Assembly: GCA_910592205.1 (NCBI GenBank)
Contig: CAJVPJ010000003.1
Coordinates: 41,513 to 105,512, forward strand
Direction of reading: 5' to 3'
Origin: Paraglomus occultum
Taxonomy: Eukaryota > Glomeromycota > Glomeromycetes > Paraglomerales > Paraglomeraceae
Length of the DNA stretch: 64,000 nt
Position numbers and translations under genes: made by a program. Every line of letters begins with the position of its first letter. The first letter of the stretch is position 1. Positions 1 through 64,000 of the stretch are shown here, piece after piece. The notes under the pieces are model-generated. The model was not told the DNA's origin. It did not search any database and saw only the letters and a program-made list of their open reading frames with translations.

Positions 1-2258
1 TTTAGCAAACCAGATAACTAAACGTGTCGAATATCACACACGACAGATTTCTGCAGAAGAACGCGGCAAAATCACAGAGTTGTAGGCATTTTGCTTAAAG
101 CACATGTATGCCCCCCGACCTGGCTCTTCAACCGGGTCAATTTAAATCCGGGTTACCGAATAGGGGTTCAAATATGACGATCTATCAGCATATCACAAAA
201 TAACCGACATCTCTAGCCTTCCATATATGTAAGGAGCGCCATAGAGTTTCACAACACAAAGAACAAACCCTGACCATCTATGCTTGATATAGTTTCGTAC
301 TCTTTCTTGTGCAACTGTTCAAATCGTATTTGGTTTATGGCATGATACGTGCAGCACAATAAACTCATGGGGAGAGTCTGACATGGGCCGGATCGGTATT
401 GTGATGTCTCATAACAAGTTTACAATAACAATCATTATTGTTATCCGGGATTATTAATCATATTTCTGGAAAACTTGGTATGTTTGAAATTTTGTGTTTG
501 CCAAGATTCGAGTTAACGTAAGCCCAAGAGTTTACAAACAATACGTGTGTGCAAATACGAAACATGCCTTTAGCTTTGGAAAGAGGTATGTAATTTTCAG
601 GTATCCAAAATATCTGTCTATAACGATATTAATATAGTTTTTCTTTACGTATAGGAGACCGCGGATGTTTATTGTTGTATAGATACAAAGGTCAGAATTG
701 AATTGGACGCTAAGAAATATTAAATTTTAATAATTTTTACAAGTCGACCATTTCACCTCTTGCAACTTGAGAAACCCGCTCAAAGCGTAAAGTTGTATAC
801 CATAAGAGATATGAATATTTGTAAGTGGTTATTCTAGTATCGCAATCGTGTAAAGCAATATTGCTGATAAATCATATACCTTGAGAAAACTGTTGATTAG
901 ATACACTTGGTTACAATACGTCTCTTTTTCAGATAACTCGCAATATGTTAGGAATTGGTCGAAAGTCATCCGTCAACGAGCAGTGTAAGCGTGTTACGGT
1001 AATGTAAAAAACAAAAGTACCGCGATGAAAACAATAAATGGTTGCTACGAATTGTAAAGATGTCAAGTCCCGGTAGAAATGTCAAGACATAACCCGAACA
1101 TTCAGCAACAAAAAAAAATTGTAAAATATTATCCATCGAGACTTTTAACGCGTTACATTATGATGCACTCACAAACTATGGCACAATCAACGCTTTGTGC
1201 AAGAACGAATATTTGTGATACTTGTCAATCTGTTACACACAAGGAAGAAGAAGCGAGCAATCTACTGAAACTTTACAAATACAAATAAAGAAAATTGGTA
1301 GGTATACCGACTATTGTTGTTGTATTGATGCTACTGCTCATTACATTACAGTACGCAAACTAATTAATTATGTTCTTTATGGTATATGCGAAGAATTTAA
1401 TGGCACAATAAACACGAAATTAAGGAATTAAATAAAGCTGACGAGAATTTGCAATAACGCAGGCGGACAGAATGAGAATATTGTACGTGGTTAAACTACG
1501 AAAGTGTTGATTAAAACAAAAACTTAACGAAACAATCAAATAACATAAAGTTTTATTATAAATCGATATTAGGTTCTAATAAAGAATAATGTTATTGTAG
1601 GTTTATTATCATGATCCTTTATTCAAATGCCATATCGTTTAAGAAGAATGGTGATGACAGCATTGAAGGGTAATTAATGCTAGACAGCTACTGTATACGC
1701 AAAAACTATTCCCTTACGTGAGTTGCGTCATAAGAGATTTTGGAAGAAATTTATTGGGGCCGTTCCCACTTCTTAAGTGAGTATCTCTCATTGGAAATTT
1801 CAACAGTGTGTATAATTCTTTATGTCTGCTTGAATCTTGTAGAATCGACATCGTTCACGTGAAATCCGAGCTACTAATTTCGATCTCAACCATCTATTTA
1901 AAGCAAACTAAATTTGCAGACTAAAAACTTGAGCCTTTTATTTGGTTAGTATTACGTTGCCATAGGTGTATTGGCCGATAAAACGGGAGGCATGCGGGCA
2001 GGAACCTTCCAAGTACATAACATTACAATGGTTAATGTTTAATGGTAATACTTTGAAATTATTCCTTAAACACATTCCAACCTTGATAAAGTTGATAGAG
2101 TGAACGTCAAGTCTTTATTAACAAGTTCTCCAAACAGGTACAACCAAATAAAGTCAAAAACATAAAGAGGTAATCATGCTAACAAAACGTATATATATAT
2201 ATGGCCCGCCCACATCACACTGTATAACACATCTCACAGGCTTTTTCTCCTCCTCCCT
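1..2258. other. Intergenic, no gene seen
   Basis: AT-rich sequence with many stop codons in all frames. The longest open frames here are under 70 codons, overlap one another and show no recognisable domain. A short TA dinucleotide run lies near 2190-2205. I see no tRNA fold and no transposon ends. It lies downstream of the minus-strand HSPA12-like gene that ends at 2259. Confidence 0.6.
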
Positions 2259-4697
2259 CTACAGACCAAACTCGAAACATTTGAGAGGTACGCTATCTTC
2301 TTTTTTAGTCCTTGGATCTTTAGCGGTGACTTTGGTTTCGTAATTTCCGAAATTTATCGACAGCTCTATCGGTCGATCTTTGCCCAAGTGTCTGTGGGGC
2401 AAATCAACAATCCATTCCCTTATGAGGGTTACACCTTCATCGTCTATATATTCAGGATCATAATCTCGTGACGCGTAAATATTCACGCTCATTTTCGTCT
2501 GTCGCGAGTTGGATGGATAATAAGTTTCACTGAAAGTCTGGTTACGTCGAATCGAGTCTCCACGGCGGGCCAAAATCGAGAATTTAATAATCGTATTACG
2601 TGCCGTCTTGCGTTCTGGTGGGTCGCCATTGGCAAACGGCATTTCAATGTTTGTGCCGTAGGTATAATTGAGTACACGCGTCTTGACGGTTTTACTGAAA
2701 CCGTACATTTCTGATTCTACGTCATCCTCAATACTTAAACCTGTGTGTAGGGAGAAGCAAAAAGAAAAGTCTTTCTCGATGAGAAAAGTATTTTCCCAAG
2801 TAGGTTAAAGGAATCGGAAGGGGGGACTCACCGTATAAAGTTGCACCCCGTTGAACCGCCGCAATCGGGTTAATAGGAGAAGCGATAATATCAACTTCAT
2901 AGGCAAATGTTTGTTTAACACGTTCCATAAGATAGGGCGATTGGCTGTGCATTAAAGCTGATTGAGTTTGCTGTTTAACTCTTTATAGTAGTTTGATTAC
3001 GAAAGATCCTCCGCCTCACCTGTATCCACCGACTAGGAACATCGCCGAGCAACGATCGCTTGATGCTTTTAACTGTTTTCTATCAGAAAAGGCAAAGACA
3101 GTGTATTAATTACACAGATGCGAGCAAAACGTATGTTAAGGAGAAAAAGAAGAAGAAGAAACAGCAGCTAACCTTATTAAGGCGAGAATTGCTTGAACTG
3201 ACGGTTCAAACATTGCCTTAACATCATCATAAGTGAATTCAAGCACCCAGTTAAGAGGCTCGAGCTCTGCTTGCTTTTCATGGCTCGCTTCTGCCTTTAG
3301 AAAATCATAAGCCCTCATACTTATGCGATTGTTTACATACTCACTACGATCATTAAAATTGAACTTGATGGGACAAAAGAAATTTTGAACCAAATACATC
3401 AATCTACGCGCATGAATTTTGCGTAATTCGTTCATCCTGTCGCGAGTGATTCCAAGTCGCTCGGCCACCTGGTTGAGGAATTCGTCATCCACGGAAGTGC
3501 TACCGCAATAATTACCCATCGACTGGGTAACTTCACCCAGTTGTTTATCTGTTAGCAACTTTCGCGTAGTAAGATCAACCGTGCCGCCGCCACCGTCAAC
3601 GATCATGAAAGTGCCTGCATAATTTTTGTTATCAACAATTCGTTAGCGCAAGGGCTGGTATCAGAGATACCGAATTTGTGGTTAAAAGTACTCACTGCCT
3701 TCCGCTAGATCATACTCGTCCATTATTTCGTGACAGTACACGGCAGCCGCCTCCGCTTAAATTAAATATACAGTACGTATGAGATGGGAACAGCAGATGT
3801 TTGAATTTATTACATAATTATATTTCCTTTGATCTTACGTTCGGATATGAACATTGCGTTGTCCATTCCTTTTTGCACCAGACCAGCTTCAACCGCACAC
3901 TTGGTCATTATATCTTTGGCCTTGTGATTCCATTCCACTGGTAATGTAAAGACGAATAAAACATGTCGGGCAAGATCGAGACCTAGAAGATACAAAAAAT
4001 GTTTAAATCTGGTGCGCTATATTATCTCCGGAAAGCCAGACTTTTTTTACCAGCCCCCCATCGAGACTTGATATGTGCTTCGACTCTCTGCAGATTAAAT
4101 TTGCGTTAGTGCCACATGTCACACAAACAACATGCTATTTACCGAAAAAGCTCATACTTTCTGCATTTCCTTGAGAAAATCAGTGATAGCTTTATGGTAA
4201 TTCAATCCATCGGGCAGCACAGGTTTGCGAGCTGTCGGACAGGCTTCAGAAAGGCCTAATTTGAAGCATTCCACAACAATGTTATCGTCGCTCGTCACCC
4301 CGCTCCCATAGTCTTCAACGCAATCTGCAGCCGAATTCCCCCAATGAGTAACATTGAAATCTTTATCATAAACGAGGACGGTGGGGATTTTGTGCGCGTT
4401 TGCTCGGGTCAATCTGCCCAACGGCCTAGTCGCGCATACATGTATGAATTAATAGACTCGTAAAAAGACAAAAATCGATACGGTTCATATATTTGACCAT
4501 TTTATATAAGTCTCGATTTCTTTAGGACGACGGATATGACCAACCGAGAATCCAGAGAACGTTGTCCCAAAATCTAGAGTGGCACGAATTTAAAGTTACG
4601 TGAAACCCTATATCGGATAGAAACGAAAAAAAAGGCAGATGACGAATATTGCCGTACCGACTCCGACTACTACGCGAACATCTTTGGTAGAGCTCAT
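2259..4697 (-). CDS. HSPA12-like Hsp70-family ATPase (copy A)
   Basis: Ten exons, read on the minus strand: 4697-4658, 4573-4498, 4425-4158, 4087-4051, 3982-3839, 3755-3696, 3614-3173, 3079-3020, 2980-2832, 2740-2259. They give 585 residues. Seen: the phosphate-1 motif VVVGVDFGTTFSG (residues 9-21, split by intron 1), the phosphate-2 motif FMIVDGGGGTVDLTT (about 210-224) and an adenosine-type motif FLVGGY (about 370). Known: this is the actin/Hsp70 nucleotide-binding fold; HSPA12 proteins lack a classical substrate-binding domain, and the length fits. Probable cytosolic ATPase with chaperone or signalling roles; no client can be inferred. Exon 9 is 36 nt longer than in copy B at 7602-10173, using an upstream acceptor. 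The start is the only ATG giving the phosphate-1 motif. Intron 2 has an unusual donor, GTCAAA, supported by frame and by homology to copy B. Confidence 0.92.
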
Positions 4698-5430
4698 TTC
4701 TTTGATTCAAAAATATACTTGTTAGCAATGACCTTGGCGGATGGGAAAAAAAAAAAAGTTCTTTGGCCCGCAATACTTTATAATTCATTCGCGCGCAATA
4801 TGGGCCGGCGTCAGTAACTCCTTCGGACGTGTCATGCATATAGTTACACATGGTCATATTCAATTTACAATGTTCTGTGGGAACAAAAACAAACAATTGG
4901 TAACAATCATGAATGTGATTATTCTCAGGCCCAAGTTCTGTCACGCTACTTGCAATCGAGCAAAAATAGAACTACTCGGGATATGCGATAACCTTTTTTA
5001 ATATACTGCATTCTATTTGTGTTCTCTCATCAGAACGCATTCTATTTTACATTTTCTCATCAGAAATGCGCAATTATTAGAGTATGGACTGCATTCATCA
5101 AAATGCGCATTGTTTTCTTTTTAGTTGGTTCTTGTCTATCGACCAGGCTGCACTTGTATTTCGATGGTTCGGACAGGATATGCCTTTCCCATTTTAATGA
5201 TGGCATGAGACTTTGTGTGTGAAAGTGAGTTCTCAGACTTGATAATTTTCAAAAAGACGTCTTTCACACGGAGGGAGCATTGATGCAAGAAGTTTGTCAT
5301 CCAATCGCGAGAACGGACTGACCCAATACTTATTTGCCATCAATGCTAAGCGAGCAAGACGCAGTGCAGTTGAACTTTTTGGCTCTGTTTTCAACAAACA
5401 CCAATCGAAAAACCAACAGACGATATCACC
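4698..5430. promoter_or_regulatory. Divergent intergenic region between HSPA12-like copy A and the coiled-coil gene
   Basis: 733 bp separate the start codons of two divergently transcribed genes, so it must contain both promoters. An A-rich run lies near 4744-4757. I cannot point to a specific heat-shock element with confidence. Open frames on the plus strand in this stretch are short and show no domain. Confidence 0.4.
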
Positions 5431-6934
5431 ATGTCCAACTCAAGGCTGCGCAAAAATCAACCCACTAAACTTACGGACGAGCTCTGTCTCTATTCGGGGG
5501 TTTGTGAAAATCGTACATGCAGAGACCGACAGAGAAGTCTTGAAGAAGACAGGAAAAAGAGAATGGTTGATTTACAAAACTATAGCAAAGAATTGGCTAA
5601 AAAAGACAGTGCCGTAAGAGAACTGCAACAAAGATTGAAAACTGTGATGAGTGAGCTAGATCAAAACAAAAAGAAATATATGAGTTTACATGAATCGAAC
5701 CAAGTGCTGGTGAAGCAGAACCAGCAGATCCAGCAGATCAAAGATGACGCAGAAATTAGAATCGAGGAATTGTCTCGTGACTTGGAGGAAAAAAGCTTAG
5801 CGATAAAAGATATGCTCGATTCTCACAGCGAATTCCGTCGACAAGCAAGCCAATGGCGAAAAGAAGCTTGTGAACTTCAAGCTGCTTTTGGAGAATTCAG
5901 CAATGCTGAACTGGGTGATGAAAATCCGCATAACAGCACAAGTTTTGAGGCCGAAGTTACCGAGTTGAAGCACATTTTGAGCCAGGTCTGCATGATGGAG
6001 CTGGCCACTTCAATAAATGACAGAGCCGCAAATTCGCATCTAGGTTACAACTTTTATTCCAAACCTCGTAGTACCGATCGTAGAGCATCTCTTTCCTGTC
6101 TGTTGCAAAAACATATTATCCAGCTCATTTTAAAACTGTGGGATGACTCTTTGGAAAAGTATACTCAACGGGGAATGGATGATATGAGAGACGATTTTGA
6201 TTTCGTGCATTTAGAAAATTCCGTCGCAAAGACTTGGGCTTCCGCACCCATAAAAAAATTCTTCACTTACGTGAAATCCACCCCGCAACCGCTCCGAATT
6301 AGTGAAACCATGTCTTTCCAGCATGAATATGATGATATCATGTCAACGACAGCAAACGCGATGCAATATTTAGACGGTCTTGAAAAAGCTTTAAACGAAG
6401 TTGAAAAAAAGGAGGATGCTCAAATGTTGGTTATCAAACTACGTCAGTTATTGCTTCCTTGTCTTTGCAGCAAAGTCTGCGCGGCACAGAATCCAGCTAT
6501 TCAAAATATCATAATGAGCGTCTTGAAACGTTTGCGGGAATTTCGCACGATTAGAGAACCGAAATATGTCAGCGATGAAGAAAATCTGGTCAGACAATTG
6601 GTACCGAAATGCATAAAACTGCTCGGTATTCAGTTCAAAATTTATTATCCCAGGGCAAGCCTCAAATGGTACGAGCACAGAGAAGTTCTCGAAGTGGATG
6701 CGCGTACGTGGATAGACGTTGATGGTTGCGACGATGGGTCTGCGGTAAGTGTATATATGTTCAACAGATTGCATGATTTATCTTTATGACTGAAAGTAAA
6801 TTATTATTTTTTTTTGTCCTTCTGTCTAGGTTGATATTTGCATGTTTCCATTAGTGTATGCCGGAGATTATAACGACCCGGAAAGAGTGTACGCTAAAGC
6901 AAAGGTTTGGCCTCTCGTTTCATATTGTGAATGA
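5431..6934 (+). CDS. Coiled-coil protein, function unknown
   Basis: Exons 5431-6744 and 6830-6934 (intron GTAAGT..TCTAG) give 472 residues. The N-terminus has a small Cys cluster (ELCLYSGVCENRTC, about residues 22-35). About 40-150 is a charged, Gln/Glu/Lys-rich heptad region typical of a coiled coil. About 150-450 is a largely helical domain I do not recognise. Alternative 3' end: a weak donor after 6904 joined to a good acceptor at 7005 would replace the last ten residues with VTVI. The gene lies between two mirror-image HSPA12-like genes, which suggests linked ancestry or co-regulation but proves neither. The ATG at 5431 is the first in frame. I recognise no catalytic motif; a scaffold role is only a guess. 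Confidence 0.75.
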
Positions 6935-7601
6935 ATAATGTGACCGCTGTACACGTGTATGACTATAACAACGTACAAAATTTTGCATTATCTTACCTTT
7001 TCTAGGTCACTGTAATATAATAAAAAGATTATCACGCAAGTATGCAAAAACATACAACGCCAAATCTCGACACGATTATTATTGCGTGGGCAACAATAAA
7101 GTGTAATGTCCACGTCCATTGTATCTTTTATCGTCTTTTCCAAAAGAATACTAGTCTCAATATCAATAAACTGAAAATATCATAACCAAAAACTGAATGT
7201 CAATGATAATGGCGGATAATGCGTGAATGTTTACAAAATTCGGATTTCATTCTCACAAATACGTCTACATTATACCTTTTTTGGCATGAGCCAGAAACAC
7301 AAACAATTACATCAACAATGCAGTAAAAAAGATGCAAATCTTTCTTTATCGAACAATCAATTTATAAATAGTCCAAGGAATATTTCCGACTAATAATAAA
7401 TTATGTGAAATATTACGTTTTCGAGAAAATCTGGTATGGTGTCTATTAATTATTTACTCATGGGAGTAAATGGAATTTGACATTGAGAATATATTGAATT
7501 CTCGCGCTAAAGAAGTCGTGCTTTTTCATGGATATTTTGGGAATTCTATTTATTTATAATAAGCGCACAATCTGATGATTAGCGCCAACAATTAAATCGA
7601 C
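6935..7601. other. Intergenic, upstream of HSPA12-like copy B
   Basis: AT-rich stretch of 667 bp between two plus-strand genes. It must hold the 3' end of the coiled-coil transcript (or its alternative last exon at 7006-7020) and the promoter of the next gene. No convincing additional exon or repeat seen. Confidence 0.5.
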
Positions 7602-10173
7602 ATGTCTGGTGTTAAAGACATACGTGTTGTTGTGTCAATCGGTTAGAAATTCGGCTTACCATTGTCGATTCCATCAAAAGGCATACTACAGTGACTAATA
7701 AAAATTCTCTTCTCGCTCATTACGAAAGACTTTGGCACAACGTTTTCTGGTATTGCTCTCGCACACGTAGAAGCTAAACATAACATCGAAGTCTTTAATA
7801 ACTGGTAAAAGCACAAGTTGAGAAAGTGGGATACCGCATTTTTAAAAATATATTTCCTTAGCAGAGATATAGAGTCTCTAAACTTGTACTCGATCCATCT
7901 TTTGATGATTCAACTTTACTAACACGCGAAACCTAAAACTCAAAAGGCCCAATGGCGAGTTGATGCGACCAAACCAAATGAAAGTTCCAACTATACTGCT
8001 GTACAACCGGGATTTAGAAGTAGTCGGATGGGGAAATACTGCGGTGGCAGCTGGAGGACTGTACGGAGGAGCTAGCCAAAGAAGTTCCAATTCCCATTTC
8101 TTGGCCGAACAGTTCAAGCTCTATTTTTCAACTCAAGAACATCTCCCCAAACCACTTTTGCCTGAGAAACTTGAATTTCGAAAAGCCATCACGGATTATT
8201 TGATAAAGTTACGAGAGGTATTTTTTTCACGGTTTTGAGCAATGCAGAAGAAAGGGAAATGAGAAGAAAAGTATCAAGTTTAAAAAAAATTTTCATGTCT
8301 GTTATCGAAAATTCTACTAGATCATACAAGATAGAGTCAACAAGAAATGGAGAGGAGGTAAGAATCAACTTATATTTTAGTGCTATAAACGCTTACGTTA
8401 CGGTTAACTTCACACGTCATTCTGTACAGTCGCCTTTCCCAATCAAGTCCGTCTAGTAATGACGTTACCAGTGGATTGGCCCCAAACATCCTTGACAGAT
8501 ATGCGCAATTGTGCTCTCAAGGCCGGATTAATATCGGAAAGGCATGCGGACAATTTGGAATTCCTGACAGAGCGTAAGCCTTTTTTTTTTTTTTTGTTGT
8601 TAAAACAAAAAGAGACCGCATCATATTCTTTCGTAACAAGATTGTTAAAAAATCTTGTTAAATTTCCCCGACATGTATAATTCAGCCGAGGCAGCGGCCT
8701 TGTACTGCTTGAAAAATTGTGCCGAGTATGAATTAAATCCTGGAGGTAACATTGCGATAAATTCTCTTCCTTTCGGCAAGCGGGGGATACGTAGCTTATC
8801 AACACGAAACCTGTTGCCTTTCATTTTCTCTCTTCACAGATGCATTCATGATTGTCGACTGTGGCGGTGGTACAATCGATCTGACGACAAGATACTTGAT
8901 GCAAGATGGAGGACTCGGTGAAGAGACTGAAAGTACTGGCGAAGCATGCGGAGGTTCTTTTGTTGACCGCGAGTTTTTAAATTTTATCGGTGATAAACTT
9001 GGCATCAGCAAGGAAAAAATGGACGAGCTGCGTCGAGATCATTATACTCAGTTTCAAAGAATGTTGGAGGGATTTGTATTTAGCGTGAAATCTCGGTTTA
9101 ACGGCAATGAACAAGATTTCGGATATACTTCTATTCTGTATCTTCAATCGGAATGCAAGGTTCTCGTGGAGAATGCACATAAAGACAAAAAGCCAGAAAT
9201 GGAGAAGTTGCGGTGGGCGATTCCATTCAAGTTTGAAGACGTAAAGAAAATGTTTGATACGGTGGTCGACAAGATATTACGCCTAATCAAGTAGGGGTTT
9301 TTTTTTACCCGTATTAGTATTGGTTAATTTGGCACAATGATTACACAAAATCTCACAAATTGCGCAATTTGCAGTGATCAGCTGGTTAATGCAGGGAGAA
9401 AAATTGAGGCGATATTTATGGTTGGGGGCTTCAGGTGAGCCAAAAATTTCAAAATGTAACTGAATTCTGCATCGGATATACTAATAATACTACTACTAAA
9501 TACTAAATACAAGTGAATCGGAATATCTCCGACAACGAGTAAATGAAAAGTTCAAGACAAAAGTCAGGATCGTTGCGACGCCAATGAATCCAATCTCTGC
9601 AGTTGTCAAGGGGGCATTGCATTATGGTTAGTATCAGTCGTAGTATAGAAATATGCGTTCGGCTGTGGATTAAAATTATATCTTATTGCAAACATATGGA
9701 TAGGACTCGAATTCGAAGATGACCCCAACAAGGACAATTTCGGCTTAAACAAAACCATAAAGACACGCAGGCTTAAACGTACTTACGGAACCAATGTTAT
9801 TGACTCGATTGTCAGTTTTCTCACCGGGGGCTCTGAAGCGTTCTCTCTTATAGCCAAGCGTGGAGACGAAATTGCCGCCGATCAGGCATTTAAGCGAACG
9901 TACGTTGCTGTCAGCAGAAAGCAGACCGACATGAGCATGAACTTGTATTGCACACGTAGATTTGACGTAAAATTCATTAATGAAGAAGACGTGTCCCTCT
10001 TGAAAAAGTGGTCTATCACCCTCCCTCCGCTACAGCAGGATGAATCAATACCGCCGGTCGAGCTGTCATTAATGTTCGGCAAGCTGGAAGTGACGGCGAC
10101 GGCATACAATAAAAAAACTGGACAGAAATATCAAATAGACTGTGGCCTTCCTGATGCAGACCGCTGCAAATGA
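7602..10173 (+). CDS. HSPA12-like Hsp70-family ATPase (copy B)
   Basis: Ten exons: 7602-7641, 7729-7804, 7947-8217, 8321-8357, 8430-8573, 8686-8745, 8840-9290, 9375-9434, 9514-9626, 9704-10173; 573 residues. Seen: RVVVSIDFGTTFSGIALAH near the N-terminus (phosphate-1), FMIVDCGGGTIDLTTRY at about 211 (phosphate-2), IFMVGGFS at about 375 (adenosine contact). Exons 1, 2, 4, 5, 6 and 8 are exactly the lengths found in copy A (40, 76, 37, 144, 60, 60 nt), and all nine intron phases agree (1,2,0,1,1,1,2,2,1). The two genes are therefore paralogs from duplication of an intron-containing gene. In copy B the residue before FGTT context is Ser-Ile-Asp instead of Gly-Val-Asp. Predicted cytosolic ATPase; client unknown. 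Confidence 0.92.
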
Positions 10174-10426
10174 TATAAAACCGAGACCCCTCACGTGAAA
10201 TTATAATACATATAGTAATTATTACGCCAATTAAAACGATTCTTTGCTTACTTTTTTATATATAATATATATTTTTATCATCACATGAAAGAAGAGGTGG
10301 GGGGAGGGGGAATAATATTTACATTTAACAAGTGATAACTCTGAATTAAAAAGGAAACAAACGCTTCATATGAGATAATATCATACAAGTATAATTATTA
10401 AATTACACAAAGTCATTATTAAATGA

Positions 10427-11702
10427 TCATCTATTTTTTACAGCCCAAAATCTATATACTCTACAAAAAGTTTCAAACGTAACAAACTCCTTCTTGACCC
10501 TCTGCAACAGTTCTTCATACTCTCCCAACGACAATTCCATAAAGTCTGCAAGAGGTTCGCCAACGACTTCGTTGCAGTAAATGAAAAACGAATCTTCTAA
10601 CAAGACGCCCGTCTTTCCGCCAAGATGACTAATGGGTAACGATCGGACAGAATGATCAATGTCACCCAGGCCATTAGTTGCGGCAAGGAGAAGTTGTAAT
10701 TTGTGAACTATCTCACCGTTCACATGCTGCAGAGAAAGATACTGCAATACTGAAATGATAAAAAAAAAAAGGGTGGGAATGTAAGTATATACTACACACG
10801 ACAATAGAGAGGAGGAGAGAGAGATTAGCCAAGAAACTTACGTGAAGTGACAAGCTGTACAGAATCTGGTCCCATGTTCTGTAAACGATAGTCTGGTTCC
10901 ATTAATTCGATGAAACCACCTGGTTTAAGCACCCTAATTTATTTGATGAATGAAAAATTTCGTACCGTTAAAACCCTGATTTCCTCTCTTTATAAAAACA
11001 ATACTCGCTTCATTTCTTTTACATACCTTATGAGCTCTTGAAGTGCGGGTTGCCATTCGTCATGTGTAAACGTATTTGAAAATAAAGCCATTCGTATATA
11101 ATCAAAAGAATCATCCTCGAACGGTAATTTATCGAGCACATCTGCCTGTACAAATTTGATATTGTGTTGACTAATGTCCGAGGGGCTTGGGAAAAGAGGA
11201 TTGATGTCGATTCCTATAAAGTCGGTCAGCGGATATGCAGATGCTATTTCAAAAAGCCATGTGCCAGGATTACATCTGATAAATTAGAGATGATTTACGC
11301 ACGTTAGCAAAAAAAAAAAAAGGGTGGGGGGTGTGGAAGAAAAGCTTTTCTTTTTCGAAAATCCAAAACTCACCCGACATCTAAAACTCTTCCGCCACTT
11401 ATCAGTTTTTCTTCCACCGGAGCTGAAAAATGGCTCTGCCATAAGAATTGATATAGGTAGTGGCCTACTTGCATTTCCTGAATATCATTGTAAGTTTTAG
11501 GTTGTAGTAGTTTCAGTTTCTCATCTGTGATCGATGAGTAAACTGGTTGTGGAGAAGAGACTGTGATAGGTTGTTTCTTTGATTTTGGTCGTGAGAGGGA
11601 TTTTAATCTTGATTTGAGGGAGGAGGAAGAGGAAGAGGAAAAGGATTGAGAAGAAGAGAATGATGATGTTGGGGAAATGGTTAGTGACGTGTTGTTGCCC
11701 AT
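10427..11702 (-). CDS. SAM-dependent methyltransferase (copy 1)
   Basis: Four exons on the minus strand: 11702-11374, 11275-11027, 10933-10842, 10749-10427; 330 residues. The N-terminal ~70 residues are low-complexity Ser/Thr/Lys-rich and start MGNNTS, an N-myristoylation-like context. Motif I is VLDVGCNPGTW (about 105-115, split by intron 1). Next come an acidic strand FIGIDINP, a motif-III-like stretch FVQADVLDKLPFEDDSFDYI and the post-motif VLKPGGFIELMEPDY. This is a class I Rossmann methyltransferase of the Methyltransf_11/25 type, common as multi-copy families in early-diverging fungi; the substrate is unknown. The first ATG in frame is 11702. It shares intron positions with copy 2 at 14738-15978. 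Motif I has CNPGT where the usual form is GxGxG. Confidence 0.9.
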
Positions 11703-14700
11703 GTGAACTTGCAAGTCGTCTTGAATTGATGAGGAAATGGATGTTTATTCGAGGTAATATTTATAACAAGGCAGATGAGAAACGTGATTTATTTATTTGT
11801 TATTATGCCGTATCACTTGCGAGTTGTTTCTGTATTCTCACTTTAATTCATTAGCACGCAAATGCACGCTATATTTATATATATTGGACAGGAATTACCG
11901 TCAATTTCCTGTCATTTTATTCAAACATTTAACGAACAGAAATATTATTGGTGGTTATGTCATAACCGATACGATAGGTGTATTGAATATTGCAGCATGT
12001 TGTGTTACTCATTAGCCGCACAGACGAAGGAGAGTCTGGGAAATGCTTTTAGTTTAATGATGTCTTTTCGATATATATTTTACTACTTTATAATTATTAA
12101 TTATTATATTATAGTCGTCTGATATTTTAGATTATAGCAATAGTCCCTTGTTTAGCCCGTCTCGCTAAATTAATAGTTCCATTGCCGATAAAATTATCAA
12201 GAATGAATTTCGCATGCTTGCGTTAAAAAATCATGGCAATATGGTTATTATTATGTAATAATTATACGTAAACACAGGCGGATCCAGACTGTAGTATTAT
12301 ATAATTGTAAGGATATGGATGGGCAACTTCCTGATAAAGTGATTTGTAAAAGAATCTGCCAGAATTACAGAGTTATCGAATGATTAATAACTAAATGTAT
12401 AACAGTCAGGGGTCTGGACCGCTTAATAATAACGCACGGTGAATTTGCTAATGCTACAAACTCAAAGATGAGTCTAGAACGTTTGCTTACATAATACACT
12501 AAATTAGGGGGATGCGTAACCAATAACGACAATAATAAGATTATTGCATAGACTCCATTCATCGGAATCTCCTAATCGAGACTAGCCTCCCCATAGGCGG
12601 AAGCCAACGTTCAGCCTTACCCAGAATCATATTTTATTATTATGTAATTCGCATATATGAAAATACGGTTTAATATGTATGATAGTGACGACAATAACGG
12701 ATTTAGACGGGTGCGCAGAAAGGTAAAAAGTTTATCATTGTGGATATAACAAATCTGGAGGGAATGGACAATGTACTAATAACACACTTCCACTCAACTG
12801 CGTAATGATCGAACAATGACAGTGATATATTGACGTAACGTTTCTGTCATTATGATTATGACGTTGACTCCTTGTCGGCTAAATTGTTGACCATAAAAAG
12901 AGAAGGAAAAAGAAATTTCCCCTTTTCCCCCATGAAACCCTCAGTCGATCTTCAATTAACGCAAAAGAACTTTGGCCTTGATTGGGTCTATCAATATCGA
13001 ATGCTTGGTAATTAAATTGTCCGCCTTCTTATTTTCAAATGTAATGTTTCGTACTAATCGTTTTAAATCGATCGATATTATTTCTTCAACCCCATTCATT
13101 CTTGAAATCGCACAATTCCTCATCGTTCCCCCAATCGTAGATTTTCTAGACGCAAGCATTTACATAATTGGTAAGTAACAGTCAAACCATTGTCAAACTC
13201 GCGATCTCCGCATTTTGCCTGACAAACGGACTTGTTGCCGCGATGCTCCGAAGTGGTCGCAAAATAAATATACCAACGTACAGCAATAAATAAAAATGTT
13301 GCACATAAAAACTTTCTTTTTTTTTTCTTTCTAATTGAGATTCGTAGTTTATTTCTATAAACGGAGACTTAAGCGATGCGATATAATAATGAATAAAGCA
13401 TTGAACACGAGCAAGGGTTTAATTTTATGACCGGTGGATCAACGAAATGATTCGATTAATTAAAAAGAAAGAAAGCTTTTTCTGGCAAAGTAAAATCTAC
13501 GCATTCCAGTTAATATTAATGAATCATTGTTTTGTCATCTTCATGCAAGTAAAGCTTAACCATCTTGTGGCAGACTACTTAAAATACGGTAGTACAATGA
13601 TGCTTTCTTTTGTTCTCGAAGGTTGTCATTCATAAGCAGAAATGCTGTTAATTAGCTATATATTGACGGGATATGCGATTACTCCGAACTATGGTGGCGT
13701 ATTTTGTAGAATGTTACTAAATAAACAACCAGGCCGGCACGAATTTTTCCGGTATGCAAGGATAGCATAGATAGAGAAAAGGTATATCACACATACTAAC
13801 TACGCGGGATGGCCGAAATGATACGAATGGCGATATGTAAAACTATGATGTGCTCACAGATCGCCAATAAATTTTTTGTTTTGTTCATTTAACGTCATCG
13901 CTATTCTAGCTGCAGCATCAACAACGATTTGCAACAACTTGTAGTATTGGTTCTGATAGTCTTGATAATAATATGTTAAGAGACCCAATGAAAGTCCTGC
14001 ATTGTCATTCCAGATTGCGTCAACGAATTACGAATAAAGTCGTTTTACGTTAATACGGACTATCCATTAATCCGTTAAAGCGGACTCTTATCTTTGTACC
14101 GAATTTTCATGTGAATTGTTCAAATAAACATTTCAGCCTTCTTTGTCTCCTTATTTATCTTTGGTTCTTTGTTAATTAAATCCTCCAATCACGTTTGCTT
14201 TAAACTCTGCTATTTATAGTGCTATACTTGTTATTTACAGTTTTATTGAGATTGATCGCGCGTTGTTCATATAGTATAAATGAACCGGACATTCATTAAT
14301 GCGGAGTTTCACCGTGTTCAAATATAACTACTAAATAGTGTCATCGCTTTAATGTCTTTAATATATACGCCTTATTTTCTGCCAATCTGATACGTCATTC
14401 GCGCTATTTCGACCACGCCACACTTAATAAGATTGTGATACGACGACGATTATATTTTTAGAAAACATCAGGGCCTTACTATTATTGTCACCAAACTGTC
14501 CCCGATCAACAACAGACGCGTATAGACACGAGACTCGACGTCATTTTACAGCAAAAAATTCATCTTTTTTTTTACTCGAGACCTGCGATTTTATTTTATT
14601 TCCCCGCTAGTAATACACGTGAATCCGTTAGTGCAACCAGTGACACTATATGGGCAAACGGATATGCTTCACATGAAGCAATATAAAATACATATGTACA

Positions 14701-14737
14701 TACATGATACAATATTCCCAATCCATATCCAAAGCCC
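11703..14737. other. Intergenic, mostly featureless
   Basis: Three kilobases of AT-rich DNA between the two methyltransferase genes. Overlapping short open frames occur at 12956-13178 on both strands, with no domain and no spliceable continuation that I could find. A degenerate inverted-repeat candidate at 14038-14316 is listed separately. Confidence 0.5.
14038..14316. mobile_element. Possible degenerate pogo/Tigger-type MITE
   Basis: Reading inward, the left end has GTTAATACGGACTATCC followed by ATTAATCCGTTAAAGCGGAC. The right end, read inward on the minus strand, has GGTGAAACTCCGCATTAATG then AATGTCCGG. Both ends carry the CGGAC/TTAAT vocabulary typical of pogo-family termini, but pairing is imperfect and I cannot define a target-site duplication. 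There is no coding capacity inside. It may be an old non-autonomous element or a chance similarity. Confidence 0.25.
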
Positions 14738-15978
14738 TCACATTATACAGCCGCCCATTCCAATCCCATCGCACCTCCCAACTATTTTTCGCCCCCAATG
14801 CCTATAACTATTTACCCAACTCTCTCTCTCATTTAATTCCTCCAAAAGTGCAGCAACAATTTCCATATACTCTTCCTTGTTCAATGCCCATTTAGACATT
14901 AAGAGTTCTTCATGGATCACCCCAAAACACATTTTAATCATTTCGTACGATGCCATTCCCAAGCGACCCCCACGACCACCTATAAGAAGACGTTGATGAG
15001 CCTTCTGAAGCGAAGTTAAGACGTAAGTATGACTGAGCAAATCTGGTAATGATTCGGATGGTTGAAAAGATTGTTCTCCATGCTTTTCGCTTTGGGCTTT
15101 GACTAGAAACAAAAACAGAGGGGTAGATTTAACAATGAATCAGCGGCTCATTATGTTATATGATCGTTTAAAAAAAATTAAATAAATCAAAACTAACGTT
15201 TAAATTCCTCGCTAAACATTGCAAAGTATGGACCGGCTTCAGGAGAATGCTCAAATTCGCTTAGTTCAATGTATCCGCCAGGTTTCAATATTCTGTAGAT
15301 AATGAAGATAGTCACATAAACGTTTATCAACCTCACCTAGCGAGCGCTATGAATCGTTGGAAATCAAATTTCATGATCGCTCACCTAACAAGTTCGGTGA
15401 TGGCCTTTTCGTAATTTTCCTTGTTGAATACCGTTAACATGTTGCTCATTCGTACGTAATCAAAAGTATCATCGTCGAATGGTAATCTCGTTAATAAATT
15501 GCCTCGCATAAAGTACACATTCATAGGTCGTATTTGGCTTGGGAATACCGATGATGTCTTGTCTAGACCTATAAATTCTGATGCCGGGTAATTGTTTGCC
15601 TGTTCGAGTATCCAGTTACCGTTCCCACACCTTTTTCAAAAGAATCAAAAATTTTGTTGTTTGGTTTTTTTTTTAGTAAAAGAAGTAGAGAATAAAAATT
15701 TGAATAGTCGTTGGTTTTTTTGACCAACAACAAAGAAAAACTCACCCCGCATCTAGCACTTTGGCTCCGATCTCCAACCGCTTGGCCACCGGTGCGCTGA
15801 AAGACGATTTCCATGCTGTTTTTTCGACGGCATACATCAAGTGCATGAATTCTTCCATCTCCTGTTCTTTTTTCCCCAAGCCATCATCATCACTTAATAA
15901 AGTCATTGCGGCAGGTCGTTTCCTGCAATAGCGAAAAGGAAGCCGACGGCATCGTATCTTTGTGTTGGCCGTTCCCAT
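14738..15978 (-). CDS. SAM-dependent methyltransferase (copy 2)
   Basis: Four exons on the minus strand: 15978-15746, 15630-15385, 15292-15198, 15102-14738; 312 residues. The N-terminus is MGTANTKIRCRR, again Met-Gly and basic. Motif I VLDAGCGNGNW (about 73-83) is split by the first intron at the same place and phase as in copy 1. It is followed by EFIGLDKTS, LPFDDDTFDYVRM and RILKPGGYIELSEFE. Known: class I SAM methyltransferase; substrate unknown. The shared structure with 10427-11702 on the same strand shows a paralog pair separated by 3 kb. The ATG at 15978 is the first in frame. The last exon ends with a Gly/Met-rich tail that copy 1 lacks. Confidence 0.9.
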
Positions 15979-18238
15979 CGTGCTCTCAAAGTAGATGGAT
16001 TATATGGAATCTATGGACGTGAAAATTTACAAGTATGACGGCTCTATTCTTGCGTGTTTGTGAATGTTTGCATGTAATGAATGTGTGAGTGTATGAATGT
16101 TTGCGTGTAATGAATGTACGGGTGTATGAATGTATGCGTGTATGAGTGTATGAGTGTATGAGTGTATGAGTGTATGAGTGTATGAGTGTATGAGTGTATG
16201 AGTGTATGAATGTATGGCGTGTAGTGAAGGAATGCGTGTATATATATGCAGTATACAAGTGTATGTGTATAATTCAAAAGGAAGGAATATGTGTCGCTTG
16301 GACTATTGGACTTGTCGTAATGAGGTAAGCGTTTGAAAGACCCCTCAACTTATATCTGAATCATTCAAACTCTAAACAATCGTGTTGCAATGAAATACAC
16401 TTTGATCATATAATGCATACAAAAAAAAATAAAATTTGTTGTTTGCGATTTTTTGCGCTTATGCAACAAGGTCCACCCATTCTTAAACAATTTCTCTACT
16501 CCCTTTCCCCCTTACATCACTAAATTGAGATCTTCGGGTTGAATGACCACAAATGGAATGGTATGAAATAATTAGTAATGAGCGATTGGGACGAGAAAAC
16601 ATTAATTTAATGTACGACAAAGAAAGACGAGTATATTATTTTATTCTGATCGCGCAAATTGAATGGCCATTCTTATTATTGTATGGTCTCGTGTGGAAAC
16701 TAAATAGCGGTTGGTTGCAGAAGTCTATTACAAACGTCCGAAAATAAACGAGGCCGCCTTTTTAATGGTTAATATTAAACATAAAACTCTGTTTCCGGAA
16801 TTAGCAAGGTTAAGATTGGGCAGACATATGGACGAGCAATTAATGAACAATAGCATTAATTATTGGGGGGCAGAGAGAAGAAAGACGATATTCGATGTGC
16901 AACTTTAAGTGAGAGATTGCCAAATGTCATACAAGCAAACGAGTGTGTCTGATTTCCTAATTTTATTACATCATGGTCTCAGTAACACACATTTTCTATA
17001 ATAATAAAGAAATCTGATTTTTGATTGTTCTTATCCCTTTGGCATACCGTCCCTGTAAAAGTTAACTTTATCCGATAGACTGTTTGCGAATTACACACAA
17101 TAATAACAATACATGATCGTTATACCATATTTGTCGATCACGCCACTGCTCCACAATGTTTAGAATCTTCTGATCATTCGTCGTTTGCTGATTCGTCCGT
17201 CAATGAACCCTCAGACAAGAGAACAGTAAAAGACGATTCCCGTTTTCGCAACGTCGCAACAACATACGCAAGCACAACGTAGTACTTATTGTTGACCAGT
17301 CACGGGATTGTTCCCGTAACCAGATGTATTAGTATTTTTGAAACCCGTTTCAATGATTTTCCGCTGCTCTCAAACTCGGGTGGTTTTTTCTGTCTTTAAT
17401 CTCAACCCTTCATATATCAACTTTACTTGACTGGTAAATCGATGCTTCTGAACCCCTTCTCTCTTTTCATTTATTCGCATTAATTATTCATTTCATCAGA
17501 TCGCACTTGTGTTGACATCTCATTTGACAATTTTGTAATGCCATCAAATCGATTAAAGTTTCCGTATTACCTTTGTTACAATAACCAATAAAATCTAAAG
17601 TCTACCCTCCATTTACAATTCTCTCCTCACACGAAAATTTCAGGCACACCTAATTACCTAAAAAGTCTATGGTTAAGCACCTTACACAATCCACTCAGTC
17701 AGTCAAACTCATATAGTTGGGATTCTGTTGGCCCAGATTAAAATTGTCGTATTCAATCCACGATTAAACAGCGGTTATTGGGTTATTGTTTAGCCGCGGC
17801 TTTTGTTTCTTTTAGAATCACTCACGTGTCTTAATTTCAGTATTGCTCAGAAACTAAATCTCGTAAAGGTTGCTTTATTTTTTTTTAAAAATTGCCAAGC
17901 TTATGTTTGGCCACCATCATGTCACAATGCCATACTAATACTCAAGGTCAATAAGTTTTGTACACAAATTCGATACGCCAGTGACACGCTTTCCGGCACG
18001 ATATTATTCCATATATTTTTGATGCTCACAATACTAACCGTACTTAATATTATGCTTTTCACATATTCTGTACAGTCACAACCATTTATTTATGTTTTCA
18101 AAACACGTTTATCGGACTAGATTTGGTTTTATTGGTGGTCTTTTTTTTATCATTGTAAGAATTATAATAACGTAGGGATACCCTAGAAATATTGCCCTAT
18201 CATTTGCTTTAATTCAATAAATTGCTTATCGCAACAAA
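15979..18238. other. Intergenic, minisatellite plus no recognised gene
   Basis: Apart from the minisatellite at 16059-16217, this stretch has two overlapping 64-65-codon frames at 16553-16908 and one non-ATG frame at 17803-18120, none with a recognisable domain. It must contain the methyltransferase copy 2 promoter on its left side and the 3' flank of the MCM-like gene on its right. Confidence 0.5.
16059..16217. repeat. 8-bp minisatellite (TGAGTGTA)n with imperfect flanks
   Basis: Positions 16141-16208 are about 8.5 near-perfect copies of the octamer TATGAGTG. The preceding 80 bp contain related 8- and 16-bp variants such as TGAATGTTTGCGTGTA. The repeat lies 80-240 bp upstream of the methyltransferase start at 15978, in its promoter or 5' UTR. 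Its reading frames on the minus strand give meaningless Thr/His/Ile/Tyr repeats. Confidence 0.9.
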
Positions 18239-21200
18239 CTATCCAAACAAGCGAAAATGTTGAAATTCTTCGCTGTCCATATCAATCTCTACCCATCGAC
18301 GTCTTGCGCTCGTACTGGTGTCTCCATCGTTCCCGGTGGTACGTGCGTCTGGCGTTTTTTGACTAGTGTTGCTGTCCATTACATCAAGGGAGCTTTCATC
18401 GCCAAAGTACCCTTGAACGCTAGCTGTAATATTTGTCCGAGTATCCGTTTGAACTGTGGGTGCGTTATCGTTTTCAAGCGTGTTAAATATACGCAACAAA
18501 TGTTGGTACATTTTTGACATTTTTTCGTCGTCGTATCTGGATAGATTATAGAAGTATTGGAGTCGTCTGTCGTTTGTTTCGCAATCATCAAATTCATTCG
18601 TTTCGGGTACCTGGTCATTCAACAAACATTTTCAGATAGAAACTAACGCGAACAACGTGATACAGCATGTATTACTTCAAATCAAATTACCTCATCCTCA
18701 TCCGTGGTAACACCGTACAAATTGTGTAAATTTTCCTGATCATCGCATAATATTGAAAAACCAAGTAGCGATCTACTTGAACCGTATTTCGTAGCAATGG
18801 ATTCTTCGACTAATAAAACGCTTGCAAGTGCGTCATCCAAACTGCCAACACTTCGAAGACAAAGCTACGACAAACGCAAAGGGACGATTAGCAAAAAATA
18901 ACAACAGATTAGACAAAAATTTGTAGTAGCGACGGTACTTTTGCATGACATATTGCCAGAGTGAGCAAAGTCTAGTAATTAATAAAATAAGTATTAATTG
19001 TGAATAAAAAGACACATTATTTCTGTTTTTAATGATACCAACTTCTAGCAGGGCAGTCGACGATGAATAGCCATGACTTCCTCCTTTTAGTTTTCGAAAG
19101 GTTAAGTAGTATTTCCGAAGTAAATCTTTACATTCCTTTGACAATCTAATCTCGCAGTCGGTTAATAAATATTGCTTGTAAATACTTTTGACAAACATTA
19201 GAAAATTGCCTTACGTGACTTCGATGCTACGCGCCGCTACAATATACTATTAGATCGTGAGCATTGTTGGATATAAAAAACTAATATATTATTAACAGGG
19301 TAGAAATATTTACACTCTTAAAATCTTCCAATGACACGCGTCCATTGAGTTTTCCATTTTCGGAATATTGGTCGAAAACGTGATTAATGAGCGAATTAGA
19401 TGTTTCAGAGTCGACCGTTTCCTTTATATAAATTACAAGATCAAATGTACTTTTATACAGTAGAGTTATTATCACTTCGTGTGACTACAAAATTCGTCAA
19501 TTAATACTTACTCGACAATCGGCTTTACAAGAGCTCTGCATACAATCTACAGTAATCGTAATCAATATTAATGTAAACATTTATATGAATAATCTTGCTC
19601 TCGACCGTCAACCATCTCTTACCTCAACGCCATACTGATTCACATCTTTATGAGTTGGTAGGTTCTTTCCCTTAGTTGTTGTTTTTCTTGTAGTTGACCA
19701 TGCCCAGAGACACGCATCAATATCCATACACAACTGATGGTATTGTGTCTCCAGTGTCGGTTGTGAAGTAGGTGTCATGACTACCAATTAATATAAATCG
19801 TTGAAAGCTAATCGCATTACGGAAACAAGATCTTCGATGTAAAAACGATATAACCTATCATCGCCTTGCTACCTTGTCTAACATCATTAACGTCTTTCTT
19901 AGACAATGTTTCCATATCCACTAGTAAAATTCCATCATCAACCCTTGACAAAATTGTAGCTGTAATAATGAACAATATGTAATATTAATTTGCAATATTA
20001 ATATACAGTAAAGCATGCGTTTTTTATATTCACATTCGAGTGCTGCCTCCGACCGAGGTTTTTTTTCTCCGTACTCTACTGAAAAGAGTGGTTGTCTTTT
20101 ATTACCAATTCCATAAGTCCATTCCTCGTGTCTTGCAATGATATATTAGTATCAAATTATTGAAATTCAGACGAAAAAAAAAAAAAAGAAACAAAATTAC
20201 CTAGTAAAGTTGGATACATGTCGCAATAATCTTCTGACAGTATTATTGTATTTATCGCAAATAATAAGTAAATGCAGCTTATTAAAACTATTAATATGCT
20301 TGACAGGCTTCTCGGATATTGATATGAGACTTGTTAAATACAATAATGCGTTAGTATATATAATCATGCCGAAAACCGATTATATTATTATTAATTACCT
20401 TAATAACAGGCACAGTTTGATTTTCCTATATGCTTTTGTAGGGGCAACATCTTCTAAAAGTGTGTCAATTAATTAATAAATTTTTGTTTACTAAGCCAAC
20501 AATTACTCACCACAGAACACATCAACAACACGTTGAGTAAATGACCAAGCCGACAAATTTGCTGAAGTAAGTACAGTTAAAACTTGCTATTTTCAACATT
20601 TAAATTATACACAACGCTCTAGTTACCCGATTGCAAAAGAGTGAAGTATTCAGACGTTTGCATTAACCTGTCATGGTTATTGAGTGACTGATGCATCGAT
20701 GACAGTTATTAGCATTACTATTTGATTTACTATTCAAATCACGTTCACTTACCGCTATGTTTTTGATATTAATAACCTTTATATTTAATATCGATTAAAT
20801 TTTAATATTCATATGACAAACAACAAGAAAGCTTGTATGCACTTACTTCGACATGCACACCCGTGTCAATTGTATTGTTGACTCGGTATACGTTAGCTTT
20901 TACATTTACAATGTGTAAGAGATGTAGTGAGTACATTTTTCCTTGTAACATCAGCATATGTGACATACCATCAAGTCCATGAAAATGTCTCTTTGCAAAT
21001 CCAATAATTTCTACAAACTGTCCTATTTTTACTGCATTAGCAAAATCATCTACAGAAATGAGATATGAAGGAATACACGTCATTCAATGTACGAGACTAA
21101 GGACGCAGTCACTTGTAATGTTTTACGCGAACGTAACAATACCTGTGAGAACCGCAATAATACTGCCGCCGAACGATCCAGGCGGAGAAAGCGTGGGACT

Positions 21201-23251
21201 TTGGGATGAAATACGAATGCGTTGGTAAGCTGGATAGATAGGTTTCACATAATCGTGTCAATAATTACAAGAATAAAGCTAAATTTGTGAATAAATTGAT
21301 AGTAAAAGAAGGACTTAACTGGTATAGACTCTGTCTACAACTAGTTCTTTCATCCGAACACCGCAATGCGAACATTCTAAATCAATATCGTTTAACCTTG
21401 CGCTTAGACGTTTGCAAGTACATAATTAATAAAGTAATTTCGTTGTATGTCGTAATAAGACTTGTAAAAAAACCACAAAAACCTTGTGCTTGTTTTTAAA
21501 AACACTTTTCCCTCGGTCCGCTTAATTACTCGATTTGTGCGAGCAGTGGGAATTACGTGGAGATAATTCTGATTTCGACAGTGTGAATTCTCGCAATGAA
21601 ATGTTTGACTATATCTAGAAAAAAAATAATAAAAATAAAAATAAATACATATATCATTAGTTAAGTAAATAGTACTAATATTTGAGAATACGACAGCAAT
21701 CTACAAACATTTCAAATGATGGAAGCCACATGCAATCTATAACTCCACGTAATATACATAGAGACCCGTTTTCACAATATCTGGTAACGTCATATATCTC
21801 TGCGATCGTGTTTAACCTATAGCTGAAATGGCCATAATAAAAATTGGTCAAATGTATCCAAAATGTTGCTTCCGTGGCTCGCAAGCAATATTAACAACGT
21901 ACCTTTCGCTAACGGAGTTCAACCTGATCCTACACCTTACCTGCTCAGCGAGGAGTATACTGTCGTTCTCAATGATAGATTGAAGAATTATTAGCGATGC
22001 TGTCGTAAAATCCTCGGTTATGTCAAAGAATGTTTCAGGTGTTAGAAGAGCCGACAATAGCGGAGCTGACGCAAATAGTGAATTTTTTGTTAATTAAACA
22101 TTCGTTGTTTATATAAAAGAGAATACACAAACAGGTACCGTCAAAGGATAAAAGTGTCTTAGCGTTGATATTAAACGTAACGTTGTATCGATTTATAGTA
22201 GAATTATGCTGTAGTTAAACATAATGGTAGTTGTCATAAAGTGGCTTATTGAAATATATGCGTAAAAACACTATACAATACTTTGCTACATTCTCTCTGT
22301 GACTGTTCTTTTGCTTCATGAATTTCTTGCATATGATATCTTGTAATATCTTTGAAATAAATATATATAAATATATTATTGACATCGTTAATTTAAATTA
22401 AATTTGTCACGTACAGAGCCTAATTTTTTCTATGCGTCGCACTTCTTCCGAATCAACAGGTAGCAAACGATTGTCAACCGAAAGTACCTGTGAAGACTGT
22501 TTAATGTTTATTATCTTAGTATTCAACGTAAATTTCTATACTAATATATCTTTAATTCCTCAAAATTTTTTTTACATACTTCGCTCTCAGTGCTTTCTTC
22601 ACAGGTCTTTTGTTTTTTATCTGTTGCAAGCGAAAAAGAATATTTTTGTATAAAGTCCTTTCTTTTCTGACTTATTTTATTTTCTAGCGTTGTTGAAGTC
22701 GGATACAGTGATGGCGGGCATGACATTCCAAGCTCATTCGTCGACGAGTCAACAGACGAACTATCATCATAATCATGAACATTGTCTACAATGGTGTTAT
22801 CGTAGTTGACAGTACTATTGTCGAAAATATTTGCATTGGCGTGAGACGCGTTATCGATAATTCCACCACTTTTGTTTATCAAGTTATTTGCGTTTGAAGC
22901 AATTGTTCGGTCGCTGCCTCCTCTATTCCATTCTTTCTGTAACCATTCGTTACGTGGTAATCGAAATCTTGCCCAATAAGCATCCATATTTCTGATCGAT
23001 TGAGTTGCTGCTCTGTTTTTTGAACAATCATCGCCAGATAATGTAGTCTGCCGGGGGCATAAACATGAATAGTCATCCTCCTCTTCGGACGTCATGTCAA
23101 GAAATAAAGTGCTATCTGGTGTTTTAGGGTTCTCGTCTCGCTTGTTATGTGGAATAATTTGCACAGGTTTGATTACATTGTTTTTGGTTGCAAATTCATC
23201 GTAGCGTCCTGTTTTGGTGCAGTCTTTTTGACGTGTGCTGTCGTAGTTCAT
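18239..23251 (-). CDS. MCM-domain protein resembling MCMDC2 (degenerate ATPase)
   Basis: 22 exons on the minus strand: 23251-22580, 22487-22415, 22065-21903, 21822-21709, 21614-21483, 21396-21320, 21229-21143, 21049-20847, 20776-20753, 20586-20511, 20453-20399, 20329-20201, 20131-20106, 20078-20034, 19959-19873, 19780-19623, 19546-19512, 19449-19316, 19209-19043, 18971-18939, 18864-18691, 18610-18239; 1011 residues. Residues 1-224 are a disordered acidic/Asn-rich extension. About 250-515 is an MCM OB domain with a split zinc site (HCENSHC, ECSHCGV), then YQRIRISS and VKIGQFVEIIGFA. About 516-890 is an AAA+-like region where Walker A is lost (LHLLIICDKYNN) and Walker B is GILLVDMETL. A winged/lid part (EDFKS, TLLTLAICHAK, VLLVEESIATKYG) aligns in order with animal MCMDC2, as I recall it. 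A role in meiotic recombination is inferred, not shown. Exons 9 and 13 are only 24 and 26 nt. The exon 4-5 junction is the least certain. Confidence 0.78.
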
Positions 23252-24307
23252 TGTATTTTGTATATTTTTATTTGTTTTTTTTTGATAACTGATTTTGAAT
23301 TGTGACAGCCTGTATTTATAAGTTTCTGTTGTTGCTGACGCGAGTTATAATTAAAATATCAATCACGTAAAGCGCGTAACGGCAATACGCATTATGTTAT
23401 CACTATTGGTATTCTTAATAAATTCGGAGTTTTTCAATTTAGGCGACATGTTTGAGAAATCAAAACGCCGCTAGCGATTAGAATTAACATGTTTTGACTA
23501 TGCAAAAAGACAGATCGAACAAACCCATTTTTTTGATAATTCGTTCGTAAAATTCAAAATTTTTAATTCACAGAGAATTATCCCTATGTTTAGTGTGTTA
23601 ATAACAATGGCAACAATAAATTAAGAGTCGATTGTCAGAAGATGCTCATCACCTGAAATATCCGTAATATGCTACGTTCGCTGAAATTTCCTCTTTTTTT
23701 TTTTTTTTTTTCAAACGGAAACATTCGCACAGCAGCAGCGACCAACGAGCAAATATCCATTGGACACAAATTGAATAATTCCCAATACAAATACATTGAT
23801 GAATATATTCGCAGATGAATATAAAAAATATACATATAATGTATCTAAAAATGGGAGAGTGCAAACATTTCCGAACAGACGCCCGCTAGCAATGAAAAAA
23901 TGTAATCATAAAAGTCAACGTTATCATTCATTCGGAATAGCAAGACTTCTAGGGAAAGGAACAGATAATAGACAGATTGGAAATGATAGAATAGACAATG
24001 CAATGGTGGAATAGGCATATGGCGGAATTGTTAATGAAATCAAAGCAAGAATAATAAATGGTAGAAATAACTGTATATTTATTAGTCTCATATCTGACAC
24101 AAGAGTGGATACCGATGATTACTATGAATGCTGTCATTTATAATGCGTAAAGTATTAAAGAAATGTTAGAGGTTTGAGCGAAAACGTAATTACTTCATTT
24201 TCTCGTTGTATAGTAAAAATCCGATGTAATCTTACGTTGGGAATTCTATCAAATTCTCCATTATCATTCGTAACGCTTTTTGATTTTGCCAATTCAACCC
24301 GGAATCT
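23252..24307. other. Intergenic, no gene seen
   Basis: Just over 1 kb upstream of the MCM-like gene. It contains an A/T homopolymer at 23693-23711 and short, domainless open frames. It must hold the promoter of the minus-strand gene starting at 23251. Confidence 0.5.
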
Positions 24308-24550
24308 TCATTTCTCAGTCTTCATGTTCTTTCTCCTCTCTCTGGTTACGACGATAACCTTTTTCTTTCCATCAATCTCGACCCGTTTTTTTCCTGAAAG
24401 TGCAGTCCTCCCCGAATCTTCATGTGCAGGACAGGGCAGCAGCCCGTGCGCAGAGACCGTGAATATGGCAAATAATGCAACAGTACTAAATAATGTGAAC
24501 GTTACTCTTGATTTCTGGGCTGCCGTCAGGGTTAGATTTGGCAGACGCAT
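24308..24550 (-). CDS. Small predicted single-span membrane protein, unknown
   Basis: An 80-residue frame starting MRLPNLTLTAAQKSRVT, followed by a hydrophobic segment (TLFSTVALFAIFTVSAHGLL), a short LPCPAH motif and a basic tail ending RERRKNMKTEK. The shape, a short N-terminus, one membrane segment and a charged hydrophilic tail, resembles small fungal organellar membrane proteins such as cytochrome-oxidase assembly factors. I cannot assign a family. The ATG at 24550 is chosen because it begins the conserved-looking segment; the frame extends upstream through another possible Met codon region. A short intron in the basic tail cannot be excluded. The antisense frame on the plus strand is taken as its shadow. 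Confidence 0.45.
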   Translation of the reverse strand: MRLPNLTLTAAQKSRVTFTLFSTVALFAIFTVSAHGLLPCPAHEDSGRTALSGKKRVEIDGKKKVIVVTRERRKNMKTEK

Positions 24551-25848
24551 AATTATGTTGTATTTCTTTATCAATAGGTAAATGAGGGCTACTGCGACAT
24601 TTTATTTAAAAACGAGTTAATGCACGCAAGTAGATGTTTGAGGCAGGCGAGAATGGACTCGCGAAGAGAAGTTATCTGGAAGATGAGATTTTTGGTAGAT
24701 CATGTGGGTGGCTTGTGAATCCATTATGTTTGGCAAGCAGACTATGGTCCTTCTGAGGTTATACCAGCCGTTAATAGCGCTTCTACAAAGCTTTTAGATT
24801 ATATTCCGTCAGTAAATGTAACGCGCCCTGGTCATTGTCTAGCATTAGAACGGCTTGGCGTATGGTGTGTCAAAAGAAACATCGGGAAGAATCTCAACAA
24901 TGATGAACTAATAGAGAGAATTGCATCAGAGGTATCGTTGAGGAAAGAGAATGTAGGAGATGGAAGCAATTACGTATAACTGAAGGTAGACAAATGAAAA
25001 ACATCATTGTGCATACCCTATCATAACAACAAAAAAGACAATGCGCGCTGCCAAGGCGTGAGAACCACCGAGTTACTTATTAGAGTGTAATTGATGTATA
25101 AGCTCACAATGGACAGTTATTTATTTGCAATAAAGCTTAGAGGCATGGAAGAGATGACGGTCAGATATTACAAATTACTCAGGATTTCGCTATTGCCTTG
25201 CACTCGTAGATATGCAATCTCTCGCATTGTCGAATAAAAGCTTATGCTCTGGCATCATAACAGTGTGAGTATGCAGACTTTTATATTTTATATGATGGAG
25301 CTCGCAAAAATCAAGGAAATCACCCTTGATATCCAAGTGTCATCATGTAGTTGCGGTCTACACTACTATCTTTTGAGTATCCTACTTCTTTTGCAGCCAT
25401 ATCAATATCTGCATCATTATATTGTATTTGTCTCACTTGTGGAGCTGAATGCGCGATGGAAAACACAGCTCATTGTGCGATCTTGATAGCCTTTGTTCTG
25501 CTGTTATTTAATGAACACTGTTTAACTCTTGCAAAGGTGGATGCTATATTTCGTTTCCTATTGTATAGCTTTTCATTCAGGTGTTGATCGTTTACGTGTT
25601 GTCATTGACCTGACCGCCATGTTGGACTTAATCATCTCTTTACTTTGCCAATATTAAATAAATATCTTCTGAATCGGTCCGATTTTATTTGTTCTGTTTA
25701 TTCTCGCCTCTAACACTACGAAAATAAATATGAAATAAATATGTCTACATATATGCAAATTTCAGGCAAGACCCTCGTTATTTACACTGATCCAATTTTC
25801 GTTGAGTAACTACATCCCGCATCTATAACTAGTTCATTATATTTTACA
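24551..25848. other. Intergenic with an orphan open stretch
   Basis: Between 24745 and 24980 the plus strand is open for about 78 codons without an ATG start (YGPSEVIPAVNSASTK near its beginning, VWCVKRNIGKN in the middle) and ends at a TAA. It may be a relic exon. The rest is AT-rich and featureless. Confidence 0.3.
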
Positions 25849-29579
<3,731 letters not shown>

Positions 29580-31542
29580 GGCGAATAATTCTTAAAAATG
29601 AAGAATAGAATCTCAGCTTTTGTCTATTCAATTCAGAAAAGTTTATGGTGAGATATTAATATGCCGATCGCAAAATTTATATTAATATGTTAATATGAAA
29701 TTCTTGTTTCGACAAGTCACATGTCGTGGCATGTTGCTCTATTACTATCACCTTTAAAGGTGGAGTATCTTAACCCCTGTAATAAATAGTCGTTATCGAA
29801 CTCGCAAGTCCAATATGTTCTATTTTCCGTTGTTTCTTTTTTTTCACTGACCTAATACTTCAATGGACTTCGCACGCCTAAATCTAACAAACAGTAGCAA
29901 AATTGTAATATTAAATATGTATAAAAATAAGCGCAACCAGTAATGCCGAATAATATTACTAAACAGAAGCCGGAATACACCGAACTACATATAGTCAACA
30001 TCTCGAAAGAGTTTAAACAAGTCATTGCTAAAGACTCTGTTGACAATACGGCCATTGACGACATATACTATCGATTGATTATCCATACGACCCATAACTT
30101 TGTAGTAAATGACAATAACACATCCCACCGTATGGAATAACAGCTCGACGCTTTGCCTGGTTCGAAGGCGAACTACGCTAAAGTTCTTGGCATACTATAG
30201 ATTCACGATCCATATTTCAGCAGGCTAATAGATAAAAAGCTGGCCATCAACCTGGAGTTTGCGATTTCCAGAGAGATCTACATGCACCACATGGCAAAAA
30301 CATTAGTTTGTTCTATATTCATTGCCTTTTCTGTAATAAGTAAATGTTTTTCCAGCTGTGAAAATATTGTAGAGAACCGTTCATGGAAAATCAATGATCA
30401 TTGCAAAGATCTCGAAAAACAAAGGCGTATACCCATGCGATGGAACAGCTGTTTCAACACGTCAACTTACATTAGAAGTACAAGAGTCAAACGATTTCAA
30501 TTTCACACGCTACTATTTGGCGGCATGTGGCAAATGATAAAAAGCAATGTCGAAAAAGCATTAGTAGTAGGTTAAACGTATGCCCCAAAGTATCGAAGAT
30601 TTGAAAAATTTGGTGCTATCAAATGGTGATAGAGTTTTCATACCGAAAATATTATGAACAAAAATGTATTTGGAATTGTTTAATTATCCCATGTGATTGC
30701 TACGTTATTTTTTTTCTGAAAGCAATTATTTTCACTACTCACTGTACATTTTTGCCATGTCTACGTGTTTGCAAACGAATAAACCAAGTTTGCGAAATTT
30801 GTGATCAAAATATTAATTCTCGTTATTTTAGAAAGCTCATCGCGTTTACGCGTATACAGCATTTAGCTAAACCTAACGACGAAAAATTATAATAAATACT
30901 ACATATTTGACTTCCGACGCCATCGTACGCCAAATAAATTTTTATCTTCAAACATGAGTAATCTAAAATTATTACAACGATTGCAAACAAAATAACCTTC
31001 CGCCGCCTTGTTTCACTTTTTATGAGCGATGAAGAATACAGTATAATTTCAAAATATCTCTTTAAGAGATTCCTTCCAAGAGTCCCAGCGAACGAGTTCA
31101 TAAAGATTGAATTTAATTCACTATTGATTGTTTAGTATGAATATTAATATCATTACAGATTAATAACCGTTCAGCATGCTTTTTTTGGTATTAACAGTAA
31201 TTATTTATCAGAAAGTAATCGAACTTAGATCCCAAACAATGTTTCGACATGGACCTGGCGTAATATCTGGTAAACAAATGCCCGTTGAAGTCTATTATTA
31301 TGTGGAAGTGCAATTCGTGTTATCGAGGCAAATAAATTCTCGTTTACGTTAACAGTTCAGATGCTCGCATATTATTTAATCGCAAACGTTGTTAAAGCTA
31401 AAGTCAAAAATTTACTTGTCGGTTTTAATTTACTTTTCAAACTCGCCTCATTATGTTTCACTATCAACTGTTGAAGATGTTTTATATTACAGCTACTGGA
31501 TAAATTACATATCTATTTGCTCTTGCGTCAACCAAAGGTTTG
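29580..31542. other. Intergenic containing a gene relic
   Basis: About 2 kb between the muskelin start and the She9-like stop. Apart from the relic at 29943-30575 I see only AT-rich sequence and short open frames. Confidence 0.5.
29943..30575 (+). pseudogene. Relic of an unrecognised protein gene
   Basis: One reading frame runs from an ATG at 29943 to 30575, interrupted by a TAA at 30138 and a TAG at about 30198. Between the stops the codon use still looks protein-like (QLDALPGSKANYAKVLGI, then IHDPYFSRLIDKKLAIN and FAISREIYMHHMAKTL). The same frame resuming twice after stops suggests an old coding region rather than chance. A possible intron boundary lies near 30306-30354. I do not recognise the family. 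Confidence 0.4.
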
Positions 31543-32716
31543 TCATTTTTTAAAATTTGCTGCTAGGACAGCGACAAAAACACCCAAAACGGCACTGCCA
31601 ACCACAGCCCCGCCCATTACAACTCCTTTCCAAAATGTCACATCATATACGGCGGAGTTTGATATCTTCGTTTCCGGCTGAACGATAAACTGATCTTCTC
31701 CTTCAACGTCCTCATCATTAATACTCAGTCCCTTGATTTCATCCTCTTTCATTAATAACGTCACAGCTTTTGCTAATTCCTCCTTTAATAAATCGGTCTC
31801 TACTTTAATCCTATCCACCAATATCCGCCTCTTTCTCGGTTCAATCACTGTTTGAACCCAGATAAGCAATGCTACATTCGACGCCATCAAAGCAAAAGTG
31901 CCATATGTTGACCAATTCCGAATTTTGTCACTCCAAATATGCTCGTCATGATATCTCATCATCATGACTTGAATAAGTTCGGTAAACTCACGCTCGACTT
32001 GTTTGTCGTAGCGATGGCAATCCTCGCGCGTCGCGATCACTTTTTGTTCAATGGTTTGTTCATCACGTAATAATTGGGTTATACGTAAGAAATCGTCATT
32101 GGTCCACTGGTTTTTGCGTTGAAGAAGGTCATTGACCTCGCGTTGTATTTTGGATTGGGCTGCAATAGCTTGTTCATATGCATTTCTTGAGATTGACAGT
32201 TGTTGGCGTGCCTCTCGAAGTTTATGTTCTATAATATAGGTGAACGATGATTATGTTGAAAGGCAAGAATTGCGTTCACCCCCACCCCGACAGATTGAAT
32301 AAAAAGACTTTTCCAAATAATAAATGTGAAAGAAAACCTTGCTGAATTACTTTCTCTTTTATGCGTTCAATATCGTCATATCCCGAGCCTTCGTTTAAAG
32401 CTTTTTTTATTGTTTCTTGTCCTTTTTGTATATTGAGTAACTGCTTCTCACGTATTGCTTGTATGTTTGAGAGTGTAGCAGACAGCTTATTGCGAAGTAT
32501 GTTTTCTTGAGTTGCTAATGCGTTTCCTTCCGATCGAGTCTTATCCCCATTTTTTTCTATGGAGCTTTTATTCTCCGAGGAGAACCAGCAACGTAAAACT
32601 AGTCGCGAACTACTTTCTTTAGCATGCAACCAAGCAATTTCTACACCTGTTTTACTTTGGTTTATTGTTTGCTGCAAGGTGGATTTGGTGACTGCCAGTC
32701 TATGTGTTGACAACAT
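31543..32716 (-). CDS. SHE9: She9/Mdm33-like mitochondrial inner-membrane protein
   Basis: Two exons on the minus strand, 32716-32338 and 32228-31543; 354 residues. The N-terminus is basic and hydroxylated (MLSTHRLAVTKSTLQQTINQ), fitting a mitochondrial presequence. A long coiled-coil region follows (KLREARQQLSISRNAYEQAI, then QREVNDLLQRKNQWTNDDF). One membrane span is TYGTFALMASNVALLIWVQTV, and a second lies near the C-terminus (VVMGGAVVGSAVLGVFVAVL). Known: She9/Mdm33 forms inner-membrane assemblies that control mitochondrial shape and inner-membrane fission; the order presequence, coiled coil, two spans matches. The intron (GTTTTC..ATAG, phase 1) restores the family sequence across the join. 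The start codon faces that of the LYR-protein gene 99 bp away. Confidence 0.92.
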
Positions 32717-32815
32717 TGTGAATAGCTAGATCCATGAAATGGATAGCCCAAACCTGCATGTGATATCGATGGTAAATTTCACATATCACAGATTGAATGT
32801 TTTTCAAGTAACTCG
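32717..32815. promoter_or_regulatory. Short bidirectional promoter of two mitochondrial-type genes
   Basis: Only 99 bp lie between the ATG of the She9-like gene (minus) and the ATG of the LYR-motif gene (plus), so both promoters and 5' UTRs must share or overlap this interval. It is AT-rich with no clear TATA box. The arrangement suggests co-expression; that is an inference from spacing only. Confidence 0.6.
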
Positions 32816-34196
32816 ATGATACACAGACCTAGAAGGCCTTTCTGGACACTTGACGCGCATCGGATACCAGTGTTGTCACTTTACAGGACACTTTTGAAAA
32901 CAGCAAAACGTTTTGATAAAGACATCCACAAAAGATTTCTATTCTTTTCGTTAAGAGACAAGTTTAGGTCCCGGAGACATGAAACTTCTCTCCAAAAAAC
33001 AGCCAACTATTTGAGGGAGGCAGAAGAGGTTGGTTTTGTAAAATTTGGTATGCTAAAGGGAGAGAAACAAGAAAGACTCACACTCTGGCCTGTTTATTAT
33101 CATTGTCAGTGCAAGTCACTTTTAGAGAAAGCTCTTAATGGCGATCAGGAATCTATACAGCACATTGATGATCTCTCGTGGGGAAGGAAAGGGAGATTGA
33201 AAGAAGTTCTGGACGTGGTAAATTAGCTTACGCTTCAGGTTTAGCGTGGTATGCTTGAAAAAGTTCTGACAATGGGACTCTATCTCAGCGAAGATCATCC
33301 TGATCCAAAATTGGATTTGATACAGTCTCAATGAATAAAAAAACTGAAATCCGTTTACTCGTTGTCGAGAATTGTTCTTTGAGATTATGTGTATCAAATC
33401 CAATTTTTTGTTTTTGGATCAGGATGATTTTCGCTGACCAGTGTCAGAACTTTTCAAGCACTCCACATGGTCGCCATTCAGAGAATCCAAGTAGCTGACA
33501 ACAAATACAATTGCCAACTCTCATGACAGCTCCATAAGTGGAAAGAAGTAAGGAGGTTTCTATTGTCCCTTTATTGACGCTCGATTGTATCTTGTATTTT
33601 GCTCATATTATTATATTTTTGATTGCAGCCAAAACATCACCCGTTTGTGTATGACATTCGCGTCTTGTCTTCACGCAAAAAAGATTCCCATCCAGTTTAT
33701 AGAATACCTATTGATCCACGTGTTTATACCCCTCCACCGGAACCTGTATTACCACAAAGAATCAAACGAAAGAAAAAACGTCCGCGTAGACCCGTTGTAA
33801 GGTACGATGTAATTACGTCATTAGGCTATCGTCTATGGCGGGTACGTGGATGGGAACAGCCAGCATGGGTCTCAATGATGATGAATAAAAGGATCAGACA
33901 ACATCAAAAGAGATTAGATAGATATCAGGAACTACAAGAACAACTGGCTATGGTTGTGCTAGAGCAACGGATGATGAGCCAGCTGGGAGTGCCAGATGAA
34001 GCTAAAGGATTTGGTATGTTGATCTATTTTCTTTATTGAACGGATACAGTTTATCAAGCATTAAAGTAGATTTTGTTATTTATCCGCAGATGAGCTTATC
34101 AGAAAGGAACTGAAAGAGAGAAAACTATTGCAAGAAAGCTTTCTCAAAGCACAAAAACAAAAATCTCAAAATGAGGAAAGAGACATTAGCGTCTAA
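32816..34196 (+). CDS. LYR-motif (Complex1_LYR) protein, Cup1-like
   Basis: Three exons, 32816-33217, 33629-34013 and 34090-34196; 297 residues. The N-terminus has a classical LYR motif (RIPVLSLYRTLLKTAKRF, LYR at 22-24) in a helical region of about 110 residues. The middle is basic and Pro-rich (RVYTPPPEPVLPQRIKRKKK). The C-terminal half includes WRVRGWEQPAWVSMMMNKR and a charged coiled coil. Known: LYR proteins bind acyl carrier protein and act in assembly of respiratory complexes, Fe-S clusters or mitoribosomes. The overall shape (N-terminal LYR, long basic C-terminus) recalls fungal LYR proteins labelled Cup1-like; that assignment is tentative. Intron 1 is 411 nt, much longer than its neighbours, because it contains a fold-back repeat. 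Confidence 0.85.
33246..33466. mobile_element. Fold-back/MITE-like inverted repeat inside an intron
   Basis: Two arms of about 72 nt, 33252-33324 and 33390-33460, are near reverse complements separated by about 65 nt. The outer arm begins TGCTTGAAAAAGTTCTGACA on the left and TGCTTGAAAAGTTCTGACAC on the right (minus strand). Inner matches include TCATCCTGATCCAAAA and TTGGATTTGATACA. A GTGG just outside each arm may extend the termini to 33246 and 33466. No coding frame is present, so it is non-autonomous. I could not define a target-site duplication. Confidence 0.85.
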
Positions 34197-36769
34197 GATC
34201 TTGATAGCCTCTATTTCTTTCTAGTGTGAATAATGTGATAAGCTGACAGAAGTATTATGAATAAAAGGACAAAGATGCTGATCCATTGAAGAATGATCAC
34301 AAGATTTAATTGTGCAATTAAAACTATTACTATTCGTAATTTACAAAAAAGGTTCTTTAATTACTATTATTACTAGTGATGCTCAAATTTTCTGGCAGCA
34401 ATTTGATAACAAGTTGTCAAATTTAATATTCACAAATTAATAACCTAAAATTGTTATAAAGTGATGTTGTCTGATGAACAAATAACTTTATTTGTTTCAT
34501 ATTCAACATCAACACAATTGTTATTATGAAAACTGCATCATAATCACGCCTGTGATATTTGAAGAATAAAATCATATTTATATTTTCTTTGATTTTGTCA
34601 AAATTCCAAAATTGCAAGTTTCATTTGAACGATAGAATATGATTTGTGTTAGTTAATGTTCATTTTGTTACTTAAAACGTGCATGCGCCGAGTTCATAAA
34701 GTTTGCAGATAGTAACCCAATTACAGGTGAGAGCATTTAGAAAATATCGATTATTATGCCTTAACGTATCAGAAACCATTATTAGCATTGATAACCAAAT
34801 TTGATTTTGCGCGCGCAAGTTTTATAAGAGCGATTATTCCTGTTTTGTAATAGAGTTATTAGATATCAAGTTGTCATGTGTTCCCAAAATGCAAAAAGAG
34901 TAGTTAACAACGTTTCATTATGTCGTAATTGATATTGTAATGCTTTCGTACCAAAAGCACTACCTAATGAAGTCTGTTTTACGAATCAGGTAAACGATAC
35001 CGACTATACATTATGATCTAAATTTGTAGTAGTAGGTCAATCTGCACTAATCGAAACCATGCTAGTACGTTTTTACGTGATATAAGGGGGCCTGTTCAGC
35101 ATGCTGATCATGCCGCTAATACGTTTTAACCAAGGGTAATAGTAATGGTTAATATTAACTAAAAGATAATTTGAAACTTAAGGATATTCGTGAATAATAT
35201 CCATAAAAATGTCAAACTTGTAATATCCCACAAACGTTGTAATCTCCTGCATCTGTTGGCAATACGGTTAATAATCAAGGACAATTTTTCTTGCTCCGCT
35301 ATTATTACTTGTGGTCTGTTCGACAAACAATATAATAAATAATATACAGAGAATGTCGACGCAATGCTATGTTGACGCAATGAGATGTTGACGTCCAGAT
35401 AAAATATAAATGCTTCTTTACATGGGATATGCTATTACAATTTTCGCAATCGTCGTGTGTGTCTGAAATACGATGAATGCTCGCAGCCAGAATTTAAAAA
35501 AGCTTTATTACCTTATTATTATAGACTGATATTCAAGATTATGGAAGTATTTTTATAGCCAATAAAGAAAGAGCTTATGACCTTTTTATGTCAAATATAG
35601 TTCAATTGACACAATAATTATAAATATACAACTCAAAAATACAGGATGCATAACAACTTGTGAATAGGCGATCGATGAAAAGTACGGACGTTCTAGTTAT
35701 TAACCATTACAAAGTTTGAATCGTCAATAATTTTATTTCTCACGAAGAACATCCGCGGAGAATCTATTATTTTTGTTACTGTGTTAAAAATATAAATTAT
35801 GCCATGACTATTACGGATATTTGCGTAACCTCAGTTAGGGTTACAGAACAATGAATAGCATCAAATGATCAAACGGTGCAACCCTTGGGTTTTCGCTTTG
35901 TTGACCTTTTTACCGTAATTTGAAACAGTACAAGTCCGACATTACATGTATACGTACATAAAAAAAAGAGGTTCAACATTGTTAACTTGAAATTTATATT
36001 TCGGGCATCATATTTGCAAACCGATTTATAAAAATCACCGTTAAAAAATAGGGGGAGGGGAGGTGGAAAATGGTAATTCTTTAGTCATCAGAAATAACCA
36101 TAATAGTAATGAACATTAATTTATTAGTGATTTGCGTTCATTCCCGACCTGAGCAGGGTTAATATTAAGCTTAAGGCAGAAATATAAAAATAGAGTTCCT
36201 TGGCAATCATTACCAAATGGGTAGGCGAACAATAGATCAGAATGCTATTATAAGACGATACTTGTGTCAATGAATACTATAAATAATATTATGAAAAATT
36301 TGACATTATCACAGTTGACGTACTCTTCGATGCATTGTTTACGTCGTTCAGCAGGAGTTCCGCAACTAATTGTCTCAAGGATATATATCCCTTTTACCCT
36401 TGTTTAGCCATACTGTTCTTTGTTTAGTGTTTCGTCAACACTTCTATTTACTAACTTCTATAGGTTAGTTACTGCTATTATATCAATGACTACAACGTGA
36501 CTAGAGAGTGCTTTATAGTGCGACCTTCATTTAAAATCACACTCGTACAAGTATCTCCATCAAAAACTTCTCACGTAACGCCTACAAATTAACAGCTCGC
36601 CGTATTCCTCTTATGTGCACGCACATATACCAACGCTTTAAGAGCTCTGGGGAAAGTGATCAAATAAGTGCCATAAGTTAATAGAAGTGTACAGAGTACC
36701 AGACTGCGATCCTCTAGAAGAGAACACAAGACCCTGTATATATAATTTGGACAATAATAATTATAGATT
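34197..36769. other. Intergenic, no gene seen
   Basis: 2.6 kb of AT-rich DNA between the LYR gene and the TRP-like channel. No domain-bearing open frame on either strand. The right part is presumably the promoter and 5' UTR of the plus-strand channel gene. Confidence 0.55.
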
Positions 36770-39700
36770 ATGCATATGCGACCGCATTTACTCTTAGCAA
36801 TAATAGCTCTAACTCAATGTGTGAGCGCAACTCAAGTTTCCTTTAGAAGCTGTGCAAACCAGCAGAGCTCTCTAAATGTCAACAGTGTGGACGTTCTGTT
36901 CGATGAAAAGAAAAATGAACTTGCCTTTATCATAGAAGGCGATTCGAATACGACAGTATACGGAAGTGGCCAGAATTTTCTGGGTAAGTAAGAATAGCAA
37001 GCAAAAGAGAGATAATTAAGAATTATATGAAGATACTCATATGGATTTCGTATCAATGTGACCCGCAATAGCGACCGCATTTACTACTGTTAATGTAGTC
37101 GAGGACAAGCTAGTCGATGACACGGAAAACTATTGTCAACAAACTGCTTGTCCATCTTATCCGGGACCTGTAACAATACAAAAGGTAATTATACAAGTGT
37201 CATATATAACGGTTGGATGTATCGATAACAGCTGGCGAATTCGCAACATAATACTATTCGCTGAATATGATCTATCGATTTTATCATGTAAATTCAATGT
37301 TTTCTGCCTCTGCATTAATCATTTCCCTTTACTATTCTCTTTTTCCAGATCGTGAACTTACCCCGCTCAGTCCCACTTACAACCCTAACTGTAACTTACA
37401 GAGCATCCGATGAAAATGCAACTCAAATTACGTGCCTCGACTTTGACTTTACTCCTCAATACAATTACTATTCTCAAGTTTTCACATGGCTCCCTGCTTC
37501 GATGACGCTATTCACCTGGGTTGCCAGCTCAATTGCATGTGTATTCAGCCCTGGTCAATTCACAACTGACATATTCCAAATTACAAGCAATCAGGGACAA
37601 TCCTTAAAGTTTAAGACTCCAGGGTTTTTTGATATAATGTTCTACACTCAATTTGCAATCGCAACTGCTCAGCTCTCGTTGGATTATCCTGGATATTATC
37701 AGCCGTTTATGAGTCATTTTGGGTGGGGTAGTTTGATATTCAATCACACTGAAATAGTATCGGTTCAGCATGAAATTCCTGCATTCAACAACATCAACAT
37801 CATTAAATCGAGAGCCTTGGAGCTTACAAAGAGGGTCGGGATATTCAGTTCAAATTCATTAACATTAACACTGCAAGAAAGTCTTGATTTGTTGGGAGGT
37901 CTTGGCAATTATGTATTATTTACGGGTCTACGTCCGGTAAACTTGTTTCCTGAAACTTTAGTTATTTTTTTAATAATATTCGCAATCGTGGCCGTGTTGT
38001 GTGGGCTGATATGGGGATCTTGGGAGACCCTGAAGACAATATTCTCCGAGAAGTTTAGAGGATCCACGGCTAAAGGGTTTTCTCTTTTACAAGGTAACAC
38101 TTGCATAGTGATTATAATGACGTGCTTATGCAATCAAGACTAACCGTTATTGTCTTACTATATAATAGGAAGTCTATTGCGCGTCTTCTTTCTCTTCTAC
38201 TTTCCGCTCCTCACAGCAGCCTTCTACCAGCTGACGATACGTAAACTCAACCCTGCGTGGGTCACAGTTCTAGCTGTGATAGTCGTACTCGTTCCATGCC
38301 TAACACTGCCCGTTGTATTGTCAATATATCTGTTACGTAGCGAACAACTCTCCACAGATTCCCATATGCTACTACGTTATGGCACTTTATATAACACATT
38401 CAAAAAGGATTATACATATTTTTTAATATTTGTATGGATATACCTGTTTCTCAGAGCGATGGTCACTGGAAGTGGACAAGACAGTGGTGCAGCACAGGCA
38501 ACTTTGTTACTTATAATAGAAATATTGTATTTGATCGCTATAGTTGTCAAACAGCCTTATAAACGAGGAGGGTTGAACACGATGTATGTAGTCTTAGGGC
38601 TGTTCAGGACGTTGATATCCGGGCTGCTTCTTTTGCTTATTCCGAATATTAATATCGCCAAGGATACTAAAGAGATAGTCGGGTATGCCATTATAACTTT
38701 TCATGGGCTGGCATATTGTACATTCACATTTCTCGCTTTGAAACACCTACTTGAAATATTACTCCGTTGGTGCGGATTACTTGAAAAGCAAGACGCGGGC
38801 GTGGTGTCACACAAAGACAGCACCAGTAGATATTCTGCGCCTAGTGATAAGCACAAAAGCAGTGCGGGTAACAGTGACGAGGAACGTAGAGGAAGTAATG
38901 CTACTCCTATTCGCTACGGACCCCACCATACGTATGAGCATGTCCATGACGGGTCAGTGAGTGGGAGCGCATTCGAAGGAGACCACACCGTATCTGATGA
39001 AAATGGGTCTACATATCACGGGTCACAAAGACTATCTTCTGCTGATGTTACAGATGAAAGTTATTACCGTCCATCCAAATTAGAATGGATAAAAAGGCAA
39101 CAATCACAAAGTAATGGTAGAGAACAACCGACATCGGGAGCTGCACCAGTATACTTTAGCGATGCGATCGACGAACGCAATAATAGTATGAGCTCATATT
39201 CCTTCCCATCTAACAATTCGGACATAGTCGCGTCTATGAGCTTACCGAGACGAACTCCGTTAGGACAAATGACCAATATTCAGCCGTGGAATCCTAACAT
39301 GCAAACGTCAGCATCCGGAGTCGCTACTAATGTCCCTCCCGTGCATGGACGACTCGGATCTGTTGATTCAGTAATAATGATGCATCCCGGTCCAGTCTCT
39401 AGTACGGCGGAAGAGAGCACGACTTATCAACCACCACGTCAGCCACTTGCAGGCGAATATAGTACGTTTGGGAGGCAAAATGGCGTTTCTGAAAATATTA
39501 TTGCTCCTCCCCCCGGAGTAACTCAACCCAGTCAGTCTAGTTCGTTTCTTTCTCGGTTTGCCAAGAAAATATTTGGTTTTAAGAAAAAGCAAGATGAAAT
39601 GAGCTCTGGTCCATACAGTGCATCCCGCTTCGATAATGGATCGTTGATAGATAGTCGAGTAGCTGGGGTCGACCGTACACTATTTGTTGTCAACCCGGAT

Positions 39701-40360
39701 AATCCTCATAGAGCGAGTATTGTTCACGTTGGATTCCCTGCATCTGAAGATTATGATACTGACACAAGGCGGGGTGAAGATAGGAATGATAATAGGAGCG
39801 GAAATAATTTTGCAAGCGAAAGTCGAGATAATACAAACGCCGGGCTTTTCACCAACACGTCTACGGGAATGTTATCAACTGGATTATCGGGCAGATCATT
39901 AGGATCACCTAATTCGTTTAACAGTTCTACTAACACATTGAGGGACGAGTCAGTTGGTCGGACATCTGATACTCTAACCCGTAGGTCACCTTATTCCGTA
40001 TCGCCGACTTTCTCGCCCAATTTACCCCCCTCTATATTGCCCACCATGTCGCCGAATTTGCCACCCACCTCAACACATTCAACGCCTGCTTTGTTGCCCA
40101 CATTATCATACACCGCGCAATCTCCTGCACCACGTACTTTTACACCTATTTCACAACGTTCTCTGTCACCCCTTCCATTATCTCAATCTGCTAATACCTA
40201 CAACATAGTTCCTCAATATGACTATGCCACTGGTAGTGGTAGCCAAAGGTTTGAAATTGACGCAACAAGGAGCGTAGGATCAAGTACGTCCAGTCGCTAT
40301 GACGAGGATGAGGAAGAGATTCATCCTATAGATAGTGGATATCAGAATAATTTCATATGA
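36770..40360 (+). CDS. TRP-like ion channel / Flc-family protein with ML-like domain
   Basis: Four exons, 36770-36983, 37072-37184, 37349-38093, 38169-40360; 1087 residues. Residues 1-20 form a signal peptide (LLLAIIALTQCVSA). An extracytoplasmic ML-like domain follows with paired cysteines (FRSCANQQ, YCQQTACPSYPG, ITCLDFDF). From about 135 to 570 there are about nine hydrophobic segments, e.g. LVIFLIIFAIVAVLCGLIWG and VTVLAVIVVLVPCLTLPVVL, plus the conserved VKQPYKRGGLNTMYVVLGL. The last ~500 residues are a Ser/Thr/Pro-rich, probably disordered cytosolic tail. Known: this domain order defines the fungal TRP-like family (S. pombe Pkd2, yeast Flc1-3), involved in calcium and cell-wall or ER functions. 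The tail is longer than in the yeast proteins. The first ATG of two close in-frame ATGs was used; the second starts two codons later. Confidence 0.93.
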
Positions 40361-41500
40361 AGAGATCTGGAAACTAAAATAGTCAATAGGGTTGGGACAC
40401 AAACAGCGCAATAGAAAACGGTAATTAGTAGAGAAAACTAGAGATGTAATTTGTGTTTTAGGGTTTAGCTCGTGTGTGTCCAATACTTGTGACGAATATT
40501 TCAGTTTTTTTTACTGGTTGCAAGAATTTCCATTTTGAACATTTATTCTAGAACTGCGTCTTATTACATTCATGTCTACTTTTTACTTTTTTCTCGTCTT
40601 TTTTAATTTTTATCGCTAATATCCTATCACCATTGGCAATTACCACCATATTGTTATTTATTCCAAAAAACTGTATTTGTATATGTAAAATTGATGTAAA
40701 CGCTTCGTTATAGTGATGAAGACATTAATATTGTGGCCAGGTTGCTGATATTGAGGATGTGTGATGGGTCGTATATAGACAGTACTTGGAAATCTCGAAC
40801 CTAATATCACTGTACTTGGGCGCTTGTAATTCCGAATACTCGTATGATATACTACACTTCTTTAAACTGAATTTACATACTTCTTTTTTTCAGACCAAAT
40901 AACTACATGGAAGTGTTCCATTTAATTTATTATCCGGCAATCTGTGACCCATAAAAATATAAGACAACGTTCATCGCAATCACTGGTTAGAGACTTTGTC
41001 CCCTATGACTCACCGCCAATAATGCATAGCATACCTGTTATATTCGTGGATTAGAACTGAGCTCACTGTACGGTACTGATGTATATTGTTTCTACTATCA
41101 GTATAAAATTCGGGCATGACATGGTACACTGAATTCGTTGATCTCATCTATGATGCTTTATTTATTTTGACAAGCGAATTTGTTTTATGGGTAAGATATG
41201 ATGCTTTGGTTCCTTCCTCAATCGCATACCTTGTGATGTATATGCACAATATGAGAAAATTAATTAAGACAACATTTGGACTTTAAACTGACGGGTGACT
41301 CTCCGAATATGAACGTTATGGAAAGATCTGAAACGGCTGAAAAGACGCGTGGCCAACAATATTCCCGAAAACTATATAAACAAGCTTTATTTCTTATTCA
41401 AATTTCCTCGATTAAAGAGTTGAATTTGAAGTACACTGATATACCGTATTGGAATTCGTTCTAACGTACATGTCAGGTATTGCCAACGAAATTGCTGAAT
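40361..41500. other. Intergenic between the TRP-like gene and the kinase-TPR relic
   Basis: About 1.1 kb. It contains the 3' flank of the channel gene and T-rich runs near 40506 and 40580-40610. No supported gene. Confidence 0.5.
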
Positions 41501-43619
41501 CTAAATCAGAAATTTTTTCATCCTCTCCCTACGTTCTTCAGTCGTTAATGATAACAATTTCATGCTATCAATTAGTGCATTGTCGTATTGTTTTAGATTT
41601 AGATAGACATCTCTCCTTCGATATAATGCTGACTTGTCGTTTGGTTCAATCGCTAACGATTTGTTGAGATCAATTAGCGCGTTGTCGTATTGTTTTAGAT
41701 TTAGATAGACACCTCCCTTTACACTCAATGCCCACGCGTTGTCGTATTGGTTTAGATTTAGATAGACACCTCCCTTTACACTCAATGCCCACGCGTTGTT
41801 TGGTTCAATCTCTGAGTTGTTGAAGGCATGGTCGCATTGGTTTAAATTTAGATAAACACCTCCTCTTCGACGCATTATTTGGTTTAATCTCTAATGATTT
41901 GTTGAGATCAATTAGTAAATTGTCGTATTGTTTTAGACTTAGACAATTCCCCTTGTACTCAACGCCAACGCATCATTTGGTTCAATTTCTAATGATTTGT
42001 TCAGATCGTTCAGTGCATTGTCGTATTGGTATAGACATAGATAAATACATCCCCTTATACTCAATATCGATACATCATTTGGTGCATTATCGTGCTGGTT
42101 GGATTTAGATAGACACTTCCCCTTGTAACGATTTGTTGAAATTATTCAGTGAACTATCGTATTGTTTTAGACTTAGACATACAATCTTCCCTCGACGCAA
42201 TATAGACATACGATCTTCCCTCGACGCAATATCGACACATCGTTTGGTTCAATCTCTAACGATTTGTTGAGATCAATTAGTAAATTGCCGTATTGTTTTA
42301 GGCTTAGATAGAAATATCCTCATACCCACGCGTGTTCAATTTCTAACGATTTGTTGAGATCCATTAGTGACTTGTCGTACTGTTTTAAATCGAGATGGAC
42401 ACGTCCCCTTTGGCTTCAATGCTCACGCATCGTTTGGTTTAATCTCTAATGATTTGCTGAGATCGTCAAGTGAATTGTCGTATTGTTTTAGAATCTCCCC
42501 TTATGCTCAATGTCCACGCATTGTTTGGTTCGATCTCCAACAATTCGTTAAGATCATCCATCTGATAACAACATTTCAATATCGCATAAATGTTAGCACA
42601 CAAGGTCGCTTATTGGGGTCTTCGTCCCAACAATCTGAATGCAGACTAGTATATTCTTCAGGTGTTCCAGTAAATGAGGGATCACGAGAGCCCTCAAGCC
42701 TATACATAATGATATCAACAGCTTCGGTACGTCCTCCACATGAGATTTTTCCGCTGGATATTTCCCATAGTATTACACCAAGGCTAAATTTCTCCTTCAA
42801 CGACACCAGAGCCCTCTCCACGTGATTTGGACATTGCTTGTTTCAACACACTTGATAACCCGAAATCAGTTATCTTTGCAACTCCTGAGTGACAAGAATG
42901 TTACTCGATGACTAGAAAACAAAACGCCATGCGTCAGCTTAAGACAAAAATGGTCAAAACATACAATCGAAATGTATGCGATAAATACCAAATCCTTGTG
43001 AACAATATCAACGTCTTATTAATGGTTCAGTCCATTGATAACTTCCAAGCCCAGTTTGTATTTGTCTTTCCAAGTCAAGGCTTTAAAATGTTTCCTTAAG
43101 TATTCATGTAAATTTCCACCATCAGCGAGTTCAAAGATCATATGATAATTCTCATGTTTGTCTGTAGGTGTTGAAAATACGATAGCGTTAAGAAGCAATT
43201 CCTTGTAGTAACAAGTAAATAAATAGCCTTTGTTAACACACCCTTGTACAAACCAAAAAAACGGACAATATTAAGGTGATTGTTCGTTTTGCTATGGCGT
43301 TTTAGCTAACGTATTAGCATAACATTTATTCAAAATTAGTCTATGTACAAAATAAATGCGACTAGCATAAAGGATTATAATAGACAACCTCTTTAACTAA
43401 TTGCTTATGCAAATCTTCTTCATAATCTCCATGTCTGTCTTGAAGCAACATCTTCACCGCAACGGTAGTGTCAGAGATAATGTTCCCGATGCCGGTTTCC
43501 TGCGCCTTGTATACTACTCCAAATGCTCCATGACCAATATATATAGGGTCTAGTTCTAAGTCATTTCCACGTTCATGAATGCTTGCCTCTAGCCACTCGT
43601 TATAGAATGTTTGAGACAT
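41501..43619 (-). pseudogene. Decayed protein kinase fused to TPR-type repeats
   Basis: Minus strand. Kinase exons can still be read: 43619-43389 (glycine loop IGHGAFGVVYKA and VAVKMLL lysine), 43305-43242 (HLNIVRFFGLYKG), then from 43161 (YHMIFELADGGNLHEYL). Two adjacent in-frame stops at 43021-43016 replace residues just before the catalytic loop DVDIVHKDL. A later segment keeps ITDFGLSS, but a shift separates it from SSNILV and another separates it from FSLGVILWEIS. Downstream (42560-41501) about 100-bp units encode broken TPR-like repeats (SLAIEPNDKSALYRRRDVYL, LNQYDNAWALSVKGG) with stops and frame changes. Known: kinase plus TPR or Sel1 fusions are abundant in Glomeromycotina. Several independent lesions make a functional product unlikely. 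Confidence 0.8.
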
Positions 43620-46517
43620 CGTTAATCAACAAATTGGGAGAAGGCATTCCTCAAATTTTGTCATCGATAGACTATTGAATTACGTCACAATTAGTGTAAT
43701 ACTGTACTAATGCTGTTGTATGTGTAAACAATGGCGCGTTGTTTTTCTTCATTCACAAAAAAAAATGATACCAGTGAAGAAGTCCAAGAACAACTGGAAA
43801 AGGTAAAGTATGGACTTGACGACAATGAATGAAAGAGAAGAAGAGGTTAGAGAAGGCGAACTATTGAGTGGGCTATTAAAAGGAAAGCAGAAGCTACGCC
43901 AATTGCGCCCCCTATTTGGTCGCAGTTTAAATTATCAGCAGGCTCTGTTAACCGATAAGTTTGATGTCTACAACAGGTAATGACTTTAGGACTCAGTTAT
44001 TGTGGTCAGCAGTCTGGGTTGTGGGAGAGTGATATCTTTCGCGTAGGCGAGGAGATGTTCTAATTTAGCTTTAGCTCACTGCCCTTATTCAGTGATTGTT
44101 TTTGCAACGGAATCTAACACTAAATCTACAAGTGACCTAATTTAACATTTCGGATATCTTCAAAATTTTAAATAAATAAATAAATATATATATATAAATA
44201 TATATAATTTAGCTTTATCGTTATAAATGTTTTGTCATTTGTAATAAATTACGAATAAAATTCTATCGACATAATTCGGTGTTGGGTGTTCGAATTTCTT
44301 TTGTTTTATTTAGACTACTCGAAATAAGCAACACTATCACAAAAAATGCTTAAATAGGGCGATTGTCGACTTGGTATGTGAACTAGTCAGGGTAATCGTC
44401 ACTTGCCTATCCTTAAACCAATCGTCTAGTATCTGAATTATAGACTTTCCTTCCGCTATTCGCGTAATTAGTCAACGGCTATTTTACGGCTTAAATGAGC
44501 CTTATGCTGAAGTATTACAGGTTTTATGTAAGTCGCTTATAGTATACGCGCTTAATTAACAATTCAACAATAAAAGAAAGAAAGTGATTCAATTTTAGAA
44601 GTCGTTATTTAATATTTCGTGGATAAAGATTTATCCAATATTATTTCAACACATCCAATGTTATCAGTATGAGTATCTGACGATGGGATATGGACTACTT
44701 GTATATTTTTTCCGACACAAAATTTGGCACAAAAATTGACTAATAGAACAAATTCACTTATTACTATAGCGTTTGCGCTGACACTGAAAAATAACAATAA
44801 TTTTTGCCCCTGACACGATATAAAGTTTTGTTTTATCAAACGGCTTGTCATAACACAACAGAGTAGAATGTAGTAAATTTGCAAAGTTATTTGCTGTTTG
44901 GTTTCCATCGTACTTGCGTTTCATTTGTTTGTCTCTTCTGGTGGACAGACGCGGATCTAAATCGGGCGATTGGTGACGCAATTCTACTCACCACTCACCG
45001 GACATCCCCCGTGACCCACTCATCAAATCCGTGCAAGAATCCCTTCACCGCATGTAAGCACCGGAACACTCTCAAATGTCTCCTTTTTTCCATTTGCATT
45101 TAGATGAGGGTAGTGTAACGTAAGTGTCACATTGTTTACGTTATAAGCTTTTCCCTTTTATTTTTCCTGGTGGGTATACTGAGTGATCAATGGGACTGTT
45201 GTGGATCGAGTTTGAGGGACTAATTCTGTGGTTACTTAGCCGTTTGTGAAGGATTTGTTTCTGAAGCTGGTTAGAGATAAAGATGAGTTTTTTGCCGGCC
45301 GAAGCGATAATTATGCATTATCTATCTACCCAAAAAATATTATTATTCAGTGCACATAAATTTAATATTAGTTTAATATAATGGTATTTATAATGTTAAT
45401 TGACGATAATAATAAAATATTATAGAAATTGCAACGTAATATAATAATAATAATACTAATAATTGACAATTGCAATCAAATTCATTTTACATTTAAAGAC
45501 GTATTGAATTTAGCAGTGTGACTTAACCATTAACATTAATAACTTCAGTATAGTTTGGAATAGCCAGTAGAATATAAGATTTCGATCCTATTAATGCTCA
45601 ATAACAAATATGTTCTCAAAACGAGGGTCAGAATGGAGATTCTGTGATAGACATTCGAAGGAAAATAGAGTAATTTATTTATACAAAATTTAATTAAATT
45701 AATATTAATGCTTACAATTCACTTTATTGAAAATTAGTAAGTAATTTCCTTATCAGAGCGGGAAGCCTTTATCAGAAATGTACTATCAACTTCCCCTAAT
45801 GCACGCTCTCGGAGTAGCAGCGCAGTAACAGCAGCAATAGCTGCGCAGCGACATCAGAACAATGAGATTAATATATGGTATTTGATTCAACAAATTAGTG
45901 AGACAAATGGTTTATTTGGCGGTTAAAAAGAAGGGAAAAGTAAACCCACACATACCCACTTCATTCGTATATGAACAGCGGCTATAAACGCTCGGAATAG
46001 AAGTCTAATAAATACATTCGGTAGTAAATGCATTCAGTAATATTAAATGCTTGTTTTGGTTAATGCACAAAATAAAACAAGGGGCAAATAAGGGTCAGAT
46101 ACTATTAGTTGATAAACCTCCGATAATAAAATTTTTACTCAGTAATGAATATAGTTCTTCTAATACGCAAAATGACGGAGGCTCTGCAGAAAAAAGACTT
46201 AAATGGGTAGCAAAGTAATTACAGTTAGCGTCTATATATTAAGGTACTAGTAGTCTGCAGAATTAAGGTTCGTGTCACCATAAAATCAGTACCGATATAC
46301 AAGATCTGTATTAGTATATATTTGATCAACAATGACGTACTAGTACTCATCTTTAATTGTTAAATAAACGATCGGACTTGTTTCGGAGTTTTTGCTATTA
46401 CTAAGAAACGTATCATAAACGGATGTAGTACAAGGAGATGTTCTTGCCATTGTGCAACGCATGAGTCATTAAAGAGTAGACTCAACGCTCAAACTCTAGT
46501 GACAGATTACAGCAAAA
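43620..46517. other. Intergenic, at most a small doubtful gene
   Basis: Around 43731-43980 the plus strand has two overlapping short frames, one starting MARCFSSFTKKN and one containing LLSGLLKGKQKLRQLRPLFG that ends at a good donor (CAG then GTAATG). They could be exons of a small gene, but I could not complete one. The remainder is AT-rich with an AAAT/TATA tract at about 44173-44210. Confidence 0.4.
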
Positions 46518-49250
46518 ATGACTTCTACCATCTCTGAAAATAAACCAGAAAAAAAAGTCGTCCAATGTCGTCAAGAAGCAGCCGAACAAGGAGATGTTAG
46601 TTCTCAGTACCTTATTGGTTGGGGTTACCAGCATGGAACTGGTGTAGAAAAAGATGAACACAAAGCAGTTGAATGGTATCAAAAAGCTGCTGAACAAGGA
46701 CATGCTAGAGCACAGTATGATCTTGGTTGTTGTTATCAGCATGGAACTGGAATAGAAAAGGATGAAAAAAAAGCTGTTGAATTGTATTCAAAGGCTGCTG
46801 AACAAGGATATGTTAGTGCTCAATTTATCCTTGCTTGCTGTTATGATAATGGAACTGGAGTAGAAAAAGATGAACAAAAGGCAGTTGAATGGTATCAAAA
46901 AGCAGCTGAACAAGGAAATATTGATGCACAATATAATCTTGCTTATTGCTATCAGCATGGAACTGGAGTAGAAAAAGATGAACAAAGGGCAGCTGAATGG
47001 TATGAAAAAGCTGCTGAATGTGGATATGTCAATGCTCAATTTAATCTTGCTTGCTGCTATGAGGATGGAGCTGGAGTAGAGAGAAATGAACAAAAGGCAG
47101 TTGAATGGTATCAAAAAGCTGCTGAGCAAGGATATGTAACTGCTCAATTTAATCTGGCTTGCTGTTATGAAGATGGAGCTGGAGTAGAGAGAGATGAAAA
47201 AAAGGCAGTTGAATGGTATCAAAAAGCTGCTGAACAAGGATATGTAACTGCTCAATTTAATCTTGCTTGCTGTTATGAGGATGGAACTGGAGTGGAAAGA
47301 GATGAACAAAAGGCAATTAAATGGTATCAAAAAGCAGCTGAACAAGGGCATGTAAAGGCTCAATATAGTCTTGGTCGTTGCTATCAGTATGGAACCAGAA
47401 TAATTAAAGATGAACAAAAAGCAGTTGAATGGTATCAAAAAGCAGCTGAACAAGGGCATATGAAGGCACAATATAGTCTTGGTTGTTGTCATCATGATGG
47501 AATTGGAGTAAGAAGAAGCCATAGACAAGAGGCAGTTGTATGGTATCAAAAAGCAGCTGAACAAGGACATGCTAGTGCACAATATCGTCTTGGTTGCTGT
47601 TATCAGAATGGAACTGGTGTAGCCAGAGATATACAAAAAGCAGTTGAATGGTATCAAAGAGCTGCTGAACAAGGCAATGATAGTGCACAGTATACTTTGG
47701 CTTCCTGTTATGAAACTGGAATTGGTATAGTAAGGGATGAACAAAAGGCTGCTGAATGGTATCAAAAGGCTGCTGAACAAGGACATACTAGTGCACAATA
47801 TAATTTGGCTTGCTGTTATGATAATGGAACTGGAGTAGTAAGAGATGAACAAAAGGCAGTTGAATGGTATCAAAAAGCAGCTGAAGAAAGACATACCAAA
47901 GCACAATATAACCTTGGCTTGAAGTATCAAGATGGAATTGGAGTGAAAAAAGATGAACAAAAGGCAGTTGAATGGTATAGAAAAGCAGCTAGACAAGGAC
48001 ATATGAAGGCACAATATATTCTTGGTTGTTGTTATCAGGATGGAATTGGAGTAGGAAGAAGCAGTAAACGAGAGGCAGTTGAGTGGTATCATAAAGCAGC
48101 CAGACAAGGACATGCTAGTGCACAATATAGTCTTGGTTGCTGTTATCAGGATGGAACTGGTGTAGTCAGAAATAAACAAGAAGCAGTTGAATGGTATCAA
48201 AAAGCAGCTGAACAAGGGAATGCTAGTGCTCAATATAGTCTTGCACATTGCTATGATTTTGGAACTGGTGTAGAAAAAGATGAACAAAAAGCAGTTGAAT
48301 GGTATCAAAAAGCAGCTGAACAGGGATATGTGAAGGCACAATATGATCTTGCCATGTGTTATAAGAATGGAAGTGGAGTAGATAAGGATGAACAAAAAGC
48401 AGTTAAATGGTATCAAAAAGCTGCTAAACAAGGACATGTTAGTGCACAACATAAGTTAGCATCCTGTTATGAAACTGGAACTGGGGTAGAAAAGGATGAA
48501 CAAAAGGCAGTTGAATGGTATCAAAAAGCTGCTAAACAAGGACATACTGGTGCACAGTTAGATCTTGCTTACTGTTATAGTAATGGAATTGGAGTAAAAA
48601 AAGATGATCAAAAGGCATTTGAATTGTATCAAAAATTTGCTAAAGATGGCATTGCTACTGCACAATATTATCTTGGTTCTTATTATCTACATGGAATTGT
48701 AGTAAAGAAGGATGAACAAAAAGCAGTTGAATGGTATAAAAAAGCAGCACAGCAAGGAAATGCTAGTGCTCAATATAGGCTTGGTCGCTGCTATCAGTAT
48801 GGAATTGGAATAAGAATAGATATACAAATGGCACTTGACTGGTATCTAATGGCAGCTGAACGAAGTCATGCAAGGGCACAATATAAGCTTGCTGTATATT
48901 ATGATTGCAAATTTATGATTAGAGTGGAAAGATATGAACAAAGAGCAGTTGAATGGTATGAAAAAGCAGCTGAACAAGGCAATATTGCTGCACAAAATAA
49001 TCTTGGTTGCTGCTATCAATATGGAATTGGGGTGGAAAAAAATGTACAAAAAGCAGTTGAGTGGTACCAAAAAGCAGCTGAACAAGGCAATATTGATGCA
49101 CAAAATAATCTTGGTTGGTGTTATCAATATGGAACTGGGGTGGAAAAAAATGAACACAAAGCAACCAAGCTATATCAAAAGGCAGCTGAAGCAGAATATG
49201 TTAGGGCACAAGGTTTGATTTATATTTATACATATATTATTACTGAATGA
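46518..49250 (+). CDS. Sel1-like repeat protein, 24 repeats, intronless
   Basis: A single exon of 910 residues. After ~25 residues it consists of 24 consecutive 36-residue Sel1-type repeats (consensus GTGVEKDEQKAVEWYQKAAE then QGxxxAQYxLxxCYxxG). Residues around 880-910 form a short hydrophobic tail. No signal peptide or catalytic domain is present. Known: Sel1 repeats are TPR-related helical hairpins forming a solenoid that binds other proteins; in yeast and animals they occur in ERAD adaptor Hrd3/SEL1L and chitin-synthase activators. Here, with no membrane or signal domain, a cytosolic scaffold role is a guess. The repeat is also conserved at the DNA level (108-bp unit), implying recent expansion or conversion. 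Lack of introns contrasts with most neighbours. A 554-codon antisense frame is a by-product of the repeat. Confidence 0.95.
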   Translation: MTSTISENKPEKKVVQCRQEAAEQGDVSSQYLIGWGYQHGTGVEKDEHKAVEWYQKAAEQGHARAQYDLGCCYQHGTGIEKDEKKAVELYSKAAEQGYVSAQFILACCYDNGTGVEKDEQKAVEWYQKAAEQGNIDAQYNLAYCYQHGTGVEKDEQRAAEWYEKAAECGYVNAQFNLACCYEDGAGVERNEQKAVEWYQKAAEQGYVTAQFNLACCYEDGAGVERDEKKAVEWYQKAAEQGYVTAQFNLACCYEDGTGVERDEQKAIKWYQKAAEQGHVKAQYSLGRCYQYGTRIIKDEQKAVEWYQKAAEQGHMKAQYSLGCCHHDGIGVRRSHRQEAVVWYQKAAEQGHASAQYRLGCCYQNGTGVARDIQKAVEWYQRAAEQGNDSAQYTLASCYETGIGIVRDEQKAAEWYQKAAEQGHTSAQYNLACCYDNGTGVVRDEQKAVEWYQKAAEERHTKAQYNLGLKYQDGIGVKKDEQKAVEWYRKAARQGHMKAQYILGCCYQDGIGVGRSSKREAVEWYHKAARQGHASAQYSLGCCYQDGTGVVRNKQEAVEWYQKAAEQGNASAQYSLAHCYDFGTGVEKDEQKAVEWYQKAAEQGYVKAQYDLAMCYKNGSGVDKDEQKAVKWYQKAAKQGHVSAQHKLASCYETGTGVEKDEQKAVEWYQKAAKQGHTGAQLDLAYCYSNGIGVKKDDQKAFELYQKFAKDGIATAQYYLGSYYLHGIVVKKDEQKAVEWYKKAAQQGNASAQYRLGRCYQYGIGIRIDIQMALDWYLMAAERSHARAQYKLAVYYDCKFMIRVERYEQRAVEWYEKAAEQGNIAAQNNLGCCYQYGIGVEKNVQKAVEWYQKAAEQGNIDAQNNLGWCYQYGTGVEKNEHKATKLYQKAAEAEYVRAQGLIYIYTYIITE

Positions 49251-51000
49251 CAACAAATCAGTGTTTCAATTACCTGAATTACCAAAAATGATACAAATAC
49301 AGTGGACTACTGAAACTACATTAAAAAATATTTAAAAAATACATATAGTTATTACCATCACATCCACATTCTATACCTTGAATTATCAATTTTGATACCA
49401 TTCTTCCTCCAAGTTACATATGTACAAATGCATAATAAGGCTTGACCTATGGTAACTTAATATTAACTATTTTGGGTGGCTAAGTCCCTACTACTACCGT
49501 CAAAACAAACGTGATAATGTTTACTAAAAAAATTTTTCTGAGGTAAAAAACTAGTTCGTTTATACAATTCTTCCCATACGTTTTCGGAGATTTTCCTGTG
49601 CGATATATATCGTTAATGTGCCCGTAACTCCATGTCCATGTATCCTTGCAAATCTACGAATAGTCATTAATCAACGGATTCGAGAGAAACTGTTTCTCGT
49701 AATCCGCTCCATGTCTAGTTTTTGCGTTATCGTGTGAAAAAAAGAAATACAAACGTGACCAGAATTTTCGATCTTTAATCTAGAAAATCTGTGTTGTAGA
49801 GATATAATTCTTCTTCCACAACAGTCTATACGTAATAATAAAGGATTACTGTCCTCGTCTCGACATAGTTTACATTCTCCTACCATACAAATTTTCTTCC
49901 TTATCTCGAGAAGCTTTTTATGCTCTAGCTTTTCTTTTCGCTAGTTGCATCATCTATTGGATGACTACACATATGTTTACACGAAAATTCTATTCTTTTC
50001 ACCTCGGATTACATACGCAAACCTTAAGGGTTTGAATTTAGGTGATTTATTTTGAATTATGGATTATCCGTACTAGTACCATAGTTCATGACGCTTCAAA
50101 TTTCGATTAAATAAAACTTCGACATGACGTTACAAATGATCAGATACTTATACAAGTGCAGTTACATCTCCGATTTGAGAACTATTGATCGAATTAACAT
50201 ACGATATTATAATGTTACAAACTTGTTGCTGGATAACTGATCTTTCACACGAGGGAGCTAAATAAGAACAATGCGTCCGAAGTTTTTACTAAGAAAACTT
50301 TCAGATTCAATGCCATTTAGGTAGCAATGGCCAATATTATACTGTGCACAGCAGGAGATGACTTGATTGAATCCCTAAAAACTCAAACCGTTTTTTTCAG
50401 TTGATTAAATGTTAAACCGTAACCTCGTCCTGCTTTCCTATTCTACAGATTCTATACTCTCGGGGACAAAAGTCTTGTGGTTTGAAGTTAGGTAATTTAT
50501 TTCGTGATCTGCTTCAATGTAAATATGCTGTAACTCAGTCGTCCACAATCCAATGTACTAGTACAACATCTCTCTATGCTATTTATTGTGTATTGTAAGT
50601 ATTTTATCTGCTCTATTTTTAACTGGGAGATATGATTATTATTATTATTACAGATTATGGATTAAACAGGACGTGATTTTATATTAATGTTGCGACCCGT
50701 TCTGGGATTTGACCCGTTTCAATATTGTCACAAATTTTTTCGACGTTATCGCATAAATTGTGCACTTTATTGGTGCAAGAGATTATTTTAATGTCAAATC
50801 TTAGATATCGTTATCGGTATGTAAATTCCGTGAATTAGTATGCATGTCCAAATCCGGAAATCTCTCGGACTGCAAGGTTATATCATTAATACTATAATGG
50901 TGGCTGATCTCCCGATCACGCCAATGCAATTGTCCAATCATAATCAGAGTTAGAATTCTATATAGTCATCTTCGCGATCAAACAATTTTGCGTTGGCATA
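49251..51000. other. Intergenic, with a weak internal duplication
   Basis: 1.75 kb without a supported gene. Two diverged copies of a segment occur about 450 bp apart (GGGTTTGAATTTAGGTGATT near 50029 and TGGTTTGAAGTTAGGTAATT near 50478), each followed within about 100 bp by a TACTAGTAC motif. The right end is the promoter of the lactate dehydrogenase gene. Confidence 0.4.
50959..50965 (+). promoter_or_regulatory. Possible TATA box of the lactate dehydrogenase gene
   Basis: TATATAG lies about 36 bp upstream of the ATG at 51001. If used, the 5' UTR would be only about ten nucleotides, so this is a weak call. Confidence 0.3.
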
Positions 51001-52473
51001 ATGGCGAAGCTTGTCTCAGCCGAGGAGGTCGCAAAACACAATAGCCGCAACGACTGTTGGGTTATCATTCACGAAAACGTTTATGATCTAACAAATTTCC
51101 TACCCAAACATCCGGGTGGAATAAATGTTATTTTAAAGCAGGCAGGAAAGGATGCTACTGCTGCATTTGATCCAGTGCATCCTATAAGTATTATTCAACA
51201 GTATTTACCTCCCGAGATGTGTCTCGGGAGAATTGATCCAGCAACTGTCACAAAGACTGCAGAGGCCGATAGTGAGCAGAACAGACGACGTCAGGTCATG
51301 GAAAAAAGACCTAATCTGGATGAAATGTTGAATCTGTTTGATTTTGAAGCTGTTGCTTCTCAAATTCTTACCAAGGAAGCTTGGGCTTACTACAGCTCAG
51401 GAGCTGATGATGAGGTTACCATGAGGGAAAATCATGAAGCGTTTCGTCGCATCTGGCTAAAACCGAGAGTATTAATTGACGTTTCAAAAATTGACATTAG
51501 CACTACTATACTTGGCCATTATTCGTCGTTTCCTTTGTATATAACAGCAACTGCTCTTGGCAAGTTAGGTCACCCCGAAGGTGAAGTTGTTCTCACACGT
51601 GCTGCCTATACTCATAAAGTTATCCAAATGATACCAACACTCGCTTCTTGCTCCCTTGATGAAATGGTTAATGCGCGTGGCGAAGGACAAGTACAATTCT
51701 ATCAGTTATACGCAAACCCGGATAGAAATATAACAGAGCGCGTAGTTCGTGCGGCCGAGGCCAAGGGTTGTAAAGCTCTTTTTATTACTGTAGATGCACC
51801 TCATTTAGGTCGTCGCGAAAAGGACATGCGTCTGAAATATGTTGAAGCCCCGCCTGATTTGCAGGAAGAGAAGGATATTCGTCGTGATCAAGGCGCTGCT
51901 AAAGCTATGAATAGTTTTATTGATTGCAGACTCAAATGGGCTGATTTGGAATGGTTTAGATCGATCACGTCAATGCCTTTGGTGCTAAAAGGTATCCAGA
52001 CAGTTGAGGATGCGGTGATGGCTGCCAAGTTGGGAATGGAGGGCATAGTACTTTCTAATCACGGTGGAAGGCAGCTTGACTTTGCGAGGTCAGCTATCGA
52101 AATACTCCCCGAGGTTGTTCAAGCTTTGAAGATTGAAGGCCTATATGATAAAATAGAGATTTATATTGATGGGGGCATTCGCAGGGGCACGGACATTTTC
52201 AAAGCTATCGCTCTTGGAGCGAAGGCTGTTGGGATCGGTAGACCTATGTTATATGCCATGTCTGCATATGGTCAACCAGGCGTTGAGCGTGCTCTACAGT
52301 TGCTTAAGGATGAGCTGGAGTTAACTATGGCTCTAGCTGGTGTGACAAGTATTCGTGAGTGTGGGCCGCAATACTTGGATATTAGGGATTTGTATAATCA
52401 TGGCTCCGTGCCTACTGATTATTTGACAAAATCTGTGTACGATAAACCAAAGCCAATGAAGGGTAAACTGTAA
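51001..52473 (+). CDS. CYB2: L-lactate dehydrogenase, cytochrome b2 type
   Basis: A single exon of 490 residues. Residues 1-80 are a cytochrome b5 domain with heme ligands in FLPKHPGG (His37) and FDPVHP (His60). Residues ~110-470 are an FMN-dependent alpha-hydroxyacid dehydrogenase barrel: YYSSGADDE (Tyr130/131), FYQLYANPD, TVDAPHLGRREKDMR (Asp265), and the catalytic LSNHGGRQLD with His353 and Arg356. IYIDGGIRRGTDIF is the FMN phosphate-binding part. Known: oxidises L-lactate to pyruvate and passes electrons through heme to cytochrome c. Odd: yeast Cyb2 carries an ~80-residue mitochondrial presequence; here the protein starts directly in the b5 domain and an in-frame stop lies upstream without another ATG, so it may be cytosolic or have an unseen upstream exon. 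It is convergent with the Zn2Cys6 gene, stops 195 bp apart. Confidence 0.95.
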   Translation: MAKLVSAEEVAKHNSRNDCWVIIHENVYDLTNFLPKHPGGINVILKQAGKDATAAFDPVHPISIIQQYLPPEMCLGRIDPATVTKTAEADSEQNRRRQVMEKRPNLDEMLNLFDFEAVASQILTKEAWAYYSSGADDEVTMRENHEAFRRIWLKPRVLIDVSKIDISTTILGHYSSFPLYITATALGKLGHPEGEVVLTRAAYTHKVIQMIPTLASCSLDEMVNARGEGQVQFYQLYANPDRNITERVVRAAEAKGCKALFITVDAPHLGRREKDMRLKYVEAPPDLQEEKDIRRDQGAAKAMNSFIDCRLKWADLEWFRSITSMPLVLKGIQTVEDAVMAAKLGMEGIVLSNHGGRQLDFARSAIEILPEVVQALKIEGLYDKIEIYIDGGIRRGTDIFKAIALGAKAVGIGRPMLYAMSAYGQPGVERALQLLKDELELTMALAGVTSIRECGPQYLDIRDLYNHGSVPTDYLTKSVYDKPKPMKGKL

Positions 52474-52668
52474 AAAACGAGAAATGGCTGCAGTAAATAT
52501 AGTGACTTGTGACAATATTGCGTACCGATTTCTGGCATTGTGGTGAATGTTATTGTTCAGGTCACGTCACTTGCTATGAATAATTGGCAGAATAGATGTT
52601 GTGACATTTTATTTATTAAAAGATAAATTAATGATATGATTTACATGTATATATATATCCTTGCACCA

Positions 52669-55600
52669 TCAAGTCTGTTCATTATGTAACGCGTTTATAC
52701 CATTCAAAATATCAGTCTCGAGTTCACCCTCAGGCAAACAATCGAAAAAATCAAGCGGATGCTGAGGAGGTGTAAGCATAACAGACTTATTAGATGAATT
52801 TGAGAAAGTGCGTGCTGGGTTGTCTGGTTGCGAACAAAGCATTGGGCCTTCATTGCCCGAGAGGTCATCAGCATATTGTTGATGTGGGGGTGTCATCGGC
52901 AATACTGGCAATTTTTCATCGAGCTGCGGTGAGAGTGGGTTGACGTACTTGGACAGCTGTTGTGGCGGTGATGGCAGTGCTGTCTTTTGATTTTGCCGTT
53001 GTTGTATCGGTGGTGGTGGTTGTTTTGGGTGTTGCTGCTGTTGTGGTTGTTGTGATTGTTGTTGCTGTGGCTGTGGTGATGGTTTTGGTGATAATGGTTG
53101 TGATGATGGTTGTTCTATATCTTCATGTGGCGATTGTACCGATGTTGCTTGTTGCAGATATTGTTCTTGTATATGGCCATTCTGAAGGTTGTCAATCTGT
53201 AGCGGATTCACATATTCCGGTGGCATTATCGGTCCTGGTTCATCACATATCTGGTTATTAGACATTACTGAGGCAACTTCTTCATATTGCTGTCCCTCTG
53301 TATTATCAGAAGCAGGTTGATAGTCTCCGAATGAAATTTGTCTTTTCGGCGTAAAAACGAAATTAGGTAAATCTGTTTCCGGAATTGGCATGACCATGAA
53401 TTGATTATCATACCGACTGCCACTTTGTGAACGATTATGTGAATAAACTATGCCACTCATAGCTCTACTATTACTTCTGAAAGGCCTAGTTAATTTTCGT
53501 AATGGTGTTCGTTGCCTCCACATTAACCTCCGATATTGTTCCCTAAGTTCAAAATCGTCATCATTAACATACACTTCGTAGTCTCTTCTACTAATATCGA
53601 CCTCAATAGTCTCCAATGTCAATTGAACTCTTCCAAAGGAGTCGTCAATAGACTGCTCAATGTTTAGTCCTAATTCTCCATCAAGTCTACCTCTGTCATA
53701 TTTGTTGCGAACGTTATCCGTCTGCTGCCTTATATACTCGAGCTTTCCTATCATTTCACTAGCCTTTAATCGAACTCTTTCGTTTGCATCATATTTCTCG
53801 TTCCACCTAAATACACGCATAGCCGGATTAATAGCCGTGACACCACATATTGCAAGTGCAAAGAAGTCAGGTGACTTTTCGAGTATGTATTGTAGCCAAT
53901 TCACAAGTGTCGTTGCAGCATTTGTACATATTTGAGGCGAATCAATAGGATAAATTGTATATATGGAATACGGACCCGGTGGTTTTAAATATCTACTGTG
54001 AAGCAAGATAAGTACAACCCCGTAGAAGAGGTGCAAGTCACCTGTGAAATATGAGTTTTGCACGCATAGATTAAGCACTCACACGTAGGATTAATGTTTT
54101 ACAGCGACACTTGATGCATAATTGAAAGTCGACAATCAGAATGTTCCACCATCAAGTTATGCCATTTATACGTACCTCCAATACCGTTGAGCAGAGTGCT
54201 ATTTTCATCCTTTGATAATTCACTCATCTGTAACCAGGGTGGTAACTCTCGATGCCATGTACTCAATGACAAATCCAACAATCTAAATTTATTTTTATCT
54301 TCCTGCTCAAACATTGGCCTGAGTCTTGATGCCGCATGTAAATATTTGCGTACTTTGACACAAAGGCGACTGAGAGTAATAAGATGTATGAACGCAATAT
54401 GAAGTCTTGTTTCATCATCCAACGGATTAATTAGTTGAGGAATTGATGGTACATCTATATCGCAATCAGACTCTTCAATCATATTGGGACGGCCGTAAGC
54501 TGCTGAAATAAAGCTGATATATGGACAAATATTTCATCGTCAGAAAGCGTAATAAACTAATGTCATAGACATGTAGCAAGGAATTGTGATTCTACTTTTC
54601 TGAAATAAATATCATCCAGAAGGCCTCGTCTCGTAATCTCTCAACCTCCTTGGCTATTTTCGGTTTGACATTTTTTATTTTCCGGTGTAGCCCAAGCTCA
54701 AACAACATCTTAGTACCAATTCCATTGTACATCCATTTAGCAACCTCCTGAAATCAATTAATTCAACAAATCAGTATTTGGTTATAACAACGACAACATC
54801 ATAATTATACTCACATCCTTATTATAATGACTCAATAAAACGGTGGCCATAACAGTAAGCACATGCGGCCGAACGCGACAATATTTATACAATAAAGCTA
54901 TCAAAAATATAGTAAGTTGTTTGAAATTTGATGCATAGCAACCACTACATCAAGCTTGTTAAACTCACCTTCTGCTCTTTCAAAATAAACTCTGCCATTA
55001 CTCTTCTCTGGATCATGATGAAATGGAGCTGCCGCAAAGAATATACAATTGAGGATTAAGAGATGTTGTGGATTTAGTGGACCGTTGAGTGCATTATGAA
55101 AAATCGCTCGTCTTAGGAATGGAGTATAACGGTGTACATGCTGCAGAGACCATTATAATGAGAAATATATAGGCAATAGATGAACAAATGAATAAAGTAA
55201 ATAACAAACGCATAATAACATATTCACTCTATATAAATTAATTGTTACGTATAACGGCTCTAAATCAGAATGAGAAGTCTAACCTTCAGATACAGATCTA
55301 CGTATTCCTTTGCGGTCTGAAAAGTAGGTAACGCCCTTAATCCCTCTTCAACTTCAGCTAAGCACTGATGAGGTTCTGTAATAAATTTTTCTCCATTATC
55401 ATCGGTACTGCCAATGAGCAAAAGCGATCCCTCGCCAATATATCTGGTCGACTGATACAGAGTCAAATCGTCAATAGCCGAAACCAGTTCCTCCATCATA
55501 ACGTCTTCGTTGGCATTCTGACTACTGCCTTGGACATTGGTTTGACTATTGGTCTGGCCGTTAGACTGATGATCAGCCGTTTGACCTTGAGGTTCTTTCA

Positions 55601-56406
55601 CCTGTTGTTGTGCGAGTACAGCGAAATCCGCGTAGTTTAGAACATGATGCGGATCGTACTATCAAAAAGTTGGTTATGCGTTCAAATTAATGATCTATCA
55701 AATACTTATTCCGACTCCGTTTCAGGCATTCGGAATGGAGTGGCTTGGGCGAGGATAGAATTTGTGAGTATCACTTAAATTTTTAAGATACGTACCAGAC
55801 GTTGTTCTTTATCCCTATCAATCTGCGCAGCTATTTCCGTAGAGTAGCTTAATGTTTCTGCTGCAAGATGTTGGATAAGGTTATATTGGTCTGAAAACAA
55901 TGCGCTGTCTCCCTGTTGAACAGATAAAATAAATATATAAACATTAATAACTGCACGGTATACAAATCATACATTATAGCATACGAATATATAATACTAA
56001 CAGGAATCCTGAATAGATCATTATTTCTCAGCGGTATGTCTGGTGCGGCTAATATATTTGCTATTTGGTCTCCATTGGTCATGTCCACTCCAGCACTCTT
56101 AACGGCAACGGCAATGCAATTTTGCATTTGAACGACATTGTTGAACTGTGTATTCATCAACTCTTGCACTTGTGCCTTCATGTACTCCAATTCAGCACGC
56201 GATCTGGCCCCACTTTCTCTCATTTCATGTGTCGTGTCAGAATACTTGTAACCACACTCACGACCCGTCTTCTTGCATGTACCGCATTTTGGTCTCACTC
56301 TGTCACATTTCACTTTCCTGTTCTTACAAGTATCGCAAGTAGATACTAGCTTAACCCTTTTTGCGGGTGGTGGAGGGCGCAAGTCAGAAAACCCTGCAAC
56401 ATTCAT
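52669..56406 (-). CDS. Zn(2)-Cys(6) fungal-type transcription factor with MHR domain
   Basis: Eight exons on the minus strand: 56406-56002, 55912-55796, 55658-55284, 55140-54969, 54897-54815, 54747-54596, 54513-54176, 54041-52669; 1004 residues. Residues 24-51 are the binuclear zinc cluster C-X2-C-X6-C-X6-C-X2-C-X6-C (CDTCKNRKVKC then CGTCKKTGREC), followed by a short coiled coil. The middle homology region spans about 200-640 (RYTPFLRRAIFHNAL, LLILNCIFFAAAPFHHD, MLFELGLHRKI, AFWMIFISENFISAAYGRP, LHLFYGVVLILLHSRYL). The last ~300 residues are Pro/Gln/Ser-rich, likely an activation region. Known: sequence-specific nuclear regulator; target genes cannot be deduced. Exon 7 ends at a GTACGT donor: reading past it meets a stop. 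The neighbouring lactate dehydrogenase is a possible but untested target. Confidence 0.94.
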
Positions 56407-56860
56407 AACGTCTGGGAGGAATGCTAATGGCTATAGAACTGAAGAACTGTTGTTGTTAAATCAGCTTTTGCTTCCATGGGTGCACCACAGATTCGGGCGA
56501 ACCGTGCATGAATGACGTAAGCAATCAAAAACTCGCAAACAAAAGAACTTGTCTTTTGTGGAGTAATTTTTATGTGGCTCATGTATATAGAATGTGTAAC
56601 TGTGGCTGATTAACACAAAATTAATACCCGAGTAGAGTCTAGTTGGGAAAATCCTCTTTATAACCGAGTGTGTCTCGATCTATTTATAGTAGTGTTATTA
56701 AGAGGTCGATACAACGAAATGCCAACGAGGTTGTTACGAGAGCTGTTAGATGTTCATTTTAGCCAACAATACATTTTGCCACACCATACTAATTGCGTAA
56801 ATAATTTTGCTTAAATAGTAAACTATTATACTTACTTTATTTAACAACACCATTGTATGT
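56407..56860. other. Intergenic between transcription factor and tRNA
   Basis: About 450 bp upstream of the minus-strand Zn2Cys6 gene; presumably its promoter. No gene seen. Confidence 0.5.
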
Positions 56861-56942
56861 GACAACATGGCCGAGTGGTTAAGGCGTCAGACTTGAAATC
56901 TGATTCCCTATGGGAGCGCAGGTTCAAACCCTGCTGTTGTCG
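56861..56942 (+). tRNA. tRNA-Ser (anticodon UGA)
   Basis: 82 nt folding as a class II tRNA. The acceptor stem GACAACA pairs with TGTTGTC, leaving discriminator G at 56942. The D arm contains GGCCGAGTGGTTAAGGC. The anticodon arm CAGACTTGAAATCTG gives anticodon TGA. A variable arm follows (TTCCCTATGGGAGC), as expected for serine, and then the T arm CAGGTTCAAACCCTG. No intron. Six T residues directly after the gene would act as a Pol III terminator. Confidence 0.97.
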
Positions 56943-59900
56943 TTTTTTCTTTTATAAAAATCAAAATTTGTTGTCCACCATTTCATTGTATTCGCGTCAT
57001 AAACTAAGCGCATCTTTTTCGACTAATAGTTGTTTTCGTAAGTTTGTCTTCCCAAACATACTGTTGGAACCATATTAATAAACATTAAATGTGGTGTCAG
57101 GAATTCTTCAATGCTGGACCATCGTTGTTAAATATTGTAAATTTGCTCTAACTATTCCATATGACATATTTTCGAATAGTCCAATCTCTTGGATGGTATG
57201 ATGTGAAAATGTTTTTCTTGCTCATTACTAAGAGAGGCTGTCGAACCAGCACATAAACAATAGTTTCTGACCATCAGTTCGGGAACAAGTAGCAAGCTCG
57301 TTTATTGTTAGAAAGATGAATTTTTTATTGATCGGTTGTTCCTAGAAAGATTTATAATTTTATTGCGCTTACCTGTAGAAGTGATACATTTTTACAATTA
57401 TGGGTGTTAGAACCTTTTTCGAACGTTTGTTCACAAACAAAATCGAATTGTGTTGTTCAAAAACACCAACTAATTACATTATGAAACATGATTATTATAT
57501 TATGCACGAGTCTGTGCAATTTATAAATCTTGCGCGTGTAATACTTTTGTTTATGCAAAGATATGACATTTTACAAACTTTAACACAACAATAAGTGGGG
57601 ATGCCAGCCTTTAGCTGTACCTTATTGTATTAAATTGTTTGTTTGGTAATTTGAACAGTCAATGATCCAACCAGCATGAAAAATCTACATTTAATAACAG
57701 CGTTTTCGACCTACTTGCAACGACGTTTTGCAAAATATAAACAATAGTTTGGTTGGCTAATAAAGATAATTAAAATGCAATTTATTGTGTTTACGCTTCC
57801 ATAATGACAAATAAATATCTAATATAACTCAAAGGAGAAGTTGTCATTTATATTCCAACACTGTTTCAGAAAATTTACGCTTGTCATTCCGTACACACGG
57901 CCTCATGGCAAGTTTTAGTGAGCCGTCGTGTCGTATCAAAGTAACTTTCGTATGCAATTGGCGTCCGCAATTCAAAGAATTTAATCTAACGATTCGATCT
58001 ATTGAGGTTAATAAAACCGACTGGTACAAATTTTGAGATTATATGTTTATTACTGTTGCCGTAATGGGGATTTTTCAAATAGGCACTTTGCACGGAATCA
58101 AAATTTCTTTAGATAAAGTGCTCTATTTTTAATTGTTGATCTTAAAAGATTGAAGCAATATTTCCGGTTTAGTCTCAAAACCAAACCATGGTTTCGCATT
58201 CTGTAAACCCTTTTTTTTCCCACAAGTGGAAATCTTAATTAATTTTTTCCTTTTAAATTGATTTATTTATATTTGTATATACTGTACCAAAGCTTAAAAG
58301 GATATGTTTGTGTACGTTCCACGGGGGTGCTGTATACCCTTGCCGAAAGTATTCGCTATTATTTACTTACTCCTGTCTATGTATATGCTAATAAATAAAT
58401 AATGGGTTTTCAAAAGGTAATGATTTCATTTGTCGACAAATAATGATAACGTTGAATCTATTGTTTAGCGGTCGTGGGTTGAAAAAATGATTTACAATAG
58501 GAAAATATACGATTGTTGCGTGTAACCTAATTCTTCCACTTCAGCTCGATAAGGGATGATGCATTTCTTTGATTGCACAGTCAATTAACTTCAAAAAAAA
58601 ACCATTTTCTGACGACTTTTTGGTAAAGAGGCGTATATCGAAACATTTAATTCGTGAACTCATTTATTAAACCAAAACGCCTTGGATTTCGCATATAACC
58701 AATCAGTCGTTGGTCATCACAAACATGTGTGACATAATAGTTTCACTCGGTCGGTATTAGTATGCCCCCCTTAATATGATTACACTCGATCTCGTTGATG
58801 AGTGAATACAGAATTACAATCAAATATGCCCATCTACCGATTTTGCAGACGACATCATGATCGGGTTACCTGTTATGTACGTTGGGCTTGCGAGACTCGT
58901 TGTGAAAGCATCTGACTGATTTCCATTTTACTGTGCTTTGTAGAACAACAAGTAAACTTTCAAATTTTACAACTTTCTACATAGAAAGAAGAGTAAATTC
59001 ATACTGTGGCTTTAATAATCATTGGCCAGATATTGAAACGACTATGCAATACTTCTCCACGAGCAACAGAACTCAATCCTTGGTTTGAAAAAGATTGTAT
59101 TTATATATAGTTGAATATAATATATATATACTTGGGAGATGCAAAATGAGTGAATATTTACCATTGATTTGTGAAGGTCAAGGGAGGAAAATGAAATTAC
59201 AGTTATTAACAAATGTCCAATTTAATTGGTTACTGAGTGGATATTTGATTGTTAGAAAAAGTTCAGATTTACTAGCAAGAAGCATCAAGGAAAGAAAATT
59301 CAAGAGAACATCCGAGTATACAAGAAGCTCTGTTATGTAGTTCTACTAGTCAATCTATAAAACCCCGAGGTCGTGTGGTTTTATGTTAGTCCTGTATCTT
59401 ATATATACAAGAACAAACAGAACGTGAAATACTGTCTGAAATACTGATCATTGGTAGAGGTGTGTTATGTGGTGTTGTGTGAATAAACGGAAAGAAGGGA
59501 ATGATAATGCGAGAATCGTGAAAATAGAGAAACTAGGATTAATCAGTAATGACTACGAGGGGATATAGCACACGCCCAAGGTTTCAGTTAAAGGAAGGAA
59601 GTGTTAAACGAAAAGTCGTAAAAAGCAAATCAGTGTGCACAAATGATCGCTTGGTGTCAAATATCCGCCCGGATTTGAAAAGAAAGAAAGAAAGAAAGAT
59701 ACTATATAGTTGACGCCGTCTATGTAAAAGTCCCTCCATTGCCCGCACCCTGTTAAATATATATATACGCAAATGTGCTTGTATAAAATTCCAAAATAAT
59801 CCTGTCTATAATGTTCGGCTATTCACAAGAAGGAAGTTTAAAAGAAGGGGAAAGAATATTTATAGTGATGAAATAGATGCCATCAAAAGAAAATATGGAA

Positions 59901-59965
59901 CATGAAGATGTCAAATAAAGAAACCATATTTAACAATCAAGAATCTTCGGTCGTTCACGTAAACA
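56943..59965. other. Intergenic, no gene seen
   Basis: Three kilobases of AT-rich DNA. Short frames at 57400-57594 (starting MGVRTFFERLF) and 59095-59340 have no domain and no homologous continuation I could see. TA-rich microsatellite at about 59119-59129 and a GAAA-type run at about 59681-59700. Confidence 0.5.
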
Positions 59966-61596
59966 CTACACCGTCCCGCCACAGGTCTGGCCCTCTCCTC
60001 TCTGACTATCATCCATCATCCACTTCAACTCTAATTGTCCGCTGGTGTACCCGTTAGAAGGAGGTGTGGGCGGTGGAGCGCTATTGTAATATTGATGCTG
60101 CTGTAGCCAATGTGGCTCTGGTTCATCGGGCGATGGTAATGTGTACGTAGTTGGATAGTATTGAGAGGGTGAATCTGGAGTGGCAAACGGAGGCGTTAGA
60201 ACGTCTTTCGGGATGATCCACATGCGTTTACCCGTCGCTTCATCGATGTAGCATTTAGCGATTGTCGGAGTCTTTAAGAACGTGTCTGTCTCTGTGACAG
60301 ATTCAGGGTCACAATAACAGAGCTCGCCAGTTTTGGGCTCGCAGAACATTGGGTTCAATAGAAAGCTGTCATTTAAGGCATCTTGCTGTGATTGGAGATG
60401 TGATGGAGACTGTTGATCTCGTTTCTGTTGCTAGTAGATTGAGTAGGGAAGGGGAAAGACATGTTAGCGTTGAAGTTTATTGATACAAGTAATTATCTGT
60501 TTATTATTGAATAATTTATTTAGCAAACCAATTGTTTCAAGTAGTAAATATACAGCAGTAAATTTCTCAGTTACTTACATCGGGAGCATCTGCAGTTGTA
60601 TTTAACGAGTCGCCCATAACGACATCACAAGAAAGGCCATTCTTCTGGTGGTTGTCTGTGTTGGTACCAAACAGTTGACTGCCCGACAGGTCATGGTTTT
60701 CCATGTCCGGAACGGTATACATCGATCTGTCAACACCGCAGCAAGAATCAAGCGTCTTCGAGCACAGTTTCTGTGCGAATTGCGTGTCTATGGTTTCTGT
60801 ATTGAGTCCATTAGAGCAAATTGATGCATCACCTCCGTTCAAACGTTGCTTTCCAAAAGACGCCAGTTGTTCCTTCAAAGTTTTGATTTCCTCCCGCGCT
60901 TGTGCGTAGAGAATCTCTAGCGTGGTTGCTTTGTTCTCCAAACTGCGAATGTAGTTCTCTCGACGTTGGCGAAAAGCACGCTGATTAGTCAAGTTTTGCA
61001 TGTGCTTTTTCTGTTTGAACGAGAATAACGGTTAGAAAAGCAAAAAAGACTAATGGAAAAACAAGGACGAATTGATTAAATAATACTACTATTTATGTAA
61101 GTAATTCGACAGTAAACAAAAAAATATATATAATGTCATATAAATGTCACCAAATATTTAAGAATCGATTCAGAAAAAGGTAGATTAAAAGTACCGTTGA
61201 TGGCATAGCAGTCAGTGGTTTGCGTCCCCGTTTGTTTGGCACTGGTTTTCCGATTGTACTGGAAAGAGGGTTTTCTATTGATGATAAACAAATCAGACGA
61301 AAAAAAACAATTTGTATCGTTTAATTGCATGTTCCGAAAATCTGCATTTCATAAGATATCACTCCCACACGACAGTAATGCTATCATCAATACTTACGAG
61401 GTATGACAGCCAGGGTGGGTAAGAGCGGCGTAGTAGTAGACCACCCGGAAGAAAGTAACATCTCTGCCGTACTCTTCTGAGCAGACACCATAGTATTGCC
61501 CGTGTTCTGAAGCCTTGGAATAGGTAACTTTGTCGGTTGGTTGCTCGACAATTGCTGGAGCGAGACGTCAACTTTTGGCTGAGTTTGAGTTGCCAT
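59966..61596 (-). CDS. bZIP transcription factor with a variant AP-1/HapX-like basic region
   Basis: Four exons on the minus strand: 61596-61398, 61274-61195, 61010-60579, 60430-59966; 391 residues. Residues ~80-90 carry KRGRKPL, followed by the basic region (KKHMQNLTNQRAFRQRRENY, about 94-113) and a leucine zipper (SLENKATTLEILYAQ, then KTLKEQLASFG). Known: Yap/Pap1/HapX-type bZIPs share N-x2-A-Q-x2-F-R; here the Ala is Asn (NLTNQRAFR). The GRKP box before the basic region is also seen in HapX/Php4-type iron regulators. Cysteines occur in CSKTLDSCCG and FCEPKTGELCYCDPE, which could bind metal or sense redox, but this is inference. The C-terminus is Pro/Gln/Tyr-rich. Predicted nuclear regulator. 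The ATG at 61596 starts the first exon; intron phases 1, 0, 0. Confidence 0.88.
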
Positions 61597-61890
61597 GTTT
61601 CATGAATCACCTAAAGACGAAAAAGAAGGAATGTGGTGGTGGCTATTGTGGTGTACTGAAAGAAGGAAATGGAGGGAACGGCGTGGACGGATGTCGCGGG
61701 GGGAAGGGGGAAAGACAGGAGCTAAACGTAGAGTTGTGTTCATGTTTGCGTGAATGTTTATATAAAGATAAACGACAATTTCATTGGAGATTAGCAGTGA
61801 CGTGATATTTGTGCGACGTATTAAAAGTAATCAGAATGTTTAGTGGGGAGGGGATAGAATGCAGATAAGATTCATTGAGTAATTTGGTAA

Positions 61891-62205
61891 TTACATTCCT
61901 TCGCTTCTTCCTGTTTGCCCGTTTCTTCCGCTTCTGTTTCCTACATCTAAATCTTTGACCATTCTTCTATAGTATCTGGGATTCCTAGTTAGGTATTGTC
62001 CGATTGATAATGTGCGTTCATTGTGTGGCAAGCGGTCATCAGTTGTGCAGATCGACTGATAAATATAGATGCGTGGATATCTTTTTTGGTGTGTTTGTGA
62101 TATAAAATCAGCTCGTGGATTAATAGGTAAAGGGCACTCGATAACTTTGTACCAATTATGGTGAATGCGAATGTATTGGAAGAACAACACATGAACTGTG
62201 GACAT
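61891..62205 (-). CDS. Hypothetical 104-residue protein or upstream ORF
   Basis: The frame begins with an ATG at 62205 (MSTVHVLFFQYIRIHHNWYK) and ends in a Gly/Arg/Ser-rich tail (GNRSGRNGQTGRSEGM). Codon composition is fairly balanced for such AT-rich DNA, a mild sign of coding. No domain, membrane span or homolog recognised. It lies 295 bp upstream of the bZIP start on the same strand, so it could be a separate gene or an upstream ORF in a long leader. It could equally be chance. Confidence 0.22.
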   Translation of the reverse strand: MSTVHVLFFQYIRIHHNWYKVIECPLPINPRADFISQTHQKRYPRIYIYQSICTTDDRLPHNERTLSIGQYLTRNPRYYRRMVKDLDVGNRSGRNGQTGRSEGM

Positions 62206-63707
62206 ATTTATGCTTTATTTGTGGCTTAACTTTGTGCATTTATGGTTCGAGATTGCCTAATTTCATTATTGTTGTTTATTATCATTATTGATTATCATTA
62301 CGATTATTATTGTTACGATTATTGTTGTTACGATAATTGTTGTGCTTAATGATTCGTTCATTAAATAATAACAACAATAATATAAATAAATCGTGCTAGG
62401 TTAAGCTTTCCCCAATAACTCTATCGTTGCAAATCAGCATCTATTCCGATACACGATGCTGTGGATGTTTGCTTCGTTGCGAATGTATTGTCCGACAGAA
62501 ATAAACAAGCGCTATCAAAGACAAACAAGACACATTCAAGCGCTGCTATTGTTGTGCAGCATATCAAACAACTAACCACTCATAAAACACTTGCGTGATA
62601 ATGAGGGTATTCGAAAGCTAATATGGAAGGAAGTTATCGATATTTAGTCGTACCGCATCGTATTACGTCTCTTTTCTGCAAGAATGGCAGTATGGAACCC
62701 ATTCAATTGGACCATACTCACACCCTTGCTTAATTTATTGCCATTATACATCCAAGGATTTGTAATAAACAAATACTAACGAGCTGGTGTTCAATCTCTT
62801 GCATAATCGACGATGCCCAACTTGTTGTCCAGCGACTAATGGCAACCAGCGTAGACAATATCGATAGGAAATATTACACTAAAAATAGGAATCCCAATTT
62901 TCGTACGTCCTATAGAAGTACATGAAGGTATCTATTTTATATTTGTGTGTTTCTTTCAATGCCCAAACTCATTCGGTCGCATAACGTTAACCAATGGTGA
63001 AATGACTACGCTTCGGTATGCTCCACCAATCATTAGCAACTCGGGATTTTATCGGACAATTACTCCGATAAACTTACGTCATCAATATGCTTCTTATAAT
63101 ATCAAAACATAGAAGCCATTCTTTCGCATACGGTCGGGTTACTAAAGAATACGGAGAAAAGTTCGTTGTTCTCCCCGACGACTTTATACTATGATTACCA
63201 ATTAAAATCTCCCGTTGAATGATCATTGTTTATAAAGACACAATTGCAGCTTTGTAAGGGTTAAAAAAAAAAGGATGTTGTTGCAACATAACTTTTTGTG
63301 GGATGTCAATTGTCATTTGTGTTGATGCTGATTCTTCTAGATCATGCGTTATACGCGTTGTGCTGATTGGATATTCTCGAGTGGAACGACTAACAAGCTG
63401 TCCTCGTAGATGTTATTTGTTCCCGAATGTCAACAACTTTTAACCATAATTGTCCATGCAAGCGTGCCGCAAGTTTTGAAGTCATTGCATCTGACACATT
63501 GATCTGATGTTGGGTTTCTGAGTAACTTAGTGTCGTTCTTATATTATTGCATATATTTAACATGGTTACATTTATATGAATCATTGCTTATTATTATCTT
63601 TTGTAGTAATAGTAAATTATTGACTCAACAAACCTAGTTCGTATAATTTAATATACTGCGCACGCCACAATGTCTAGTCAAAAAGTCGATTAAAATAAAG
63701 CTTAATC

Positions 63708-64000
63708 ATAATATTTCCGCTTCCTTTTTGTCAGTTTGTATGAGAAAACATGCAAGGTAATTCGAATAATTGATTACTAAATCAAAAACTGACCCAAAGA
63801 TAAAAAAGAACAGTAAAATAAAAAGTCAATAAACATAAAATCAATCCTTTATAAGTAAAGGTTTGACCTGATAAAGTATTTAAAATAAGAGTTACACATA
63901 TTTATTATAATATTTCCGCTTTTTTTTTGTCAGTTTGTATGAGAAAACATGCAAGGTAATTCGAATAATTGATTACTAAATCAAAAACTGACCCAAAGAT
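63708..64000. repeat. 199-bp direct repeat running off the window edge
   Basis: The segment from 63708 to about 63802 recurs from 63907 to the last base with almost no difference (one C in the first copy is T in the second near the start). It includes GTCAGTTTGTATGAGAAAAC and ACTAAATCAAAAACTGACCC. The offset is 199 bp. Only one full unit plus half of the next is visible, so it may be the start of a tandem or satellite array or a simple duplication. Within the unit GTCAGTTT and AAACTGAC form a short inverted repeat. Confidence 0.85.

Follow-up and report, generated by a model that had tools for sequence, protein, structure and literature searches.

A putative MCMDC2 orthologue with a degenerate ATP site in the root symbiont Paraglomus occultum

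To our knowledge, no sexual stage has been observed in Paraglomus occultum, a root symbiont, and meiotic recombination in the mouse requires MCMDC2. A first-pass annotation, made from the DNA letters alone, proposed a full-length MCMDC2-like gene within a 64,000-nucleotide stretch of this fungus (contig CAJVPJ010000003.1 of assembly GCA_910592205.1, positions 41,513 to 105,512; "the window," in whose positions all gene coordinates are given). Is this one real gene, does it belong with MCMDC2 or is it a degenerate copy of another MCM, and what would such a protein do in this fungus?

Gene structure and domains

The minus strand from 23251 to 18239 holds one intact gene, from ATG to stop, with both ends (start ATG at 23251, stop ending at 18239) exactly where they had been placed beforehand, but the spliced model comprises 26 exons (1046 amino acids) instead of the 22 first proposed (Table 1). 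In the final model, all 25 introns are GT-AG, in phase, and 57 to 94 nt long (mean, 74.9). The shortest exons measure 24, 32, 33, and 35 nt; of two very short exons predicted earlier, the 24-nt one is exon 12 (20776-20753), whereas no 26-nt exon exists. The gene is single-copy in the Paraglomus genome searched (32.3 Mb).

Because splice choices were refined after mycorrhizal homologues had been seen, splicing and homology are not independent lines of evidence. A homology-free draft built from codon and splice scores joined wrong exons and had no Pfam MCM match, and a 25-exon model and then an interim 26-exon model (Pfam MCM matches below threshold only) were dropped when homologues revealed missed segments. 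Each of exons 2 to 25 has identities to both the Gigaspora (P0002) and the Rhizophagus (P0003) homologue, the lowest to P0002 being those of exon 11 (4/16) and exon 13 (5/20), and conservation is weak in the two tails, exons 1 and 26. Continuous homology across exons 2 to 25 rules out two unrelated genes at the locus, and the idea that mis-splicing has hidden the Walker A of an otherwise canonical MCM is ruled out by exon 16, which is open, and by homologues that also lack the lysine. At the level of sequence, the predicted gene model is confirmed as real. The deposited Paraglomus model (P0001) lacks exons 3 to 8 and 12 and also differs at exon 20.

Table 1. Features of the MCMDC2 orthologue in window positions (SM, spliced model; EH, exon-wise homology; P0001, deposited Paraglomus model)
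Feature	Position	Strand	Basis
MCMDC2 orthologue, whole gene	18239..23251	-	SM, EH, single copy
Exon 1: 224 codons, from the start codon through a long N-terminal extension	22580..23251	-	Weakly conserved
Exon 2	22415..22487	-	SM, EH
Exon 3: N-terminal domain begins; missing in P0001	22282..22349	-	SM, EH
Exon 4; missing in P0001	22139..22208	-	SM, EH
Exon 5; missing in P0001	21903..22065	-	SM, EH
Exon 6; missing in P0001	21709..21822	-	SM, EH
Exon 7: zinc pair 1, FHCENSHC; missing in P0001	21483..21614	-	Alignment, EH
Exon 8: zinc pair 2, LECSHCG; missing in P0001	21320..21402	-	Alignment, EH
Exon 9: YQRIRI, OB part	21143..21229	-	SM, EH
Exon 10: IGQFVEIIGFA, OB part	20969..21049	-	SM, EH
Exon 11	20847..20896	-	SM, EH
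Exon 12: 24 nt, VINIKNIA; missing in P0001	20753..20776	-	SM, EH
Exon 13	20627..20687	-	SM, EH
Exon 14: WSFTQ	20511..20561	-	SM, EH
Exon 15	20399..20453	-	SM, EH
Exon 16: degenerate Walker A, LHLLIICDKYNNTV vs GDPGxxKS in other MCMs	20201..20329	-	Motif comparison
Exon 17	20034..20131	-	SM, EH
Exon 18: degenerate Walker B, GILLVDMETL vs e.g. GICCIDEFDKM in other MCMs	19873..19959	-	Motif comparison
Exon 19	19623..19780	-	SM, EH
Exon 20: 35 nt; not the same in P0001	19512..19546	-	SM, EH
Exon 21: DTFDLV at arginine finger (SRFDL in other MCMs); AAA-lid match begins	19314..19449	-	Pfam, motif comparison
Exon 22: 32 nt, AAA-lid	19215..19246	-	Pfam, EH
Exon 23: AAA-lid	19043..19145	-	Pfam, EH
Exon 24: 33 nt, AAA-lid	18939..18971	-	Pfam, EH
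Exon 25: AAA-lid ends, LVEESIATKYG	18691..18864	-	Pfam, EH
Exon 26: C-terminal tail and stop	18239..18610	-	SM; weakly conserved

The final protein exceeds the Pfam cut-offs for MCM (32.4 versus 23.3 bits) and MCM_lid (32.8 versus 27.4), with MCM_OB, at 17.0 bits, below its cut-off of 24.8; among the 10 proteins scanned, three pass for MCM and five for MCM_lid. As judged from Pfam, alignment, and the fold of the Gigaspora orthologue, a single chain holds the MCM N-domain (zinc and OB parts), the AAA+ core, and the lid. A first fold prediction (18 alignment rows) was poor, with a mean pLDDT of 40.5, and was discarded; a second, for the Gigaspora orthologue with 39 rows that included one archaeal MCM and the mycorrhizal protein P0008, reached a mean of 61.0. 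Alignment identifies two zinc pairs in the spliced protein, in keeping with the split zinc site described from the letters alone, and all six motifs listed at that stage recur (YQRIRI, IGQFVEIIGFA, WSFTQ, LHLLIICD, GILLVDMETL, and LVEESIATKYG). The family PF26063 is annotated on the mammals shown and on Gigaspora P0002 and P0008, and not on P0001, which is without exons 3 to 8.

Motif comparison sets the protein apart from the MCM2-9 helicases, in which Walker A, Walker B, and the arginine finger are all intact: neither the Walker A lysine nor the arginine finger is present, and the acidic pair of Walker B is disrupted. The predicted protein has lost residues needed for ATP binding and hydrolysis, and the mammalian MCMDC2 rows are likewise without the Walker A lysine and the arginine finger.

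Family assignment

Three profiles were compared: one that takes in the core of the window protein, one of mammalian MCMDC2, and one restricted to mycorrhizal sequences. Animal sequences came from a probe search (the best 120 of 547 matches, all mammals by name where named), and among the 120 matches listed, 11 entered the mammalian profile and four mammals the trees; the mycorrhizal P0001 and P0008 were excluded from profiles and trees. For full-length rows, MCMDC2 is preferred over solved MCM2-9 structures in both directions. The mammalian profile gives 76.5 to 97.6 bits for three full-length mycorrhizal rows (best solved MCM, MCM9 at 37.2), and the mycorrhizal-only profile gives 67.4 to 86.3 bits for three mammals (MCM9, 32.0; MCM4, 31.0). 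With the core-containing profile, mammals score 101.8 to 117.0 bits, MCM4 69.4, and MCM9 62.6. The chytrid and short Acaulospora rows, at 38.7 and 39.7 bits with the mammalian profile, do not separate from MCM9 (37.2). Aligned by hhalign, fungal and mammalian MCMDC2 match over 584 columns (E value, 3.9e-27), near end-to-end, with about a quarter of residues identical.

In the tree, fungal and mammalian MCMDC2 form one group, separate from the other MCMs, with support of 100/100, the animals being four mammals only. The outcome named beforehand as counting against the family, a position within MCM2-9 together with an intact Walker A, was not seen, and the MCMDC2 assignment agrees with database sequences in reciprocal profiles and tree. 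These comparisons support membership of the Paraglomus gene in the MCMDC2 group.

A long-branch caveat attaches to the grouping of fungal with mammalian MCMDC2, and it is here that another origin has to be weighed, namely, that the fungal gene descends from a copy of MCM9 (or another MCM), degenerated with independent loss of the ATP site, and came to resemble animal MCMDC2 through convergence by decay. MCM9 is the top solved structure for the mammalian and mycorrhizal-only profiles (for the core-containing profile, MCM4 and then MCM9), and when mammals are removed, the fungal clade adjoins MCM9 (SH-aLRT, 92) on a branch of about 4 changes per column; removal of the fungi leaves the mammals without a settled placement, again on a branch of about 4 changes per column. 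However, full-length rows score MCMDC2 about twice as high as MCM9 or more in the reciprocal profiles, the hhalign match spans nearly the whole protein, and placing the fungal rows with MCM9 fails the AU test (P = 5.13e-05), as do all of the four alternative groupings. MCM9, unlike the Paraglomus protein, also retains GDPGTGKS, IDEF, and SRFD. We regard such an origin as improbable.

The predicted protein resembles mammalian MCMDC2 in its one-piece MCM architecture, two zinc pairs, and decayed ATP site, broken Walker B included, differing in its low identity. By description, Drosophila MEI-217/MEI-218 are MCMDC2 orthologues that also have a degenerate ATP site, but Diptera split the N-domain and the ATPase-like domain over two proteins, whereas the fungal gene is one piece. 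Also by description, Tetrahymena Mcmd1 is an MCM-like protein of meiosis with no ATPase motifs in its MCM domain (PMC6922451), and, unlike the others, it reportedly shares somewhat more with replicative MCMs.

Recombination genes in the same genome and likely role

Another contig (C611) carries an MCM8 orthologue, which matches solved MCM8 at 206.7 bits (best non-MCM8, 158.6) and groups with human MCM8 (98/97). Its Walker A reads GDPGTPAAQ, with the lysine lost, its Walker B has a swapped acidic pair (VEDL for IDEF), and its arginine finger is SHFD. Family searches of the genome find HOP2 (PF07106), Rad51-family, and MutS loci and no match to SPO11 (PF04406) or MND1 (PF03962); these two misses are weak evidence because the families are short, exons are split by introns, and the genome searched amounts to 32.3 Mb, compared with the 44 Mb published from another assembly (PMC9453076). 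Neither an MCM7 nor an MCM9 locus was identified in the same 32.3 Mb.

We consider the locus an MCMDC2 orthologue whose product, as a full-length MCM-family protein without ATP-site residues, is most likely (probability, about 0.8) a non-catalytic subunit that would join an MCM8-containing complex in meiotic prophase, where the complex would stabilise or extend strand-invasion intermediates, a function put forward for MCMDC2 in animals. Its meiotic expression, binding to MCM8, and action on recombination intermediates are what we infer from this reading.

A true orthologue could instead serve somatic homologous recombination or parasexual exchange between nuclei; vertebrate MCM8 does have mitotic roles, but mouse MCMDC2 is described in the same source as having no important role in mitotically dividing cells (PMC5070785), and we find this use possible yet rather unlikely. 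That the gene is decaying, a relic of a lost sexual cycle, is hardly credible: the Walker A lysine is gone from the Paraglomus MCM8 orthologue as well, but 26 in-frame exons, GT-AG splice sites, and conservation across six genera argue for selection, and mammalian MCMDC2 also misses the Walker A lysine and the arginine finger.

Within the meiotic reading, a speculative extension is that, with the ATP site broken in both MCMDC2 and MCM8, the Paraglomus pair might act on strand-invasion intermediates as a DNA clamp or scaffold. If so, the meiotic role of MCMDC2/MCM8 would need no unwinding, and the degenerate MCM8 yields a testable prediction, an MCM complex that works in meiosis without unwinding DNA. 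A simple ATPase-free parallel is weakened by fly REC, since its Walker A mutant is reported to keep Class I crossovers but its Walker B mutant is reported not to (PMC6553819).

Spread in fungi and bearing on mycorrhizal sex

Homologues occur in five further mycorrhizal genera, making six Glomeromycotina genera with Paraglomus, and in one chytrid; this distribution suggests that MCMDC2 may already have been present in the ancestor shared by animals and fungi, if not earlier. A search of a large protein set with the core-containing profile returned no animal protein and did not recover the chytrid. Two fungal records, one from Gigaspora and one from a chytrid, already bear the MCMDC2 name, and the Paraglomus gene is a member of a known family and not the first fungal MCMDC2. 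Our literature search found no paper pairing MCMDC2 with mycorrhizal fungi and, among the papers listed, none on fungal MCMDC2 by title; the work consulted concerns mammals and flies, plus the MCM-like meiotic protein of Tetrahymena.

The finding adds to the question of mycorrhizal sex and does not open it, the Paraglomus gene probably giving a further indication of hidden sex that can be tested. Because its mouse counterpart is described as having no important role outside meiosis, MCMDC2 is a possible expression marker for that question.

Gene model, copy number and fungal relatives

The spliced gene comprises 26 exons encoding 1046 residues, and its 25 introns are all GT-AG and 57 to 94 nt long. 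Splice choices were refined using homologues, and each of exons 2 to 25 shares identities with homologues from Gigaspora and Rhizophagus; conservation is weak in the two tails, exons 1 and 26. The P. occultum protein deposited at the same locus (P0001, 815 aa) is 82% identical to an interim gene model, with most exons identical to the final one; it differs at exons 20-21 and has no counterpart of exons 3-8 and 12, and is therefore missing the zinc site and the greater part of the MCM N-domain. Our model scores above the Pfam cut-offs for MCM (32.4 versus 23.3 bits) and MCM_lid, and P0001 passes MCM_lid and fails MCM (21.8 bits); across the set of 10 scanned proteins, the MCM cut-off is reached by 3 and that for MCM_lid by 5. 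Only one copy of the gene is present in the genome searched (32.3 Mb, 1408 contigs, with the window at bases 41513-105512 of contig C3), all 22 protein matches falling inside this locus. A different P. occultum assembly, of 44 Mb with a largest scaffold of 104.458 kb, is described in PMC9453076.

At a threshold of E <= 0.001, a first protein search returned nine matches. Eight come from Glomeromycotina and the ninth is a chytrid protein; identity is 40-45% across 98% of the searched core in six of the seven non-Paraglomus mycorrhizal matches. A second search, with a fungal alignment that includes the window core (A2), gave 11 matches at E <= 0.01, seven of them from the first set; the new ones are an Acaulospora protein, P0011 (from a metagenome) and the ordinary MCMs P0012 and P0013, and at that threshold the search yielded no animal protein and did not recover the chytrid again. 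Six mycorrhizal genera are represented among the homologues, and the Gigaspora (P0002) and chytrid (P0009) proteins already carry the name MCMDC2. Both searches score only proteins that have short words in common with the query, and the lack of matches in other fungi is therefore no proof of absence there. P0011, a 665-aa protein on a 19-kb contig, is a divergent MCMDC2 relative that pairs with the chytrid in the tree (93/87) on a long branch.

Placement among MCM proteins

Animal sequences were retrieved with a human MCMDC2 probe (best match, 97% identical), and among the matches listed (120 of 547), the rows are mammals by name. Profile-profile comparison of A2 with 11 mammalian MCMDC2 rows gave a probability of 99.7 and an E value of 3.9e-27 over 584 columns at 26% identity. 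Against the mammalian profile, the six fungal and metagenomic rows scored 97.6 (R. clarus), 95.2 (Gigaspora), 76.5 (window protein), 56.9 (P0011), 39.7 (Acaulospora, a short model) and 38.7 bits (chytrid); the top score among MCM2-9 of solved structure was 37.2 bits, for MCM9. A profile of seven mycorrhizal rows, window protein excluded, scored three mammals at 86.3, 78.7 and 67.4 bits, and MCM9 and MCM4 at 32.0 and 31.0 bits, while A2 gave mammals 101.8-117.0 bits versus 69.4 for MCM4 and 62.6 for MCM9.

The assignment to MCMDC2 rests on these profiles and not solely on phylogeny. A 23-row tree (10 fungal or metagenomic MCMDC2 proteins, 4 mammals, human MCM8 and MCM9, an archaeal MCM and 6 Paraglomus MCM fragments) splits MCMDC2 from the remaining MCMs at 100/100, and forcing the fungal rows to group with MCM9, MCM4, MCM8 or the archaeal MCM was rejected in all four tests. 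The tree program issued a long-branch warning; when mammals are dropped, the fungal clade adjoins MCM9 (SH-aLRT 92), and when fungi are dropped, the mammals take no firm position.

ATP sites and the accompanying MCM8

We aligned 14 MCMDC2 rows with nine canonical MCMs and examined the Walker A, Walker B and arginine-finger positions. The Walker A lysine is absent from all 14 MCMDC2 rows and kept in 9/9 canonical ones, and no MCMDC2 row keeps the Walker B DE pair, that position reading LVDMETL in the window protein, MVNLDSL in Gigaspora and, among mammals, FIGDLTSH in mouse, for example. Loss of Walker motifs has been described for MCMDC2 and MEI-218 (PMC5070785, PMC6553819). The arginine finger SRFD has become DTFD in 7 of the 10 fungal and metagenomic rows, DTFH in Funneliformis and SKFD in the chytrid; its arginine is missing from all 14 rows.

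A Pfam MCM search of the 32.3-Mb genome found six MCM loci, five of which, judged by eye, resemble MCM2, 3, 4, 5 and 6; MCM7 and MCM9 loci were not recognised in this assembly, the published one being larger, at 44 Mb. The sixth, on contig C611, we assign to MCM8 by its match to solved structures (206.7 bits for MCM8, 158.6 for the best non-MCM8) and its union with human MCM8 in the tree (98/97). Its Walker A reads GDPGTPAAQ, the lysine therefore being lost, Walker B is VEDL instead of IDEF, with the order of the acidic pair swapped, and the arginine finger is SHFD in place of SRFD. This MCM8, a protein reportedly lost in some fungi (PMC13060065), and MCMDC2 may constitute an ATPase-free meiotic MCM pair.

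Mouse MCMDC2 is required for meiotic recombination, with no important role found in dividing cells (PMC5070785), and may work together with MCM8 (PMC5070785, PMC13060065). The simplest reading, in which we infer every step beyond the sequence, is that fungal MCMDC2 would be a non-catalytic subunit partnering MCM8, the two being at work in meiotic recombination. Mutating Walker A of the fly protein REC leaves Class I crossovers in place, and mutating its Walker B removes most of them (PMC6553819); the Paraglomus MCM8 is altered in both motifs. Among the literature matches listed, none was by title on fungal MCMDC2, the Halary 2011 inventory lying beyond that scope. Meiosis-related genes have been reported for other mycorrhizal fungi (PMC6281316, PMC4771724), P. 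occultum is treated in the same connection in PMC9453076, and the Paraglomus MCMDC2 would add to this existing case.

Coordinates and neighboring open frames

Several other open frames of the window match known domains, including a cytochrome b5 and FMN dehydrogenase pairing of the kind found in flavocytochrome b2.

Positions of the two meiotic MCM candidates and of other open frames in the window
Feature	Sequence	Position	Strand	Detail
MCMDC2 gene	window	23251-18239	minus	spliced model; ATG at 23251, stop ends at 18239
MCM8 orthologue (L051)	C611	about 15800-12867	minus	solved-structure match
Muskelin N-terminal domain	window	29127-29579	minus	69 bits
She9/Mdm33 domain	window	31543-32040	minus	
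TRP channel domain	window	38150-40360	plus	
Sel1 repeats	window	46518-49250	plus	long open frame; 23 stretches, 998 bits
554-aa open frame	window	46788-48452	minus	opposite the Sel1-repeat frame
Cytochrome b5 and FMN dehydrogenase domains	window	51001-52473	plus	490 aa
Fungal Zn2Cys6 cluster domain	window	55849-56406	minus
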